DNA of 64,000 nt from Xenococcus sp. PCC 7305 (GTDB taxonomy: Bacteria; Cyanobacteriota; Cyanobacteriia; Cyanobacteriales; Xenococcaceae): the NCBI RefSeq assembly GCF_000332055.1, contig NZ_ALVZ01000220.1, positions 1 through 64,000 of the forward strand, given 5' to 3'. A program made the position numbers and the translations under genes. A model generated the notes under the pieces. It was not told where the DNA came from. It worked only from the letters and a program-made list of their open reading frames with translations, and ran no database searches. How positions within the stretch are numbered: the stretch's first letter is position 1; each line of letters starts with the position of its first letter. Positions 1 to 64,000 of this stretch are shown one piece after another.

Positions 1-296
1 CTCGATGACTGTCTCTATATATCCTAAAAGCACTGTGAAACTAAGCGCTTTGACTTCCATAAATTAGCTCACTCTTGATTTCTGACTTTTTTCTATCTTG
101 CTGCGCTACCGTAAGCCTAGTTCTGTATCCCCTGTTACTTTCGAATTTGGAATTGCTGAGCTGTTAGCTATACGCTTTTTGACTTCTATCTTGGGAAGTA
201 TAATTGTTCTTTCGGATGTATGTTGTCAGCAAAGTTCAACTATTATTATTGGAGCTAATAGCTAATCACAAATTTTTTAGAGGAATGAACAATGAC
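1..296. other. Left-edge non-coding stretch
   Basis: No supported gene is visible here. The sequence is AT-rich with several poly-T tracts and no clear inverted repeat. An in-frame extension of the next gene can be read from a TTG at 204, but it looks like upstream sequence rather than protein. The stretch probably holds the promoter of the downstream glycosylase; no confident -10/-35 pair could be picked by eye. Confidence 0.4.
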
Positions 297-887
297 ATGT
301 ATTTGCTCAGGAGAAGCCATTACGTGAGATGTAGCTGGGTCAAAGATAATCCCCTAGAAATTGCCTATCACGACAAGGAATGGGGGGTTCGGGTCACTGA
401 AGATACAAAACTATTTGAAATGCTTATCCTAGAAGGAGCGCAAGCAGGACTAAGTTGGACTACAGTTTTGAAAAAGCGAGAAAATTATCGTCAAGCCTTT
501 GCCAACTTCAACCCAGAAATGATTGCTCAGTTTGATGAGACCAAACAATTGGAACTTCAGCAAAACCCTGGTATTATCCGTCATAAAAGAAAAATAGCCT
601 CAACTATTAGCAATGCTCGTTGTTTTCTTGAAGTCCAGTCAGAATATGGTAGTTTTAGCCGCTATATTTGGCAATTTGTTGAGGGGGAAACGATTCAAAA
701 CCATTGGCAAACCTTAGAAGAAGTGCCCATTACAACGCCTCAATCCGATGCGATGAGTAAAGATTTGAAAAAACGAGGGTTTAAATTTGTTGGCTCAACT
801 ATTTGTTATGCCTATATGCAGGCAGTGGGGATGGTCAATGACCATACTATAGATTGTTTTCGGCATTCAGAATTATTGGTTGATTAG
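297..887 (+). CDS. tag: DNA-3-methyladenine glycosylase I (Tag family)
   Basis: This is a base-excision-repair glycosylase that removes 3-methyladenine from alkylated DNA. The family signature is clear: CSWVKDNPLEIAYHDKEWG near the N-terminus, LILEGAQAGLSWTTVLKKR in the middle, and a C-terminal KDLKKRGFKFVGSTICYAYMQAVGMVNDH that carries the zinc-binding Cys/His residues of Tag together with the N-terminal Cys. The frame stays open upstream to a TTG at 204, but the extra residues have no family similarity. An AGAGGA at 279-284 suits the ATG at 297 (12-nt spacing) better than the ATG at 285, which it abuts. Length (about 196 residues) fits the family. It stands alone before the SNF2 gene. Confidence 0.9.
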   Translation: MYLLRRSHYVRCSWVKDNPLEIAYHDKEWGVRVTEDTKLFEMLILEGAQAGLSWTTVLKKRENYRQAFANFNPEMIAQFDETKQLELQQNPGIIRHKRKIASTISNARCFLEVQSEYGSFSRYIWQFVEGETIQNHWQTLEEVPITTPQSDAMSKDLKKRGFKFVGSTICYAYMQAVGMVNDHTIDCFRHSELLVD

Positions 888-969
888 ACTAGAATTGCCA
901 AGGCGCTTTGAGCATAGGGAAAAACCCGATAAAATTTAAGCGTAACAATAAAATTCAGAATTAATATTC

Positions 970-3900
970 ATGATGAAGGTTATTCACGGTACTTGGATTC
1001 CAGATGCTGAGTTCGACTACATTCAGCCAGGTTCATTTTATTTGTGGGTTGAAACCTCATCGAGCGCCAAGAGAACGAGAAAAAACCAGCACCAAATTCA
1101 CCCTAATCATCTATCCAGAGACAAGTTAGAAGCCTTTTTAAGTCAGGAATTGGGCCTTAAAGACTCATCATTAAATCTTCAACAAAATATAATTACCCGA
1201 TATTTTGCCCTGCCAACCGCCAATAATAAACCAATTCCCTCTCCAGAATTAATCAGGTATTTAGATGTAGAAATTTCTGAAGAATACGACGAATTTCAAT
1301 ATTGGCAAATAGATTGTTATAAAACTGTAACTGCTGTTAAAAATAAGTCCTCTAAAGCAATTAATATCATTAGGCTGCTCCAAGAAATTCATTTTCTAGC
1401 CCTATACAATTCTCAAGAAATTCAACTGGGTTCAGACTTATTATTTTGGTATCACTACACCCAAGCTTTTAAGGAAGTAATTATCAAAGACCAATATATT
1501 CCTGCTTTCAAATATCGACCAATTGCAAAGGCGAAAGCTAAAAGTAAGAAAAAAAATCAGCTATCCAAATCAGGAGAAATCTATCCCACTTGGTCAATAG
1601 TTTCCGAACAATATGAAGCCAACTTAGACAAATACCTTGAATATATACCTTTAATCTGTCTAGCTGGGGCGAATTCTCCGAGTGACAATCCTGATTTTTT
1701 TGAGCCTAAAACCTTATTGTGTCACTTCAGCGAATATCTGCTTTGCGATCTAGTCACTCATACATCTTCTACCGCAGCATTTGATAAAAAAATTGCGAAT
1801 TCTTTAGTTCATGATTGTTTTTATGCCGAACAGCATAGCCCACTAACCAGCAATGCCAATCTAGAAGACTATCAGCAATGGCTAGTCTGGAAACAGAGAA
1901 TTACCCACACAACTCACAAATCCAACTTTAACTTATACTTCCAATTACATTCGGCAGAACCAGACACCATAAATGATTGGCAGATGCAGTTTTTGGTTGG
2001 GGATAAAAAAGACCCTTCTTTAAAGCTGACCCTAAGTGATTACTGGTTGATGAATGATCTAGCAAAAACTGGGATCAAAAAACAATTTGGTCAAGATTTC
2101 GAGGCAAACTTGCTCTTAAATTTAGGCTATGCCGCAAGGATGTACCCTAAATTATGGCAGGGGATGGAAACCGCACAACCTGATGGCTTGAGACTGACAT
2201 TAACCGAAGCCTTTGATTTCCTCAAAGAGTATGCCTGGGTATTAGAAGATTCTGGGTTTAAGATCATTGTCCCAGCTTGGTATACTCCCACCGGCCGTCG
2301 TCGAGCTAAAATTCGGCTTAAAGCATCTAGTAGCGGAAAATCGGCCACTAAAAATGCTAATGATAAAGGGTACTTTGGGCTTGATTCTGTGGTTGAATAT
2401 CAATACCAGCTAGCAATTGGGGAAGAAGAAGTTAGTACAGCTGAATGGCAACAGTTGGTGAATGCTAAGACTCCTTTAGTTCATTTTCGCGGACAGTGGA
2501 TGGAATTAGACCGCGATAAAATGCAGGAATTTCTGGAATTTTGGCAGTCTCATGGTGAGGAAAAGCCCAAAATGACGATGTTGGAATTGCTTCAACGCAG
2601 TGCTTCTGTTGGGGATGATTGGGAAGTTCAACATGACGAATTTCTCTCGGAAATGAGGTCGAAATTAGAAGATAAAAGTAAGTTTGAGCCTATTGCCGAT
2701 TTAGCCGAACTTCAGGGGACTTTGCGAGAATATCAAAAGCGAGGGGTTTCTTGGTTGAGTTATTTGGAGCAACTAGGCTTGAACGGTTGTTTAGCCGATG
2801 ATATGGGACTGGGTAAGACGGTGCAAGTGATTGCCAGACTTGTTCAGGAAAGAGAACTGGTTAGTCAAGGAAATAAGAAAAAATCTGTTTCAGTTGCTCC
2901 TACTTTATTAATTGCGCCGACGACCGTTGTCGGCAATTGGCTCAGAGAAATTGCCAAATTCGCGCCTCATCTAAATGCGAGTGTCCATCATGGCGGCGAT
3001 CGCATAAAAGATCTAGCTAAGTTTAAATCTGATTGTTTAAAACGAGATGTCGTAATTACCTCTTTTACCTTGGCACGCAAAGATGTCAAACTCCTAGGAA
3101 GCCTGCAATGGCAACGCATTGTTTTAGATGAAGCCCAAAATATTAAAAATCCCCAAGCTGCCCAAACCAAAGCGATTTTGAAACTGTCGGCAAAACATCG
3201 TTTAGCTTTGACGGGAACTCCTGTGGAAAACCGTCTCTTGGATTTATGGTCGATATTTAATTTTCTTAATCCTGGTTATTTGGGGAAAAAAGCCCAATTT
3301 CGCAAATCTTTTGAGATTCCCATTCAAAGAGACAATAATAAAATTCAATCAACAACCTTAAAAAAATTAGTCGAGCCCCTAATCTTAAGACGAGTTAAAA
3401 CCGATAAATCTATCATTCATGATTTACCAGATAAAGTCGAACAAAAACTCTATACAAACTTAACTAAAGAACAAGCTTCTCTCTATGAGGCTGTGGTTAA
3501 AGATGTAGATGATAAGATTCAAAATACTGAAGGCATTGAACGCAAAGGTTTGATTTTATCGACTCTGGTGAAGTTAAAACAAATATGCAATCATCCTGCC
3601 CAATTTCTTCAAGATGGGAGTGATTTTTTACCGACTCGCTCTCATAAACTTGGTCGTTTGGTCCAGATGGTAGAAGAAGCAATTGCTGAGGGAGAAAGTA
3701 TTTTAATTTTTAGTCAATTTACGGAAATTTGCCAAGGGATAGCCAAACACCTGAAACATGCTCTCCACTGTAATACTTATTATCTTCATGGAGGAACATC
3801 TCGTAAACGGCGAGAAAAAATGATTGCTCAATTTCAATCGCCTGAAACGGAAGCATCGGTGTTTATTCTGTCCCTAAAAGCAGGTGGTGTGGGGATTACT

Positions 3901-4182
3901 TTGACTAAGGCTAATCATGTTTTTCATTTTGATCGCTGGTGGAATCCGGCGGTGGAAGATCAGGCGACAGATCGGGCTTTTCGGATTGGGCAGGAAAAGA
4001 ATGTTTTTGTGCACAAGTTTGTGGCCATTGGCACGTTAGAGGAAAAAATAGATCAAATGATTGAGGATAAGAAAAGGGTTGCTGATGCTGTGATTGGCAG
4101 TGATGAATCTTGGTTGACGGAGTTGGATAATGATGCGTTTAAAGAATTAATTGCTTTGAATAAAACTGCAATTTTAGACTAG
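970..4182 (+). CDS. SNF2-family ATP-dependent helicase
   Basis: A 1070-residue bacterial SNF2/Rad54-like DNA translocase. The N-terminal half (to about residue 560) is the SNF2-associated region found in bacterial members. The ATPase follows: Walker A DDMGLGKT near residue 609, the DEAQ (DEAH-type) box near 720, LTGTPVENRLLDLWSIFNFL, and a C-terminal helicase lobe with SLKAGGVGITLTKANHVFHFDRWWNPAVEDQATDRAFRIGQ, which includes the arginine-finger motif VI. All expected motifs look intact. Two adjacent ATGs (970, 973) are possible starts. Such helicases are often next to a SWIM zinc-finger gene in cyanobacteria; here the SWIM gene is 2 kb downstream, separated by a caspase-like gene and a toxin-antitoxin pair. 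A role in DNA or nucleoprotein remodelling is inferred from the family. Confidence 0.95.
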   Translation: MMKVIHGTWIPDAEFDYIQPGSFYLWVETSSSAKRTRKNQHQIHPNHLSRDKLEAFLSQELGLKDSSLNLQQNIITRYFALPTANNKPIPSPELIRYLDVEISEEYDEFQYWQIDCYKTVTAVKNKSSKAINIIRLLQEIHFLALYNSQEIQLGSDLLFWYHYTQAFKEVIIKDQYIPAFKYRPIAKAKAKSKKKNQLSKSGEIYPTWSIVSEQYEANLDKYLEYIPLICLAGANSPSDNPDFFEPKTLLCHFSEYLLCDLVTHTSSTAAFDKKIANSLVHDCFYAEQHSPLTSNANLEDYQQWLVWKQRITHTTHKSNFNLYFQLHSAEPDTINDWQMQFLVGDKKDPSLKLTLSDYWLMNDLAKTGIKKQFGQDFEANLLLNLGYAARMYPKLWQGMETAQPDGLRLTLTEAFDFLKEYAWVLEDSGFKIIVPAWYTPTGRRRAKIRLKASSSGKSATKNANDKGYFGLDSVVEYQYQLAIGEEEVSTAEWQQLVNAKTPLVHFRGQWMELDRDKMQEFLEFWQSHGEEKPKMTMLELLQRSASVGDDWEVQHDEFLSEMRSKLEDKSKFEPIADLAELQGTLREYQKRGVSWLSYLEQLGLNGCLADDMGLGKTVQVIARLVQERELVSQGNKKKSVSVAPTLLIAPTTVVGNWLREIAKFAPHLNASVHHGGDRIKDLAKFKSDCLKRDVVITSFTLARKDVKLLGSLQWQRIVLDEAQNIKNPQAAQTKAILKLSAKHRLALTGTPVENRLLDLWSIFNFLNPGYLGKKAQFRKSFEIPIQRDNNKIQSTTLKKLVEPLILRRVKTDKSIIHDLPDKVEQKLYTNLTKEQASLYEAVVKDVDDKIQNTEGIERKGLILSTLVKLKQICNHPAQFLQDGSDFLPTRSHKLGRLVQMVEEAIAEGESILIFSQFTEICQGIAKHLKHALHCNTYYLHGGTSRKRREKMIAQFQSPETEASVFILSLKAGGVGITLTKANHVFHFDRWWNPAVEDQATDRAFRIGQEKNVFVHKFVAIGTLEEKIDQMIEDKKRVADAVIGSDESWLTELDNDAFKELIALNKTAILD

Positions 4183-4254
4183 GTAGTAATTTAAGTAACG
4201 GTGCGAGATCCACTCTCGTAAAATCTGTTTTGGTACTGCTGAATCCGGATATGA

Positions 4255-4301
4255 ATTTGTCTCGCGCAAAGACGCAAAGACGCAAAGGAAGAAGCAAAGA
4301 A
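4255..4301 (+). repeat. Dispersed repeat, TCTCGCGCAAAGACGCAAAG family
   Basis: The core TCTCGCGCAAAGACGCAAAG is followed by further GACGCAAAG-like units. Related copies occur at 36944-36992 (decayed), 37434-37477 (reverse) and 45902-45980 (reverse, interrupted). It lies 70 bases after the SNF2 stop codon. It is an intergenic repeat with no coding capacity. Confidence 0.7.
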
Positions 4302-4359
4302 GATTAGTCTAAATATTTTTTTATGTTTTAAAGCATCATCTTAACCTATCACCTAGAAG

Positions 4360-5376
4360 TTAGCTTTCAACGTCATTATCAGGAGGCAACATATAGTAAA
4401 CAGGCGGACGATAGAAAGGATCATTGCGACAAGCATCGAAAATCAGAATTTTTAGGGTTCCAATGTCCTCTTTAACTATAGGTTTAAAATAGAACTCAGT
4501 ATCAACAGATGCAGCAATCCAAGGAATTTGTTTGTAATCAGTTGAATCACGAACCTTTGGTAGCAACTCTCGAAAAAGCTCAAAGATTTCTACATTCCAC
4601 TTATCTACAAGAGATAGAAAAGCTTGAGCAAAAGGTGAATGCCTGCTGATTCTACTCTTATTCTTCACTGATGCATCATCATTATCATACTTACGCTTTT
4701 CGCCACCACTATTCTTTCCATTTTCATTCTCTGGTGGCTTTTGAAAAAAATCATAGGCAAGATTTCCAGATGCTGTAGAGTACATAATAATGCTGCCATT
4801 ATGCATCGGAGTTTCTTCAATGATCTTATCAACTGGACGGAGAAGAACGTTAAGATCTATTGCCTTGGTTGCAAACTCTTCTTTTTCTGTTAAATTTGCA
4901 TCAACTGGCAAAATATAGTCATGTCCATTAATTTGAGACGCGTGACCTGCGTAATAGAAGAGACCAACACCACCTATACTAAGAATTGTTTGGAAATCAT
5001 CAATTGCTTTCTTTAGTTCTTCAGTTGATGGGTTAATCCGTTTTATGATCTTGAATCCTAATTTTTTCAGGGCTTTACATATTGCTTCAGCATCATTTAT
5101 TGAGTTCATCAGTGGGGGTGTATTTATGTAATCCTGATTGCCAACGACTAGTGCTATACGATCAGTGACGATATTTTTATCAAATGATAAGAATGAATAT
5201 TGAAATAATCCTAAAAAACCACCTGCCCCTGAAATTGCGGCAATAGCAGATGGGTATGTACCTTCAGAAAAATACCAAGCTATTCCCAAAGCCATCAGAG
5301 TTGTTGCAATAGTCCCTGTAATGATTCTGAAGTTGATAAAGTTTTTTAATTTTTTAAGTGATACCATCCATTTCAA
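4360..5376 (-). CDS. Membrane-anchored caspase-like protein with displaced catalytic-Cys strand
   Basis: A 338-residue peptidase C14 (orthocaspase/metacaspase-like) protein. Residues about 17-64 hold two hydrophobic segments that would anchor it in a membrane. The p20-like start is clear: RIALVVGNQDY (73-83), NDAEAI, LKKLGFK, and the catalytic His145 in LFYYAGHASQINGHDYILP. The next segment should be the catalytic-Cys strand, but LLRPVDKIIEETP runs directly into the p10-like NGSIIMYSTASGNLAYD (193-209). The p10 part continues through a charged low-complexity insert (212-245), SPFAQAFL, QIPWIAAS and EFYF (294-297). Only then comes KILIFDACRNDPF (309-321, Cys316), 22 residues before the end. 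Both catalytic residues are present but in a non-standard order. It is opposite in strand to its neighbours and probably arrived with the adjacent toxin-antitoxin pair. Activity is unproven. Confidence 0.85.
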   Translation of the reverse strand: MKWMVSLKKLKNFINFRIITGTIATTLMALGIAWYFSEGTYPSAIAAISGAGGFLGLFQYSFLSFDKNIVTDRIALVVGNQDYINTPPLMNSINDAEAICKALKKLGFKIIKRINPSTEELKKAIDDFQTILSIGGVGLFYYAGHASQINGHDYILPVDANLTEKEEFATKAIDLNVLLRPVDKIIEETPMHNGSIIMYSTASGNLAYDFFQKPPENENGKNSGGEKRKYDNDDASVKNKSRISRHSPFAQAFLSLVDKWNVEIFELFRELLPKVRDSTDYKQIPWIAASVDTEFYFKPIVKEDIGTLKILIFDACRNDPFYRPPVYYMLPPDNDVES

Positions 5377-5508
5377 TATTATTTGAAGGATATCTAACTA
5401 TTTATTATGCGAAAAGTTGCTAGACATATGGGGCTAATTCTAACAAATTTTGAGTAAGATAAAATTATAGTCAGACTAGGTCAAACTACTTTACTTTCAA
5501 AACAAGTA

Positions 5509-5745
5509 ATGAAAATATATTCTGTCACCGATGCTAAAGCTAAATTTTCTCAAGTAGTAGAGAGTGTTTTACAAGGAGAGGAGGTTATAGTCACAAAAAT
5601 GGGAAAACCAGCCGTTACAATATCTGCTTATGAACCCATTGCTGAAAACAAAAGATTAGGCTTAATGAAGGGACAAGCTACAATACCTGATGATTTTGGC
5701 GAATGGAATGAGGAAGAAGCAAAATTGTTGGGAATCATCGAATAG
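5509..5745 (+). CDS. Type II antitoxin, Phd/YefM family
   Basis: A 78-residue antitoxin whose N-terminus (MKIYSVTDAKAKFSQVVESV ... GEEVIVTKMGKPAVTI) is the DNA-binding Phd/YefM fold. The C-terminal tail would wrap the toxin. The toxin ATG lies one base beyond the antitoxin stop codon, so the two are probably translationally coupled. Upstream, TAGTCAGACTA (5468-5478) is a small inverted repeat that could be part of an autoregulatory operator; this is inferred from how the family usually works. Confidence 0.92.
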   Translation: MKIYSVTDAKAKFSQVVESVLQGEEVIVTKMGKPAVTISAYEPIAENKRLGLMKGQATIPDDFGEWNEEEAKLLGIIE

Positions 5746-5746
5746 G

Positions 5747-6124
5747 ATGAAGTATTTGCTTGATACTCATAGTTTACTCTGGGCAGTTTTTGAACCAGAT
5801 AAACTCTCAACAAAAGCTCAAAAAATCATATCTGATCAAAATAATATTATTTGTGTCAGTTTAATCTCTCTTTGGGAAATTAGTATTAAACAAAATATTG
5901 GTCGTTTAGACATCCCAAAAGGGTTTTTTGAGGTTGTACGAGAAGGAGGATTTGAAATGCTTTCTCTGACTATTCCTCAAATCCAACAATATCGAACATT
6001 ACCTTTGCATCATCGAGATCCTTTTGATCGAATATTAGTTGTTCAAGCAAGACAGCAAAAACTAATTTTGATTACTCGGGATTCAGAAATTAGTAAGTAC
6101 GATGTCAAGATAGTTAAAGCCTAA
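5747..6124 (+). CDS. PIN-domain RNase toxin (VapC-like)
   Basis: A 125-residue PIN-domain ribonuclease, the toxin partner of the Phd-like antitoxin. Visible motifs are MKYLLDTHSLLWA (first acidic residue, Asp6), SLWEISIKQ (conserved Glu), HHRDPFDRILVVQA (third acidic site) and LITRDSEISKY at the C-terminus. I start it at 5747 because the family begins exactly at MKYLLDTH; the longer frame from 5690 only overlaps the antitoxin. Mixing a Phd-type antitoxin with a PIN toxin is common in cyanobacteria. It is expected to cleave RNA when antitoxin is lost. Confidence 0.92.
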   Translation: MKYLLDTHSLLWAVFEPDKLSTKAQKIISDQNNIICVSLISLWEISIKQNIGRLDIPKGFFEVVREGGFEMLSLTIPQIQQYRTLPLHHRDPFDRILVVQARQQKLILITRDSEISKYDVKIVKA

Positions 6125-6158
6125 ATATGCGATTTGTTTTTTATTCTTAAGTTAAACT

Positions 6159-6998
6159 ATGGCTAAATTTAGTAGGACTTGGTGGGGAAAAGTTTTTATT
6201 GAAGCTTTAGAATCTTTTACTGATTCGGGAAGATTACAAAGAGGACGTTCCTATGCCAATGGGGGGAAAGTAAAAAGCTTTGATATTGATGGTAATCGGA
6301 TTACCGCTGTGGTCAGAGGTTCGGTCAATCCCTATTTTGGTGTTTACAAAGAACCAACTTATATAATCTCTATTGAAATTACCCCGATCGCTAAAGCCAA
6401 GTGGGATTTGATTGTCGAGAAATTGTCTTCTAAGGCCAGTATAATCTCTCGATTGTTATTAAACGAAGTACCCGAAAATATTGAATCTAGTTTTGCAGAG
6501 TTGGGCTTTCATTTATTGCCCTATGATCGCCGAGATTTCCAGACTCAATGTTCTTGTCCAGATTATGCTAATCCCTGTAAACATATTGCTGGAGTTTATT
6601 ATTTGGTTGCGGCTCAATTGGATGAAAATCCTTTTTTGTTATTTGAACTGCGAGGATTATCTAAGTTAGAGTTACAGAAAAAACTAGAGCAAACGCCTTT
6701 AGGGAAAATACTTTCAGAAGAATTAAATAGCAAAGAGGTTACGGTAGAACTTTCTGATTCTTTATACACGAGAGTCGAAAAGCGATCGCTTGAAGAACAA
6801 CCTAGTGCCAGAGAATTTTGGTTGGGCGCTAAGAGATTACCTCCTACAATTGACGTGCCAACAGCTAGTGGCATACCGGCGATCGCAATTAAGAAAGAGG
6901 GTGATTTCCCTGCTTTTTGGCATAAAGATCATTCTTTCATTGAAACTATGGAAGAATTATATAAACGCGTCAAAACTAAAAATCAGAATTTAATATAA
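6159..6998 (+). CDS. SWIM zinc-finger protein
   Basis: A 279-residue protein beginning [30 protein letters not shown]-like sequence typical of the SWIM proteins that accompany bacterial SNF2 helicases. The SWIM motif CxCxnCxH is seen as [18 protein letters not shown] around residues 131-148. The likely role is DNA or protein binding in support of the helicase at 970-4182. The gene ends four bases before the hisF start, so both may be on one transcript. The rest of the protein has no enzymatic motif that I recognise. Confidence 0.9.
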
Positions 6999-7002
6999 AT
7001 TT

Positions 7003-7770
7003 ATGCTCGCAAAAAGAATCTTACCTTGTCTCGATGTCAATGCAGGACGAGTTGTGAAAGGCGTTAACTTTGTCGATCTCAAAGATGCTGGAGATCCCGT
7101 CGAACTAGCTAAGGTTTATAACGATGCTGGTGCGGACGAATTAGTATTTCTCGATATCACCGCAACCCATGAAGACCGAGGAACTATTATTGACGTGGTA
7201 TACCGCACCGCAGATCAAGTTTTTATCCCTCTGACTGTCGGTGGTGGGATCAACGCTTTGCCTGATATTAAAAATCTCTTGCGAGCAGGTGCAGATAAAA
7301 TTAGTATCAATTCCGCTGCGGTGCGCGATCCTGACTTGATCAACCGAGCAAGCGATCGCTTTGGCCGACAATGTATTGTGGTGGCGATCGATGCTAGAAG
7401 ACGCCCAGATCCGAGTAATCCTGGATGGGATGTTTATGTTCGAGGCGGCAGAGAAAACACTGGTTTGGATGCGATCGCTTGGGCTAAAGAAGTCGCGATG
7501 CGCGGAGCCGGAGAACTCCTAGTCACTAGTATGGATGCCGATGGAACTCAGGCAGGATATGATTTGGAGCTTACTCGGACTATTGCCGAACAAGTCGAAA
7601 TACCAGTAATTGCCTCTGGTGGGGCCGGAAATTGCCAGCATATATATGAGGCTCTCAGCGAAGGCAAAGCAGAAGCCGCGTTGCTTGCGTCGTTACTGCA
7701 TTATGGACAGTTAACTGTTGAGGAAGTCAAAAGCTATCTTCAACAACATCAAGTTCCTGTTCGGCAATGA
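7003..7770 (+). CDS. hisF: Imidazole glycerol phosphate synthase cyclase subunit
   Basis: HisF is the (beta/alpha)8-barrel cyclase half of IGP synthase. With HisH-derived ammonia it converts PRFAR to imidazole glycerol phosphate and AICAR in histidine synthesis. The sequence is nearly canonical: [20 protein letters not shown] (catalytic Asp11), [14 protein letters not shown] (second catalytic Asp), [17 protein letters not shown] and IASGGAGN phosphate-binding loops. Length 255 is standard. No other his gene is adjacent, which is usual in cyanobacteria where his genes are scattered. Confidence 0.98.
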
Positions 7771-7775
7771 GTCGA

Positions 7776-7807
7776 AGGCAGATGGCAGATGGCAAAGGGC
7801 AGATGGG
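7776..7807. repeat. Heptamer tandem repeat (GGCAGAT type)
   Basis: AGGCAGATGGCAGATGGCAAAGGGCAGATGG is a run of degenerate 7-base units directly after the hisF stop codon. It belongs to the same GGCAGAK class as the runs at 14633-14664, 20689-20719 and 34401-34430. Confidence 0.8.
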
Positions 7808-7935
7808 AAAATTCAGAACAGCTCAAAGCCTAGAGCGGCAATATTCTTATTAAATAAAACTTAAATTCTTCAAAAGTAATACCGAATGATAAAAATTGTG
7901 TACTAGAATAGATACAGAGTTTACATTTCTTAACG

Positions 7936-8118
7936 ATGCTGATTCCGATTCTCATATTTGATGTAGCTCTGGTCGCTTGGTCCTTGCATTTGATGCAAGA
8001 GGCTTTAAATCGGAAAGAGTTTTCCCTCATGCTAGCGGGCACTTTGGTCGCGCTGGTTGCTGCTGCGATGTTGGTTGTCTATTTTCTGGTTGGCAACTGC
8101 CTGAGCCAATTATTATAG
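7936..8118 (+). CDS. Small two-helix membrane protein
   Basis: A 60-residue protein with two hydrophobic stretches (residues about 2-18 and 31-55) separated by QEALNRKEFS. Its composition and position are those of a real small cyanobacterial membrane protein, but I do not recognise a named family. It begins at an ATG 27 bases after the long AT-rich leader ATTGTGTACTAGAATAG, with no strong Shine-Dalgarno sequence. Function is unknown. Confidence 0.65.
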   Translation: MLIPILIFDVALVAWSLHLMQEALNRKEFSLMLAGTLVALVAAAMLVVYFLVGNCLSQLL

Positions 8119-8351
8119 TTTTTGATCATTATTTCTTCTAGACTGAAATATCTAAAGGTGATTGATAATTATTAGCATAAACTATTATCTAATATTGTTA
8201 TTTTGCTCGTAATTACTTTTTCAGGAAGAGTCTTTTCCGCTAAGCTAAAGCTGGATATATGGAGATATTTCTGAAATCATAGTGTTTAGCTACAGATTAG
8301 GGAGTCATCTTATAGAACTCCAAGATAATTTATTTACCGTCAGGAGGAATC

Positions 8352-10877
8352 ATGCGTGCAGTGCTAATGGCTGGGGGTTCAGGAACTAGATTAAGACCCT
8401 TGACCTGTGATCTTCCAAAGCCGATGGTGCCAGTACTCAACCGTCCCATAGCTGAACATATTATTAACTTATTAAAAAGAAATAATATCAAACAAATTAT
8501 TGCTACTCTCTATTACCTACCCGATGTAATGCGAAATTACTTCCAGGATGGTAAAGATTTTGGTGTGGAGATGACCTATGCCGTAGAAGAGGAGCAGCCT
8601 TTGGGGACTGCTGGTTGTGTCAAAAATATCCAACAATGGTTAGAAGATACTTTTATTGTTATTAGTGGGGATGGTATCACTGATTTTGATTTGCAAGCAG
8701 CGATCGCATTTCATCGAGAAAAACAATCAAAAGCCACGTTAATTCTGACTCGGGTTCCCAATCCCGTAGAATTTGGGGTGGTTATTACCGATCCCGATGG
8801 CCGCATCAACCGTTTTTTAGAAAAGCCTTCCTTAAGTGAAATTTTTTCTGACACTGTAAATACTGGAACCTATATTCTCGAACCAGAAGTTTTAGACTAT
8901 CTTCCAGAAAACGAAGAATCCGATTTTTCGCAAGATTTATTTCCGATGCTTCTTCATCGGGGAGAACCCATGTATGGCTATATTGCAGAGGGTTATTGGT
9001 GTGATGTCGGTCATCTTGATGCTTGTCGAGAGGCTCAATATGATTCTCTAGAGCAAAAGGTTACTATCGATTTTGCCTACCAGGAAAAATCCTCGCGAAT
9101 TTGGATTGGTTCTAATACCTATATCGACCCTAGTGCAAAAATTGAAGCTCCAGCACTAATTGGCAATAACTGTCGTATTGGAGCAAGAGTCAAGATTGAG
9201 GCAGGAACCGTAATTGGGGATAATGTAACCATTGGCAATGATGCCGACCTCAAGCGCCCGATTATTTGGAATGGTGTCACAGTGGGAGAAGAAGCTCATT
9301 TACGGGCTTGTATCGTTGCTCGGGGGACGAGAATAGATAGACGAGCTCAAGTACTAGAAGGAGCTGTCTTAGGCCCTTTATGTCATGTGGGAGAAGAAGC
9401 TCAAATATCCCCTGGGGTCAGGGTTTGGCCTAGCAAGCGAATTGAATCTGGGGCCATTCTCAATATAAATTTAATTTGGGGAAATATGGCACAGCGCAAT
9501 CTTTTTGGGCAGCGTGGGGTGTCTGGATTAGCCAATATTGACATTACTCCCGAATTTGCCGTTAAACTGGGTGCTGCCTATGGCTCGACTTTAAAACTAG
9601 GATCGACAGTCTTGGCATCTCGGGATCAACGCAGTGTTTCTCGGATGATCAGTCGTTCTTTAGTTTCAGGATTAATGTCGGCAGGGGTTAATGTGCAAAA
9701 TTTGGAGGCTACAGCAATTCCCATTTCTCGGACCATGACCGATCGCCTGGCAACTGCGGGGGGGCTTCATGTTCGTTTAGAACCTAATCATCATGATCAT
9801 ATTTTGATTGAGTTTTTTGATCGAGAAGGCATCAATATTTCCAAGTCCAAAGAAAAAAAGATTGAAGGCACCTACTTCAAAGAGGATCTGCGTCGGGTTT
9901 CGATTACCGAAATTGGCAAGATTGCCTATCTTGATGGAATCATTGAAGCCTATAGCCATACTTTTGAAACCCATCTCAATATTGAAGCAGTTCGTAATAG
10001 TAGATCGAAGATTGTGATCGATTATGTTTATGCTGTTTCCGGAGCTATTTTGCCCCAGCTATTAGCGAAATTTGGTTGTGATGCGGTGGTGCTTAATGCC
10101 AGCTTAAATCAAAATGCGATCGCGAATCAGGAAAAAGACCATCTACTCAAGCAATTAGGACAGGTTGTGGAAGCTCTTGGCGCTAATTTAGGAGTTCAAG
10201 TATCTGCCAATGGAGAAAAATTTATTCTGGTGGATGAGTCGGGGTTGCCGATTCGTGGTGAAACCTTAACTGCTCTGATGGTCAATACAATTTTTACGGC
10301 CAATCCCCGCAGCACTGTAGTCGTTCCTGTCCATTCTTCGAGTGCCGTGGAACAAATTGCTCGACGTCATGATGGCAATGTGATTCGGACAAAAGTTAAT
10401 CCCACCGCATTGATGGAAGCATCACAAACCAATCCCAATGTTTCTTTAGGGGGTAGTGGTGAAATTGGCTTTATTTTTCCGCAACTGCATCCTGGGTTTG
10501 ATGCGATGTTCGGCATTGCCAAATTGATTGAAATGTTAACTATTCAAGAAAGATCTTTGGTTGAAATTCGCAACGAACTACCTTCAGTTTGTCATAGATC
10601 TTATACGGTGCGATGTCCCTGGAAGATTAAAGGTTCTTTGATGCGTCATTTGGTAGAAACCCATGCTACAGAGAATTTGGAGCTCATAGATGGAGTCAAA
10701 ATCATTAATCCTCAAAATGATAATTGGGTACTGATCTTACCTGATGCGGGGGAACCGCTAGTTCATATTTTTGCGAATAGTGATGATCGTGGTTGGGTAG
10801 ATCGAAATATCAATAGTTATCGCGAGCAGGTTCAGAATTTTATTGAGCGAGAACAGGGGCTTGATAGTGAAAATTGA
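8352..10877 (+). CDS. Mannose-1-phosphate guanylyltransferase with degenerate phosphomannomutase-like domain
   Basis: An 841-residue fusion. Residues 1-235 are a sugar-phosphate nucleotidyltransferase: MRAVLMAGGSGTRLRPLT, LPKPMVPV (substrate Lys), VISGDGITDFD (metal Asp) and FLEKPS. Residues about 250-370 form a left-handed beta-helix of hexapeptide repeats (IGNNCRIGA, IGDNVTIGN). The remainder has the fold pattern of phosphohexomutases, but the phosphoserine loop TASHNP is replaced by LEPNHHDH, the metal loop DGDADR by SANGEKF, and the C-terminal RxSGTEP by LPDAGEP. The mutase half therefore looks catalytically dead and may be regulatory. A strong AGGAGG precedes the ATG. It likely supplies GDP-mannose or a similar nucleotide sugar for polysaccharide or glycan synthesis. 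Confidence 0.88.
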   Translation: MRAVLMAGGSGTRLRPLTCDLPKPMVPVLNRPIAEHIINLLKRNNIKQIIATLYYLPDVMRNYFQDGKDFGVEMTYAVEEEQPLGTAGCVKNIQQWLEDTFIVISGDGITDFDLQAAIAFHREKQSKATLILTRVPNPVEFGVVITDPDGRINRFLEKPSLSEIFSDTVNTGTYILEPEVLDYLPENEESDFSQDLFPMLLHRGEPMYGYIAEGYWCDVGHLDACREAQYDSLEQKVTIDFAYQEKSSRIWIGSNTYIDPSAKIEAPALIGNNCRIGARVKIEAGTVIGDNVTIGNDADLKRPIIWNGVTVGEEAHLRACIVARGTRIDRRAQVLEGAVLGPLCHVGEEAQISPGVRVWPSKRIESGAILNINLIWGNMAQRNLFGQRGVSGLANIDITPEFAVKLGAAYGSTLKLGSTVLASRDQRSVSRMISRSLVSGLMSAGVNVQNLEATAIPISRTMTDRLATAGGLHVRLEPNHHDHILIEFFDREGINISKSKEKKIEGTYFKEDLRRVSITEIGKIAYLDGIIEAYSHTFETHLNIEAVRNSRSKIVIDYVYAVSGAILPQLLAKFGCDAVVLNASLNQNAIANQEKDHLLKQLGQVVEALGANLGVQVSANGEKFILVDESGLPIRGETLTALMVNTIFTANPRSTVVVPVHSSSAVEQIARRHDGNVIRTKVNPTALMEASQTNPNVSLGGSGEIGFIFPQLHPGFDAMFGIAKLIEMLTIQERSLVEIRNELPSVCHRSYTVRCPWKIKGSLMRHLVETHATENLELIDGVKIINPQNDNWVLILPDAGEPLVHIFANSDDRGWVDRNINSYREQVQNFIEREQGLDSEN

Positions 10878-10902
10878 AAATTACGAGTAGAAGGATTACT
10901 AG

Positions 10903-11697
10903 ATGAACTTTTTGTTTTTATCGAAATTACTTCCCCTCTTTGTCTATCCTTTGGGATTGGCTTGTATATTATTAATCGTTGCTTTAGTTCTTAGTTTTAA
11001 GCGCTCAAAGTATAGTTATATTCCGATCCTGCTGGCATTAGTAATTTTTTTGATAGCAGGAAATAGTAGAGTTTCTCACTCTCTCCTCAAATCTTTGGAA
11101 TGGCAATATCTAAGCGATCAAGAATTGCCGACTGCTGATGCTATAGTCGTGCTGGGTGGTTCGGTTCATAGTGTTGCCTATCCTCGGACATTACCTGATT
11201 TGAATGAACATGGCGATCGCGTTATCTATGCGGCCAAATTATACAATGATGGCAAAGCTCCTCTTATTTTGCTTTCTGGCGGGAGAATTGATTGGTATGG
11301 CGATGGCTCATCAGAAGCCCAGGATACGACAAAAATTTTAGAATTAATGGGCATTCCTTCCTCTGCGATGATTCAAGAAGGCGAGTCGGTTAATACTTAT
11401 GAAAATGCGATTTTTACCCAGAAAATTCTTGAAGAGCAAGGTCTAAAAAAAATCATCCTGATCACTTCTGCTTTTCATATGCCGCGATCGCTAAAGATTT
11501 TTCAGCACCTGGGGATTGATGCGGTTCCTGCGCCAACAGATTTTTATGTGAGTCAACAGGAATTGCGGGAAGCTGATCATAGTGCCGAATCGAAAATTCT
11601 TAGTTTTATTCCCAATACTAAAAGTTTAGATCGAACCACAATGGTGATCAAAGAATATATTGGAACTATTGTTTATTGGCTGCGAGGTTGGTTGTAA
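10903..11697 (+). CDS. YdcF/ElyC-family membrane protein
   Basis: A 264-residue DUF218 protein. Two N-terminal hydrophobic segments (about 1-28 and 37-55) precede the conserved domain, seen as ADAIVVLGGSV, PLILLSGGR, NTYENAIFTQKIL and ILITSAFHMPRSLKIFQ. The family includes ElyC, involved in envelope and peptidoglycan-precursor biology; the exact reaction is unknown. AAGGA precedes the ATG. It lies 25 bases after the sugar-nucleotide fusion gene in the same direction, suggesting cotranscription and an envelope-related role. Confidence 0.88.
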   Translation: MNFLFLSKLLPLFVYPLGLACILLIVALVLSFKRSKYSYIPILLALVIFLIAGNSRVSHSLLKSLEWQYLSDQELPTADAIVVLGGSVHSVAYPRTLPDLNEHGDRVIYAAKLYNDGKAPLILLSGGRIDWYGDGSSEAQDTTKILELMGIPSSAMIQEGESVNTYENAIFTQKILEEQGLKKIILITSAFHMPRSLKIFQHLGIDAVPAPTDFYVSQQELREADHSAESKILSFIPNTKSLDRTTMVIKEYIGTIVYWLRGWL

Positions 11698-11734
11698 TCA
11701 GAATATAATTTTGGTTAGCTAATTTTTTCTTGCT

Positions 11735-13480
11735 ATGAACTATTGGAATCGATTGCTGTTAATCAAGCAGATCGAGTTAAAGTCCCTCGCCAAAATCGCT
11801 ATCATCTCTTTTTTTGCTTCTTTTTGTCAGCCAATGGCAATTAAAGCTCAAACTATGATTGCTCAATTGCCCCTTCCCGAAACTCCTACCCCAGATATTC
11901 CAGAACCATTAGCCCCTCTGCAACCAAGTCTTCCCCAACTAGAAACCACTCCGACATTTGTTCCTCTAGAGCCCCAAGATGTTCCAGGAACCATTATTGT
12001 CAAAAAATTTGAAATTATTGGCAATACAGTCCTTGAGCCCCAAATCATCGAAGATGCGATCGCAGAATATACTCTCAGACCAATTTCCTTTGTCGAATTG
12101 CTCCAAGTCCCGCGAAAAATCACCCAACTTTATCTCGATGCAGGATACATTACTTCTGGCGCGATCCTCTCTCCACAAGCGATCACCGATCGCACAGTCC
12201 AAATCGAAATTGTTCCGGGAACTATTAGTGAGATTAAGGTTATTGGTCTACAAAAGCTTAAACCTAGTTATGTGCGTAGTCGATTAGCAAGAGCAACCCA
12301 GCCTCCTTTAAATCAGACTCAATTACTCAAAGCTCTACAACTGCTGCAAATAGATCCCCTGATTGCCAATATATCTGCCGAACTCTCAGCAGGAATCGAA
12401 CCCAACAGCAGTATTTTGGAAGTCACAGTAGAAGAAGAACCCGATACTTTTTCCCTTGGTTTGAATTTTGATAACTATCGAGTGAGTAGTGTGGGGACAT
12501 TTCGTCGCCAACTAGAATTGAATGAAAATAATCTCTTGGGTTATGGCGATCGCTTTAACATTGCCTATCTCAACACAGATGGTACCCATGCCTTAGATAA
12601 TCTCAGTTATGAATTTCCCCTGAATAATTATCAAGGAAAACTAAAATTAGTCTATGGTTATTCTGATAATAATCTGACTCAAGAACCTTTCGACGCCTTA
12701 GACATTGAGAATCAGATTAGTAACTACGAAGTTAAATATGCCCACAAACTATATAAATCTTTGAGCCAAGAACTCATTGCCGGGATTAGTTTCATCCATA
12801 CCAATTCCCGGTCAACCTTTCTCGATGGGCTACCCTTTCCTAGCCCTTCTGGAGCCTCAGATGATGAGGGTAAGACTAAAGTTTCGGCCATTCGTTTGAT
12901 CCAAGACTATACGAATCGTAATCAGCGGCGGGTTTGGGCTCTGCGATCGCAATTAAGCATCGGGATTGATGCTTTCGACTCTAATGTCAGTGTCGACAGA
13001 CAAGATAGTAAATTTGTTGCTTGGGCAGGACAGGCTAATTATTACCGGATATTAACCAACAAAACAGCGTTTTTGCTCAGATCCCGGATGCAATTTGCCG
13101 ATGATGGATTAGTGCCTTTGGAACAATTTAGTATTGGTGGGGTCTATACTGTTCGCGGTTATGCCCAAAATATTTTGATAGCAGATAATGGATTCTTTGT
13201 TTCTGCTGAAATTCAACAAAATCTTTTAAGGTTAGAAAAATCCCGAATTGCTCTAGATCTCACGCCCTTTATTGACTTTGGACGCATTTGGAATACTGAT
13301 AGGGAGTTGAATCAACCTCGTAATACAATAGCTGGTGCTGGTTTGGGGCTAAGACTAGATATTAAGAACAACGTAATACTTCGTCTTGATTGGGGAATTC
13401 CTTTTTCCGAAATTGAAACTGCGGGAGATTCTCTACAAGAAAATGGGTTCTACTTTTCCTTAAGAACCAAAGCTTTTTGA
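11735..13480 (+). CDS. TpsB-type two-partner secretion outer-membrane transporter (ShlB/FhaC family)
   Basis: A 581-residue outer-membrane protein. A hydrophobic N-terminal signal region is followed by a proline-rich linker (PLPETPTPDIPEPL). Two POTRA domains follow, the first starting IIVKKFEIIGNTVLE and the second around VQIEIVPGTISEIKVIGLQ. From about residue 240 there is a 16-strand-type beta-barrel with alternating strands, GGVYTVRGYAQN (the VRGY motif of the family) and a C-terminal Phe typical of outer-membrane proteins. Such proteins export large TpsA exoproteins. No TpsA gene is next to it, so its substrate is encoded elsewhere or it acts as a different transporter. Confidence 0.92.
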   Translation: MNYWNRLLLIKQIELKSLAKIAIISFFASFCQPMAIKAQTMIAQLPLPETPTPDIPEPLAPLQPSLPQLETTPTFVPLEPQDVPGTIIVKKFEIIGNTVLEPQIIEDAIAEYTLRPISFVELLQVPRKITQLYLDAGYITSGAILSPQAITDRTVQIEIVPGTISEIKVIGLQKLKPSYVRSRLARATQPPLNQTQLLKALQLLQIDPLIANISAELSAGIEPNSSILEVTVEEEPDTFSLGLNFDNYRVSSVGTFRRQLELNENNLLGYGDRFNIAYLNTDGTHALDNLSYEFPLNNYQGKLKLVYGYSDNNLTQEPFDALDIENQISNYEVKYAHKLYKSLSQELIAGISFIHTNSRSTFLDGLPFPSPSGASDDEGKTKVSAIRLIQDYTNRNQRRVWALRSQLSIGIDAFDSNVSVDRQDSKFVAWAGQANYYRILTNKTAFLLRSRMQFADDGLVPLEQFSIGGVYTVRGYAQNILIADNGFFVSAEIQQNLLRLEKSRIALDLTPFIDFGRIWNTDRELNQPRNTIAGAGLGLRLDIKNNVILRLDWGIPFSEIETAGDSLQENGFYFSLRTKAF

Positions 13481-13517
13481 ATTTTGAATTACTGCTGTTC
13501 CCTATTATCAATTATCT

Positions 13518-13649
13518 AGGACTTACGCAAAATGAAATATTGTTATTTAGTAAATTATCGATCAAAGCCATAAATGCTACTGGGGGACCAGTCCCCCAGA
13601 CCCCCTGTTGGGGCCGGGACGCCGCCCCCAAACCCCTTGCGTAAGGATT
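13518..13649. mobile_element. MITE-like element with CTTACGCAA/TTGCGTAAG ends
   Basis: The ends AGGACTTACGCAA (13518) and TTGCGTAAGGATT (13637) form imperfect terminal inverted repeats with nine perfect bases. Inside lie a perfect palindrome TGGGGGACCAGTCCCCCA (13581-13598) and a GC-rich segment that contrast sharply with the AT-rich surroundings. No open reading frame or clear target duplication is visible. It sits between the convergent tpsB-like and FTR1 genes. Confidence 0.6.
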
Positions 13650-13730
13650 GACTAGTGAGTTGGAAAATGAGGGATTGTCTTGGTGGTTGTTTCATTTTCT
13701 ACGATGGAAATTGTAATTTCTTAACAACTT

Positions 13731-14621
13731 TCAATTTTTAATTTTCAATTGATTCCAATAAGAAGTGCCAACGACTAGCAAAAAAGTAAGGTAGACAATA
13801 ATTTGTAGCAAATAAAGAGTCTGCCGATAACCGAAAAGAGCTTTTAAAACAATACCAGGGAAGGTTTGATCGGGCAATATTATCGAGCCATCCCAAATTT
13901 GTATCCCCAGAAGACAGGAAGAACTATTGCCGAAACACCAATTGTTATTAGATAACTCGGATAATAGTAGGGCAAATTGGTCAAAATGATAGGCAGCACT
14001 TAATACCAAGCCACCAACAATCAATAGGAGAAATACTCCCATAATCTGAAAGAAAAGACGAACATTGATTTTAATGCCGATCGCAAATAATAACCATCCC
14101 ATAACTCCAGCGACGATCAGACCCGCTGCTGCCCCTGTAATTGGCAATAACCATGATTCTTGAAACTTTGCCAGGATAAAGAGGACAGTCTCAAACCCTT
14201 CTCGCAAAACAGCGATGAATACGAGAAGAAATATCCCTGCTCCTGCATTCTGGTTATTTAAGGCATTATCGATCGCCGATTGCATTTCTCCTTTCATCGA
14301 GCGGGCCTGTTTACTCATCCATAACAGCATCCAACTCAACATCGCGATCGCAATTACGCCAAATCCAGCTGCTAAAATCTGTTTGATGAGTGGGGCATAG
14401 ATTCCACTTGCAGCGGTTAAACCCTGGAGGGTATTAGCAAGAATAATGCCCACTCCGATACTGGCAAGGATTCCCCCAACAACACCAAAATAGACCCAGC
14501 GATAGAGTTGAGTTTGTTGGGCTTTTTGCAGGCAAGCCACCACAATCCCCACGACTAATGCTGCTTCAAAACCTTCTCGTAAAGTAACAATAAAAGTTGG
14601 GAATGCTGCGGATAAATCCAT
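13731..14621 (-). CDS. FTR1-family high-affinity iron permease
   Basis: A 296-residue polytopic membrane protein with about seven hydrophobic segments. Two copies of the family iron-binding motif REXXE are present: LREGFEAALVVG near residue 15 and LREGFETVLFILA near residue 140. These carry iron across the membrane in the EfeU/FTR1 family. No EfeO or EfeB partner is encoded next to it. It is followed on the same strand by nothing within 250 bases, and preceded by a GGCAGAG heptamer run and a small coiled-coil gene. Confidence 0.94.
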   Translation of the reverse strand: MDLSAAFPTFIVTLREGFEAALVVGIVVACLQKAQQTQLYRWVYFGVVGGILASIGVGIILANTLQGLTAASGIYAPLIKQILAAGFGVIAIAMLSWMLLWMSKQARSMKGEMQSAIDNALNNQNAGAGIFLLVFIAVLREGFETVLFILAKFQESWLLPITGAAAGLIVAGVMGWLLFAIGIKINVRLFFQIMGVFLLLIVGGLVLSAAYHFDQFALLLSELSNNNWCFGNSSSCLLGIQIWDGSIILPDQTFPGIVLKALFGYRQTLYLLQIIVYLTFLLVVGTSYWNQLKIKN

Positions 14622-14632
14622 GAGTCAAATGA

Positions 14633-14664
14633 AGGCAGAGGGCAGAGGGCAGAGGGCAGAGGGA
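14633..14664. repeat. Heptamer tandem repeat (GGCAGAG type)
   Basis: AGGCAGAGGGCAGAGGGCAG and two further units form a near-perfect 7-base tandem run (about 4.5 units) between the FTR1 gene and the small gene at 14696. Confidence 0.85.
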
Positions 14665-14695
14665 AAAATACTCAGAAATTTTCAATTGATTAATG

Positions 14696-14917
14696 CTAAC
14701 TGATGGCCGAAGAATATTGATTGCGCAATTGTTCTAGTTTGCTATCAATTTGATCTAATTGAGGTTGTAATTGAGCTATAGCGAGTTTTTTGGGGAGTTT
14801 CGCTTTTTTGGCGCTGGCCATTGTTTCATTGTATAGGCGATCGCGATATTGCTCAAATTCAGCTATCACTTCTGCTAGCTGTTCGGGGGTTACGGTGGAA
14901 TTAGATTCTCCAGTCAT
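14696..14917 (-). CDS. Small coiled-coil protein, unknown function
   Basis: A 73-residue mostly helical protein: TPEQLAEVIAEFEQYRDRL, a lysine-rich middle (SAKKAKLPKKLA) and a C-terminal coiled coil (LDQIDSKLEQLRNQY). I place the start at 14917 because AGGAG (minus strand, 14928-14932) has proper spacing; an upstream in-frame codon at 14950 adds only 11 unlikely residues. It lies just upstream of the FTR1 gene on the same strand and might be cotranscribed. No family recognised. Confidence 0.65.
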   Translation of the reverse strand: MTGESNSTVTPEQLAEVIAEFEQYRDRLYNETMASAKKAKLPKKLAIAQLQPQLDQIDSKLEQLRNQYSSAIS

Positions 14918-15027
14918 ATCTATATTTCTCCTGAATGATTGTTGCACCATGATTTTCTCAGATTTTGCGATCGACTGGCAACTTCAGTGGGGATAATTCT
15001 TCAATCTTGATATTTTGCTCCAAACTG

Positions 15028-15054
15028 TAAAAAAAAGGTGAGATAAAACTCACC
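15028..15054 (-). terminator. Rho-independent terminator
   Basis: The stem GGTGAG/CTCACC (15037-15042 with 15049-15054, loop of six) is followed, when read on the minus strand, by a run of T (A tract 15028-15036). It lies about 110 bases downstream of the exported-protein gene at 15164-15502 and probably ends that transcript. Confidence 0.8.
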
Positions 15055-15163
15055 AAAATCCAAATCGTCTAGATTATGTCAACCGGTTTTTACATGTCTA
15101 AATTGCAAAATTATCTTCATCGCTTTAGGGAGCGCACACCAAGATTAGGAAATAGAGAACAAG

Positions 15164-15502
15164 TTAGTCTTTATCCAAGTTGTCGATTAGAGTTTCTACG
15201 GAGTTCAGATAACCTTGATCATAGAGAGTATCTTCCGATAATCTTCCAGCTGCGATCGCACCTTGAACCAACTCTTCAGCTCCAATTCTATTACTACGAA
15301 CCTTCGCCAAGAAAACAGCATTAGAAGGAATGTCTTGATCTTCAAAACGGCCTTGGTAAGCACCGGTTACGAGATTAAAAGGTGTGATGTTTACTGTATT
15401 GCTAGTTTTACTACTAGAACTTAAACTTACTTGACTTAATGCGGGAACAGCAATGGTGGAGAGTAATATAGTAGATAATGTACTGATTAAGATCCTTTTC
15501 AT
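15164..15502 (-). CDS. Small exported protein, unknown function
   Basis: A 112-residue protein with a clear signal peptide (MKRILISTLSTILLSTIAVPALSQ), predicted to be cut after ALS or ALSQ. The mature part is polar (NVVNITPFNLVTGAYQGRF-like beta segment, then helices with AEELVQGAIAAGRLSEDTL). I do not recognise the family. The minus-strand leader has a strong AGGAGG at 15510-15515 that overlaps a short hairpin (15513-15529), which could modulate translation. Confidence 0.75.
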   Translation of the reverse strand: MKRILISTLSTILLSTIAVPALSQVSLSSSSKTSNTVNITPFNLVTGAYQGRFEDQDIPSNAVFLAKVRSNRIGAEELVQGAIAAGRLSEDTLYDQGYLNSVETLIDNLDKD

Positions 15503-15512
15503 TTGTTTGCCT

Positions 15513-15529
15513 CCTCAGTTACCCTGAGG
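15513..15529 (-). promoter_or_regulatory. 5' hairpin overlapping the Shine-Dalgarno sequence
   Basis: In the minus-strand leader of the exported-protein gene, CCTCAG-GGTAA-CTGAGG forms a 6-bp stem whose 3' arm shares bases 15513-15515 with the AGGAGG ribosome-binding site. Folding would partly mask initiation. This is seen in sequence; regulation is inference. Confidence 0.4.
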
Positions 15530-15677
15530 TAGTTGAATTATTGTCTTGCTTTGATATCTTTAAGCATCACTAAATTCACTGAGAAGATTCTAATCGCTAA
15601 ATTAAGAATGCCTGAAATATTAACTAGAAAATTATTATCAATCTTTCAGGTTAAATTAAGGTACTAGTTGTAAAATC

Positions 15678-15724
15678 AAAAAAGACCGCTATTAATTCTA
15701 AGATTTTAGAACTCAATAACGATC
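15678..15724 (-). terminator. Rho-independent terminator after the petN-linked small genes
   Basis: Read on the minus strand, GATCGTTATTGAGTTCTAA pairs with TTAGAATTAATAGCGGTC across a 4-base loop (a long stem with a few G-U pairs) and is followed by TTTTTT (A run 15678-15683). It starts 25 bases after the stop codon of the 46-residue protein and fits the end of the petN transcript. Confidence 0.78.
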
Positions 15725-15748
15725 TCTTTTCAAGGTAGAAAAAATGAA

Positions 15749-15889
15749 TTAACCAGCCTCTTTATCTTGTTTTTGTCGACGACGATCTCGCCATTTAACC
15801 GAAGAAAGATATACTATCCCGCTGCTGACAACTAGTAGTAGTCCTAGAGCAACGAGAAATAAAATGTTAACTATATAGCTTGTTTCCAT
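15749..15889 (-). CDS. 46-residue single-helix membrane protein next to petN
   Basis: METSYIVNILFLVALGLLLV starts a single membrane helix (about residues 5-30), followed by a strongly basic tail VKWRDRRRQKQDKEAG. It is 59 bases downstream of petN on the same strand and before a strong terminator, so probably cotranscribed. The layout (one N-terminal helix, basic C-terminal tail) resembles tiny accessory subunits of thylakoid complexes such as NdhP, but I cannot assign it from memory. The real-gene call rests on the start, the helix, the tail and the terminator position. Confidence 0.7.
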   Translation of the reverse strand: METSYIVNILFLVALGLLLVVSSGIVYLSSVKWRDRRRQKQDKEAG

Positions 15890-15948
15890 GATCAACGAAG
15901 GGTAAGGATGAACTGACATTTACCCCAATCTTTTGTGGCAATAATATT

Positions 15949-16038
15949 TTAGAATCCGTTACGACCCCAAACTACCATTGAAATCGACCAAGTGAATAAA
16001 GCTAGCACGGCAACCCAACCTAATGTTAAAATATCCAT
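15949..16038 (-). CDS. petN: Cytochrome b6-f complex subunit VIII (PetN)
   Basis: Only 29 residues: [20 protein letters not shown] followed by MVVWGRNGF. This is an almost exact match to the known PetN sequence, a single transmembrane helix at the periphery of the cytochrome b6-f dimer that is needed for complex stability. The stop codon TAA lies at 15949-15951. It is transcribed divergently from the membrane-protein/ABC-exporter genes starting at 16101. Confidence 0.95.
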
Positions 16039-16100
16039 GATTTGTATTTACTTTTTGAAATATAAATTCGTCAAACAACGTCACAGTCTATCATACTTCT

Positions 16101-16565
16101 ATGTGGTGTTTTCTGGTGAGGGTTTTGCCTAGTTTAGTCGCAGAAAGAATTGAATCGGTTAAAGCTGGATTGGCAGGAGCGATCGCATTTACGGTTGCCG
16201 ATCTAACAGCTATCCTATTGAATAATCTCATTTTTGTTCCCTGGGGAGTCGGGTTTCGCCTACTACAACTAAATTCTCTGTTAGACAGCCTAATTACCAT
16301 TGCTACGGCATTAGTAAGTGGTTTTTTGTTTGGTGTAACCTATCGTTATATTATTCGTAGCGATCGCAATTCCCATCTCAAGGATGGTGCTGTCATGGCT
16401 TTTGGCCTAGTTAGAGGCTTAGCTTTGCTGGAGGCGACAGCGATTAAGTCAGGGCAATTCTGGTCTTTGAGTATTTTGATTGCCGAAGGGATTATCAGTT
16501 TCGCGATCGCCCGTTATTGTCTCGATTTTGCTTTGGGCAAAAAATTTATCAAACCCTTTCTATGA
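16101..16565 (+). CDS. Conserved membrane protein, unknown function
   Basis: A 154-residue protein with about four hydrophobic segments (AGLAGAIAFTVADLTAILL, LITIATALVSGFLFGVTY, VMAFGLVRGLALL, SILIAEGIISFAIARY). It ends in an ATGA overlap with the ABC ATPase gene, so the two are translationally coupled. It may be an accessory membrane component of that exporter, though similar proteins also occur simply next to petN in cyanobacteria. No catalytic motif is visible. Confidence 0.75.
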   Translation: MWCFLVRVLPSLVAERIESVKAGLAGAIAFTVADLTAILLNNLIFVPWGVGFRLLQLNSLLDSLITIATALVSGFLFGVTYRYIIRSDRNSHLKDGAVMAFGLVRGLALLEATAIKSGQFWSLSILIAEGIISFAIARYCLDFALGKKFIKPFL

Positions 16566-17524
16566 ATAGCATTGAAGTCCAAAATCTGAGTAAAGTCTAT
16601 GGTTCGACCACTGCGATCGAGGATGTTAACTTTACCGTAGAAACAGGAGAAATCATCGGCTTTCTGGGGCCTAACGGAGCTGGAAAAACCACTACCATGA
16701 GGATTTTGGCAGGTTACTTACCGGCGACTACGGGAACGGCAAAAATTGCTGGTTATGATGTCCATCAACAGTCTATGGAAGTACGGCGACGTATTGGTTA
16801 TTTACCAGAAAATCCGCCTCTATATCCTGAGATGACCGTAGAAGGTTTCTTGAATTTTGTCGCGAAAATTAAGGGCGTGGCAAAATGCGATCGCAAAAAG
16901 AAAGTGACGACCGTGATTGAGCGTTGTCAGCTAGAAGATAAGACCAAAACCGCCATCTACAAATTATCCAAGGGTTATCGTCAAAGAGTGGGCATTGCCC
17001 AGGCGATCGTTCATGAGCCCAGAGTGATTATCCTAGATGAGCCGACAGTGGGCTTAGATCCTCGTCAAATAATTGAAGTACGCAATTTGATCAAGAGTTT
17101 GGCGATCGAACATACAATTATCTTATCGACTCATATTTTGCCAGAAGTTAGTATGACCTGCGATCGCATTATGATTATTAATCAGGGTAAAATCGTGATT
17201 ACTAATTCTCCTGATGAGCTACAAAAGCAACTTGCGGGGAATTATGGCTATCAACTAGAGCTAGCAGGAAATATTGCCGATCTCCTGCCCAAGTTGGCTG
17301 CAATTCCTGGAGTTGTTGCCAGTAAAGTTATCACCGAAAATCTGAATAACCAGAATCGTGACCTCGTAGAAGTCACTTGTAATGCTGACAGTGAGCCGGG
17401 AAAAGAACTGGCAGCTCTTACGATTAACCAGGGTGTAAGTTTATATGAAATGCGACGAATTCGTCCTAGTTTGGAAGATGTATTTTTAGAATTAACAACT
17501 GAAGAAATTATTAGTAATGAGTAA
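16562..17524 (+). CDS. ABC exporter ATP-binding protein (Gld/Nat type)
   Basis: A 320-residue ABC ATPase: Walker A GFLGPNGAGKTTTMRIL, Q-loop region YLPENPPLYPEMTVEG, signature variant LSKGYRQRVGIAQA, Walker B VIILDEPTVGLDP and the switch His in ILSTHILPEV. The C-terminal region (about 230-320) is the extension found in GldA/NatA-type exporters. The ATG at 16562 overlaps the previous stop codon. With the permease at 17594 it forms an ABC-2 exporter; the substrate is unknown. Confidence 0.93.
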   Translation: MNSIEVQNLSKVYGSTTAIEDVNFTVETGEIIGFLGPNGAGKTTTMRILAGYLPATTGTAKIAGYDVHQQSMEVRRRIGYLPENPPLYPEMTVEGFLNFVAKIKGVAKCDRKKKVTTVIERCQLEDKTKTAIYKLSKGYRQRVGIAQAIVHEPRVIILDEPTVGLDPRQIIEVRNLIKSLAIEHTIILSTHILPEVSMTCDRIMIINQGKIVITNSPDELQKQLAGNYGYQLELAGNIADLLPKLAAIPGVVASKVITENLNNQNRDLVEVTCNADSEPGKELAALTINQGVSLYEMRRIRPSLEDVFLELTTEEIISNE

Positions 17525-17580
17525 TGAGTAATGAGTAATAAGTAATAAGTAATGAGTAATAAGTAATGAGTAATAAGTAA
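17513..17580. repeat. Heptamer tandem repeat (AGTAATR)
   Basis: About nine units of AGTAATG or AGTAATA run from the last codons of the ABC ATPase gene to just before the permease. The array contributes the ATPase stop codon (TAA at 17522-17524), so the C-terminal residues ISNE are repeat-derived. Confidence 0.9.
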
Positions 17581-17593
17581 TACTTTAAAATAA

Positions 17594-18388
17594 ATGATAG
17601 TTGTACAGAATATTATTGCAATTTTTCAAAAGGAATTTCAGGGCTATTTTAAATCTCCTCTAGCTTATATCATTGCAGGGATTTATTGGTTAATTGCGGG
17701 AACCTTTATGGTTAGTATACTTTTAGGGCCAGAAGGAATTATCCAAGAAGTTAACTATGGAGAGCAATTGGGAATTCCGCTCGGATCTATTGATGTACCC
17801 TATATCTTTCTGACTTCTTTTTTTTCTATACTAGGTACACTTTGCTTATTTATTTTACCCATACTTTCGATGGGACTTTATACAGAGGAAAGAAAATCTG
17901 GCACCCTGGAATTGTTGGCGACATCTCCAATATCTAATTGGGTCATTGCTGTGGGAAAGCTACTTGGTGTAGTTGCTTTTTTCCTGTTTATGATTATGCC
18001 GTTTCTTTTTTACGAGGCAATTATTTTCAGTGCGGCTACTCCGGCGATGCCTTTTGCTGTGCCATTATCGGCTCACTTAGGATTAATCTTATTAGCCACT
18101 GCGATCTTGTCTTGGGGAATGTTTATTTCTTCTTTGACTGATAGCAATATTATTTCAGCCATTCTGACTTTTGCTTTAATTCTTTTTTTGTGGATTGTCG
18201 ATATTATTGCTAATAATATAAATGGTGCGATCGGTGATTTTTTACGACAATTATCTTTATTAGAGAGCTATAACAATTTAATTAATGGTATTTGGGAAGT
18301 CGATAATATAGTTTTATTATTAAGCTATATCTTTTTGGGTATATTTTTTACTGCTCAATCAGTAGAAATTCTACGACATAATCAGTGA
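17594..18388 (+). CDS. ABC-2 type exporter permease (GldF-like)
   Basis: A 264-residue polytopic permease with six hydrophobic segments. It starts IFQKEFQGYFKSPLAYIIAG, typical of ABC-2 permeases, and contains LYTEERKSGTLELLATSPIS, the conserved cytoplasmic motif of this class. It pairs with the ATPase upstream, separated only by the heptamer array. In many bacteria a GldG-like auxiliary gene follows; here a NIL/ferredoxin gene follows instead, so the third component is elsewhere or absent. Confidence 0.92.
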   Translation: MIVVQNIIAIFQKEFQGYFKSPLAYIIAGIYWLIAGTFMVSILLGPEGIIQEVNYGEQLGIPLGSIDVPYIFLTSFFSILGTLCLFILPILSMGLYTEERKSGTLELLATSPISNWVIAVGKLLGVVAFFLFMIMPFLFYEAIIFSAATPAMPFAVPLSAHLGLILLATAILSWGMFISSLTDSNIISAILTFALILFLWIVDIIANNINGAIGDFLRQLSLLESYNNLINGIWEVDNIVLLLSYIFLGIFFTAQSVEILRHNQ

Positions 18389-18424
18389 ACAGTTATCAGT
18401 TATCAGTTATCAGTGAACAGTTAT
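18382..18424. repeat. Heptamer-like repeat (CAGTTAT)
   Basis: CAGTGAACAGTTATCAGTTATCAGTTATCAGTGAACAGTTAT-type array overlapping the permease stop codon. The same class occurs at 63965-63998 and, as a shorter form, near 47145 and 35445. Confidence 0.8.
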
Positions 18425-18491
18425 TCGCTAGATTATAAGATTAATTATTTTATTCTTTTACTCTCCTTCGTTCCCGTTCTCTATTCCCATC

Positions 18492-18896
18492 ATGAAAAAA
18501 AGAGTTACTTTAACTTTTCCTCGCACTACAGTTCCGATTCCTATCACCTATCGTTTGGCGAAGGATTTTAATGTTGCGGCCAATATTATTCGCGCCCAGA
18601 TTGCTCCAGATAAGGTGGGGAAACTTGCTGTGGAACTTCAAGGCGATATTGATGCGATCGATGCGGCACTGGAATGGATGACTAATAGCAATATTGATGT
18701 TTCTTCGGCCAATAGTGAAATTGCGATCGATGAGAATCTTTGTGTTGATTGCGGTTTATGTACCGGAGTTTGTCCGACCAAGGCTTTGACGTTAGATCCT
18801 AAAAGTTTTCGTCTCAAATTTATGCGATCGCGCTGTGTAGTCTGTGAGCAATGTGTTTCGACTTGTCCTTTGGATGCAATTTCAACTAACCTTTAA
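18492..18896 (+). CDS. NIL domain plus 4Fe-4S ferredoxin protein
   Basis: A 134-residue protein. Residues 1-75 match the NIL domain (RVTLTFPRTTVPIPITYRLAKDFNV, also found in methionine ABC importers as a ligand-binding module). Residues 80-132 hold two CxxCxxCxxxCP clusters (CVDCGLCTGVCP and CVVCEQCVSTCP), expected to bind two [4Fe-4S] centres. This architecture is common in cyanobacteria and is linked by other work to sulfur or methionine metabolism; the electron partner is not known from context. Confidence 0.92.
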   Translation: MKKRVTLTFPRTTVPIPITYRLAKDFNVAANIIRAQIAPDKVGKLAVELQGDIDAIDAALEWMTNSNIDVSSANSEIAIDENLCVDCGLCTGVCPTKALTLDPKSFRLKFMRSRCVVCEQCVSTCPLDAISTNL

Positions 18897-18997
18897 TTTA
18901 ATGAGTTTGGGAATATTCGATAAACGCGATCTCATAATTGAGAAAATTGTTGAAGTTGAGATTGAAAAGAGCAAGACGGTAAGAGAGTTAAGAAAAG

Positions 18998-19513
18998 TTA
19001 TTGGTTGTAAAGTTTAATAAAATCTCTAAAATATCTAAGTAATTCAGTTAATAACTGATTAACTTCTAACCCAAAAACATGATTAACAATCAATGAAATC
19101 CAAGCGACGCAAGAGACAAAAAAGAATATTTTTAGCCGATCTTTATGAAAAATAAAAGCAATTAAATCAGGTCTTAATAAGAAAATCGCCATAATCAATA
19201 AAGGCATTATCAAAATTACAAACCGAAGTAAGTTTTTATTTAGATATTTGTTTTTATGTTTACGCATTTGTCCGCGATAATCCCAATCCTTCTCTTGTTC
19301 TATAACTTTTAACGTGTGTCGATCACATATTCCAGTCACAGATAGGTTGCTATTAGTTTGAATCTGTTCAATTACTTCAAGAGTTTTCTTTCCGTATATT
19401 CCGTCCTCAATTAGAGTTAATCCGTATTTTTGGTTGATCAGGGTTTGCAACTGTCTAACGTCTTGTCCTATGTCATTTAAGCAAAGTTCACGAGCTGTAT
19501 TGTTCATACTCAT
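18998..19513 (-). CDS. Peptidoglycan-binding-domain membrane protein
   Basis: A 171-residue protein. Residues about 10-70 form a peptidoglycan-binding-1 domain (DIGQDVRQLQTLINQKYGL ... EDGIYGKKTLEVIEQIQ). Two hydrophobic segments follow (LRFVILIMPLLIMAIFLL and IFFFVSCVAWISLIVNHVF). The domain would recognise cell-wall glycan, but the N-terminal location without a signal peptide leaves the topology uncertain. Two ATG starts (19513, 19507) are possible. It is divergent from the gene at 19679. Confidence 0.8.
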   Translation of the reverse strand: MSMNNTARELCLNDIGQDVRQLQTLINQKYGLTLIEDGIYGKKTLEVIEQIQTNSNLSVTGICDRHTLKVIEQEKDWDYRGQMRKHKNKYLNKNLLRFVILIMPLLIMAIFLLRPDLIAFIFHKDRLKIFFFVSCVAWISLIVNHVFGLEVNQLLTELLRYFRDFIKLYNQ

Positions 19514-19678
19514 ATTATCAATTCGGTATTTTCATTCCAGTATCTCTAAAATAAGTCACAAAGTGTGTATCATTTCCGACAAAAAATTGCTTCTCATGAA
19601 TAAAAATAAGCAAAAGAGTAACGCTATGATACATACTTAGGTTAAAATAGATGTATTGAATTGAGAGATTGTTAACGA

Positions 19679-20467
19679 ATGCCAACGGAAAAAGGTACAA
19701 CTTTTCGCGCAAGATTATCAGCTACAGCGAAGAGAAGAATTGAAAAGATTGCTGAGCAGTATAATTGCACTTATGGAGGGAAAGGAAGTATCAGTGATCT
19801 TTTAAATAAAATCGCAGACGGTCATTTGACTGTAAAAAGACCTACAATTCCAGAAAGAAAAATCTCAGGCAATTCCCTAATAAAGCTACAAATTAAAGCT
19901 CAAAAAGATATAAGAGGGACAATCTACATAATTTCTAAGTCAATAGCGGATTGTCAGGGAAATATATTAGATATTAAAGTTAATATAGAAGGTGAATTCG
20001 GTACATTTTGTTTGTTAGTTTCTTTAGAAAAAGATGATTTATTAGTTGATTTACTTAATAATCTTTTAAGCATTAAAGTAGAAGATATTCAAGATTTTAA
20101 TGATGAAAGAATTCTAGAAAATAAAAGAATCAAAAGAAAATTTGAATATTCATCTCTAGAAAAATTTAAACAGCAAAATTTACTAATAGATATAAGATGT
20201 ATTCTTGGCCTAGAAATTAATATACCTAATCAACAAGGAAGTTTATCTGATATAACAAGAATAATTTCTGCTGAAAAAGCTTTGATAGATTCTCTAAGTC
20301 AAGATTTTGACAGTCAGAAAGACAACGCGATTGTTAGATTATTTTTATTGCTCAAATTAGAGACAGAAACAGAAACAGAAACAGAAGTTGAAAAAATAAC
20401 CAAAATTATGAATGAGATTGGTAAACAGTTTAAAGTTGAACGTTTGAATGCCGAATATTTAATATAG
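19679..20467 (+). CDS. RHH-like N-terminus with two ACT-like domains, unknown
   Basis: A 262-residue protein. The N-terminus (FRARLSATAKRRIEKIAEQY ... GKGSISDLLNKIADGHL) looks like a small ribbon-helix-helix type DNA-binding module. Two ACT-like repeats follow: about 65-140 (IKLQIKAQKDIRGTIYIISK ... FCLLVSLEKDDLLVDLL) and about 168-258 (LGLEINIPNQQGSLSDITRI). A hexanucleotide run (ACAGAA units, 20362-20387) encodes ETETETETE inside the second repeat. The combination suggests a ligand-responsive regulator; no ligand can be named. It is divergent from the peptidoglycan-binding gene. Confidence 0.7.
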   Translation: MPTEKGTTFRARLSATAKRRIEKIAEQYNCTYGGKGSISDLLNKIADGHLTVKRPTIPERKISGNSLIKLQIKAQKDIRGTIYIISKSIADCQGNILDIKVNIEGEFGTFCLLVSLEKDDLLVDLLNNLLSIKVEDIQDFNDERILENKRIKRKFEYSSLEKFKQQNLLIDIRCILGLEINIPNQQGSLSDITRIISAEKALIDSLSQDFDSQKDNAIVRLFLLLKLETETETETEVEKITKIMNEIGKQFKVERLNAEYLI

Positions 20468-20590
20468 TGATAATTGTAGATTGAGTAAATATAAGGCGTA
20501 GTCGTGAGTCCGATTTTCCAGAACGTCAGTTCGACGAATTTTTTTTTGATTAAATTTCCCAAGTTGAACAACGAAGTAATAGGCTTGTTC

Positions 20591-20620
20591 CTAAATCCCC
20601 AAATCCCTAAATCCCCAAGT
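20591..20620. repeat. Heptamer-like repeat (AAATCCCC)
   Basis: CTAAATCCCCAAATCCCTAA and a following ATCCCCAAG unit form a short degenerate tandem run in the gap upstream of the COP23 gene. Confidence 0.7.
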
Positions 20621-20688
20621 CCTTATTCAGAACTAGTAAATTTTGTACTCATCGAGCTTACGTTTCCAGAGGTTTGTTCTACTCTTTA

Positions 20689-20719
20689 CCATCTGCCATC
20701 TGCCGTCTGCCATCTGCCT
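20689..20719. repeat. Heptamer tandem repeat (CCATCTG, reverse of GGCAGAT class)
   Basis: CCATCTGCCATCTGCCGTCT and a further GCCATCTGCC make four to five 7-base units, the reverse complement of the GGCAGAT runs elsewhere in the window. Confidence 0.8.
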
Positions 20720-20887
20720 TCATTCTATGTAAATTCCAGGATACTCTTTTGTATTACGAAGTACTTAATTTCCGAGAATCAACGGAGACGATCGCCTAGT
20801 AGTTAAGGGCATAATAAAGCAAACACAGTTTTATTTTCTAAACTTTTTCCCAACTTTATTTTTTATATATTTAAGCAAGTAATTATT

Positions 20888-21430
20888 ATGAAAAGATATT
20901 ACTTCATTCTTGTCCCGATAATTGCGCTTATACAGTGCTTCGCTTTGCGCCAGACGGCCCGTTCTTCTGAATACCAAAAAGCCGAGAAAAATAATTCAGA
21001 TATCTCGTCGCAAAACTTTTTTGCCTGTGCGACGGAAAACCCAACTCCCACTTTATACGCATATACATCAGGGAAAACTTCTTTAACTCCCCTCATAAGT
21101 TGGCATCAAGAATATCTACTTCCCCAGGATTCTGGAAGCACAGTTTGTCAACAAGTCGCAGAAAAACTGCAATATTTATATCAAGAACCAGGACAAAAAT
21201 ATATTTCTACCCAGGAAGAAGAGGGACATACTTTAGTCTGCACCGTAAAAATTGAAAATGACACTTGTGGCTCTAACAATAGTGAACCATTATTCACCGT
21301 CAACCCCAATTATGATGCTAAATGCATTCTAGATAGGAAAGAACCCCTAGAATGCGTAGTCGTGGGGAGAGCCAGAGGTGTTTTTAGTGTTCCCGACTCT
21401 CCTTACAAACCTATTTGGTGGTTGTGGTAA
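20888..21430 (+). CDS. COP23-domain protein
   Basis: A 180-residue exported protein. The N-terminus (MKRYYFILVPIIALIQCFAL) is a signal-like or lipoprotein-like hydrophobic segment. The body follows the COP23 (circadian oscillating polypeptide) pattern: FFACATENPTPTLYAYTSG, PLISWHQEYLL, VCQQVAEKLQYLY, LVCTVKIENDTCGSNNSEPLFTV. The four to six cysteines probably form disulfides outside the cytoplasm. Function of the family is not established. The tail VVVGRARGVFSVPDSPYKPIWWLW is longer than usual. Confidence 0.82.
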   Translation: MKRYYFILVPIIALIQCFALRQTARSSEYQKAEKNNSDISSQNFFACATENPTPTLYAYTSGKTSLTPLISWHQEYLLPQDSGSTVCQQVAEKLQYLYQEPGQKYISTQEEEGHTLVCTVKIENDTCGSNNSEPLFTVNPNYDAKCILDRKEPLECVVVGRARGVFSVPDSPYKPIWWLW

Positions 21431-21456
21431 ACCAATTAATGCTTAATTTATTCTTC

Positions 21457-21780
21457 TTATCCCGCAGCTCGCGCTGGGTTTTGAGATGATTTTATTTTTC
21501 TTCCAGAAGACATCCGAGCAGCAGCTTCTTCTTCCTCAACAGGAACAAATTCAATGTTATTGAGCAATGTAGTAACAAAAGCAAATAATAGGAAAGGTAA
21601 AGATAATACGAGGACAATTCCTACTGTTGCTAGGGCATAAATCTGACGAGTACTACTCCATAAAGCAAGAGTTGTTGCCAAACTCACAAAAATCACAATT
21701 AACCATATAATTATCTGTAGGTAAATATCCCCAAAAGTCAGGGTACAAATCATCTTATATTTTGTTATTTCCTTATCCAT
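21457..21780 (-). CDS. Small membrane protein, unknown function
   Basis: A 107-residue protein with two hydrophobic segments (IYLQIIIWLIVIFVSLATTLAL and YALATVGIVLVLSLPFLLFAFVTTLL) and a short charged tail (EEEEAAARMSSGRKIKSSQ). I start at the ATG 21780, which has GAGG at correct distance upstream, rather than the TTG at 21795. It resembles low-complexity cyanobacterial membrane proteins of unknown role. Convergent with the COP23 gene. Confidence 0.7.
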   Translation of the reverse strand: MDKEITKYKMICTLTFGDIYLQIIIWLIVIFVSLATTLALWSSTRQIYALATVGIVLVLSLPFLLFAFVTTLLNNIEFVPVEEEEAAARMSSGRKIKSSQNPARAAG

Positions 21781-21926
21781 AGCAGGAGACCTCAAATAAA
21801 TATTTCGTTATATACTTAGAGTATAAGAAATACCGAACGAAGGAATAACTTTTCCATATTTTTCTTACAGTTGCAATATTTATTTACAAAAATACAGTTT
21901 AATCAACAATTATTGAGCTAATGTGA

Positions 21927-22886
21927 TTAATTGGTGACAGAAGTTGATTTTTTGAGGGTGGCTAGCATTTGTCCTAAAAAAGGTAAACCAATGATAGCGG
22001 GTAAAAAATAACGAGAAGTACAGAGTAGACCTAATGCCGCACCAACTACTTCATTAAAATAAGGTTTATAGAACAAAATTAAGGCTGCATCACGAGTACC
22101 AACTCCCGCAAAAGTTAAGGGGAGTAAGCCAGCTAAGATTGAGAGGGGAGAAAGAGCCAGACTAATCAAAAATGGAACCCAGGCTTTAAGTGCAATAATA
22201 AATAACCAAATTTGTAGTAAATGTAAAAACCAAATAAATACAGACGTAATCGAGATCACCAACAACTGTTTTTTGTCTTCCCAAAAATAACTTTGCATTT
22301 GTGACCAAGAAACCTGCATACTTTGCAATTTCTTACTAATACCTTTGGGGGATATTTGGATTGTTGCATTAAAAAATAAGTTAGCAACTTGGCGGCTACC
22401 GAGGATAAATAACCCTAAAACTAATCCTCCTAAAATGCCAAGAATCATAGTTAGAAAAAATGGATCTTTGGTCGGATATAGTAGCAAGCCAAAGATACAC
22501 CATAATAATAAAGACAGCATATCAGAAGCTTTTTCAAAAATTACAATAGCTAACGACAAACTGCCACTAAGATTATCTCGTTCCTTCATAAAATAAGCTT
22601 TGGCAATATCACCCATTTTTGAAGGCAAAACCATATTGAGAACACTAGCGCCGAGGATTAATCTATTAGCTTCGATAAAACCTAGTTTTGTTCCTTGAGG
22701 CATCAATTGTTGTAACCGCCAAGAAGTAAATAAGGTAATAGGAATCACCATACCCAAGCTAATAATCATCCATAGAGGATCGCAGTTTTGAAAAACTTCT
22801 AGTAATTTTTTGAGCTCGATTTGGGAATATAAAATTAGTAAGATAGCAACACTAACAACTATGGAAATAAATCTTTTAAGGTTCAT
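21927..22886 (-). CDS. Lysylphosphatidylglycerol synthase TM-region family protein (UPF0104/YbhN-like)
   Basis: About 319 residues and eight hydrophobic segments. Family signals include LNMVLPSKMGDIAKAYFMKE, ALSPLSILAGLLPLTFAGVGTRDAALILFY and the KMGD/GVGTRD motifs typical of this flippase-like group. These proteins are thought to move or present lipid-linked substrates; the exact substrate is unknown. I choose the ATG at 22886 because the longer frame from 22979 would overlap the divergent SUI1-type gene and adds a non-homologous piece. Confidence 0.86.
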   Translation of the reverse strand: MNLKRFISIVVSVAILLILYSQIELKKLLEVFQNCDPLWMIISLGMVIPITLFTSWRLQQLMPQGTKLGFIEANRLILGASVLNMVLPSKMGDIAKAYFMKERDNLSGSLSLAIVIFEKASDMLSLLLWCIFGLLLYPTKDPFFLTMILGILGGLVLGLFILGSRQVANLFFNATIQISPKGISKKLQSMQVSWSQMQSYFWEDKKQLLVISITSVFIWFLHLLQIWLFIIALKAWVPFLISLALSPLSILAGLLPLTFAGVGTRDAALILFYKPYFNEVVGAALGLLCTSRYFLPAIIGLPFLGQMLATLKKSTSVTN

Positions 22887-22968
22887 GAAATTATAGGTAA
22901 AGAGCAGAAAGTGATAAACAACAAAGTTGATGGTATTGTAAAAAGTATGACAGCTTAAAGATAAGAAT

Positions 22969-23310
22969 ATGGCTTCCAAATCGAAGAAAAACCGAGTTGC
23001 CTACAGGGAATTTGGCAATAGTAGTAATGATGCAGCTTTGGCAAGGGCCACCCCCGATTTACCGCCACAACAACAAAATATTAGAATACAAGCTACGCGT
23101 TCTGGTCGCAAAGGCAAGACTGTCACTGTGCTCACTGGATTTCAACATAACCCAGAAACGCTGAGTAAATTACTCAAAAATCTGAAGGCGCAATGTGGTA
23201 GTGGGGGAACAGTTAAAGACAATAATTTGGAGATTCAGGGCGAGCACAAAGAAAAGTTATTACAAATTATGACTAAACTAGGTTATAAGGCGAAAATTAG
23301 TGGGGGCTAA
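22969..23310 (+). CDS. SUI1/eIF1-type translation initiation factor (YciH family)
   Basis: A 113-residue protein. The conserved domain occupies about 35-110: IRIQATRSGRKGKTVTVLTGF, LKNLKAQCGSGGTVKDNNLEIQG, HKEKLLQIMTKLGYKAK, the hallmark of bacterial SUI1 proteins. It probably binds the 30S subunit and affects start-site choice. The gene is divergent from the flippase-like gene and convergent with the GH3 gene, ending three bases before that gene's stop. Confidence 0.93.
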   Translation: MASKSKKNRVAYREFGNSSNDAALARATPDLPPQQQNIRIQATRSGRKGKTVTVLTGFQHNPETLSKLLKNLKAQCGSGGTVKDNNLEIQGEHKEKLLQIMTKLGYKAKISGG

Positions 23311-23313
23311 AAT

Positions 23314-24927
23314 CTAGAAGCCAAAGTTATTGGTGATTTTGGTCGCAGATTCTGTATTACTTTCTAGATTAAACAGACTTTGCATGGCAACTGCTTGAGC
23401 TGAATTCATTTGTCCATAAACAAAGACCCAAGGCAGCTCGATCGCGAGTTGGGAGATGAACCAATCTTTGACATAGGGACTGCCATAGATAATTAATCCT
23501 GCCAAGTTTTCACTAGTTAAAAGTAATTTATATTGTGCGATCGCGTTTTGCGTCAAGCCTGCTGTCCCGCGAAAAGGATTGCCGCGAATAAAGACTTGTA
23601 GCAAGGTTTTACGTTGATCATGATTAATTTGCTCCAGACTATTTTGATCTAATATTTGTCTTTGATAGCCGAATTTTTGGGGAATTGCGATCGCAGGAGC
23701 CGCCAGATCGAGAAAACTGCAATTGAGAACATCATCAACCACGATCAGATTGCGCTGTGCCTGCGCATCATCGACAGTTAAAGGTAAATTACCTCCTGTT
23801 TGCCCAGAATCCCGCAGGATATCTTGAGCAATTTGCCTATGTTGAGGTGCTGATAATAACTCAGTTGAAGATTGAAACTCTAAGCTGTTTCTCTTATCTT
23901 CCTCAACAAACTCGTCAACTAAACCTAATTTTGCTTGTTCAATCCGCTCTAGAGACTGCTCAATTCTTTCTTCTGTGATGATTTGCGATCGCACAGCTTG
24001 ATAGATAGACTCGATCGCAATTTCAGGATCTTCAGGCATTAATAAAATGTCTGCTCCTGCTGTCACAGCTAAAACTGCGATTTCTTCGGCGGTGGCATAT
24101 TTAGTGACTCCTCCCATAATCAGGGCATCTGTGATAATCAAACCGTCAAAGCCCAATTCTGCTCGCAGTTTCCCTGTCATAATTTTTTTCGAGAGAGTTG
24201 CCGGATAGTCTTTATCCCAAGCAGGAATCGTCAGATGGGCACTCATTACACTATCAACGCCAGAGGCGATCGCATTGACAAAAGGTGGTAATTCGACTCT
24301 ATTTAATCGGGAATTATCATGGGGAATATTTGGTAAATCGAGATGGGAATCGGTTGCCGTGTCACCATGACCAGGGAAATGTTTGGCTGTGGTCAAAATG
24401 GGGTGGGATTTTGCTCCTTCAATGAAGGCCCTGGTTAAGTGGCTGACTATCTGGGCATCTTGACCAAAGGCGCGAATATTGATCACTGGGTTATCCGGGT
24501 TATTATTTACATCCACCACCGGAGCTAGCAACCAATTAATGCCAATTGCGATCGCCTCCTGGGCCGTGATCTTCCCCATTGCCTTTGCATATTGCAGAGA
24601 CAGATTGAGATCTTTTGCTGCGATCGCCGATAAGGCCATAGGTGGAGCAAACCAAGTGGCTCCAGGAAATCTTTGCCCAACGCCTTCTTCGATATCCGCT
24701 GCGATAAACAGAGGAATCTTGGCCCAGGATTGAAGTTGCTGCGATCTTGTCTTGACTTCGATGGCGCTACCTCCGAGCAAGATTACTCCTCCAAGATTCA
24801 ACTCTGTGAGCCATCTTTCTAATGTTTGATTATCCGCTTCCCAAGCAGGGTAACGTCGTTGGTGATCAAATAAATAACCTGAAGCGCGGACGATGATCAT
24901 TTGTCCGATTTTGGCTCGTAAATTCAT
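23314..24927 (-). CDS. Glycoside hydrolase family 3 (beta-N-acetylhexosaminidase type)
   Basis: A 537-residue GH3 enzyme. The catalytic domain is in the first 330 residues: GATWFAPPMAL, NWLLAPVVDVN, AFGQDAQIVSHLTRAF, TAKHFPGHGDTATDSHLDLP (the NagZ-type His/Asp motif) and GFDGLIITDALIMGGV, with the nucleophile Asp in ITDAL. The C-terminal about 200 residues are an accessory domain, as in cyanobacterial NagZ-like proteins. The likely role is removal of GlcNAc from muropeptides during cell-wall recycling. No signal peptide is evident, which suggests action in the cytoplasm. Confidence 0.93.
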   Translation of the reverse strand: MNLRAKIGQMIIVRASGYLFDHQRRYPAWEADNQTLERWLTELNLGGVILLGGSAIEVKTRSQQLQSWAKIPLFIAADIEEGVGQRFPGATWFAPPMALSAIAAKDLNLSLQYAKAMGKITAQEAIAIGINWLLAPVVDVNNNPDNPVINIRAFGQDAQIVSHLTRAFIEGAKSHPILTTAKHFPGHGDTATDSHLDLPNIPHDNSRLNRVELPPFVNAIASGVDSVMSAHLTIPAWDKDYPATLSKKIMTGKLRAELGFDGLIITDALIMGGVTKYATAEEIAVLAVTAGADILLMPEDPEIAIESIYQAVRSQIITEERIEQSLERIEQAKLGLVDEFVEEDKRNSLEFQSSTELLSAPQHRQIAQDILRDSGQTGGNLPLTVDDAQAQRNLIVVDDVLNCSFLDLAAPAIAIPQKFGYQRQILDQNSLEQINHDQRKTLLQVFIRGNPFRGTAGLTQNAIAQYKLLLTSENLAGLIIYGSPYVKDWFISQLAIELPWVFVYGQMNSAQAVAMQSLFNLESNTESATKITNNFGF

Positions 24928-25292
24928 GATTCGGGTGAAGGGGAAAGGTTAAAGGGAAAAGGTAGCTAATTAGGGCTCTGAGCTTACTACTTCGCAAGGT
25001 GAGTTCAAAAGACAATTTTCTGTTATTTTTTCAGTCCCCAAAATTTAACACCCAAAACTCTTTATTGTCTTCTGTCTTGACGCGCAGCTAATCCTCTACC
25101 TAACTGACTATAAGAATACTAAAATTCCTGAAACATTTTTATGTCGTTGTTTGTAATAATGTAGGTTGTAGTTCACGACTTGGCAAAATATGACTCTTTT
25201 AAACCTAAAACCTACCACCTAAAACCTAACACCAGTCTTTAAGCGTAAATGAATTGCCAAGTCGTGTGTAGTTGATTGTTGGGAAAAAAGTA
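24928..25292. other. Upstream region of fni with simple repeats and a short mobile-like element
   Basis: About 365 bases between the divergent GH3 and fni genes without a coding frame. It contains AGGGGAAAGGTTAAAGGGAA-like purine repeats near 24940-24962, and a complete-looking short inverted-repeat element at 25174-25266 with flanking 7-base duplications. The fni promoter must lie within or around that element. Confidence 0.7.
25167..25273. mobile_element. MITE-like element, 13-bp perfect terminal inverted repeats and 7-bp target duplications
   Basis: The left end CACGACTTGGCAA (25174-25186) and right end TTGCCAAGTCGTG (25254-25266) are perfect reverse complements. Both are flanked directly by TGTAGTT (25167-25173 and 25267-25273), a typical target-site duplication. 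The 93-bp element has no coding capacity. Its interior contains ACCTAAAACCT-type tandem units. It ends 20 bases upstream of the fni ATG, so it probably supplies part of the fni leader or promoter. Confidence 0.85.
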
Positions 25293-26324
25293 ATGACTAA
25301 CACCCAGACGCGCAAAGCAGATCACTTGCGTATCTGTCTGGAAGAGGATGTCCAGTTTAACCTTGTAACCAATGGGTTGGAAAAATACCGTTTTACCCAT
25401 AATTGTTTACCCGAAATCAACCTAGAAGATGTAGATTTACAAACTACTTTTCTCGGCAAAAAGTTAAATGCTCCGCTGCTGATTTCCTCGATGACAGGCG
25501 GTACAGAACAAGCCAAACTTATTAACTATCGCCTCGCCGAAGCAGCTCAAAATCATCGCTTGGCTATGGGCGTAGGCTCCCAAAGGATTGCTGTAGAAAA
25601 GCCTGATACGGCACCTAGTTTTGCAATTCGGGACTTGGCTCCCGATGCTCTTTTATTCGCCAATTTAGGAGCAGTTCAGCTCAACTATACCTATGGTCTG
25701 GAACAATGTTTGCAAGCAGTAGAAATCCTAGAAGCTGATGCGTTGATACTTCATCTCAATCCGTTGCAAGAATGCATTCAGCCGAGAGGAGATGTCAACT
25801 TCAAAGGTTTACTAGACAAAATTCATCTGCTCTGTGAGCAAATTTCGGTTCCTGTAATTGCTAAAGAAGTTGGCAATGGCATCTCTGGAGTTATGGCACA
25901 AAAGCTGATTTCAGCAGGCGTTGCGGCGATCGATGTTGCTGGTGCTGGGGGGACTTCCTGGGCCAAAGTAGAAAGTGAAAGGGCTGAGAATTATGTGCAA
26001 AGAAGACTAGGAAGAACTTTTGCTGATTGGGGAATCCCCACCGCAGATTGCCTGATCCAAACTCGGGAGCAGAACCGAGATATTCCTCTCATTGCTTCTG
26101 GCGGTTTACGGAATGGTCTGGAAGTAGCTAAAGCGATCGCCCTAGGAGCAGACTTGGCAGGTTTAGCTTTTCCTTTTCTACAGGCAGCCTCAGAATCCAC
26201 TACTGCCTTGGAAGAGCTCATCCAATTACTATTATCGGAGATTAAAACAGTTCTTTTTTGTACGGGCAATGCAGACCTAGCAAGTTTAAGATCAAGTAAC
26301 TCCTTAAAAAGAAAAGTCGATTAA
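25293..26324 (+). CDS. fni: Type 2 isopentenyl-diphosphate delta-isomerase
   Basis: A 343-residue FMN/NADPH-dependent isomerase that interconverts IPP and DMAPP at the end of the MEP pathway, needed for carotenoids, phytol and quinone tails. Motifs: [11 protein letters not shown] near the N-terminus, [69 protein letters not shown] and [24 protein letters not shown]. All are standard. The ATG at 25293 fits the family start better than the TTG at 25272. Confidence 0.96.
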
Positions 26325-26457
26325 TTTATTGACTCTTTGTTACGAAAATTAATAATTTCTCTGGTCAAGATAGGGCATAGATTGTAAGCCTTAATAAATA
26401 CCATAGGATATTCTCAATGCAATATTCAATTAATTCTCGGCTTAGAATTGTACTGAA

Positions 26458-26484
26458 AAGGCATTAGCTGACTACTAATGCCTT
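26458..26484. terminator. Strong hairpin downstream of fni
   Basis: AAGGCATTAG-CTGACTA-CTAATGCCTT is a perfect 10-bp stem about 130 bases after the fni stop. The right arm ends in TT only, without a T run, so it may be an mRNA 3'-end or processing structure rather than a classical terminator. Confidence 0.5.
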
Positions 26485-26501
26485 CATAGATTAATTTACA
26501 G

Positions 26502-26796
26502 TTTAATTGGTTGGACTCGATTAAATTGGTTACTTCACAGTTGGTTGGTTATCTTAGGTATTGCTTTATATGCAATGCCTTTTTTATTGTTATAACTATA
26601 TTCTATATATATTGCCTGTGCACTTAATCAGTTGGACTTGATTAAATTGGCTGCTTCACAGTTGGTTGGTTATCTTGGGTATTGCTTGACATGCAATGCC
26701 TTTACACTGTCTTATGAGTTTAATTGGTTGGACTAAATTAAACTCGATTGTACGACTTTTGGTTACCTTAAGTATTACTTACTAATAATATTTTTT
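26502..26796. repeat. Three diverged copies of a hairpin-bearing repeat
   Basis: Copies start at 26502, 26624 and 26719, each beginning TTAATTGGTTGGACT or TTAATCAGTTGGACT and running about 80 bases. Copies 1 and 2 share TTCACAGTTGGTTGGTTATC and a terminator-like hairpin (GGTATTGC...GCAATGCC), which in copy 1 is followed by TTTTTT (26556-26585). Copy 3 is decayed. Direct tandem origin with later drift is the simplest reading. Confidence 0.75.
26556..26585 (+). terminator. Rho-independent terminator-like hairpin
   Basis: AGGTATTGC pairs with GCAATGCCT across a 7-base loop and is followed by a run of six T. It lies within the first of the diverged repeats and could end fni readthrough on the plus strand. 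Confidence 0.65.
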
Positions 26797-26811
26797 AGCG
26801 CCTAAAACTGT

Positions 26812-26918
26812 AAGTGGAAATTCTATAGACTTAAGTAAAATGCCTATAAAACTAAAGTAAAATACCTAAAAGTCAAAGTGAAATGCTCATAAAATTTAAG
26901 TAATCTACCCATGACATA
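26812..26918. repeat. Five 21/22-bp direct repeats with helical phasing
   Basis: Units start at 26812, 26833, 26855, 26876 and 26898 with AAGTRAAATGCC-like sequence (AAGTGGAAATTCT, AAGTAAAATGCCT, AAGTAAAATACCT, AAGTGAAATGCTC, AAGTAATCTACCC). The spacing alternates 21, 22, 21, 22, about two helical turns. No spacer diversity of CRISPR type is present. This may be a small minisatellite or a protein-binding array. Confidence 0.7.
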
Positions 26919-27045
26919 GACAGTAGCAGCTTCTTCCCATTAATGTCTTCCGTAAATATACTAATTTTCTGAAGCGAGATTTGAAATATTTTGAGAATGT
27001 AGGAATAGGAACTTGGGGATCGGTTGATTTTGCGTTTTTTGTTGG

Positions 27046-27786
27046 TTAAATTGTCCAAACCCAAGCCATGATGATTGCGACAATTGCACCAATAGTTGTA
27101 TTAACAAAATTTACCACTTCATTGGTTAAAAATTGCCATTGCTCTTGCAAAGTTGCACCGATTAGACTTTCAATATTAGTTGCAATGAAAGCTGCCACGA
27201 TGCAGCAAATTATTCCCCAAGGATTAATCATGCCCAGGAGATAGGCAATCATTGCGATCGCGATGGAAGCAACCATCCCCGCAACTGTTCCTTCTAAGCT
27301 AATTGCGCCTTCAGTTCCTTTGGGAACAGGTTTTAAGGTTGTAATTAAAAAAGTACTTTTACCATAAGCTTTGCCTACTTCACTGGCACTAGTATCGGAT
27401 AGTTTAGTAGCAAAACTTGCAACATAGCCTAAAATCAGTAATTCCTGAAGAGGAGAGTCGAAGAATATAGTCATTAGCGCACAAATAGTCGCTGTTAGAG
27501 CTGAGCCCCAGACATTTTCTGGTCCGCGCATCCCCGATCGCTTTTCCGCTATGCCAGCGGCTTCTTTTTCCGCCATGCCGATTTTGGTTACAGCAGAACC
27601 CACTAGGAAATAAAACATCACCACGGTATATCCTCGCCATCCTAAGGTTCCCCAAACGAGTACGCCTAAAACCCAAGCGTTGAGATAACCAAGGGGAGTG
27701 AGTAATTTTTTGGGCAGAATCCAAGCGATCGTGATGAGGAAACTATTGAGAATTAGGGCAATAATCCAGGGGTTTAGAGAGAGCAT
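27046..27786 (-). CDS. DUF92/TIGR00297 membrane protein, probable phytyl-phosphate kinase (VTE6-like)
   Basis: A 246-residue polytopic protein with about six hydrophobic segments. Family marks are GTLGWRGYTVVMFYFLVGSAVTK near residue 45, SFATKLSDTSASEVGKAYGKSTF, and PVPKGTEGAISLEGTVAG. The homologous group includes plant VTE6 and its cyanobacterial counterparts, which phosphorylate phytyl phosphate to phytyl diphosphate for tocopherol and phylloquinone synthesis. This would link it to the neighbouring isoprenoid gene fni. Family membership is firm; the reaction here is inferred. Confidence 0.85.
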   Translation of the reverse strand: MLSLNPWIIALILNSFLITIAWILPKKLLTPLGYLNAWVLGVLVWGTLGWRGYTVVMFYFLVGSAVTKIGMAEKEAAGIAEKRSGMRGPENVWGSALTATICALMTIFFDSPLQELLILGYVASFATKLSDTSASEVGKAYGKSTFLITTLKPVPKGTEGAISLEGTVAGMVASIAIAMIAYLLGMINPWGIICCIVAAFIATNIESLIGATLQEQWQFLTNEVVNFVNTTIGAIVAIIMAWVWTI

Positions 27787-27824
27787 AAGAGTAAATTGAA
27801 TGATTAGCTAGTGCTGCTGCGCGG

Positions 27825-27856
27825 AAGTCAAAAGTCAAAAGTCAAAAGTCAAAAGT
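27825..27856. repeat. Heptamer tandem repeat (AAAAGTC)
   Basis: AAGTCAAAAGTCAAAAGTCA plus a further AAAGTCAAAAG: four to five perfect 7-base units in the gap between the DUF92 gene and the deiminase. Confidence 0.9.
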
Positions 27857-27914
27857 TTTTTATCATAAAGATTTCAAGCTTTGTGCATGGGTGTTGTATT
27901 TACGCCCACTTCTA

Positions 27915-29018
27915 CTAGATCATAGGTACTTGTTGAGTTATGCAATGAATACCGCCACCGCCTTTGGCGAGAATTTCACCACTAATGCCAATTACTTCGC
28001 GTTCACCAAAAGCATTACGAATAATTGATAATGCTGCGTCATCCTGGGCAGGATCATTCGCGATCGGAACCAGAACACAACCATTGGCAATGTAAAAATT
28101 GATATGAGCTACATCATAAGCCAAAGGGAGCTCAATAATCTCTAGTTGGCGATCTTTGCTATTAGATTCAGCTAGTAGTTTTGCTTTAGCATCTTGACAA
28201 ATCTGATAATTGGGATCATTAAGATCATCTGTTGTATGCAGCATTACTGTTCCAGGAGCAACAAAAACACAAATACCATCGACATGACCATCAGTGATCG
28301 GATCGGGCGTTGTCCCTTTACCTAACCAAATTACTTTACTGACATTAAAAGATTCTTTGAGAATTTGTTCAACTTGAGATTTACTTTTATCTGGGTTGCG
28401 GTTGGGATTGAGTAAACATTCTTCTGTGGTGATTAAAGTTCCTTCCCCATCTAGAGTAACGGCACCGCCTTCTAGAACTAAATCAGCTTCATAAAAAGGA
28501 ACTTGCAGATATTCACAAAGCCTTGCTCGGAGCTTGGCATCATCGTCATAGGGCGGAAACTTGGCACCCCAACCATTAAAGGTAAAACCTGTAACGCGAC
28601 GTTCTCCTTGGTTATTGACGACAAATGATGGCCCAGAATCGCGAGCCCAACCATCATTGAGGGGAAATTCTACTAATTCAATATCACTACTTAGGAGTTT
28701 TTTGGCAATTACGCGATCTTGGGGATCTACAACCATTAACACTGGCTCAAATTCACTCAAGGTATTGGCCACTGTCGCCCAATCTTTGCGAGCTTGTCTG
28801 ATGCCATAACCCGCCCAGTTTTGGCGAGGGACAAATTGCATAATGGTATATTCGTGGGGATGCCATTCTGCGGGAAAGTAAAATCCGTCTTGTTTGGGTG
28901 TTCTCGGTAGGCTATTCGCTATTGCTTGAGCTTTCACATTAGCTCCCATAATATTAGTACTGAGCATCCCTAGAGAATATAAACCAAATTTGAGAAGTTT
29001 TCTCCTTTTTAAGAACAT
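27915..29018 (-). CDS. Agmatine deiminase-family protein with Tat-like signal
   Basis: A 367-residue peptidylarginine/agmatine deiminase-fold protein. The first 35 residues (KRRKLLKFGLYSLGMLSTN) contain an RR motif followed by a hydrophobic core, as in a Tat signal, so export is likely. The catalytic elements are visible: WARDSGPSFVVN (Asp), DGHVDGICVFVAPGTVML (His) and the C-terminal nucleophile Cys in GGGGIHCITQQ. Cytoplasmic AguA would convert agmatine to N-carbamoylputrescine; an exported version may act on agmatine outside or have a different substrate. Confidence 0.9.
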   Translation of the reverse strand: MFLKRRKLLKFGLYSLGMLSTNIMGANVKAQAIANSLPRTPKQDGFYFPAEWHPHEYTIMQFVPRQNWAGYGIRQARKDWATVANTLSEFEPVLMVVDPQDRVIAKKLLSSDIELVEFPLNDGWARDSGPSFVVNNQGERRVTGFTFNGWGAKFPPYDDDAKLRARLCEYLQVPFYEADLVLEGGAVTLDGEGTLITTEECLLNPNRNPDKSKSQVEQILKESFNVSKVIWLGKGTTPDPITDGHVDGICVFVAPGTVMLHTTDDLNDPNYQICQDAKAKLLAESNSKDRQLEIIELPLAYDVAHINFYIANGCVLVPIANDPAQDDAALSIIRNAFGEREVIGISGEILAKGGGGIHCITQQVPMI

Positions 29019-29121
29019 AAGATATCGAACGCTTTTATATTAATCTTTAGTAAGGAGTGTAATTAAAAATGATGTTTTGGGCAATTGGCGATCGCTTGTT
29101 GGTGTGATTACCTGAGCATTA

Positions 29122-29346
29122 TTAATATTTCCACTCAGATGTGGGAATATCAGCATTAACTAAAATATTCCTTAGTGTTCCAATAGGTAAATCTCGTCCT
29201 TGATGATAGGGAACAGTTACTTGAAGGTTTCTTTTCGAATTACGCCATTTCTTATGACTTCCTTTTTGACTGATTAACTCAAATTCATATTTCCTGAGTA
29301 TTTTTTCAACTTGCTTTGCATTCATGCGACGAATACGATCGCCCAT
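29122..29346 (-). CDS. hicA: HicA-type mRNA interferase toxin
   Basis: A 74-residue dsRBD-like toxin: MNAKQVEKILRKYEFELISQ, KGSHKKWRNSKRNLQVTVPYHQGRDLPIGTLRNIL. The catalytic His lies in GSHKKW. It cleaves mRNA when free of HicB. Its ATG overlaps the hicB stop codon (TAATG), showing tight coupling. A second ATG seven residues in (MNAKQV) is an equally possible start. Confidence 0.92.
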   Translation of the reverse strand: MGDRIRRMNAKQVEKILRKYEFELISQKGSHKKWRNSKRNLQVTVPYHQGRDLPIGTLRNILVNADIPTSEWKY

Positions 29347-29546
29347 TACACAGTTACCTCACGAACAACCGCACCAGAATCAAGCTTAATATCGCTAGGC
29401 TCAAGATACAATTCAATAGCTTCAAGGATATTCTCCAAAGCTTCCTCTTCGGTTTGACCACAAGAGATACAACCAGGAAGTTCGGGACACCAAACTGCCC
29501 ATTCTCCAGTTTCTTGATCGGCTTCTAAAACTACTCGCCATTTCAT
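29346..29546 (-). CDS. hicB: HicB-type antitoxin
   Basis: A 66-residue HicB: MKWRVVLEADQETGEWAVWCPELPGCISCGQTEEEALENILEAIELYLE is the standard partial RNase-H-like fold. It lacks the extra C-terminal DNA-binding domain that longer HicB proteins have, so repression of the operon may be weak or mediated otherwise. It is upstream of hicA, the less common gene order (hicBA). Confidence 0.92.
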   Translation of the reverse strand: MKWRVVLEADQETGEWAVWCPELPGCISCGQTEEEALENILEAIELYLEPSDIKLDSGAVVREVTV

Positions 29547-29662
29547 AGTTAGATTATTTTTTATTTTGTTATTAACCTGCGTCTTACTTGATAAATCATA
29601 GCTTAAGGAAATTTTTGAAAAGCATAGGGATTAGAGCGATGTTAGCAATTCTCTTATTTCCT

Positions 29663-29740
29663 CTAATTTTCTTCTAAATAACCTCGTGGTGTAATCATCC
29701 AATCACCATGACTATAGGTATTGCTATTACCAATAATAAT
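29663..29740 (-). pseudogene. cobJ 3'-end fragment (copy 3)
   Basis: Read on the minus strand it encodes IIIGNSNTYSHGDWMITPRG then YLEEN and a stop, matching the last 22 residues of the intact cobJ gene (30530-32434) before diverging. It lacks everything upstream, so it is a relic. Confidence 0.85.
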
Positions 29741-29759
29741 TTTCGATATTTCATATTAT

Positions 29760-30071
29760 CTAAACACTGGAAAACATACTCACAACACTACCAACAAAAG
29801 CCAATATTAACCCTATTAATACGCTGCGATTAATAAATTCCTGGTTAGCAATTCTCTTATCTAATTGCTCTACCTTTGTATCTAGCGTAGTTATCTGACC
29901 AGAAAGTTTTTCATCCAAAGTCTTTATTTCTCCTTTCACTTCAGTCAATTCAACTTTTAAATCAGAAATGTCATCTTTTACGTCTGACATCTTTTTCAAA
30001 ATTTCTTTCTGATCACTCTTAATTTCTTGAAGAATTTCCGCTAAATCGACTTCAACTTTTGGATTATTCAT
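29760..30071 (-). CDS. Coiled-coil protein with C-terminal membrane anchor, copy 2
   Basis: A 103-residue protein. Residues 10-80 form an acidic/basic heptad coiled coil (EILQEIKSDQKEILKKMSDV ... LDTKVEQLDKRIAN). A single membrane helix follows (SVLIGLILAFVGSVVSMFSS). It is a close duplicate of the 96-residue gene at 30200-30490, differing mainly by one extra heptad (VKDDISD). It sits between two cobJ fragments. The function is unknown; similar short proteins are frequent in cyanobacteria. Confidence 0.75.
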   Translation of the reverse strand: MNNPKVEVDLAEILQEIKSDQKEILKKMSDVKDDISDLKVELTEVKGEIKTLDEKLSGQITTLDTKVEQLDKRIANQEFINRSVLIGLILAFVGSVVSMFSSV

Positions 30072-30121
30072 GAGAATCTTAATTAATTTAATAAACGATC
30101 TAATTTTTTATAAACTTCATT

Positions 30122-30202
30122 TCCAAACTAGTGACTGTAATTTGTTCATCATCACGATAAACCGATTGTGCGATCGCAACGGTCGTATCTGGCTCTCGAT
30201 TA
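30122..30202 (-). pseudogene. cobJ 3'-end fragment (copy 2)
   Basis: The minus strand reads EPDTTVAIAQSVYRDDEQIT then VTSLE, matching KPDTPVAIVRSVYRDDEQII...SLEK of the intact cobJ. The rest of the gene end is missing. It abuts the stop codon of the coiled-coil gene copy 1. This fragment and the one at 29663 keep complementary parts of the same gene end. Confidence 0.85.
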
Positions 30203-30490
30203 AGCATTGGAAAACATACTCACAACACTACCAACAAAAGCCAAGATTAACCCTATTAATACACTGCGATTAATAAATTCCTGGTTAGCAATTCTCTTAT
30301 CTAATTGCTCTACCTTGGTGTCTAGCGTAGTTATCTGACCAGAAAGTTTTTCATCCAAAGTCTTTATTCCTCCTTTTACTTCAGTCAATTCAACTGCTAA
30401 ATCAGAAATTTTTTTCAAGATTTCTTTCTGATCGCCCTTAATTTCTTGAAGAATTTCTCCTAAATCGATTTCAACTTTTGGGTTAGTCAT
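30200..30490 (-). CDS. Coiled-coil protein with C-terminal membrane anchor, copy 1
   Basis: A 96-residue protein nearly identical to the gene at 29760, with a heptad coiled coil (residues about 10-70) and the C-terminal helix SVLIGLILAFVGSVVSMFSN. It lies 40 bases downstream of the intact cobJ on the same strand and may be translated from its transcript. It is one exact heptad shorter than its duplicate. Confidence 0.75.
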   Translation of the reverse strand: MTNPKVEIDLGEILQEIKGDQKEILKKISDLAVELTEVKGGIKTLDEKLSGQITTLDTKVEQLDKRIANQEFINRSVLIGLILAFVGSVVSMFSNA

Positions 30491-30529
30491 GAGAACTTTT
30501 TCGGTTATTTTAACTTTAGCATTTAAACT

Positions 30530-32434
30530 TTATAAGTACCCTCTTGGTGTAATCATCCAATCACCATGGCTATAGGTATTGCTATTACCAATAATAATTG
30601 TGGTCAACATATCAATCGGATTATCCAACATTTTCTCTAAGCTAGTTACTATAATTTGTTCATCATCGCGGTAAACCGATCGCACGATCGCAACTGGGGT
30701 ATCTGGCTTTCGATATTGCAGAAAAATTTCTTGCGCTTTTTCAATCTGCTCCACTCGTTTTTGCGATCGCGGATTATAAATACTGGTCACAAAATCGGCC
30801 ATCGCCGCAGCCTCCAAGCGTTTGCGGATAACTTCCCAAGGAGTTAAAAGATCACTCAAGCTAATCGCACAAAAATCATGCATTAAAGGCGCTCCAACCC
30901 TGGAGGCAACAGCCTGCAAGGCCGAAATTCCTGGGAAAACCTGCACTTGGGGCGTTTTGCCATCCCAATTATTTAGCTTAAGCTGTTCTAGAACTAAACC
31001 CGCCATGCCATAGATTCCACAGTCACCTGAAGAAATCACAGCTACGGTTAAACCCTGACTCGCTAGGGCGATCGCTCGTTCGCCTCGTTGTTTTTCCTGG
31101 GTAATCGGCAAAGATTCGATAACTTGTTCAGGACGAAATAAAGATTGCACCAGATCTATGTAGAGAGAATAACCAATCACCACATCCGCCCCCGCGATCG
31201 CAGTTTTGGCCGCGGGGGTAATTTGATCTAAACTTCCAGGGCCAATACCCACTAAATAGAGCTTGCCTGGCTTGCCTGTATATTCGATTTCTGATTGGGC
31301 GATCGCGACGGTTACTGCACCAGGTTGTTGCTCTTGTTTCACAATTTGTTTCTTCACAATTAGGGGTAATGGTAATGTTTCCGGTTCGAGTAATTTTATA
31401 TTCTGCTCATCGAATAATTTTGCCGCTGCGATCGCAGATGCTTCAGCCACACTGGGAGTTCCTACCTCTTGGTTGACTACAGTTGAAGGAGTCGGCACCG
31501 CAACTTTTTTTAAAATGCTCGCAGGAAAAGTTTGTAAAGGTAAATTGCGATCTCGACAGACCTTTAATAGCCCTTTTTCATCTGCCTTAATATCTATCGT
31601 GGCAACACCTGCGATCGCTTCTACTGCCAAATCATGCTTGGCAAAAGTTGATTCTATTGCTTGATCAATTAATTCCCTTGAAGTGCCCCTCTCACAACCA
31701 ATTCCCACCCACAAAACTCGCGGATGCCATTGCACTTGAGGGATGACCGGTTCATCGGAAAAATCTCTTTGCTTGGCACTAATCCAAATCTTCCCCCGGA
31801 CTCTATCATTTTCCCCATTCTTAAAAAAACTCTCGGGCAGGCTCGACCGCCAAAGATCAGATCCTGCTTCTTGAATAACTGCGATCTCATTTTGATTAGC
31901 AACTTTCGCCATCAGCTTAGTCCAACTACCTTGTCCTTTGACCCAACCGTAAGGACGACCTAAAATATCAATTCCTGGTAAACTCAAACTGCTTGAAGCT
32001 CCTGTAATAATTGGTGTTGCGCCAAGTTGTAGCGCAATCATTTTAGTTAATAAATCAGCACCACCTTGATGTCCGCCACAGAGACTAATAACAAAACTAC
32101 CCTCAGGATCAATAACGATTATTGCCGGGTCATGAGCTTTGTCCTTGAGCAAAGGCGCAATCAATCTTACTACTGCACCTGTCGCTAAACAAAAAACTAA
32201 GGCATTATAGTCCTTCCAAATTGTCGCTAAATGTTCTTTAAGCGAGGAATTGTAGACTTCAACTTTCTCAAGTAATGGATTTTGTTCTTGAGAATATTTT
32301 TGGGCATAATCACGAGAAACCCAAAGAGTTCCGCCTGTATGATTTTGCAAGTTGTGTAGTATTTGCAAAGCTTTGGTATGAGTTATGCCAATAAATCCTA
32401 TAGTTTGGAATTGAGAGAAAGCAATATTTAACAT
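30530..32434 (-). CDS. cobJ: CbiG-CobJ fusion (cobalamin ring-contraction enzymes)
   Basis: A 634-residue fusion. Residues about 1-340 are CbiG (IGFIGITHTKALQILHNL, CLATGAVVRLIAPLLKDKA, ISLCGGHQGGADLLT, WVGIGCERGTSRELID), which opens the ring lactone in the anaerobic-type pathway. Residues about 385-634 are the precorrin-3B C17-methyltransferase (GKLYLVGIGPGSLDQITPAA, VIGYSLYIDLV, ISSGDCGIYGMAGLVLE), a SAM-dependent tetrapyrrole methylase. Together they carry out ring contraction in corrin synthesis. This fusion is common in cyanobacteria. No cobalamin riboswitch is visible in the 110-base leader. Its 3' end has been duplicated twice downstream. Confidence 0.95.
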   Translation of the reverse strand: MLNIAFSQFQTIGFIGITHTKALQILHNLQNHTGGTLWVSRDYAQKYSQEQNPLLEKVEVYNSSLKEHLATIWKDYNALVFCLATGAVVRLIAPLLKDKAHDPAIIVIDPEGSFVISLCGGHQGGADLLTKMIALQLGATPIITGASSSLSLPGIDILGRPYGWVKGQGSWTKLMAKVANQNEIAVIQEAGSDLWRSSLPESFFKNGENDRVRGKIWISAKQRDFSDEPVIPQVQWHPRVLWVGIGCERGTSRELIDQAIESTFAKHDLAVEAIAGVATIDIKADEKGLLKVCRDRNLPLQTFPASILKKVAVPTPSTVVNQEVGTPSVAEASAIAAAKLFDEQNIKLLEPETLPLPLIVKKQIVKQEQQPGAVTVAIAQSEIEYTGKPGKLYLVGIGPGSLDQITPAAKTAIAGADVVIGYSLYIDLVQSLFRPEQVIESLPITQEKQRGERAIALASQGLTVAVISSGDCGIYGMAGLVLEQLKLNNWDGKTPQVQVFPGISALQAVASRVGAPLMHDFCAISLSDLLTPWEVIRKRLEAAAMADFVTSIYNPRSQKRVEQIEKAQEIFLQYRKPDTPVAIVRSVYRDDEQIIVTSLEKMLDNPIDMLTTIIIGNSNTYSHGDWMITPRGYL

Positions 32435-32546
32435 TGGGAAAAGAGCTTGGCGGGTTAATTATTGTATCGTTAACTCGTCAGCTAATGTCATCAGTGATAG
32501 CATCTTCTTTCCAATTAAATAGTAGATTACTATACCCTCTAACTGT

Positions 32547-33284
32547 ATGACAAATACCTCAGACAAGAAACAAGGTGGCTTGACGCTAATTATTGCTTCA
32601 GTAATATTTCTCGCGATTATATCGCTATTGTGGGCATTACTAAATTATTTTCCTTCCTTTACCGGGGGCATTACCCCAAAGCAATCAGCTTTAACCGATC
32701 TGGGAAACACAATTGTGGTTTTTTCCTTTGTCTCCCTAGCACTTCAGAGTTCGCTAGGTGTTTTTGTTAGTAACTGGCGAGGAGAACAAAGCAGTCGAAA
32801 AACACGACTTGTTAGTAGTTTAAATCAAGATATTGGTGAAATTAAAGCTTTAATAAATCCCACCCCAGTTGTCGCCCCCGACAACTCTGTAAAAGATCCC
32901 TCAGCTTCATCTCCACAAGCTGATAAAACCATTAATGTAGTAGTAGTTCTTGACCCCAAGGAATTAGCCGAGAAAAAGGGAGAACTGAAAACTTTACAGG
33001 AAAAACTAGAAGTGGCTCAAGAGGATTTGGGTAAGTACAGAGATGAGACCAAAGCTGTTGTTTCTAGATTGAGCCTATTAGCTGGGGTTGTTATTAGTCT
33101 AGGGGGAATTCGAATCTTGCAGTCCTTTGCTGATGTCTCGCTTGTGGGGACACAACTATCTCTTTTCAATTCCATAGATGTTCTGCTTACTGGGGGACTA
33201 TTGGCGGGTGGCAGTGCAGGGGTTCACCGTCTTACCAAAGTCTATGAGGAAGTAACTAATGTTGATAAACAAGTGAAAAAATAG
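32547..33284 (+). CDS. Membrane protein with central coiled coil, unknown function
   Basis: A 245-residue protein with two N-terminal hydrophobic segments (LTLIIASVIFLAIISLLWALL and NTIVVFSFVSLALQSSLGVFV), a Pro/Ser/Asp-rich linker, a coiled coil (LAEKKGELKTLQEKLEVAQEDL) and two C-terminal hydrophobic segments. No catalytic motif or known family is recognised. The layout suggests two hairpin membrane anchors around a cytoplasmic coiled coil. It is divergent from cobJ. Confidence 0.7.
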   Translation: MTNTSDKKQGGLTLIIASVIFLAIISLLWALLNYFPSFTGGITPKQSALTDLGNTIVVFSFVSLALQSSLGVFVSNWRGEQSSRKTRLVSSLNQDIGEIKALINPTPVVAPDNSVKDPSASSPQADKTINVVVVLDPKELAEKKGELKTLQEKLEVAQEDLGKYRDETKAVVSRLSLLAGVVISLGGIRILQSFADVSLVGTQLSLFNSIDVLLTGGLLAGGSAGVHRLTKVYEEVTNVDKQVKK

Positions 33285-33476
33285 GCGGTTTAGGTATAAC
33301 CTGGCGCTATGCGGTCTCACAAATTCCTTGGCTGTGCGTTTCTCCACGCAGATTTCTTGGAGATCGCTTTTTGCCACAAAATAAATTCATGGATGCAAAG
33401 AAATCATAAAAGTAATGCTGATCTGCTGTCGATAGGTTTTAGCATGAAGGATAGAATTTCGAATGTTTATTAGCTA
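33285..33476. other. Gap with degenerate repeat-like sequence
   Basis: The segment around 33305-33375 is GC-richer than its surroundings (GCGGTCTCACAAATTCCTTG, then a CGTTTCTCCACGCAG palindrome-like piece) and ends in GATCGCTTTTTG. It looks like a decayed intergenic repeat. No gene is visible. Confidence 0.4.
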
Positions 33477-34103
33477 ATGAGTCAAGCTACTATTTACGAT
33501 AGTTGGGATTGGTTTTTTCCCCCTCAAAAAGACCAAGATAGTGAGTTGCTACAGCAATGGGGTTTCGTGCCTGGCATTAAGGATTTATTAGTGTTGCGTC
33601 AGGTACATGCCTTAGAACATGCCACAGTTTGGATGCTTAGCACTTTAGGTGGAGTAGCAGCTCACAGGAACTCTAGTAGTAGTGATGACAATGAAAACAT
33701 TGGTGGATTGTCAACAGAAAAAGGTTTTTTCCTCTATGGGGATATTAATCTTGAGCAGCTGAAAAAGGCAGTACATTTGGCTCTGGCTCGTCTCAAGAGG
33801 GGGGAATGGGATTTGGCGATTCATCCCCGTTGTGGAACAAATTCATCAGTGGCAGCATTGTTAACTACAGGAATGATTCTGACTACTCATTTAGTGTTAC
33901 CCCGAGAACCTATTGGGCAATTGGTTGGCATGGGATTGGCAACGGCAACGGCTAACTATTTTGCTCCCGATATAGGCATGATGGTGCAAAAATATATTAC
34001 GACAGCGATCCCGTTTAATTTAAAAATCTTAGAAATCGCCAAAAGTATTGATATGTGGGGCAATCAAGCATATTTTGTTGGCTTGCAATGGCAAACTTCG
34101 TAA
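33477..34103 (+). CDS. DUF6391-family protein
   Basis: A 208-residue protein. The core is LLVLRQVHALEHATVWMLS and IHPRCGTNSSVAALLTTGMILTTHLVLP, with hydrophobic C-terminal segments. The HALEHAT stretch resembles a metal-binding HxxxH, but I know of no described activity. Such proteins are widespread in cyanobacteria. It lies upstream of psaE on the same strand with an 85-base gap. Confidence 0.75.
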   Translation: MSQATIYDSWDWFFPPQKDQDSELLQQWGFVPGIKDLLVLRQVHALEHATVWMLSTLGGVAAHRNSSSSDDNENIGGLSTEKGFFLYGDINLEQLKKAVHLALARLKRGEWDLAIHPRCGTNSSVAALLTTGMILTTHLVLPREPIGQLVGMGLATATANYFAPDIGMMVQKYITTAIPFNLKILEIAKSIDMWGNQAYFVGLQWQTS

Positions 34104-34188
34104 TAAAAATTAAACTTGTGCTTAATCATGTACCCATCATCGAATAGTATCTTGGGAACAATGCTCATTTTTAAATAAAAAAAATACT

Positions 34189-34398
34189 ATGGCAATCAAA
34201 CGTGGTTCTAAAGTAAGAATTCTTCGTAAAGAGTCATACTGGTACCAAGATGTCGGTACTGTAGCTAGCGTCGACAAAAGTGGTATTCGTTACCCTGTGA
34301 TCGTTCGTTTTGATAGAGTTAACTATAACGGTATCAGCGGTTCTGCTACTGGCGTTAATACTAACAACTATGCTGAAAGTGAACTAGCAGAAGTTTAA
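34189..34398 (+). CDS. psaE: Photosystem I reaction centre subunit IV
   Basis: A 69-residue stromal-side photosystem I subunit with an SH3-like fold that helps ferredoxin docking and cyclic electron flow. The sequence [20 protein letters not shown], then [23 protein letters not shown] and [11 protein letters not shown] matches PsaE across its full length. It appears monocistronic. An AT-rich leader with a long A run precedes the ATG without a clear Shine-Dalgarno sequence. Confidence 0.98.
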
Positions 34399-34400
34399 TC

Positions 34401-34430
34401 GAAGGCAGAAGGCAGAGGGCAGAAGGCAGA
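34401..34430. repeat. Heptamer tandem repeat (GGCAGAR)
   Basis: GAAGGCAGAAGGCAGAGGGC and a following AGAAGGCAGA are four 7-base units directly after the psaE stop codon. Confidence 0.85.
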
Positions 34431-34543
34431 TGAGTAATTGTTTCCTTCTAGCGCATTCCTTGCGTAACAAGTAAAAAGTTTTATACTTAATTACCTTACT
34501 ACTTATTACTTCCGCACAGCGGGATAAGGAGGTCGCCTGAGCT

Positions 34544-35392
34544 TTGCCTGAATTACCAGAAGTAGAAACTGTCCGTCGTGGATTGGACAAATTAACTACG
34601 AATCAATTTATAGAGGGAAGTGCAGTCTTGTTACCAAGGACAGTTGCTTACCCTCTTTCTGTTGCCGAATTTGATAACAGTATCTTGGGAGCTGCGATCG
34701 CGTCTTGGCAAAGACGAGGCAAATATTTAATTGCTGAATTAATAGATAAATCAAAAAAACCCGCAGGATATTTGGGTGTACATCTGCGCATGACTGGTCA
34801 GCTACTCTGGCTAAAACAATCTGAGCCCCTACAGAAACATACTCGGGTACGTTTATTTTTTCCTGGTAATCAAGAATTGCGTTTTGTCGATACTCGAACC
34901 TTTGGCAAGTTCTGGTTAGTTCCCCCAGCATCATCACCAGAAACGATTATTACAGGATTGCAAAAATTGGGCCCTGAACCTTTCGCGACAGAATTCACCA
35001 GTGCCTATCTTGCGGCAAAATTGAGCAAGCGTCGCCGTAATATTAAGACTTTACTTCTAGATCAAAATATCGTGGCCGGAATCGGCAATATTTACGCCGA
35101 TGAAACTCTCTTCAAAAGTCAGATTCGACCCGAAACCTTAGCGACAGATTTAACAGTTGCTCAAATAGATAAGCTTCATGCAGCAATTATTGAGGTTTTG
35201 GAAATCGCGATCGCCCAAGGAGGAACCACTTTTAGCGATTTTCTGAATTTATTAGGAGTCAACGGCAATTATGGTAATTCGGCATTAGTTTACGGTCGGC
35301 AAGGAGAACCCTGCCGAGTATGCAATACTCCTATTGAGAAAATCAAATTAGGAGGCCGGTCCTCGCATTTTTGTCCGAAATGTCAGGAATAG
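34544..35392 (+). CDS. mutM: Formamidopyrimidine-DNA glycosylase
   Basis: A 282-residue Fpg/MutM that excises 8-oxoguanine. It begins with a TTG start followed by PELPEVETVRRGL (catalytic Pro2, Glu3), preceded by an excellent AAGGAGGT at 34526-34533, so the non-ATG start is well supported. Other features are GKYLIAEL (Lys57 region), HLRMTGQL, the helix-two-turn-helix QNIVAGIGNIYADE, and a C-terminal zinc finger CRVCNTPIEKI...FCPKC. All catalytic parts are intact. It fits an organism with oxidative DNA damage from photosynthesis. Confidence 0.96.
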   Translation: MPELPEVETVRRGLDKLTTNQFIEGSAVLLPRTVAYPLSVAEFDNSILGAAIASWQRRGKYLIAELIDKSKKPAGYLGVHLRMTGQLLWLKQSEPLQKHTRVRLFFPGNQELRFVDTRTFGKFWLVPPASSPETIITGLQKLGPEPFATEFTSAYLAAKLSKRRRNIKTLLLDQNIVAGIGNIYADETLFKSQIRPETLATDLTVAQIDKLHAAIIEVLEIAIAQGGTTFSDFLNLLGVNGNYGNSALVYGRQGEPCRVCNTPIEKIKLGGRSSHFCPKCQE

Positions 35393-35399
35393 AATCAAG

Positions 35400-35428
35400 A
35401 TGAGGGATGAAGGATAAAGGATGAGGAA
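35400..35428. repeat. Degenerate heptamer repeat (GGATGAR)
   Basis: ATGAGGGATGAAGGATAAAG and a following GATGAGG, after mutM. Weakly periodic 7-base units, purine rich. Confidence 0.6.
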
Positions 35429-35456
35429 AAAGATTGCAACTGATAACTGATAATTG

Positions 35457-36794
35457 TCAAAGAGCTCCTGCTGCTGTTTTATCAAATACTCCAGCTCCCA
35501 GATGGCTCGTGATATTAATTGCTTGCAAGACGGCTTTGCCTTCTGCTCCTTCAGGATAATCAATCACTGTGACTGCACCATTGCCTTGTTTAATATTCCA
35601 GAAATTGTCTGGTTGTAAACCTAATAAAGAACAAATCAATACTTTATTGATCGCATCATGGGCAACGACAATTCCTGTGCGAGGAGATTCGCTATTGCTG
35701 TAGTTAGCGACGATTTTTGACCAAGCGGCGATCGCTCTATCCCAAACCTGCTGGAGATTCTCGCCTTCAGGCATTTGCACAGTTTCGGGTTTATCTTTCC
35801 ATTGTTGTAATAATCCTGGAAAGCCCGCTTCGATTTCTGCTTCTAATTTGCCTTCCCACAAGCCATGACAGATTTCTACCAATTCCGAAGTAGTCTCCAA
35901 ACTTACTCCAGGATGATGTTCTAGGATAATTTCTGCTGTCTCTTTGGGGCGAGACATGGAGCTAGATACGGCAAAATCAATCTCGATGTCTTTCAGGAAT
36001 TCTCCTGCCTTTCTTCCTTGGGCTTTGCCATTTTCGTTGAGGGGAATATCCTTAATTCCTTGGAAACGAGATTCTTTGTTCCACTGGGTTTCTCCGTGAC
36101 GTACTAGTAGCAAACGGGGCCCTTGATGGGGTTTACGATAGGAAGGGACTGGCAAACCAAGATGGGAAGTTTGGTTGAGAGATTCAATTTGTACCGAATC
36201 ACCAAAATCACCACTGAAATTGAGGACAGTCAAGCCGCAGTTGGACTGTTGAATAGAATGATACCTTTCGGGAGGAATGCCCACCGCCGACATAATTAAG
36301 CAGCGATTGATACCATTATGAGCCGTAATTAAAATTGTTTTCCCTTGATTCTGGGCGATAGCATCTTGCCAAAAGCCTTTTGCTTGTTCGTAAAGAGAGA
36401 GGACGGGATAATATTCTTGTCCATCGTTTAAGACCATTTTGAATTGATGAGGCTGTTGTTTCCAATGGCTATATTCGGTGGGATATTTGTCTAATACTTC
36501 TTGCTTTTGCATCTTTTCCCACAAAGGTAAATCGATTTCCATCAATTGTTCTGTAGGTTGCAGAGCAGGAGGATTATTTAAACAGGAATGAATAATCTCG
36601 GCTGTCTGTTTTGCTCGCTGTAGGGGACTGCAATAGAAAGCATCTACTTTGATGTTGCTCAATGCCTGACCGGCATTTTTGGCATCGGCAATACCTTTTT
36701 CTGTCAAAACCGACTCATCGCAACGACCTTGAATTATTTTCTTGGCATTGTAAGTGCTTTGTCCGTGGCGAACAATAATGACGCGAGTAGCCAA
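35457..36794 (-). CDS. Tandem histidine phosphatase (two phosphoglycerate-mutase-like domains)
   Basis: A 445-residue protein with two histidine-phosphatase domains. The first starts MATRVIIVRHGQSTYNAKKI (catalytic His near residue 10) and has LITAHNGINRCL; the second starts RLLLVRHGETQWNKESRF near residue 229 and has GIVVAHDAINKVL. Both RHG motifs and second histidines are present, so both may be active. The start is TTG with GAGAGG upstream. Cyanobacterial relatives act as phosphoserine or sugar-phosphate phosphatases; the exact substrate is not clear from sequence. Confidence 0.92.
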   Translation of the reverse strand: MATRVIIVRHGQSTYNAKKIIQGRCDESVLTEKGIADAKNAGQALSNIKVDAFYCSPLQRAKQTAEIIHSCLNNPPALQPTEQLMEIDLPLWEKMQKQEVLDKYPTEYSHWKQQPHQFKMVLNDGQEYYPVLSLYEQAKGFWQDAIAQNQGKTILITAHNGINRCLIMSAVGIPPERYHSIQQSNCGLTVLNFSGDFGDSVQIESLNQTSHLGLPVPSYRKPHQGPRLLLVRHGETQWNKESRFQGIKDIPLNENGKAQGRKAGEFLKDIEIDFAVSSSMSRPKETAEIILEHHPGVSLETTSELVEICHGLWEGKLEAEIEAGFPGLLQQWKDKPETVQMPEGENLQQVWDRAIAAWSKIVANYSNSESPRTGIVVAHDAINKVLICSLLGLQPDNFWNIKQGNGAVTVIDYPEGAEGKAVLQAINITSHLGAGVFDKTAAGAL

Positions 36795-36943
36795 TTCCTT
36801 TTTCCTCTCTATGATCTTTACAAATGTCTCTAAAGATTCTAGCTGATGGAGTCTTTAGTTTAAGAAACAATCTCTTTTTTATAGGAGTTGATGGGTTTTG
36901 CGATCGCTGTTTATAAGTTGCTTTTGGGTTTTAGGGAATGTGA

Positions 36944-36992
36944 GTTTGTCTCGCGCAGAGACGTGGAGGCACAGAGAGAAAGAGAGCAAGAG
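36944..36992 (+). repeat. Decayed dispersed repeat, CTCGCGCAAAGACGCAAAG family
   Basis: GTTTGTCTCGCGCAGAGACG followed by purine-rich degenerate units. Related to the copies at 4255, 37434 and 45902. Confidence 0.55.
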
Positions 36993-36994
36993 AA

Positions 36995-37303
36995 TCACTG
37001 TTCATAGATTATCTGTGAGTTTCCGAGAATGTTGTTTTTTCGTATCCAATTATGACTTTGTTCAATAGCTGCTTTGGTTACTACATCAACGGGTCGATTA
37101 AATAATTGACTGAATTCTTGTTCAAGGTCATCGAGATCGAAGAAGGTGATTTTCGCATCTTCGGCAAAAGAAACTAAGATATCTATGTCGCTATTAAAGT
37201 TGAAATCTTCGCGTAATACTGAACCGAATAAAGCTAGTTCGACTATTTGCCAGTGTTGACAAATTTTTGATATTTTTTCAGTTTCTAAATTGATATTATT
37301 CAT
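36995..37303 (-). CDS. MNT-domain nucleotidyltransferase, orphan
   Basis: A 102-residue minimal nucleotidyltransferase with the motif LFGSVLREDFNFNSDIDILVSF (GS...DxD), the active site of MNT-type enzymes. Such proteins usually act as antitoxins that AMPylate a HEPN RNase partner. No HEPN-like gene lies beside it, so either the partner is elsewhere, was lost, or the protein works alone. It is flanked by two dispersed repeats, which suggests local rearrangement. Confidence 0.85.
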   Translation of the reverse strand: MNNINLETEKISKICQHWQIVELALFGSVLREDFNFNSDIDILVSFAEDAKITFFDLDDLEQEFSQLFNRPVDVVTKAAIEQSHNWIRKNNILGNSQIIYEQ

Positions 37304-37433
37304 TTCATGTTGGTTTATTTATTATTCTCATCGGTGTTGCTGAATTAATTTTCTTATACCGCTTAACTATAGGTTTTAGGCTGTTTACTTGGCTATTCAT
37401 TATGAAGTAAAATTACTTTAAACATGAAAAAGA

Positions 37434-37477
37434 TTCTTTGTGTCTTTCTTTGCGCCTTTGCGTCTTTGCGCGAGATA
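37434..37477 (-). repeat. Dispersed repeat, CTTTGCGTCTTTGCGCGAGA family (reverse)
   Basis: CTTTGCGCCTTTGCGTCTTT followed by GCGCGAGATAATAAA is the reverse complement of the 4255 repeat, located between the MNT gene and the TPR gene. Confidence 0.7.
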
Positions 37478-37506
37478 ATAAACCATATTTGAATTCAGCA
37501 ATATCT

Positions 37507-38766
37507 TTACATCTTACCTCTTAGCTCTCTAATTTGGGTTTGAAAATACTCCGTACGATAGTTGAGTAATTGGGCAAATTCTAAACCCTGACTGTAATAA
37601 TTCAATGCTTGATCATAATCATTTTGTAATAAGTAAAGTTCGCCCAGGCGATCGCAAATATTAAGTAAAGCGTAGGCATTATTAGCTTGCTCTTGAACCT
37701 CAAACAACTGTAAATAGGTTTGCGTTGCCAATATTAATTGATCGCTAGTTTGATAAAGTATTGCCAGTTTTTCTAGAGATTCATTAGCTAAAGCAATTTG
37801 TTGTAAATATTGAGCCAGAATAAAAGCTTCTTGATAGGATTTTTGAGCTAATTCTAGTTCGTCAATTGCCTGATAATCTGCGGCTAAAGAGATTTTGAGG
37901 CTAGCTATTTGTTCTGGTTGCTCTTGCTCAGCATATTTTTCTACAAGCTGCTCTTTAATCACAATTGCTTTTTCTGGCTGCTTCGAACTATCGTAGATAT
38001 CTACTAACTTTAGTAAATAAGTTTGTTGTAAGTCTGGTTCATCGAGAGAAATATCTTTAATATCCTGTTGCACAAGAGATAGTAACTCTTCGTAAACAAT
38101 TCCTGCTTCGACATAATCAAATTTTGCCAGATAAAGATCACCTAAAATAGTTAGAAGTTCTTCTTCCTCTTCTGGATTATCTTCTTTTCGAATCTCAGTT
38201 AGAATCTGCTCATAAATATTGACTGCCCGATCCAGGTATCGAATTTCTTGATAAGCCGTTCCCAGATTGGTAAATAATTCTAGATCGCGATTATCAGCGG
38301 CGGTCGCCTCTTGTTCAATGACACTTAGGCGACGAGCTATAACCCGTAAATTTTCCCCGAGATTTTCTTGCCATGCGATCGCACCTATTCTGCCAAGATC
38401 GACAATTTCTTCGTTTAGTCCAATAGCTTTTTGTAATCTCAACTCTCGAAACCACAGTTCAAAAGCTAGCTCAACATTTCCTTGTGCCAGCTGATTTTTG
38501 GCCTCTTGATCTATTTCGATAATGGCATTTCTCACCCGCGTTTTTTCTAATGGGGTTAATTCTCTTTTGACATTTAATGGCGGCAATAAAGGATCGCTTT
38601 GAGGAGTCGCTAAAGGGTCGAAAACATCTGTTTGCGCAATAACTATTTTCTGGTGGATCGTGCTCGGAACTACAATGCCAAGGATAGTTAAGAGTACTAT
38701 GGTTGAATGTTTAATGATTTCTGAAAATATGCGATCGCTTGACACTAGATTATTCAATAATTGCAA
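37507..38766 (-). CDS. Tetratricopeptide repeat protein, exported or membrane-anchored
   Basis: A 419-residue protein with a hydrophobic N-terminal segment (IIKHSTIVLLTILGIVVPSTI) followed by a helical body. Several degenerate TPR units can be seen (FTNLGTAYQEIRYLDRAVNI, LLTILGDLYLAKFDYVEAGI, LGELYLLQNDYDQALNYYSQG). Such repeats mediate protein-protein contacts; no enzymatic domain is present. The start codon is TTG at 38766; GTG at 38745 is an alternative. Function unknown. Confidence 0.8.
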   Translation of the reverse strand: MQLLNNLVSSDRIFSEIIKHSTIVLLTILGIVVPSTIHQKIVIAQTDVFDPLATPQSDPLLPPLNVKRELTPLEKTRVRNAIIEIDQEAKNQLAQGNVELAFELWFRELRLQKAIGLNEEIVDLGRIGAIAWQENLGENLRVIARRLSVIEQEATAADNRDLELFTNLGTAYQEIRYLDRAVNIYEQILTEIRKEDNPEEEEELLTILGDLYLAKFDYVEAGIVYEELLSLVQQDIKDISLDEPDLQQTYLLKLVDIYDSSKQPEKAIVIKEQLVEKYAEQEQPEQIASLKISLAADYQAIDELELAQKSYQEAFILAQYLQQIALANESLEKLAILYQTSDQLILATQTYLQLFEVQEQANNAYALLNICDRLGELYLLQNDYDQALNYYSQGLEFAQLLNYRTEYFQTQIRELRGKM

Positions 38767-38877
38767 ATGGACAATGGATGATTTAAAACCACCTCTTTTT
38801 TTAGGAATTACTAATAAAATTTCCTTTTCGCTTTAATATGAGGACTGTACCGCCAAGCTTATAGTTTCCCTGACATA

Positions 38878-40008
38878 ATGAATGTTTTCCGCTTGCCTTT
38901 AATTCGTTCCTTATGCTGTCTAATCATACTATTTTCTGTCACCGCCTGTAGTCTGCCACCTCGGGTCATGGCGCAGGACAGAATGTTCCTCGATCTATCC
39001 TTAGAATTTCTCGACAGTTACGAATTACCGCCAACCACCTTTGAAGATACCATAGTTGGCGGGTTGTCTGCGATCGCCTATGACAAAGTCTCGGATTTGT
39101 TTTACGTTTTATCTGATGATCGTAGTGAAAGGGGAGCGGCAAGATTTTATACTATGAAGTTAAATCTCCAAGCTAATGATAATGATGAAATTTCTATTGA
39201 AAATATCACAGTAGAAAATGTCACTTTCCTCAAAGATCACAATGGCAATTTCTTTGCAGAAGGAACGATTGATCCAGAAGGGCTTGCCCTATCTCCCAGA
39301 GGCACAATCTTTATCTCTAGTGAGGGTGCACCTGATAACCAGATTAATCCTTTCATTGGTGAATTTGATTTACAAACAGGAAAGCTAAAGTCTACTGTCC
39401 CACTTTCTCCAAAATATTTTCCTGAAGAAAATCAGGGCATCCAAAAAAATCTCGCTTTTGAATCTTTGGCTATCAAGCCATTGGGTTTGCCTCAAGATCC
39501 TTTTCGATTATTTACTGCGATCGAATCATCATTAATTCAAGATCAAACCGAAGAGGAAAATGCCAGGATTCGTTTTTTGCATTATGTAATCAATCCTATT
39601 GGCAGTCCAATTGTAGTGGCCGAGAATTTATATTTACTAGAACCAGATGAGCCGGAAACGATTTCTAATGGTTTAACAGAATTATTGACTCTCGATCAAG
39701 AAGGCTATTTTCTTAGTTTGGAGCGTACTTTTGGCTTTACTGGTGCAGGAGCCAAAATATTTCAAGTGGTCGCAGGGAATGCTAATGATACTTATACGAT
39801 TGACAGTCTTAAGGATATCTCTGATATCCAACCTCTAAATAAGGATTTACTTTTAGATTTACAAGATTTGGGGATTTATCTCGATAATCTGGAAGGAATG
39901 ACGATGGGGCCTCGGTTACCCGATGGGAGTAATAGTTTAATTCTTGTTAGTGATAATAATTTTAGTGAGGATCAAGTTACTCAGTTTTTACTGTTTCGTT
40001 TCAACTAA
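38878..40008 (+). CDS. Phytase-like esterase-family lipoprotein
   Basis: A 376-residue protein with a lipoprotein signal (LIILFSVTACSLPP, lipobox Cys near 24). The rest matches the PF13449 'esterase-like activity of phytase' family: GGLSAIAYDKVSDLFYVLSDDRSERG, IDPEGLALSPRGTIFISSEG, NLAFESLAIKP, NLEGMTMGPRLPDGSNSLILVSDNNF. These are beta-propeller proteins. Substrate is not known; a role in releasing phosphate from organic phosphate outside the inner membrane is plausible. Confidence 0.9.
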   Translation: MNVFRLPLIRSLCCLIILFSVTACSLPPRVMAQDRMFLDLSLEFLDSYELPPTTFEDTIVGGLSAIAYDKVSDLFYVLSDDRSERGAARFYTMKLNLQANDNDEISIENITVENVTFLKDHNGNFFAEGTIDPEGLALSPRGTIFISSEGAPDNQINPFIGEFDLQTGKLKSTVPLSPKYFPEENQGIQKNLAFESLAIKPLGLPQDPFRLFTAIESSLIQDQTEEENARIRFLHYVINPIGSPIVVAENLYLLEPDEPETISNGLTELLTLDQEGYFLSLERTFGFTGAGAKIFQVVAGNANDTYTIDSLKDISDIQPLNKDLLLDLQDLGIYLDNLEGMTMGPRLPDGSNSLILVSDNNFSEDQVTQFLLFRFN

Positions 40009-40010
40009 TA

Positions 40011-40322
40011 CTATAAATCCTTATCATAAATAAGCATCGCTTCTGCTAGAACTTGCTCGCGAAAATAGCGACTTAAACCTGCTGGAGTTCTTAAATCTAT
40101 TTTGCGGTTGATCATATTTGATAACTCATCTTCCATCGTAATGATAGCTAAACCAGGGGTTTTGCCCCGTTCAAACTCCACCAAAACATCAACATCACTT
40201 TCTCTTGTAAAATGATCTGTCAACACCGAACCAAATAAGGACAATTTGTGGATCGAGTGGCGTTGACAAAATTGTTTAATTTCTTCTTGAGACAAATTAA
40301 TGGGAAGTTTTTTTTGTTTCAT
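40011..40322 (-). CDS. MNT-domain nucleotidyltransferase, orphan
   Basis: A 103-residue nucleotidyltransferase: LPINLSQEEIKQFCQRHSIH, LFGSVLTDHFTRESDVDVLVEFE and the substrate-binding RKIDLRTPAGLSRYFREQVL. I start it at 40322 because the longer frame to 40460 has no family similarity. No adjacent HEPN partner is found. It is a distant paralogue of the gene at 36995 and may be the remnant or solo form of a HEPN-MNT toxin-antitoxin pair. Confidence 0.87.
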   Translation of the reverse strand: MKQKKLPINLSQEEIKQFCQRHSIHKLSLFGSVLTDHFTRESDVDVLVEFERGKTPGLAIITMEDELSNMINRKIDLRTPAGLSRYFREQVLAEAMLIYDKDL

Positions 40323-40514
40323 AGTCAAAACTTCTGACTGATATTTTTTTAGAGGCTTGAATCGCAGGCTAAGAATCACCATTCTCCATTTTAAGAGTAA
40401 CCCATTCCTTCGTAACTCGATTGGTGGTGCTGTGGTGTTCGAGTGCATTACGCTAATCAAGACTCATTACAAAAATTAATCTCATTGAGGAAGATTTCAA
40501 GAGCTCTCGATATT

Positions 40515-40811
40515 CTAAGATTCCTGGAATAACTGTTCAAGTCGCGAGACACGCTTTTGAAGCAAATAAAAGTTATTTAACAAATCACTATAGTTAGAGG
40601 CTAAATTTTTTAAAGTCTCAATCTCCCTATCATGGAAATGAAGGCGAGAACTACTACTGATAGCTAAAGTATCTTTATCTATACATTTGCCCATTAGATC
40701 TTCAATGGCTGAAGAGAGACTGACATTTTCGCGATCGCATAAAGCTTGGAAATCATTTTTCAGCTGAGGCTCTACATTTACTTTTAGTTGGATACTTCTC
40801 GTATTAGACAT
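40515..40811 (-). CDS. Ribbon-helix-helix-like small protein with C-terminal coiled coil
   Basis: A 98-residue protein. The N-terminal IQLKVNVEPQLKNDFQALCD ... VSLSSAIEDLMGKCI follows the ribbon-helix-helix pattern of CopG or antitoxin-type DNA-binding proteins. The C-terminus is a coiled coil (LLNNFYLLQKRVSRLEQLF). The start at 40811 (MSNTRS) is preferred to a TTG at 40832. No toxin gene is adjacent. Confidence 0.65.
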   Translation of the reverse strand: MSNTRSIQLKVNVEPQLKNDFQALCDRENVSLSSAIEDLMGKCIDKDTLAISSSSRLHFHDREIETLKNLASNYSDLLNNFYLLQKRVSRLEQLFQES

Positions 40812-41003
40812 AGTCGTTTTATTGGGGTTCAATTATAATACTATACCTTTAATTTTTGATTAAATACTTTTATTAATGTAATTTTTTAATTAGGCGCACG
40901 AATAGATTTTAAGTTCTGCCTAGACAAATAAAATGATTTTGGGCTGGAAAATGATATTCTACTATCCGTAAAGAAGTCTTTAATAATAAAAACCACTACA
41001 CTG

Positions 41004-42059
41004 ATGAAACCAGACTCCCTTGATCCATCGGTTGATCTTTCAAGCTTGCTACAACAACTTTTGGACAAACAATCCCTTTCTCAAGCTCAAGCCGCTCAAC
41101 TCATGACAGGATGGCTCAAAGAGGAGATTCCCCCCGTATTATCAGGGGCAATTTTGGCAGCAATTCAAGCCAAGCAAGTATCTGCTTCCGAATTGGCAGG
41201 GATGGCGCAAGTTTTAAAAGCCCAATCGCTACAACAAAAAGAGATTACTCATCATGTTCCCGTTGTTGATACCTGTGGTACCGGAGGCGATGGCGCATCT
41301 ACTTTTAATATTTCGACCGCTGTTGCTTTCGTCACTGCTGCTGCCGGGGTTAAAGTTGCAAAACATGGTAATCGTTCGGCTTCGAGCAAAGTTGGTTCAG
41401 CCGATGTGTTGGAATATCTAGGAGTAAAATTGACAGCTTCGAGTGAAAAGGTGCGATCGGCACTGGAGGAAGTGGGTATTACCTTCTTGTTCGCTCCAGG
41501 TTGGCATCCTGCAATGAAAGGAGTCGCCCCTTTACGGAAAACTCTTAAGGTGAGAACTGTATTTAATTTATTAGGGCCTTTGGTCAATCCTCTATGCCCC
41601 ACAGGTCAAGTGATTGGGGTTTATGATGGTGCTTTTGTCGCAACTATGGCAGAGGCTCTGAATATCTTAGGAACTCCCAGCGCGATCGCGCTACATGGCA
41701 GAGAAAAACTTGATGAAGCTGGATTAGGAGATGTCACAGATATCGCAATGCTCAAAGATGGCAAAGTAACTTTATCTAGTGTTGACCCCCAGGAGTTGGG
41801 TTTCACCTCGGCATCTTTAGAGGCTTTGAAGGGTGGAGAAGTGATTGAGAATGCCTCAATTTTGCAGAATGTTCTCCAAGGAAAAGGTACTAGGGCTCAA
41901 CAAGATGCAGTGGCTTTAAATGCATCCTTTGCCTTGCAAGTAGGAGAAGCTGTCAAGTTTGGCGATCACGGGCAGGGAGTTGCTAAAGCCCGCGAGATCA
42001 TTGCTAGTGGTGCGGCTTGGACTAAATTAGAAGAATTAGTTAAATTTTTGGATAGTTAA
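41004..42059 (+). CDS. trpD: Anthranilate phosphoribosyltransferase
   Basis: A 351-residue TrpD that transfers phosphoribose from PRPP to anthranilate in tryptophan synthesis. The glycine-rich PRPP loop [20 protein letters not shown] is intact, as are [50 protein letters not shown] and [17 protein letters not shown]. Length is standard. It appears alone, as usual for cyanobacterial trp genes. Confidence 0.97.
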
Positions 42060-42101
42060 AACAAAGCCAATAAGGAGAAGTAGAATTTATTCATCTGCCA
42101 T

Positions 42102-43187
42102 CTAATCTTTTAAAAGAGGTTGATATAAGCTATCTCTCAGTTGGAATTTCTCGGTCTCGTCCCTCGATAATGGGGAAAGATCAATCAGATAAAACCAAGA
42201 AATCGCAGATAAACTATTACTTTCAATATCCCAAGTCAGGCTCGTATCTTTGCCGATAGTCAAAGGAATATCCGCCAGGGGAAAAAGTTGTTCTCTGATT
42301 TGGGGCGAGTTGAGACTAAAAATTTCTTGAGGGTGAGGCAGGGAAGCATTCGGCTTTAGTCGTCGCAGTTCATAATGAAAAACTCCAGGAGGCCAGATCT
42401 TCAGTAAAGTTGCTTCGTCAGTTATTCTGATCGGAACATGTTCCCCAGCTCCTGCCTTTTCAAAATAAAGACCATCATCGATCGCGATCGCAATATGGTC
42501 GAGATATTCATAGCCCGCAGAACTTCTATGCATCACGAGAATCAGGTCTCCCGGTTGAATTGATTCCCCAGGAATCGGCATTTCCGAAGGTTCCGAAAAA
42601 GCCGAAAGCATCTCAGAATTGGTACGAATTTTCTCCAGCATTAGGCTAGCCTGAGCCATAAAAATTGCAGGTTTGGCCTCAGAATCTTGAGCTGCGCGCA
42701 TAACCTCATAGACCAGTCCCCAACAGTTCATATATAAATATTTTTTAAATTCAGTTTTAGAAGCAGATAGCTCTGCCAACAAATTCCCATCTTGGGGCTT
42801 GAATGTTCTTGTTTCGGGAACAAATCGATGACCATTAAGGGCTTGGATTAAGGGCGGCAAAAAATCCACGAGTTGATAGGAGCGATCGCGATCATAGGAA
42901 ACAGCAGTTTTTGCATCACTCCATCCACTATAGGTATTTTTGAGTAAGATAAAATCCTGTTCAGAAATTTTGCCAAAAACAAAAGATAGTCTCTGTTGCC
43001 AGACTTCCAAGGGACTGCTCTGGTCTGTCTTGGCCAGACATTGATGGGGTATATTTTTCGCCGAGGCAAGTTGCAGTGAGCATGATTGGGCTTGATCGTC
43101 CTGAAGCCGCACAAATTCTGCTTTGGAAGTTTTTGGTATCAAAAGCAAAATCAAGGTGAAACAAAATAGTTGAAAATAAGAAGACAT
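42102..43187 (-). CDS. NlpC/P60-like exported hydrolase, unassigned
   Basis: A 361-residue protein with a signal peptide (FQLFCFTLILLLIPKTSKA). The middle has a probable NlpC/P60 active site: the Cys in LYMNCWGLVYEVMRAA near residue 153, GESIQPGDLILV, and the His in YEYLDHIAIAIDDGLYFEKA near residue 230. CWGLV replaces the usual D-C-S-G-x motif, and the N-terminal 130 residues and C-terminal 100 residues match nothing I recognise. A role in cleaving wall peptides outside the cytoplasm is inference. Confidence 0.65.
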   Translation of the reverse strand: MSSYFQLFCFTLILLLIPKTSKAEFVRLQDDQAQSCSLQLASAKNIPHQCLAKTDQSSPLEVWQQRLSFVFGKISEQDFILLKNTYSGWSDAKTAVSYDRDRSYQLVDFLPPLIQALNGHRFVPETRTFKPQDGNLLAELSASKTEFKKYLYMNCWGLVYEVMRAAQDSEAKPAIFMAQASLMLEKIRTNSEMLSAFSEPSEMPIPGESIQPGDLILVMHRSSAGYEYLDHIAIAIDDGLYFEKAGAGEHVPIRITDEATLLKIWPPGVFHYELRRLKPNASLPHPQEIFSLNSPQIREQLFPLADIPLTIGKDTSLTWDIESNSLSAISWFYLIDLSPLSRDETEKFQLRDSLYQPLLKD

Positions 43188-43313
43188 AATCACAAGATTA
43201 TAATTGTTATGGTCTAGGTAAGGCTGGTTTTAGGTGTTAGAAAAGTCAAATTTTGATTTAACATGAATTTCGATGTGCTTCGGAAAAAATCAAGTTAGAT
43301 TTGGTTAAAATTT

Positions 43314-44327
43314 ATGCTATTACTCACTGGTGATATTGGTGGTACAAAAACAATTCTGCGTTTGGTAGAAGCAGATCCCCAGGATAAGTCTTTTAAATCT
43401 ATTCGAGAGCAGAAATATGTCAGTGCGAGTTTTCCTGATCTAGTTCCCATAGTTGAAGATTTTTTAGCAGCAGGTGAGCAAGAGACCCCAGAATCTGCCT
43501 GTTTTGCGATCGCAGGGCCCGTGATCGATAATAATTGCCGACTTACCAATCTCAGTTGGGACTTAAGCGGTAATAGATTAGAAAAAGAACTCAATATCGG
43601 CAAAGTAAGATTAATCAATGATTTTGCGGCCAATAGTTATGGTGTTCTCGGGCTAAAAGATACGGAGCTTGCAACTATCCAAACTGGAGAAATTAATAAA
43701 AATGCTCCCATAGCAGTCATTGGTGCGGGGACCGGTTTGGGGCAGAGCTTTTTAATTCCTCAAGGAGAAATTTATCAAGTTTTTGCCACCGAAGGAGGAC
43801 ATACTGATTTTGCGCCGCGGAATGATTTAGAATTCGATTTGCTCAAATATTTACAAGCCAAGCTGAATACTAGCCATATTTCGGTTGAAAGAATTGCTTC
43901 TGGTCAGGGTATTATTTCGATTTATCAATTCTTGAGGGATGCTAATTTTGCTGCCGAATCGTCTGCTATTGGTGAATCGATAAGTCGTTGGGAACAAGAA
44001 ACCGCCAAAACCATTGATCCTGCGGCAATTATTTCTCAAGGCGCAGCCAACGGAGATGAGTTATGTGCCAAAACAATGAACATGTTTATCGAAGCCTATG
44101 GCGCAGAAACGGGAAATATGGCATTAAAACTACTTCCTTATGGAGGAATGTATATTGCAGGAGGGATTGCCGCAAAAAACTTATCCTTGATGCAAGATGG
44201 GAATTTTCTGGCTGCCTTTCAAGATAAGGGTCGGATGAAGTCACTTATGGAGCGAATTCCTCTTCATGTGGTTTTAAATTCAGAAGTTGGTCTATTGGGC
44301 GCAATTTTATATCTTCTCAATAGCTAA
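43314..44327 (+). CDS. glk: Glucokinase
   Basis: A 337-residue bacterial glucokinase (Glk family, ROK-unrelated). It has LLTGDIGGTKTILRLVEAD (ATP phosphate loop), FAIAGPVIDNNCRLTNLSWDLSG, LINDFAANSYGV (catalytic Asp), GAGTGLGQSFLI, TEGGHTDFAPR and GGMYIAGGIAAKNL. It phosphorylates glucose to glucose-6-phosphate. It sits upstream of glgC, so both feed glycogen metabolism, though 200 bases separate them. Confidence 0.95.
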   Translation: MLLLTGDIGGTKTILRLVEADPQDKSFKSIREQKYVSASFPDLVPIVEDFLAAGEQETPESACFAIAGPVIDNNCRLTNLSWDLSGNRLEKELNIGKVRLINDFAANSYGVLGLKDTELATIQTGEINKNAPIAVIGAGTGLGQSFLIPQGEIYQVFATEGGHTDFAPRNDLEFDLLKYLQAKLNTSHISVERIASGQGIISIYQFLRDANFAAESSAIGESISRWEQETAKTIDPAAIISQGAANGDELCAKTMNMFIEAYGAETGNMALKLLPYGGMYIAGGIAAKNLSLMQDGNFLAAFQDKGRMKSLMERIPLHVVLNSEVGLLGAILYLLNS

Positions 44328-44526
44328 ACTAGTATTTTAATGAGCGATTAAGGTGAATATTCTTAGATTGATCTTTGGTTGAACATATAAGCTCAGGCTC
44401 GGTTAAAAGCTTTCACCTTCAAGCGATCCCCCATTTTCAACTACTGATTATTAATCCCTAATCTCCAATTCCCGATCCCTGATAAACTTTATCTTGAGAG
44501 ATTTAAGCAGTTGCGAGGTTGGTCTT

Positions 44527-45816
44527 GTGAAAAGAGTATTAGGTATCATTCTAGGAGGAGGCGCGGGCACGCGTTTATACCCTCTAACCAAACTGCGGGC
44601 AAAGCCGGCAGTTCCCCTAGCAAGTAAATATCGTTTAATCGACATTCCAGTTAGTAACTGTATTAATTCAGAGATTCTCAAAATCTATGTTTTAACTCAA
44701 TTTAATTCTGCTTCTCTCAATCGTCATCTAAACCGCAGTTATAACTTTTCTGGATTTAGAGAAGGATTTGTAGAGGTTTTATCGGCACAACAAACTGCTG
44801 AAAGTAAGGATTGGTTTCAAGGAACAGCGGATGCAGTGCGTCAGTACCTCAATCTCCTAAAAGATTGGGATGTAGATGAATATATTATTCTCTCAGGAGA
44901 TCATCTATATCGTATGGACTACAGTAAATTCATCCAACGTCACCGAGATACTAATGCGGATATCACTTTATCGGTAGTGCCCATCGATGAGAAACGTGCT
45001 TCGAGCTTTGGTGTGATGAAAATCAACGATCAAGGTAGGGTTGTTGACTTTTATGAAAAACCCCAAGGTGATGCTCTCCAAAAAATGCAGGTAGATACAA
45101 CTGTTTTAGGATTAACACCCCAAGAAGCTAAAGAGAGTCCTTATATTGCTTCTATGGGAATTTATGTCTTTAAAAAAAATGTTTTGATTGATCTTCTGCA
45201 AGCCAATTTAGAGCAAACTGATTTCGGTAAAGAAATTATTCCTGCCGCAGCGGAAAACCATAATGTTCAAGCATATCTTTTCAAAGGTTATTGGGAAGAT
45301 ATCGGAACTGTTGAGTCTTTTTATGATGCAAATTTAGCTTTAACCGAACAGCCTACACCTGCTTTTAGTTTCTATGACGAAAAAGCCCCTATATATACGC
45401 GTTCTCGGTATTTGCCCCCTAGCAAACTCTTGAATTGTCAAATCACAGAGTCCATGATTGGGGAAGGATCTATTCTTAAAGAATGTCGTGTTCATCATTC
45501 TGTATTGGGCATTCGGACGAGAATCGAAGCCGATTGTACGATCGAAGACACTTTGATTATGGGCGCCGATTTTTATGAGCCCTTTGCCGAAAGAAAATCT
45601 GGTCTACAAAATAATCAAGTTCCCGTGGGAATTGGTGCTGGGAGCACAATCCGCCGGGCTATTATTGATAAAAATGCTCGCATTGGTCGTAATGTCCAGA
45701 TTACCAACAAAGATCGGGTAGAAGAAGCGAAAAGAGAAGACGAAGGTTTTTATATTCGCAATGGAATTGTTGTGGTTATCAAGGGAGCAACTATTCCTGA
45801 CAACACAGTAATTTAA
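44527..45816 (+). CDS. glgC: Glucose-1-phosphate adenylyltransferase
   Basis: A 429-residue ADP-glucose pyrophosphorylase, the committed step of glycogen synthesis. Motifs: [20 protein letters not shown] (GTG start), [57 protein letters not shown] and a C-terminal left-handed beta-helix. I choose the GTG at 44527 with GAGG at 44514-44517, giving the standard length; a TTG at 44494 would add 11 residues. The allosteric 3-PGA-binding lysine regions near both ends look conserved. A HIP1-built terminator follows. Confidence 0.97.
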
Positions 45817-45866
45817 AACAACAAACAATATAACTCAATTTACTTTATTAATTTTTGATGACAATT

Positions 45867-45898
45867 AGCGATCGCATTTACATTGCGATCGCTTTTTT
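45867..45898 (+). terminator. Terminator made from two HIP1 sites
   Basis: AGCGATCGC (45867-45875) and GCGATCGCT (45885-45893) form a perfect 9-bp stem with a 9-base loop, followed by six T. It lies 50 bases after glgC. The two arms are copies of the HIP1 octamer GCGATCGC. Confidence 0.85.
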
Positions 45899-45901
45899 AA
45901 T

Positions 45902-45980
45902 TCCCTTTGCGTCTTTGCTAGGTGCGCGTTCCCTTGCGGATTTCCAATTCCGCGGGGTCGCACCTCTTTGCGCGAGATGC
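45902..45980 (-). repeat. Dispersed repeat interrupted by a second palindromic element
   Basis: The CCCTTTGCGTCTTTGC and CTTTGCGCGAGATGC halves of the dispersed repeat (reverse orientation) are separated by AGGTGCGCG...CGCACCT, a 46-base palindrome-ended insert at 45920-45965. The insert is flanked by CTTTGC on both sides. Confidence 0.7.
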
Positions 45981-46083
45981 TTCCATTACACTTTAGAACG
46001 CGACTTAGTAGAAGACACGATTTCCTCGTCAAGATTGGTGTTAGGTTTTAAGTGGTAGGTTTTAGATTTGAAAAATATTAATA

Positions 46084-47151
46084 ATGTCTAAATGGCTTCT
46101 TCTAATACAACAATTCTCTATTCCTGTTTTGTTCGTTGTAGCTGGCATAGGTTTGGGACTTTATTTTGATAGGAGGGTCCTGAAGCGCTTAAGCGTTTTT
46201 GCCGAAAAAACTGCTTGGAAAGGAGACGATCTAATTATTGATAATGTTAAGGGCATTAGCTTTATTTGGTTTGCTTTAGGTGGTTGTTACCTCGCAAGTG
46301 TTTTCTTAACTTTCCAGGGCGTAGTCGTAATTCATCGTGCTTTATATGCTGTTTTTCTTCTGTCAATCACCCTTTTAGTATCACGATTAGCGGTTAGTTT
46401 TCTTCAGCTCTATAGTAGCCGAGAAGGAACGAGTCCCATGCTTACAACTTTGTTTGAGACTATCACCAAGATTTTGGTGCTCTCGATCGGTATTCTGATT
46501 ACTCTCGAATCACTTAATATTCCGATCGCCCCAATCTTAGCTACTTTGGGGGTAGGTAGTCTTTCTCTGGGTTTGGCACTCAAAGAACCACTAGCCAACC
46601 TAATTTCTGGGATTAATATCATCACTTCCAAAAAAATTAGACCTCAAGACTATATCAAACTGAAAACCGGTGAAGAAGGCTATGTCGTAGATGTTGAGTT
46701 GAAATATACAGTGATTCGAGAAATTACAGGAAATCTGCTGGTAATTCCCAACGCTCAGCTAATTGCTTCAAGTTTTAGAAACTATGCCTTGCCAGAAAAC
46801 AAAATGTTAATCCCCGTGAAAGTCGGTATTAGCTACGATAGTGACTTGGAGAAAGTAGAAACAGTAACGTTGCAAGTAGCCCGAGAAACCCTAGCCGAAG
46901 TTCTGGGAGGAGATGCCGAATACGAGCCTTTTATGCGTTATGAACGTTTCGATTATTTTAGTATTGAGTTCACTGTCTATCTGCAAATTCAAGAGTTTTA
47001 TGATCATTTGATTATTACTCATGAATTCATCAAGCGATTATATAAACGATATCAAAGCGAAAATATTGAAATTCCTTTCCCCATTAAGAACGCCTATATT
47101 GCCAATGAAAAATTAACCCAGACTTTTGATGATAATTCGTCAAATCAGTGA
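46084..47151 (+). CDS. MscS-family mechanosensitive channel
   Basis: A 355-residue channel with about five hydrophobic segments. The pore helix and beta domain are typical: LNIPIAPILATLGVGSLSLGLALKEPLANLISGINIITSKKIRPQDYIKL, followed by EEGYVVDVELKYTVIREITGNLLVIPNAQL. The C-terminal alpha-beta domain carries KVGISYDSDLEKVE. It likely opens under membrane tension to release solutes. It converges on the much larger channel gene at 47212. Confidence 0.92.
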   Translation: MSKWLLLIQQFSIPVLFVVAGIGLGLYFDRRVLKRLSVFAEKTAWKGDDLIIDNVKGISFIWFALGGCYLASVFLTFQGVVVIHRALYAVFLLSITLLVSRLAVSFLQLYSSREGTSPMLTTLFETITKILVLSIGILITLESLNIPIAPILATLGVGSLSLGLALKEPLANLISGINIITSKKIRPQDYIKLKTGEEGYVVDVELKYTVIREITGNLLVIPNAQLIASSFRNYALPENKMLIPVKVGISYDSDLEKVETVTLQVARETLAEVLGGDAEYEPFMRYERFDYFSIEFTVYLQIQEFYDHLIITHEFIKRLYKRYQSENIEIPFPIKNAYIANEKLTQTFDDNSSNQ

Positions 47152-47211
47152 ACAGTTAATTTTTTTATGGGATGGAGAGAACTGATGACTGAGTAAAATT
47201 GAAGAGTATTA

Positions 47212-49134
47212 TCACTCTCGATTTCCCATAAACCAAGCTTTTAGGCGGCTTTTTACGCCCTGCTCTGAATTCGTTGACACAATATTTGTCGTTTCGATAT
47301 TTGTGGTTGCGGCAAGGGCTTCTCCTGTAGATCTTGACTCTTCATCATTTTGGTTCTCAGCAAGAATTTCTTTTGTCAATAATTGTTCTTCATTATTTTG
47401 CGTTTCGACAAAAGTTTTCTCCGCTAATGGTGACTTTTCATCTTGGACTGCGACAAGGACTTCTTCTCTGAGCGGCTCTTGATCATTTTGGATTTCAGTA
47501 ATAACTTCTTCTCTAAATGGAGGCTCTTCATTCCCGCTCCAACTAGGGTAATTATTTTTGAAGTAACGGATTATTTCCTGATAAATTTGACTACAAATAC
47601 GAGTTCCCCGTTTACCATCCTCTAATCTGATGTCATCGACATAAAAGTTTAGCTCAAATTCGACGAAGACGCAATCTTCATCATGGCTAAGTCCTTTCAT
47701 TTTCACTTGAGGTTGTTGCCATTGGCTTCTAATTTGTTTGAATCTTCCTTTGAGCCACTGGAGTAGTTCTAAAACACGATCATCTACCCTGGTTTCTTCT
47801 CGTTCCGGATTAGATATAACTTGCCACAATTTGTTGACTCTTTTGGTCAAAAGATTAATATTACGTTCCCATTGTTCGGAAATAAGATATTGGTCATCAT
47901 AGAGCAAATTGGGGTCTTTTAAGGAAGCTCGATACCATTCTCTGACTAATTCAATTAAGCAATCTTCAGACTTTGTTTCTTTTAAGGTGGTTCCCGAAGA
48001 ATTTTCCTCAAAATCTACAACCACTTTAAATCCAATTAATAATAATATATTCAGGTATTCTTGTTGGATATTGGCAATTTCTTCCTCATTTAAACCTCCT
48101 TTTTCGGCAAATTGGATTGTCAGAATCAGCGATTCTAAAAATGCGCCAATTTCTTCTAGTTTAGAATTGACTTCTTGTTCTGTTAACAATCTCAATTTAC
48201 CAATACTTTGTTGTTCAACAGAAACCCCAGCTAATTCATTTTGGTAAAATTCCTCAATAAATCTTAGTTTCAAATCAATGTCACCTAAGGTATCTGGATG
48301 CGCTAGAATAATTTCTTCCATGATTGTCTTGGCACGATCTAAGTCCCAGGTAACAGGAATTTCAATTGATGTTTCGTAATAATAATAAGAAGTGGGGCGA
48401 CTAAGATTAGTAATATTTTGACCCTGTAATTTACTGTTGGGAATGTAAATGTCACAGTGACTATCAAACATATATAGTTGCGTTACTCTCACCCCAATTT
48501 TTTTGAGCATGCCTAAGGAACCGTCTTCTAGGCACAGGACATCCCCAAATTGAAACGGAGTATCTATTAGGAGCACAATTCCACTAAAAAAGTTGGCTAG
48601 AATATCTTTAATGGCAAAACCGATAATAAAAGTGGCTCCGCCTAAAGTAACCCAGATTCCGGTAAGATCGACCCCAAAAGATTTAAGAACTAATCCCCCA
48701 CCAACAATTAGGATGACGATAGGAGCCGCAGCTTCGATTATGGGCAACAATACATCGTCCCACATGACCTCGGTTTGTTGTGTGTAATCCCTAAGATAGT
48801 AGATAACAACTTTATTTAAAAGCTGAATAAGCCAATAACTAAATACGATGATAAGACTAGCTGTTAGAAGATTTTCCAGACTGGCAATTATCTCGATCGA
48901 GTCTAAGTGGCTGAAGCTAATTTTCAGCGCTAATAGCACAAAAATTGCCAGTGCTGGATAGGCCGAAGTATCTAGAGTAACCAGAGCAATATCTTTTTCA
49001 AATTGGCGAAACAGCGATCGCAATACGTAAAATAAAATTATATATAGTAGAACTGCCCCGACAGCTGCGATGAGCAAGCTAGCGATCACAAAGGCTCCGC
49101 TATTACTTTCAAAAGGGAGAAGTTCTTCTAACAT
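47212..49134 (-). CDS. Large MscS-family channel with acidic C-terminal repeats
   Basis: A 640-residue channel. The core has TM segments, LKSFGVDLTGIWVTLGGATFIIGFAIKDILANFFSGIVLLIDTPFQFGDVL, and LGMLKKIGVRVTQLYMFDSHCDIYIPNSKLQGQNI. A long soluble C-terminal domain follows with extra helices. From about residue 535 to 620 are five degenerate units (EEVITEIQNDQEPLR, EEVLVAVQDEKSPLA, EKTFVETQNNEEQLLT, KEILAENQNDEESRST, GEALAATTNI). These are probably intrinsically disordered. It is the last gene of the nine-gene minus-strand run; STAS and HATPase-type regulators lie directly upstream. Confidence 0.9.
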   Translation of the reverse strand: MLEELLPFESNSGAFVIASLLIAAVGAVLLYIILFYVLRSLFRQFEKDIALVTLDTSAYPALAIFVLLALKISFSHLDSIEIIASLENLLTASLIIVFSYWLIQLLNKVVIYYLRDYTQQTEVMWDDVLLPIIEAAAPIVILIVGGGLVLKSFGVDLTGIWVTLGGATFIIGFAIKDILANFFSGIVLLIDTPFQFGDVLCLEDGSLGMLKKIGVRVTQLYMFDSHCDIYIPNSKLQGQNITNLSRPTSYYYYETSIEIPVTWDLDRAKTIMEEIILAHPDTLGDIDLKLRFIEEFYQNELAGVSVEQQSIGKLRLLTEQEVNSKLEEIGAFLESLILTIQFAEKGGLNEEEIANIQQEYLNILLLIGFKVVVDFEENSSGTTLKETKSEDCLIELVREWYRASLKDPNLLYDDQYLISEQWERNINLLTKRVNKLWQVISNPEREETRVDDRVLELLQWLKGRFKQIRSQWQQPQVKMKGLSHDEDCVFVEFELNFYVDDIRLEDGKRGTRICSQIYQEIIRYFKNNYPSWSGNEEPPFREEVITEIQNDQEPLREEVLVAVQDEKSPLAEKTFVETQNNEEQLLTKEILAENQNDEESRSTGEALAATTNIETTNIVSTNSEQGVKSRLKAWFMGNRE

Positions 49135-49140
49135 AAAGAA

Positions 49141-49494
49141 TTAGTCAATTTCTAGTTTTAAACTAGGTAGGAATTTTTGCAAGTTCTTCAATGACTTAGT
49201 CTGCCAAGACATTTTATTTGAGCCCAAAATCACTAATTGAATTGCTTTTTTTTTGCGTAAACCTAAAACAAATTTTGACAACATACTGATACCAGAACTA
49301 TTAAGAAATTCTAATTTTTTTAGATTTAAAGTCATTTGTTCTGGTTCATCTGCTGCGATTTTATTTAATAGCTCGGCGATAGGGGCATATTCTTTGGGTC
49401 CCTTGAGGCTAAACAAACCGATAAAATCGACTAGGTTGGCATCGGAATCATATTGCACTATGTAATCTTGATCTTTAATTTCTTTAATTGTCAT
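49141..49494 (-). CDS. STAS-domain regulator (slr1659-type)
   Basis: A 117-residue single STAS domain. The phospho-acceptor region is seen as LNLKKLEFLNSSGISMLSKF (Asn65-Ser66-Ser67-Gly68), equivalent to the DSSG of SpoIIAA, with Asn in place of the Asp. A partner-switching kinase would phosphorylate a Ser there and a PP2C phosphatase would reverse it. It lies 60 bases downstream of the HATPase-like gene and seven bases upstream of the large MscS gene, likely in one transcript. Confidence 0.9.
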   Translation of the reverse strand: MTIKEIKDQDYIVQYDSDANLVDFIGLFSLKGPKEYAPIAELLNKIAADEPEQMTLNLKKLEFLNSSGISMLSKFVLGLRKKKAIQLVILGSNKMSWQTKSLKNLQKFLPSLKLEID

Positions 49495-49556
49495 AATACT
49501 TAAAAGTTTTTAGAATTTTTCTTTAATTATTTCAATAAATTGTTTATTTCCTCATC

Positions 49557-50162
49557 TTATACTTTTATTTGCACCATCGTAGTTACAGTTAAAATCTGAG
49601 GCCGGACACTGACTGTTTCAAATTTCCAACCTAGTTTGGCTGAGTAATCATTAATCATGGTTAAATAACCCAATCCTGATGATTCGGTGTCCTCTTGCTC
49701 AAGAGTTTGTTCGACTTGGCTAACATATAATTCTTCAGGATCACAAGCAAGTAAGTTAACTAAAAAGATTTGAAATTTTTCCTGGGCTTCTATGCTAAGG
49801 CTATTTGTAGTGTGAAGTGTTATCGTGATCTCGGAGCTTTCATTGGAGCTATTCTCTAGAATATAAATTGCAAATTTGACCTTCATGTTGCTTTCTAAAA
49901 AATGAAATTTCATCGCATTTTCTAGCAACTCATTAGATAGGTAGATAACTGAACTCTTCGCCTCCTCAATTCTGCGATCGCCATCAGTCTCATTTTCATC
50001 TATTGGCAAAAAAGCAGAGAAATAATCAGCAATAAATTGAGCAGATATCCGATTGATCGACCATCTTTTCCTGACGCAATGAGCTGTGGGACTAAAGATA
50101 ATCTCCAAAGAATCTCTTACATAAGGTAATACATCGAAGAATTCCCCAAACAGTTTGGGCAT
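49557..50162 (-). CDS. HATPase-like regulator (slr1658-type)
   Basis: A 201-residue protein with a degenerate GHKL ATPase pattern: VIYLSNELLENAMKFHFLES (N box) and SSGLGYLTMINDYSAKLGWKFE (G-box-like). The N-terminal half includes FSPTAHCVRKRWSINRISAQFIADYFS. The family is found next to STAS slr1659-type proteins and is likely the kinase or anti-factor part of a partner-switching pair. It begins 240 bases downstream of the large kinase-GGDEF gene. ATP binding here is inferred. Confidence 0.85.
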   Translation of the reverse strand: MPKLFGEFFDVLPYVRDSLEIIFSPTAHCVRKRWSINRISAQFIADYFSAFLPIDENETDGDRRIEEAKSSVIYLSNELLENAMKFHFLESNMKVKFAIYILENSSNESSEITITLHTTNSLSIEAQEKFQIFLVNLLACDPEELYVSQVEQTLEQEDTESSGLGYLTMINDYSAKLGWKFETVSVRPQILTVTTMVQIKV

Positions 50163-50398
50163 TTTTGAACCTCTTAAAATAAATTTATTACTGGTTCCGT
50201 ATTATTAAAGTAATATTATCAACAACTGGCTGCTGAATTTTATGATTTCTAGTATTCCCTAATATAAATTTAAATTATTATTTCAATTTATTGCTGTTTG
50301 AGGATCTGACCTTGTTGATCCTCAAAGATTTTTTGTTTGCCAATATTTGTTCGGACATCATTAGAAATCTAAATTATAGTATCCATATTCTTTCCTCC

Positions 50399-53300
50399 CT
50401 AATTTGGCGTGGGTGGACTATAGAGACAATATCGATTCCGACCCTGCCGTTTAGCCATATATAAGGCTGCATCGGCCTCGCCAACCATCTGCTTGCAGTC
50501 GTGACCTGGGGTCGGTATTTGATAGGTTAGTCCTATGCTGATGGTAAGGAAGGGACTAACCTCTGACTTTTCATGGGCAATTTGAAACTGCTGGAGTTCA
50601 TCTTGAATCCGTTTTGCGATCGCGCTTGCTCCTTCAAAATCTGTATTGGGCAGAACAACAACAAACTCCTCACCACCATAGCGAGCTACCAAATCAGCAG
50701 GTCGCTTAACAGCCTGTTTCGCTGCTTGGGCTACCTTCACTAAACAATCATCTCCAGCCTGATGCCCATAGTGATCGTTATAGCGTTTGAAAAAATCCAC
50801 ATCGAATAAAATCAGGGACAATGACTTCTGCTCTCGGAGCATTCGCTTCCATTCTCTAGCTAAATATTCATCAAAATAGCGTCGATTAGCAAGCTTGGTT
50901 AACCCGTCTAGATTTGCCAAACGCTCTAGTTCTTGATTGGCATTCTGAAGTTCTTTTGTCCGTTCCTCAACCTTTTTTTCTAGGGTATGGCTGTAATCTT
51001 CTAATTTTGCGTAGAGACGTGAATTTTCAATGGAAACTGCGGCTTGCGCTGAGAGTATCCTTAAAATTTCAACTCGCTCTGAAGTAAAAGCTCCTGTCGT
51101 CAGGTTATTTTCTAAATAGATAATGCCATTGAGTTTCCCCTGATTCAGCAAAGGTGCGCAGAGAACAGATTTAGTTTGGGTAGCAACAATATAGGGATCG
51201 CCTATAAATTTACTCTCAAAAGCTGCGTTTTTCAAGACTAGGCTTTCCTGAGTGCGCAGAACATAGTTAACAATAGATGTAGAAAGATGCGTGAGTTGTG
51301 TCGCCGCATTAATTGCATCTATGGGAATTGACTGCAAGATCTTAACTTCCTCTGAATCGGCAACCCCTGCCGCTTCAATGACCCAAGCATCAGGCTCTAT
51401 ACCTTCTCTGATTAATGGCAAAATCAGGATTCCGGTTTGTGCGCCAGCATTTTCAATCAAAATCTTCATTAAATTGGCGAGTAATTTATCCAGGACGATT
51501 TCGCTAGCTAATGCTTGGGATGCTTTAATAACAGTTGTCAAGTCTAGAACGCTAGAATTGCTCTCAGAAGAGATGTTACTAGTGGATTGAATTTCTTGTT
51601 TTGTGGTAGTAAATGCTCTAGAGAGTAACTGGGGATATTTCTTTTCCAAATCCTCTACTTTGCGTTGCGCTCCCCAGAGTTGGTAGCCATAGTGAGCCTT
51701 CTTTAGATAAAGCTGGGCAAATTCCTCTTTCCCATGGATTAACCAGAACTTGGCTGCTAGTTCATTGGCTAAGGCTTCATTTTGGATAAATTTATTTTCC
51801 GCAGCAGAGGCAATAGCGCGATCATACAATTCCATTGCTTCTAAATCTTGGCCTGCAACTCTCGCAATTTCAGCTTCGACTAGAAGATACCTATGGAGAA
51901 AATTTTCTGGGCAATTGTCAGCCCAAATTTTCATTTGCTTCTGATTACTTTCTATCTTGCTCCAATATGCTTGTTGCTCCGGGGCAGTAGCGCTAGAATA
52001 GATAGCCACTGAACTAAGTGAGGCATAATAATTTTGATCCGCTTCTGCTACCATACCCCGAATTAAAGAAAGTATCTTTTTGGCCTTAGTTGAGTATTCA
52101 AGGGCTAAATTATATTGATGAAAAAGATAGTGAGTATAGGATTTGCAGATATAGTAATAACAAAGAGAGAAGTCATTTTTTTGCAATTGACAATTTTCAA
52201 GGTATTTTTCCTCCGTTATTTCCTGCTGAACCAAAGAATGTTGAACATGAGTTTTACCGATTAAGTTAACTATTGTGAGTTGATAGGCAAATAATGTATC
52301 GTACGCCAAAATATTCTTGGGTTGACTAGCAAATAATAGAGAGTTGGGAATAACAGCCAGAAGATCTTGTAGATTTTTACCTTCAAAAAACCCATGCACT
52401 ACTTGGGAATGTAAGATATAACCTACAAATTGTATTTCCCCAGATTCCAAACCCACCTTATAACCTTCATCATTGATAGCTTGAGCATATTTGCTATGTT
52501 TAATCCAATGAATAATATGATTCGCTAGCATGTTACAGGCTTTACACTTGTTCGCTAAATCGTTAAACCTCTCACTAATTTTCAGACCCACCAATCCAAA
52601 TTCATAAGCTGATTGATAATCATCCAAACGGGATAACAATGTCGTTGCGTAAGACCCATAAGCCATTGCTGACTCTGGATGAGCACCATATTGAAAAGAA
52701 ATATTGGCGCTTTTGCTACAAATTAAACCAAATAAATCTTGATTCAAAACATAAGCCGGCGTCAGCAGATTTTTAAGCAATTTTATGGCTATTTTTTTTT
52801 CAGGAATAACCATTTCTGGAGCATCACTTAGGGAAATAATGGGCTTGTCTCCCAAATTAGCCTTGGCTTCAATAAGTTCTTGGTTTAGTGCATCCAACCA
52901 ATTATCTTTCGGTAAATCAATGCCAAGTAGTTTTAGGGCCTTGCGCCCAGCTTCAATGGCTTCTAGGTACTCTCCAAGCATGGTATAGAGCAGAACCAGA
53001 AAACTGTAAGTGTCAGCCTTTTCAATGGATGACCTTGCTTTTTCCAAGAGAAGCATAATCAAAAATTCAGCCTGCTCATAATTACCATTTAAATATTCAA
53101 GCTCTGACTTTTCTTGGGTTAGTTTAAAGGTGAGTTCATAATTTTCAGCCCAGCTATTTTTGCTGAGATATTCCATTCCTATAGTCACATATTGCAGCGC
53201 AGCGGCGTAAGCTGTAGCTTGTTTCGCTTTTTGACCAGCTTCTAAATTCAATGTTAGTAGTTCTGTTTGTTCTCGCGCATCGGCAATCAGCTCTCGACCC

Positions 53301-55699
53301 ATATTGAGATGGTCTACTAATTCAAACAGCCTTGTCAAACGCTGTTGTGCGGAGAGATTCGCCAGCAAAAGTCTTCCTATTTGAAGGTGAATCGGTTTTT
53401 TTATATTTTCCTCAATCAAAGCATAAGCTGCTTGTTGAATGCGATCGTGACTAAATTTATAATCTTGAATTAATAAATCTTCGTCTAACTCTGAGATGGT
53501 TAGAATTAACCCTGATTGAACTGCTGGCAAAAGATGTTGGAAAACTTCTGAGGTGGATTGTTCACAAATGATAGATAAAGTCCTTAAGTCAAAAGATGCA
53601 CCGACACAAGCCGCTAAACGTAAAGCTCGCTGGGTGGGTGATGGTAGTCGCTTAACTTTGCTAATCATCAACTCCACTACATTATCTGTGATGTCCATGG
53701 CTTTAATTTGAGCTATGTCCCATTGCCAACAGAGACGATCAAAATCAAACTTGAGCAGATTTTCAAGATGGAGAGTTTTCAGAAATTGATTAACAAAAAA
53801 AGGATTTCCTCTAGTTTTGGACATCACCAATTCTGCTAGGGGTTGCACCGATAGGCGAGCAGCAAAGCTGTCACTACCGCGAGACCTTTCGGTAGGCACT
53901 GCGCGATCAGCAAAGCTGTCACTACCGCGAGACCTTTCGGTAGGCACTGCGCGATCAGCAAAGCTGTCACTACCGCGATCGCAATATAGGGTCTCAGCAA
54001 GGATTTGAACCACACTATCGAGTGCTAAAGGTGCTAGGGTAATTTGATTTATAATGACCGCTTGCTTTTGCAACTCCTTAAGAGTAATCGTCAGGGGATG
54101 GTTAGAACTGACTTCATTATCCCGATAGGCTCCAATCAGAAACAGATATTGCGTGTCATTATCGGTCACCATCAGTTCTATCAACTTGAGAGTAGCCGAA
54201 TCGACCCATTGTAAATCATCTAAAAAGATTACCAAAGGATGTTCTTGGTTGCAAAATACTCGGATGAAATTGCCAAATACAAGATTAAAACGATTTTGCG
54301 ACTCGATTGGGCCTAAAGATGACACTGCTGACTGCTTGCCGATAATCAATTCCACTTCAGGAATAACATCAATGATCACTTGCGCGTTTGCTCCAAGAGC
54401 TGCTAAAAGTTTTTCTCTCCATTGGTTAAGGCTTTCCGAATTTTCAGTTAACAGTTGGGTTACCAATCCTTGAAAAGCAGAGGCTATAGCCGAGTAGGGA
54501 ATATTACGCTGAAACTGGTCAAATTTTCCAGAAATGAAATGGCCACGCTTTTCGGTAATCGGTTTATGGATTTCCTGCACCAACGCCGACTTACCAATGC
54601 CAGAATAACCAGCAACCAGCATCATTTCTAATGGAACCTTGTTCTCCGCACGATTTAATTTTCCCTCTAGTTCCTGAATTTCTGAGCCTCTTCCCCCAGC
54701 CGCTACTCTCTCAAATGCTGCTAATAAAGTCTCTATTTCTTGCTCTCTGCCGTAGAGTTTTTGGGGAATTTGAAAATTGTCAGATATATCCTGAGAACCC
54801 AGAGGAAACTCTTCAATTATGCCAGTTGTCTCTAATTGCCTAAGACATTTTTCTAAATCGGCTTTCAGTCCCCAAGCACTTTGGTATCTAGACTCTGCCG
54901 TTTTCGCCATCAGTTTCATAATAATGTCTGAGATGACAGTGGTTCGAAAATCATCATCACCATGCCTTTCTAAAAGTTCACTGGGCGGTACCGGCTGTTT
55001 CGCAATCTGACAATGAACTAACTCCATGGCATCAGCAGTAGGAAACGGTAATTGTTCTGTCAGTAGTTCATAAAAAGTGACTCCCAAGGAGTAAAAGTCT
55101 GTGCGGTAGTCCAGGGAACGATTCATCCTTCCCGTTTGTTCTGGTGAAATATAGGCTAATGTACCTTCCAAAACATTGGGATGTTTGAGGGTAGGATTTT
55201 CGCGAGTCAGAATTGTAGACAGACCAAAATCAATAATTTTTACCTCTTGACTGTCTGGATTAAGGACGATATTAGACGGATTAATGTCTTTATGAATAAT
55301 ATTCGTGGTGTGAATTTGACCTAAGGTTTCGGTAATTTTGATAGCGAGGCGGAGAAATGCCTTAGTTCGCTCCGCAACGCTTTTAGCTTGCGGGAAAAGA
55401 GAGGAATCATTCATCAACTTCTTTAAAGACGATGCACCAAAATCCTCCAGGATGATTGCTAGCGTTCTCTGATAGGGTTCTAAGCTATAAGCTTTGATGA
55501 CTCCATCTAAATTTAAGTTGCGCGTGATTTCATATTCTTGTTTATAGCGTGTCAGTTCTTGTGCTGTGGGATAATCTTGTTTGAGGACTTTGAGAATAAA
55601 GGAGCGACGATCTGACTCTCGACTACCTCGATACACTTCTGAGTTGGCACTTTCATAAATTTTCTCAGTAAGAAGATAGTTGGCAATTACTCGTCTCAT
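50399..55699 (-). CDS. Ser/Thr kinase-ATPase-GAF-GGDEF multidomain signalling protein
   Basis: A 1766-residue protein. Domains in order: Ser/Thr kinase (about 8-280; catalytic loop HKDINPSN near 141, DFG near 158, activation-loop YISPEQTGRMNRSLDYRTDFYSLG); AAA-type ATPase (about 320-600; Walker A AGYSGIGKSALV near 366, Walker B VIFLDDLQW); a long helical TPR-like region (about 620-1380); GAF domain (about 1390-1550); coiled coil; GGDEF diguanylate cyclase (about 1593-1763; active site GGEEF near 1675, I-site-like RPADLV region unclear). Many cyanobacterial relatives end in a histidine kinase; this one ends in GGDEF, so it could couple phosphorylation to cyclic di-GMP. A 48-bp tandem repeat encodes SDSFADRAVPTERSRG units at residues 570-613. 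Confidence 0.95.
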   Translation of the reverse strand: MRRVIANYLLTEKIYESANSEVYRGSRESDRRSFILKVLKQDYPTAQELTRYKQEYEITRNLNLDGVIKAYSLEPYQRTLAIILEDFGASSLKKLMNDSSLFPQAKSVAERTKAFLRLAIKITETLGQIHTTNIIHKDINPSNIVLNPDSQEVKIIDFGLSTILTRENPTLKHPNVLEGTLAYISPEQTGRMNRSLDYRTDFYSLGVTFYELLTEQLPFPTADAMELVHCQIAKQPVPPSELLERHGDDDFRTTVISDIIMKLMAKTAESRYQSAWGLKADLEKCLRQLETTGIIEEFPLGSQDISDNFQIPQKLYGREQEIETLLAAFERVAAGGRGSEIQELEGKLNRAENKVPLEMMLVAGYSGIGKSALVQEIHKPITEKRGHFISGKFDQFQRNIPYSAIASAFQGLVTQLLTENSESLNQWREKLLAALGANAQVIIDVIPEVELIIGKQSAVSSLGPIESQNRFNLVFGNFIRVFCNQEHPLVIFLDDLQWVDSATLKLIELMVTDNDTQYLFLIGAYRDNEVSSNHPLTITLKELQKQAVIINQITLAPLALDSVVQILAETLYCDRGSDSFADRAVPTERSRGSDSFADRAVPTERSRGSDSFAARLSVQPLAELVMSKTRGNPFFVNQFLKTLHLENLLKFDFDRLCWQWDIAQIKAMDITDNVVELMISKVKRLPSPTQRALRLAACVGASFDLRTLSIICEQSTSEVFQHLLPAVQSGLILTISELDEDLLIQDYKFSHDRIQQAAYALIEENIKKPIHLQIGRLLLANLSAQQRLTRLFELVDHLNMGRELIADAREQTELLTLNLEAGQKAKQATAYAAALQYVTIGMEYLSKNSWAENYELTFKLTQEKSELEYLNGNYEQAEFLIMLLLEKARSSIEKADTYSFLVLLYTMLGEYLEAIEAGRKALKLLGIDLPKDNWLDALNQELIEAKANLGDKPIISLSDAPEMVIPEKKIAIKLLKNLLTPAYVLNQDLFGLICSKSANISFQYGAHPESAMAYGSYATTLLSRLDDYQSAYEFGLVGLKISERFNDLANKCKACNMLANHIIHWIKHSKYAQAINDEGYKVGLESGEIQFVGYILHSQVVHGFFEGKNLQDLLAVIPNSLLFASQPKNILAYDTLFAYQLTIVNLIGKTHVQHSLVQQEITEEKYLENCQLQKNDFSLCYYYICKSYTHYLFHQYNLALEYSTKAKKILSLIRGMVAEADQNYYASLSSVAIYSSATAPEQQAYWSKIESNQKQMKIWADNCPENFLHRYLLVEAEIARVAGQDLEAMELYDRAIASAAENKFIQNEALANELAAKFWLIHGKEEFAQLYLKKAHYGYQLWGAQRKVEDLEKKYPQLLSRAFTTTKQEIQSTSNISSESNSSVLDLTTVIKASQALASEIVLDKLLANLMKILIENAGAQTGILILPLIREGIEPDAWVIEAAGVADSEEVKILQSIPIDAINAATQLTHLSTSIVNYVLRTQESLVLKNAAFESKFIGDPYIVATQTKSVLCAPLLNQGKLNGIIYLENNLTTGAFTSERVEILRILSAQAAVSIENSRLYAKLEDYSHTLEKKVEERTKELQNANQELERLANLDGLTKLANRRYFDEYLAREWKRMLREQKSLSLILFDVDFFKRYNDHYGHQAGDDCLVKVAQAAKQAVKRPADLVARYGGEEFVVVLPNTDFEGASAIAKRIQDELQQFQIAHEKSEVSPFLTISIGLTYQIPTPGHDCKQMVGEADAALYMAKRQGRNRYCLYSPPTPN
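53861..53990. repeat. In-frame 48-bp palindromic tandem repeat inside the kinase gene
   Basis: AGCAAAGCTGTCACTACCGC starts units at 53861, 53909 and 53957 (the third partial). Each 48-base unit holds an inverted repeat CTACCG...CGGTAG and encodes 16 residues (SDSFADRAVPTERSRG). The insertion sits in the AAA region at residues 570-613. Confidence 0.9.
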
Positions 55700-55872
55700 G
55701 AATGTCTCTCTTATCTGTTTTCTATCCCAACCAATGTATGTAATATGCCCAATTTTCTAGAGAAAACATCCAATCAATCAACTCCGACCTCATCAGCAAA
55801 AGCTATATAGCCAGCTCAATCACAATAATTCTCGACTCAAGTGCTGAATTCAGAATTCAGACAATAACAAAG

Positions 55873-57585
55873 TTATGCAGTTATGCTGTTGGGAATATTC
55901 GCAGGATCCATGTGGGGATAAGGGAAATCTCGATCTCGATTACGTCTCTCAATTTCTTTTGAGATTATCTTTAACTTGAGCTGAAATTTCTGGATAACTT
56001 CTTTCGCTTGATCATCAAATTTTTCTAAGGGATAGTCACCCAGCCGATTAATCTTAAAGCCCGTCAAATAGAAGAGGTAAGTTTGGATCAAGGTCGTCAA
56101 CTTATTTGGAGACAATAGCTTAATTAAATTTTCTTTGAAAATAGGTTTGTTCAAGTCGGTAATGGGAGGCTCATAAATTGCAAAAGGATTATTAGGCATG
56201 AAGGTATGGTACTCAAATTGACTGTAATTAATACAATTATGTTTAGCTGATACTAAGAAAATAATGTTGGCGATTATTTCAACTAAATCCTTGATGGTGG
56301 TGAATTGTGTTGGAAAGCCATTGATCTTAAAACTGCTTCCAATTTCATCAGCCCAAGCTTGTAATTCAATGTCCTCTAATACATCCTGCTCAGATTTGTA
56401 ATAGAGCCTAATATATTCATCTACAAATTCATAAATAGTATCCCAAACAAGCTGACCATCATCTCGATAGGGATAAAATAAGTTAGGGTCATCTACCTTC
56501 CGCCGCTTAATATCCTCGAAAAACATCTGTTCCCGAAAATTGTACTTTTCCATAGCTTGGCCAACAAAAGCGACAGTTGTATATTGATCAGCCGCAAATA
56601 ATCGGGTTAGAGCCGTTGGAGGGGGATCGAAGTATGGAAAAAGGTTGTTGAGTAAAAGGGTGATTTCTGTATGAGAATAAAGCAATGCATAAAGTGGATG
56701 GTTATAAGCAAGGTTACGATAAGTTCCTAAAATAATTCCCTCCATCACAAAATGCAGGAAGACAGCATGTGTCCAAGTATCTTGAAGGTTAGCATCAGCA
56801 GATTGGGCATAGGCTCTTGCCATCAACCAATGATTTCCATTAGCTGGGGTAAAGACAGGATTCTCAGAACTTGTCGGTTTTTCTGCGTATAGTTGTATCG
56901 CTAGTGGTTTAAGTAATCCGCTGTCCTGACGATAGTAAAGGGCGATCGGTGTGGTGCAGTATTTTGTCTCACCATCAACCAACCCAGGATTGTCAGCAAG
57001 TTTTTTCAAAACCGAGTAGTCTGTGACATATAATCGGCTATCTTGCAATGCTTCCTCGTAGGATTTAGGGGTCAAAAACTTAACTATCTCTTGCGCCTGG
57101 AAGGTCTCGCGTAAAGGGTTTTTTGGCGTTAGTCCTTCAATTAAAGTAGGATTTACCCCCGCGACTCTTTGTAGTCCCAAATATACATCATCATCAAAAT
57201 TATGTAAAAAGCGTTTAAACGGATAGGGGTAGAAGGAATAAAGGAAATAATCCTGAAATTCGGGGAAAGGAAATCCTTTAATCAACATTTTCAACCAGGC
57301 CAGCAAGACCAGCGGCACGAGAGTTGTCCATCTGACAACTGACTTGAAGAAAAATTCAAAACTAAATGGTACTCGTTTCGGCCACCACAGGACAAATGCT
57401 CTTAACAAATTTATTAATTTTAGATATGTGGGCTGTTTTTTTTCTAAATACTCAGGTAATTTCAGCCGAGCAATATTCCCACCAAGTTTATATACATACT
57501 CATAGAGTTTGCGCTGTTTGTCTAAGTAACTCTTTCTCTTTTTTGTATCTTGTCGATCATGTTGAGGCAAAACTAATTTATTCAT
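55873..57585 (-). CDS. Lipoxygenase
   Basis: A 570-residue bacterial lipoxygenase without a PLAT domain. It has LGLQRVAGVNPTLI, NHWLMARAYAQSADANLQDTW, then the first iron ligands HAVFLH (H-x4-H near 271 and 276) and NHPLYALLYSH, and the second ligand set KHNCINYSQFEYHTFMPNNP (His near 447, Asn near 451). The C-terminus IPNSITA matches the IPNSIxI end of the family but its last residue, whose carboxylate binds iron, is Ala instead of Ile. It would add O2 to polyunsaturated fatty acids. It is 93 bases downstream of a di-heme cytochrome on the same strand. Confidence 0.93.
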   Translation of the reverse strand: MNKLVLPQHDRQDTKKRKSYLDKQRKLYEYVYKLGGNIARLKLPEYLEKKQPTYLKLINLLRAFVLWWPKRVPFSFEFFFKSVVRWTTLVPLVLLAWLKMLIKGFPFPEFQDYFLYSFYPYPFKRFLHNFDDDVYLGLQRVAGVNPTLIEGLTPKNPLRETFQAQEIVKFLTPKSYEEALQDSRLYVTDYSVLKKLADNPGLVDGETKYCTTPIALYYRQDSGLLKPLAIQLYAEKPTSSENPVFTPANGNHWLMARAYAQSADANLQDTWTHAVFLHFVMEGIILGTYRNLAYNHPLYALLYSHTEITLLLNNLFPYFDPPPTALTRLFAADQYTTVAFVGQAMEKYNFREQMFFEDIKRRKVDDPNLFYPYRDDGQLVWDTIYEFVDEYIRLYYKSEQDVLEDIELQAWADEIGSSFKINGFPTQFTTIKDLVEIIANIIFLVSAKHNCINYSQFEYHTFMPNNPFAIYEPPITDLNKPIFKENLIKLLSPNKLTTLIQTYLFYLTGFKINRLGDYPLEKFDDQAKEVIQKFQLKLKIISKEIERRNRDRDFPYPHMDPANIPNSITA

Positions 57586-57678
57586 GGGAAATCTCTCCTG
57601 AGTAATTGTTTCAAATACATTTCGTAAACAGACCTAGATGAATGCCCTGTCGTAATATCCTCTCAATCGAATTTTAGA

Positions 57679-59490
57679 TTAAAGAGTTTTTAGATATGCT
57701 ATAAGTTCCCACTTCTGATCGTCCGTTAGATGAACCCCATACTCATGACCTTGGTTAGAATTTCCTACCAAAGAAGTATCAAATTTAAACAGGGAAATAT
57801 CGCTAACTTTTGCATTAGAAATATATCCGACTTTTACTGGATCAAACTCTCTGTTTCCGACATAAAAGACTGCGGAACGCTCTTTTTGAGATAATAAAAG
57901 TTCGTATAGATTAGGTACAGAACCATTATGTAAATAAGGCGCAGTAGCCCAGATGCCGTTTAATGGGCGAGCTTTATATGATGCTCGCTTGGCCGCTTTT
58001 TTAGCATTTTTAAGAGACGAAATCTGAGATGCTTTTGAGAGCACTTGATATTTAGAGAAGAATCCTTGTAAATTAGTAACTTCTTCGATAGATTCTACAG
58101 AGTTAGACATTTCTAATCCAGCTGCTTTAATTGTCGCTAATGGATGTTTTACAAGAACCCCTATAGTTGCATTTAGTAAAGGATTCAAGGCAGTGGTTCT
58201 GGCGGGGATTTGTTCAAGATTGGGAATCATCCCCAGCCGACCTTCATACTTTCCGGCTTTTAGTTTGCGTGCTAGGTTTTCCAATTCTTTAGGATCGGTT
58301 TTAACTTCTTTCTGAGGTATGAGTTTTGCCTGGTAAGGAAGTGCTTGATCTTGACGGGAAATCACCGTGTGGCATCGTAAGCAATACTGGTCGTAAAGTA
58401 CTTTACCTCGTTCGGCAAATTCTTGGTTAACAGCAGGTAAGTACTTTTCTGGCCATCGTGGAGAACGTAGTTCAGCAACCCATGTCTCAATCTTGCCCAA
58501 ATTATCGATTTTCACAGAAGAATTATAAGCAGGCAATCCCTTTTCCAATAACCCAGTCAATCCTTTATTTTTGGGAATATCAATAGTACCAAATGTGCCC
58601 AGCACCTGACCTGCATTACGAATTAAAGTTCCCAGCTCCCATGGTCCATTCGGCGTAAAACCAGGCCATTGAACGACATCAGATTGATGAGTTCCCCAAA
58701 GAAAAGGGTAACTAACAGGTGCATCAGCGGGACGTATATTTTCAGGTAGGTCATTGAAGGTCGCCATCACCTCGTTAACAATAGCTCCAACTGCATCAAC
58801 TCGGGCAAAGCCATAATCGGTTCGGTCGGAATAATCGTAGTTGATCTTGATAAATTTCTTTAGCTTTTGGGTTTGCCCTAGTAAATTGCCTCGTAATTTT
58901 GCCAAGTCATTTGAGTTGGGCTGAAAACCCAATACCTTTTCCGCAAAACGAGCAAACTTTTGTTTCTCTTCATAGGTTGCATCGAGTGCCTTAACCAAGC
59001 TAATTTGGAAATTCTCAATATCCCCGAGAGTTGGTCCCCCATCAATCCGAATATTAGTGCCTTGATAAGTGATCTGACCGGTGTGACACAAAGCACAGCT
59101 AAAACCGACCCATTCTTGTCCTTTGCTATCAACATTCTTGACAAAGCCAATCGGTAATCCATCAGGATTCAGTTTGCTAGGTTTAGTTGGTAAATAACGG
59201 AAAGCATTAATATTTGCGTCAGAACGGAATAATTGTTGACTTGAGGCTTGCTCAAGAGCGAGGAACCATGAATAGGGCATGAACCTCGATCCTTCATCTG
59301 TGAAATAGAATAACTGCTGGGCTTTCTTTGTCCATCCTTGCTCTAGATAAACTGTGTTACCTACAGTATCAGCTAATGCTTCTCCTTCTGTAATTCCTAA
59401 TAACTTGTGGGTTAAATTTATGGAATATCCAGCAAGCCGGCAAACTAATAACAGGATGAAGAACATTATCAGAATTTTTTTACCAAACAT
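57679..59490 (-). CDS. Di-heme cytochrome c (peroxidase-like)
   Basis: A 603-residue exported cytochrome. The signal anchor is MFGKKILIMFFILLLVCRLA (start chosen at 59490, with AAGGG upstream; a TTG at 59514 is less likely). Two heme motifs are visible: CALCH near residue 130 and CLRCH near 368. KARPLNGIWATAPYLHNGSVPNLYELLL and the C-terminal DDQKWELIAYLKTL are typical of the di-heme peroxidase / RoxA-like group. It could reduce lipid hydroperoxides made by the adjacent lipoxygenase, or supply electrons; this is inferred from gene order. Confidence 0.9.
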   Translation of the reverse strand: MFGKKILIMFFILLLVCRLAGYSINLTHKLLGITEGEALADTVGNTVYLEQGWTKKAQQLFYFTDEGSRFMPYSWFLALEQASSQQLFRSDANINAFRYLPTKPSKLNPDGLPIGFVKNVDSKGQEWVGFSCALCHTGQITYQGTNIRIDGGPTLGDIENFQISLVKALDATYEEKQKFARFAEKVLGFQPNSNDLAKLRGNLLGQTQKLKKFIKINYDYSDRTDYGFARVDAVGAIVNEVMATFNDLPENIRPADAPVSYPFLWGTHQSDVVQWPGFTPNGPWELGTLIRNAGQVLGTFGTIDIPKNKGLTGLLEKGLPAYNSSVKIDNLGKIETWVAELRSPRWPEKYLPAVNQEFAERGKVLYDQYCLRCHTVISRQDQALPYQAKLIPQKEVKTDPKELENLARKLKAGKYEGRLGMIPNLEQIPARTTALNPLLNATIGVLVKHPLATIKAAGLEMSNSVESIEEVTNLQGFFSKYQVLSKASQISSLKNAKKAAKRASYKARPLNGIWATAPYLHNGSVPNLYELLLSQKERSAVFYVGNREFDPVKVGYISNAKVSDISLFKFDTSLVGNSNQGHEYGVHLTDDQKWELIAYLKTL

Positions 59491-59587
59491 TAGATTGTTA
59501 TCCCTTTTGCGCAAATTGCAGCTTCTGTGGCAAAACTAACTAGGTCAGTAGGATAGCCCTTAATCTAAAAAATGTCACAATCAAAAT

Positions 59588-61660
59588 CTATTGCTGTTTA
59601 AGTATTACTAATGTCATGTCATCAAAGATTGTTTGTTTGCCAATAAATGTTCGGACATCATCAATGACTGCTTGTTGAATTTCTTGAGCTGTATATTGCC
59701 AATTTTGACTAATAATCTGACAAAAGCGCTCCATCCCATATTGCTTTTTATCTAGATTGAAAGCTTCGGTAATCCCATCAGTGTAGAGAACTAGACCATC
59801 ACCGGAAGTCAACTCAAGGCTAGTGTAATCAATAAAATCGGCAATATCATCATCGATCCCAATCGGTAAACCCAAATCCATCGTGTCAATATGTTCAATA
59901 GTTCCTCCAGTACGCACGACGAGGGTTTCTTCATGTTGTCCGCTGATTGTCACTCTGCCCTTTGAGTAGTTGAGAATAGATAAAGTCAGATTTTTCTCCG
60001 AGTTCATCCGCAGTACGTTCTTATATATAGTTCGGTTGAGAGCATCCAAAAACTTGACCGGATCGCTTTCTTTGATTTCCTGGAGAGTCCGGACTGCTGT
60101 TTGGGTCATCATCATCACAATGCCACTTTCTAACCCATGACCAGTGACATCCCCAATCCCGATTGTTAGTAAACCGTCACTGTATAAAACATCGTAATAA
60201 TCGCCCCCCACTTCATCTGCAGTTTTCATATAGCCAGCAAGTTCGATGCCTTCAATAGCGGCCAGTTCTTCTGGTTTAGGTAAAACCATTTGCTGAAGTT
60301 GACGAGCAACATCTAATTCTGCACCCATGCGGAGATTTTCTTGGGTCAGTTTAGCATTGAGACTTCTAATTTCTTCATTGGCATTAGCTAGTTCGACAGT
60401 TCTTGCTTGAACTTTATCTTCTAGGCTATGGGCATAATCTTTCAACTTGCGGCGGGAAAGCATCAGATTTTGCCATAAAACAAGGCCAATGCTCACTATT
60501 GTGGTGCTCACCACTGCGAAAAGAGGGGTAAATACAGGAATTAGCCAACCTAAGACAAAAGCTCCATAGGAGACAGTAATAATAATAACTCCTCCAAGAA
60601 CAATGCCTAAGACTGCTAACCAGCGTTTTCGGAGTAAGAGAGCGCCGAAAATATTAGCATAGCCAGACCAGAAGATGATCCATAGCCAATTAAGAGGTTT
60701 TACCGTCGCTCGTAGCATAGGACGATTGTCTAGGGCAGCACTAATAATTTGACTTGTGAGGTTGGCTGTGATGACAATTCCCGGCATTAAATCTGTCGGA
60801 GTATGTAAGCTACTGTTATAGGGTGTGGCATAATTGTCATTAAGGCTAGATGCGATCGCACCGACAAGTACTAGGCGATCCTTGAAAAAGTTTTCGGGAA
60901 GGCGATCTTCGAGAATTTCTGTCAGAGAAATATGAGTGAATTTATCCAACTCTCCACGATAGTTTAACAGAATTTGATAACCGCCCATTTCTTCTTGGTG
61001 ATATTCACCATCATTACTAGAAAGAGGAACAAACTTGGCCTTCCCTACACCATAAATCTTCCGCTCTGCATCAATAGCTTCGAGTTCAATTCCTTGCTGT
61101 TCTAAATAAAGCAGTGCCATTTTCACGCCCAAGCCTTGAATTACTTCCCCATCGGGTTTTCCTAAAAGGACAATGCCACGCCGCGCCTTGCCATCAGTAT
61201 CCAAAATAAGATCGTTAGCTGCAACCTGACCAAGTTCCTTTAAAATCGGAGATGGTGCGATCGCCTGACCCGCAACTTTTTGAATTCCAATCAAGTTTGG
61301 CGTATTTTTAAATTGTTCGACTAATTCTTGATGCCCAGGCTCTACAGCTAAATCTCGATAAATATCCATGGCGATCGCCCTGGGGTTTTGGACTTTAATC
61401 CGGCGAATCAATTCAGCCATTAACAGATCTGAAATGGGCCATTGCTGAACATATTGAATATCTGCTTCATTAATAGTAACGATCACAATGCGATCTTCTA
61501 TCGTTTCGTGAGGACGTAGGCGAAAAAACTGATCGAGAGTTGCCCATTCTAGAATCCGAAAAATGCCCGCATTACTCCCAATGATGATCAAGCCTGCCAC
61601 ACAAGGAACAATCAGCAAATTACTTTGCCATTTTAGTATTCGTTTAACTTTTTGCCACAT
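59588..61660 (-). CDS. CHASE2-domain SpoIIE-type phosphatase
   Basis: A 690-residue membrane sensor. An N-terminal helix precedes a CHASE2 domain (about 30-320, EDRIVIVTINEADIQYVQQW, VLVGAIASSLNDNYATPYNS). Three membrane helices (about 325-400), a coiled coil (LANANEEIRSLNAKLTQENL) and a SpoIIE/PP2C domain follow (LQQMVLPKPEELAAIEGIEL, ADEVGGDYYDVL, IGIGDVTGHGLESGIVMMM, GDGLVLYTDGITEAFN). The metal-binding Asp residues are present, so it should be an active Ser/Thr phosphatase. It is the natural phosphatase partner for the STAS protein at 49141, although eight kilobases away. Confidence 0.93.
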   Translation of the reverse strand: MWQKVKRILKWQSNLLIVPCVAGLIIIGSNAGIFRILEWATLDQFFRLRPHETIEDRIVIVTINEADIQYVQQWPISDLLMAELIRRIKVQNPRAIAMDIYRDLAVEPGHQELVEQFKNTPNLIGIQKVAGQAIAPSPILKELGQVAANDLILDTDGKARRGIVLLGKPDGEVIQGLGVKMALLYLEQQGIELEAIDAERKIYGVGKAKFVPLSSNDGEYHQEEMGGYQILLNYRGELDKFTHISLTEILEDRLPENFFKDRLVLVGAIASSLNDNYATPYNSSLHTPTDLMPGIVITANLTSQIISAALDNRPMLRATVKPLNWLWIIFWSGYANIFGALLLRKRWLAVLGIVLGGVIIITVSYGAFVLGWLIPVFTPLFAVVSTTIVSIGLVLWQNLMLSRRKLKDYAHSLEDKVQARTVELANANEEIRSLNAKLTQENLRMGAELDVARQLQQMVLPKPEELAAIEGIELAGYMKTADEVGGDYYDVLYSDGLLTIGIGDVTGHGLESGIVMMMTQTAVRTLQEIKESDPVKFLDALNRTIYKNVLRMNSEKNLTLSILNYSKGRVTISGQHEETLVVRTGGTIEHIDTMDLGLPIGIDDDIADFIDYTSLELTSGDGLVLYTDGITEAFNLDKKQYGMERFCQIISQNWQYTAQEIQQAVIDDVRTFIGKQTIFDDMTLVILKQQ

Positions 61661-61843
61661 TAGATTTTAATTGGAGTCAAATTAAAATTCTGTTTAATAG
61701 CATTATCCCGATACTATCTAAATTTATACTAAACTACCCAAATTTATACAAATAGACGGGTGTGATCGCTATTGACTCTGAGGCTTCGACAATATTTCTT
61801 GACTTTTCACGAAGAATCGCGATCTCGAATGTTCAATCAAGCA

Positions 61844-62272
61844 TTAGGCGGCAAAAGTAATATTTGCTCCTGTGAGGACGTGAAGTTTGACCCATAACTC
61901 TTGATCAAAAACAATATTGCAACCATAAATTATTATTTCATCAATACCCCATTCCAAAAGTTGTTGTTTGTATTGAGCTATAGTTTCAGAACTTAAGTCA
62001 GTACCACCTAAACGTAAACCATTAGGAGCTCCATGCGCTATCAAATGCAGGGTGCAATAGTCTCCTGCTGCTAATGTGGTAGTAATTTGAGTAATACTAT
62101 CTTGATGTTGGTCTAACAATAATACTTCTGTGCCAGCTTTGGCATCTTGCGCAATTTGATGGGAAGCTGCGACTGCTGGATCAATCACTACTAAAATTGT
62201 GGTTCTTTGGATAGTTAGATAGTCATTGGTCGCTTTTTGAAGATTTAAATAATCGTCCTTAGTTAAAAACAT
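61844..62272 (-). CDS. Stand-alone DUF4347 domain protein
   Basis: A 142-residue protein that is almost entirely the DUF4347 domain: VVIDPAVAASHQIAQDAKAG, CTLHLIAHGAPNGLRLGGTDL (His motif) and EIIIYGCNIVFDQELWVKLH (Cys motif). Normally this domain opens very large secreted adhesin-like proteins. Here it ends at LTGANITFAA with nothing after it. The His-Gly and Gly-Cys arrangement resembles a caspase-like dyad. It may be a truncated remnant or a free-standing module. No signal peptide is present. Confidence 0.85.
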   Translation of the reverse strand: MFLTKDDYLNLQKATNDYLTIQRTTILVVIDPAVAASHQIAQDAKAGTEVLLLDQHQDSITQITTTLAAGDYCTLHLIAHGAPNGLRLGGTDLSSETIAQYKQQLLEWGIDEIIIYGCNIVFDQELWVKLHVLTGANITFAA

Positions 62273-62352
62273 AATAAAAATTTAAATTTAAGCCAAATTG
62301 CAGCCAATCTAGCATCACAATTCAATTTCAGCCACATTAAAAGAACAGAACA

Positions 62353-62390
62353 TATAAAAAGCCAGAAAGCCTATAAAAAGCCAGAAAGCC
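62353..62390. repeat. 19-bp direct duplication
   Basis: TATAAAAAGCCAGAAAGCC occurs twice in perfect tandem (62353-62371 and 62372-62390) just before the stop codon side of the GTPase gene. Confidence 0.85.
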
Positions 62391-62397
62391 TAATTTT

Positions 62398-63960
62398 TTA
62401 CCAATCATCTTCTGCTACTGGTTCCAATTCTTCTTCTTCCCAACTATCTTTCATCGGTTGCACTACCTTAGAAATCGCATCCTTAACAAAAGACTTCATA
62501 AATTCATCTTTGCGAGTTAGTTGAAACTGCTGCTGCACAACTTCGCTCATGCCGCCATCTCCCCAATTGCGATCGCGTCTAAAATATTCAATAAAACTTT
62601 TACCGGCAATTCGAGTTAAATAGGCAGCTGAAACCCCTTGAATAGCTTTGCCGACAATATAGGTAGCAAAATGAAATTGTAGTGCTCTGGCTAGCAAATC
62701 AACTGTACCTTTGACAACTCCTAAACTAACTAGGGTTTTTCCTAAGGACAAAGCCAATTCTTTGCCTTTTTCGAGATCTAATTCACAACCATAAACTCGT
62801 CCAATTTCAATTACCATTTGGGCATTAACTGCTGCTGTGGCCAACATATCTACCACGGGCAAAGGAGTGATCGCAATGACCCCGGCACCAATCCACTGAT
62901 AGCGGTCAATAATTTTATCGGCCTCTCTGCGTCTTTGGCGATCGATAATTTTTCGGGCATCTTCTCCCAATCTATGGGACTGCAATAGGATATTATCGGC
63001 AATCAGATCTGCACCCTCAGCCCGTAAAACAGCAACTAATCTCTTAATGAGAAGTGCAATTTCTGGTTCAGGTGTAATAATCTCACCACTGCGTAATTCA
63101 ACAGGTTGCGGGTTGGCTGCGATCGCAATGACATCGGAACTAGCAATGAAACTTTTAACAGTTTCTTGTAATTGCCTCAAGATCGTAGCTTGATCTTCTT
63201 CTGTGTAAAGATCGCTTTTATTTAAAATGAGTAGCGATCTCTTACCCAAGTTTGCCAAATCGTAGAGTGGATTATATTCCGACTGCCGCAGATCGTTATC
63301 CACCACGAACAATAATAAATCTGCTTCGGTCGCCAACTCTCTGGCCAACTCTTCTCTCTTAGTCCCGGCAATTCCTGATTCTAAGATGCCCGGAGTATCC
63401 GTAATCAAAATTTCCCGAGCAATTCCTTTGAGTTTGAGGCTGTAGGTTTCTCCTTCGGTAGTCGTTCCCATTGTGGCATTGACATCTCCCATAATATCGC
63501 CAATCAGACTATTAACCAGAGAGGTTTTACCCGATGAACCTGTACCGAACACGACAATACGGATCTCTCCACGCTCCAAATCTGCCTCGATCTCCTGCGA
63601 TCGCCTTAAAAATGCTTCTCTAGCAATACTGTCTTGGATGTTTCCTACTTGTTGCCCGATCGCTTTGAGATTCTGGGCTGCGGCTTGAGTCTTATCGGCA
63701 GGAATCTTGGGATTAATACGACCGGAACGAGACCTTTTGCGAGAACCTTTTTTGCCCGTATAAAAATTGAAATAATAAATAAATCCTGCAATTAATAGTC
63801 CAATTAGAACAATTAGTAATAAAAGTAGAAAATTGGCTAAAAAAGGAGCAGTAAAAGAAACCTGAATATAAAGTCGGTACAGGGATGCTACCAGCCAAAT
63901 CGAGAGTCCCAATATCAGGCTCAAACCAACAAATAAAATCAGGAGACGGATTAAAGACAT
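62398..63960 (-). CDS. Era-like GTPase with DUF697 domain
   Basis: A 520-residue protein. Two N-terminal membrane helices (LIRLLILFVGLSLILGLSI and FLLLLLIVLIGLLIAGFIYY) are followed by a basic stretch and a GTPase domain: FGTGSSGKTSLVNSLIGD (P-loop near 140), TDTPGILESG (G3), LNKSDLY (G4), and an Ala in the G5 region (AIAANPQ). The C-terminal part is a DUF697-type domain (RYQWIGAGVIAITPLPVVDMLATAAVNAQMV). The acidic tail is EEEELEPVAEDDW. Such proteins occur widely in cyanobacteria; their target membrane process is not known. It is the first gene of the nine-gene minus-strand run. Confidence 0.9.
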   Translation of the reverse strand: MSLIRLLILFVGLSLILGLSIWLVASLYRLYIQVSFTAPFLANFLLLLLIVLIGLLIAGFIYYFNFYTGKKGSRKRSRSGRINPKIPADKTQAAAQNLKAIGQQVGNIQDSIAREAFLRRSQEIEADLERGEIRIVVFGTGSSGKTSLVNSLIGDIMGDVNATMGTTTEGETYSLKLKGIAREILITDTPGILESGIAGTKREELARELATEADLLLFVVDNDLRQSEYNPLYDLANLGKRSLLILNKSDLYTEEDQATILRQLQETVKSFIASSDVIAIAANPQPVELRSGEIITPEPEIALLIKRLVAVLRAEGADLIADNILLQSHRLGEDARKIIDRQRRREADKIIDRYQWIGAGVIAITPLPVVDMLATAAVNAQMVIEIGRVYGCELDLEKGKELALSLGKTLVSLGVVKGTVDLLARALQFHFATYIVGKAIQGVSAAYLTRIAGKSFIEYFRRDRNWGDGGMSEVVQQQFQLTRKDEFMKSFVKDAISKVVQPMKDSWEEEELEPVAEDDW

Positions 63961-63964
63961 TAAT

Positions 63965-63998
63965 TCAGTGATCAGTTAACAGTGATCAGTTAACAGTA
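63965..63998. repeat. Tandem repeat (CAGTGATCAGTTAA)
   Basis: TTCAGTGATCAGTTAACAGT and a second GATCAGTTAACAGT unit form a 14-base tandem run at the right edge, the same class as at 18382-18424. Confidence 0.8.
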
Positions 63999-64000
63999 AA

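Follow-up and report, generated by a model that had tools for sequence, protein, structure and literature searches.

A candidate strand-permuted orthocaspase in Xenococcus sp. PCC 7305 with its catalytic-cysteine strand at the C-terminus

Can a protease of the caspase fold remain an enzyme when the strand bearing its nucleophile is found at the end of the chain? This question is raised by a minus-strand ORF at positions 4360–5376 of a 64,000-nucleotide stretch (the window) of the Xenococcus sp. PCC 7305 genome, a draft assembly of 5.9 Mb in 234 contigs. The ORF comprises 338 codons from a TTG at 5376 within a stop-to-stop open stretch of 345 codons, which excludes a frame error, as the first-pass annotation of this DNA had maintained. 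The TTG is a doubtful start and the in-frame ATG at 5367 a likelier one, with which the catalytic dyad would be numbered His142/Cys313; the residue numbers used here are counted from the TTG. The codon usage score of the gene was 0.69, compared with 0.72 ± 0.02 for the window genes and 0.585 and 0.672 for its shifted frames, and no promoter or terminator was predicted for it above chance. The protein gave a weak match to the PADLOC “caspase” entry (E 0.0024), and no defence role is claimed. Hydropathy suggests two N-terminal hydrophobic helices at residues 13–63 (5188–5340, minus strand), borderline with best 19-residue means of 1.57 and 1.38, which are a probable membrane anchor. The protein is most likely a lineage-specific, possibly active strand-permuted orthocaspase. 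The specific architecture proposed, namely, a membrane-anchored orthocaspase (clan CD, C14, MALT1-like fold) with β4 moved from between α3 and β5 to the C-terminus, is one in which we place roughly even confidence.

The assignment to the orthocaspases was provided by the Peptidase_C14 profile (PF00656), which matched at 98.2 bits against a curated cut-off of 21.4. This match was split, with profile positions 2–102 followed by 153–233, and the absent middle of the profile is the portion bearing the Cys strand. Both residues of the orthocaspase dyad are present, His145 in an AGH motif and Cys316 in a DACR motif, and the protein is thereby distinguished from the pseudo-orthocaspases, in which one or the other is substituted. 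The spacing of these motifs is, however, not that of an orthocaspase: instead of lying approximately 54 residues past the His motif and before β5, the Cys motif lies 171 residues past it and after β6, so that the order of the parts is β1–3, β5–6, β4. This is also not the order of a type III metacaspase, since p10 is not N-terminal to p20, and the immunoglobulin-like domains of a paracaspase were absent from the Pfam matches of the 338-residue protein. On the minus strand, the profile and alignment place the β1–α3 part (residues 72–188, with the S1-type Asp95 at 5092–5094 and the catalytic His145 at 4942–4944) at 4813–5163 and the p10-equivalent β5–β6 part (residues 189–300, with Asp209 at 4750–4752, QIPW, and EFYF) at 4477–4812. 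Between them, at 4812–4813, the alignment places the first junction, KIIEE/TPMHNGS, which is the site of β4 and the L2 loop in the relatives. The C-terminal tail (residues 302–338), carrying the relocated β4 TLKILIFDACRNDPFYR, Asp314, and Cys316 (4429–4431), occupies 4363–4473 on the same strand, as determined by BLAST, a pattern count, and AlphaFold.

The relocation itself was most directly visible in a 23-row alignment of the query and 22 relatives. The query tracks the relatives from β1 via His145 to α3, shows a clean gap between residues 185 and 194 opposite their β4 and L2 loop, where all 22 carry NIVILDACRxNPF followed by the loop, and past this gap realigns with them through β5 (GSIIMYSTASG), Asp209, α4–α5, QIPW, and EFYF. 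The Cys strand TLKILIFDACRNDPF is present once, at residues 307–321 (DACRNDPF being residues 314–321), 17 residues short of the C-terminus. The best BLAST matches of the tail piece were the Cys strands of relatives, at up to 75% over 16 residues, and PW followed by DACR..PF at the spacing of the query occurred once in the window, against an expectation of 0.00 in shuffled windows. The split Pfam match, the clean alignment gap, and the single copy at the end bear out the segmental relocation that the first-pass annotation had described. The extent of the moved piece has to be narrowed: β4 was relocated, but the RGLA part of the L2 loop was not carried along with it. As this conserved portion was found at neither the old nor the new site, the moved segment would correspond to β4 and a few residues rather than to the whole L2 loop. 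An origin via recombination at short repeats was also considered, because the end of α3 (TGATAA-GATCATTGAA) resembles the end of the tail (TGATAATGA-CGTTGAA), and was rejected, given that shuffled sequences matched equally in 16% of cases.

The same order was sought in other proteins. The relatives share 29–38% identity with the query across the domain, and among those with readable motifs the Cys motif followed the His motif by 51–65 residues in 151 of 151, and by 74 residues in one further ORF; PW stood between the two motifs in none of the 151, and the part order of the query was found in none of the approximately 150 relatives examined. Full-length matches were absent from roughly 800 cyanobacterial genomes (at the genus, family, order, class, and phylum levels), from 72,556 plasmids and 50,697 phages, and from viral contigs and genome contigs, and the p10 part and tail searched alone gave a single weak match. 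Two plasmid matches whose alignments appeared to extend into the tail (H1 and H6) both proved to be of standard order. A scan of the genome contigs for TGGA..DACR..PF constitutes a poor negative: among the matches listed, every readable one was a standard-order gene in which TGGA occurred by chance. In open-access papers, no natural permuted orthocaspase, metacaspase, or caspase fold was found, in agreement with the initial statement that no family with this order had been described. The gene is an orphan, a single protein so far and not a family, and the His–p10–Cys order appears so far to be new for the caspase family, known from one example. Surveys using a profile that orders p20 and p10 would miss such proteins, and others may have been overlooked.

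Could such a chain still fold as a caspase? The caspase sheet is described as “2 up 1 up 3 up 4 up 5 up 6 down,” and the catalytic His and Cys sit at the tips of β3 and β4 (PMC4357240). It follows from this topology that the end of α3 and the start of strand 5 lie on one side of the sheet, and that strand 6 finishes on the side from which strand 4 sets out, one strand removed. The chain would therefore pass directly from α3 into β5 and return from the foot of the down-running β6, under β5, into β4, with the sheet 2-1-3-4-5-6 forming within one chain and Cys316 placed beside His145; the links KPIVKEDIG (nine residues) and EETPMHNG should be long enough for this rethreading. Structure prediction built a strand at 307–317, although the model had only moderate confidence in it. 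With an alignment of full-length relatives, AlphaFold scored most of the core at a pLDDT above 85 and placed a strand at 307–317 with a pLDDT of about 70, the tail having no supporting homologue residues, whereas an alignment of homologues covering p20 and the Cys strand, in which the Cys strands of relatives were matched to the tail and no p10 relatives were included, resulted in a poor model with the tail below 50. Among the fold matches of the AlphaFold model, MALT1 structures ranked best, with a TM of 0.75 for the caspase-only chain 3v4o. Of the solved structures, the human paracaspase MALT1 is also the nearest in sequence (E 9.9e-15); unlike the query, it has the standard, unpermuted order and carries immunoglobulin-like and death domains.

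His145, Cys316, and three acidic S1-type positions (Asp95, Asp209, and Asp314) are kept. On the basis of the alignment, the dyad would correspond to His415 and Cys464 of MALT1, and Asp95, Asp314, and Asp209 to MALT1 Asp365, Asp462, and Glu500, which line the Arg pocket of that protease (PMC4357240). Counted against function, the Gly after the catalytic His, whose MALT1 counterpart contacts the P1 Arg, is replaced by Ala, as it also is in 7 of the 151 relatives, and only 40 of 56 strongly conserved positions (71%) are retained, compared with 87–100% in the relatives in a leave-one-out comparison, the lowest value of the 23 proteins compared. A standard-order cyanobacterial caspase subfamily with QFDGHNYLIP after the His (L031, L033, and L192) shares oddities of the query, and GHA was seen in two of its members, L031 and L192.

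The low retention of conserved positions would be expected if the rearrangement had broken the enzyme, leaving either a recently acquired, decaying gene or a pseudo-protease with a caspase-like core and another role. The same reading is favored by the protein being a singleton with no close relative, by the position of its gene within an insertion and next to a dispersed repeat, and by the abundance of pseudo-orthocaspases, which make up 28% of 473 cyanobacterial orthocaspases (PMC8283722). Gene decay is the main rival to the permuted-protease reading, but we consider loss of the enzyme unlikely: the frame is open throughout, all five catalytic and S1-type residues are retained, including those on the moved piece, the dyad is usually what is lost first (Tyr/Ser variants), and several oddities of the query (GHA and GHxY) also occur in standard-order relatives. 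That the order arose from a local error of assembly or sequencing, and that the gene in truth has the standard order, is highly improbable. The assembly is a draft of 234 contigs, the gene has been seen in this genome alone, and a repeat about 110 bp long, which is present in many copies and ends many contigs (4228–4338), lies 22 bp past the stop codon, outside the gene. However, the gene and its junctions are unique DNA in this genome with no repeat at either junction, which makes misassembly unlikely, and neither junction falls within the repeat, the distances being about 125 and 475 bp. Since it lies beyond the stop codon, a wrong join there would alter the far side and not the gene, and an artefact would need about 110 bp to be deleted at one point and reinserted in frame elsewhere, with the flanks intact.

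A strand tethered by a short link at the free end of a chain is also the classic setting for domain swapping, in which the Cys strand would enter the sheet of a second molecule and activity would need pairing at the membrane, where the anchor would be expected to increase the local concentration. A swapped dimer of this kind seems to us quite improbable, because, with the strands arranged as published, the nine-residue KPIVKEDIG is long enough to run beneath one strand of its own chain. The pairing raised in the first-pass annotation is thus conceivable but not needed, as same-chain insertion fits that topology. Its other suggestion, that activity depends on C-terminal processing, was not sustained: the same link should allow β4 to be placed within its own chain, and there are no downstream residues that need trimming.

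In caspase activation, the loop joining β4 to β5 gets cut. The permuted protein resembles a caspase in which this inter-subunit linker has already been cut. As its chain stops 22 residues past Cys316 and β4 is unjoined from β5, linker cleavage would not be required for activity. A natural caspase-family protease whose nucleophile strand at the chain end completes the active site, and which is active without linker cleavage, is a tentative reading, for which we see somewhat less than an even chance; such an enzyme would be predicted to have Arg/Lys-type specificity. A parallel is provided by engineered caspases with switched subunits, which are constitutively active single chains (PMC7760212). 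In reversed or circularly permuted caspases (cpCasp2 and constitutively active caspases-3 and -6), as in the query, the chain stops shortly after the catalytic Cys, and they need no linker cleavage for that reason; in these engineered constructs, however, the small subunit lies ahead of an intact large subunit, whereas the query is natural and a single strand has moved. Type III metacaspases of secondary-endosymbiosis algae share a natural reordering of the caspase pieces in one chain, but in them all of p10 stands ahead of a p20 that is intact, and the His and Cys strands stay adjacent, which is not so in the query. These metacaspases were absent from prokaryotes among 11,208 sequences (PMC6426788). 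The nearest known system is that of the bacterial orthocaspases (PF00656), such as MaOC1 of Microcystis aeruginosa, with which the query shares the caspase fold, the AGH and DACRN.PF motifs, and the acidic S1 positions, and from which it differs by the C-terminal Cys strand after β6, the lost L2 loop, and the two N-terminal hydrophobic helices. If confirmed, a natural protein with β4 and β5 unjoined would show how control by linker cutting is lost or replaced, and would exemplify the evolutionary re-threading of a protein fold.

The MaOC1 gene and that of the query both adjoin a type II toxin–antitoxin pair. In Microcystis, this pair is ParDE-like and lies downstream, and MaOC1 cleaves the free antitoxin, releasing the toxin (PMC7935541), whereas the pair of the query is Phd–PIN and divergent: a Phd/YefM antitoxin gene at 5509–5745 and a gene for its PIN-domain toxin partner at 5747–6124, both on the plus strand. 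A link between the caspase and the Phd antitoxin like that of MaOC1 is a fair hypothesis by analogy, with the adjoining antitoxin as the candidate substrate. A single basic pair, NKR, occurs in the antitoxin ahead of its C-terminal part; basic pairs of this type are common in Phd proteins. Together, the caspase gene and the Phd–PIN pair occupy the 1,976 bp (4183–6158) that separate an SNF2 helicase gene from a SWIM-domain gene. A second genome from the same family (G022, L184) has these two flanking genes 38 bp apart, with neither caspase nor toxin–antitoxin pair. By this comparison, 4183–6158 is a lineage-specific insertion, and the caspase gene would have come with, or beside, the toxin–antitoxin pair. 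A further genome (G016, L185) has the same junction with a different gap of roughly 2 kb and a stray duplicate of the SNF2 C-terminus. The dispersed repeat at 4228–4338 contains TTTGCGTCTTTGCGCGAGAC and is REP- or MITE-like; the genome carries 40 or more copies of it at 83–91% identity, many of them within 10 bp of contig ends. Elsewhere in the window, 50399–55699 encodes a 1766-residue protein combining a Ser/Thr kinase, an AAA ATPase, TPR, GAF, and GGDEF in one chain.
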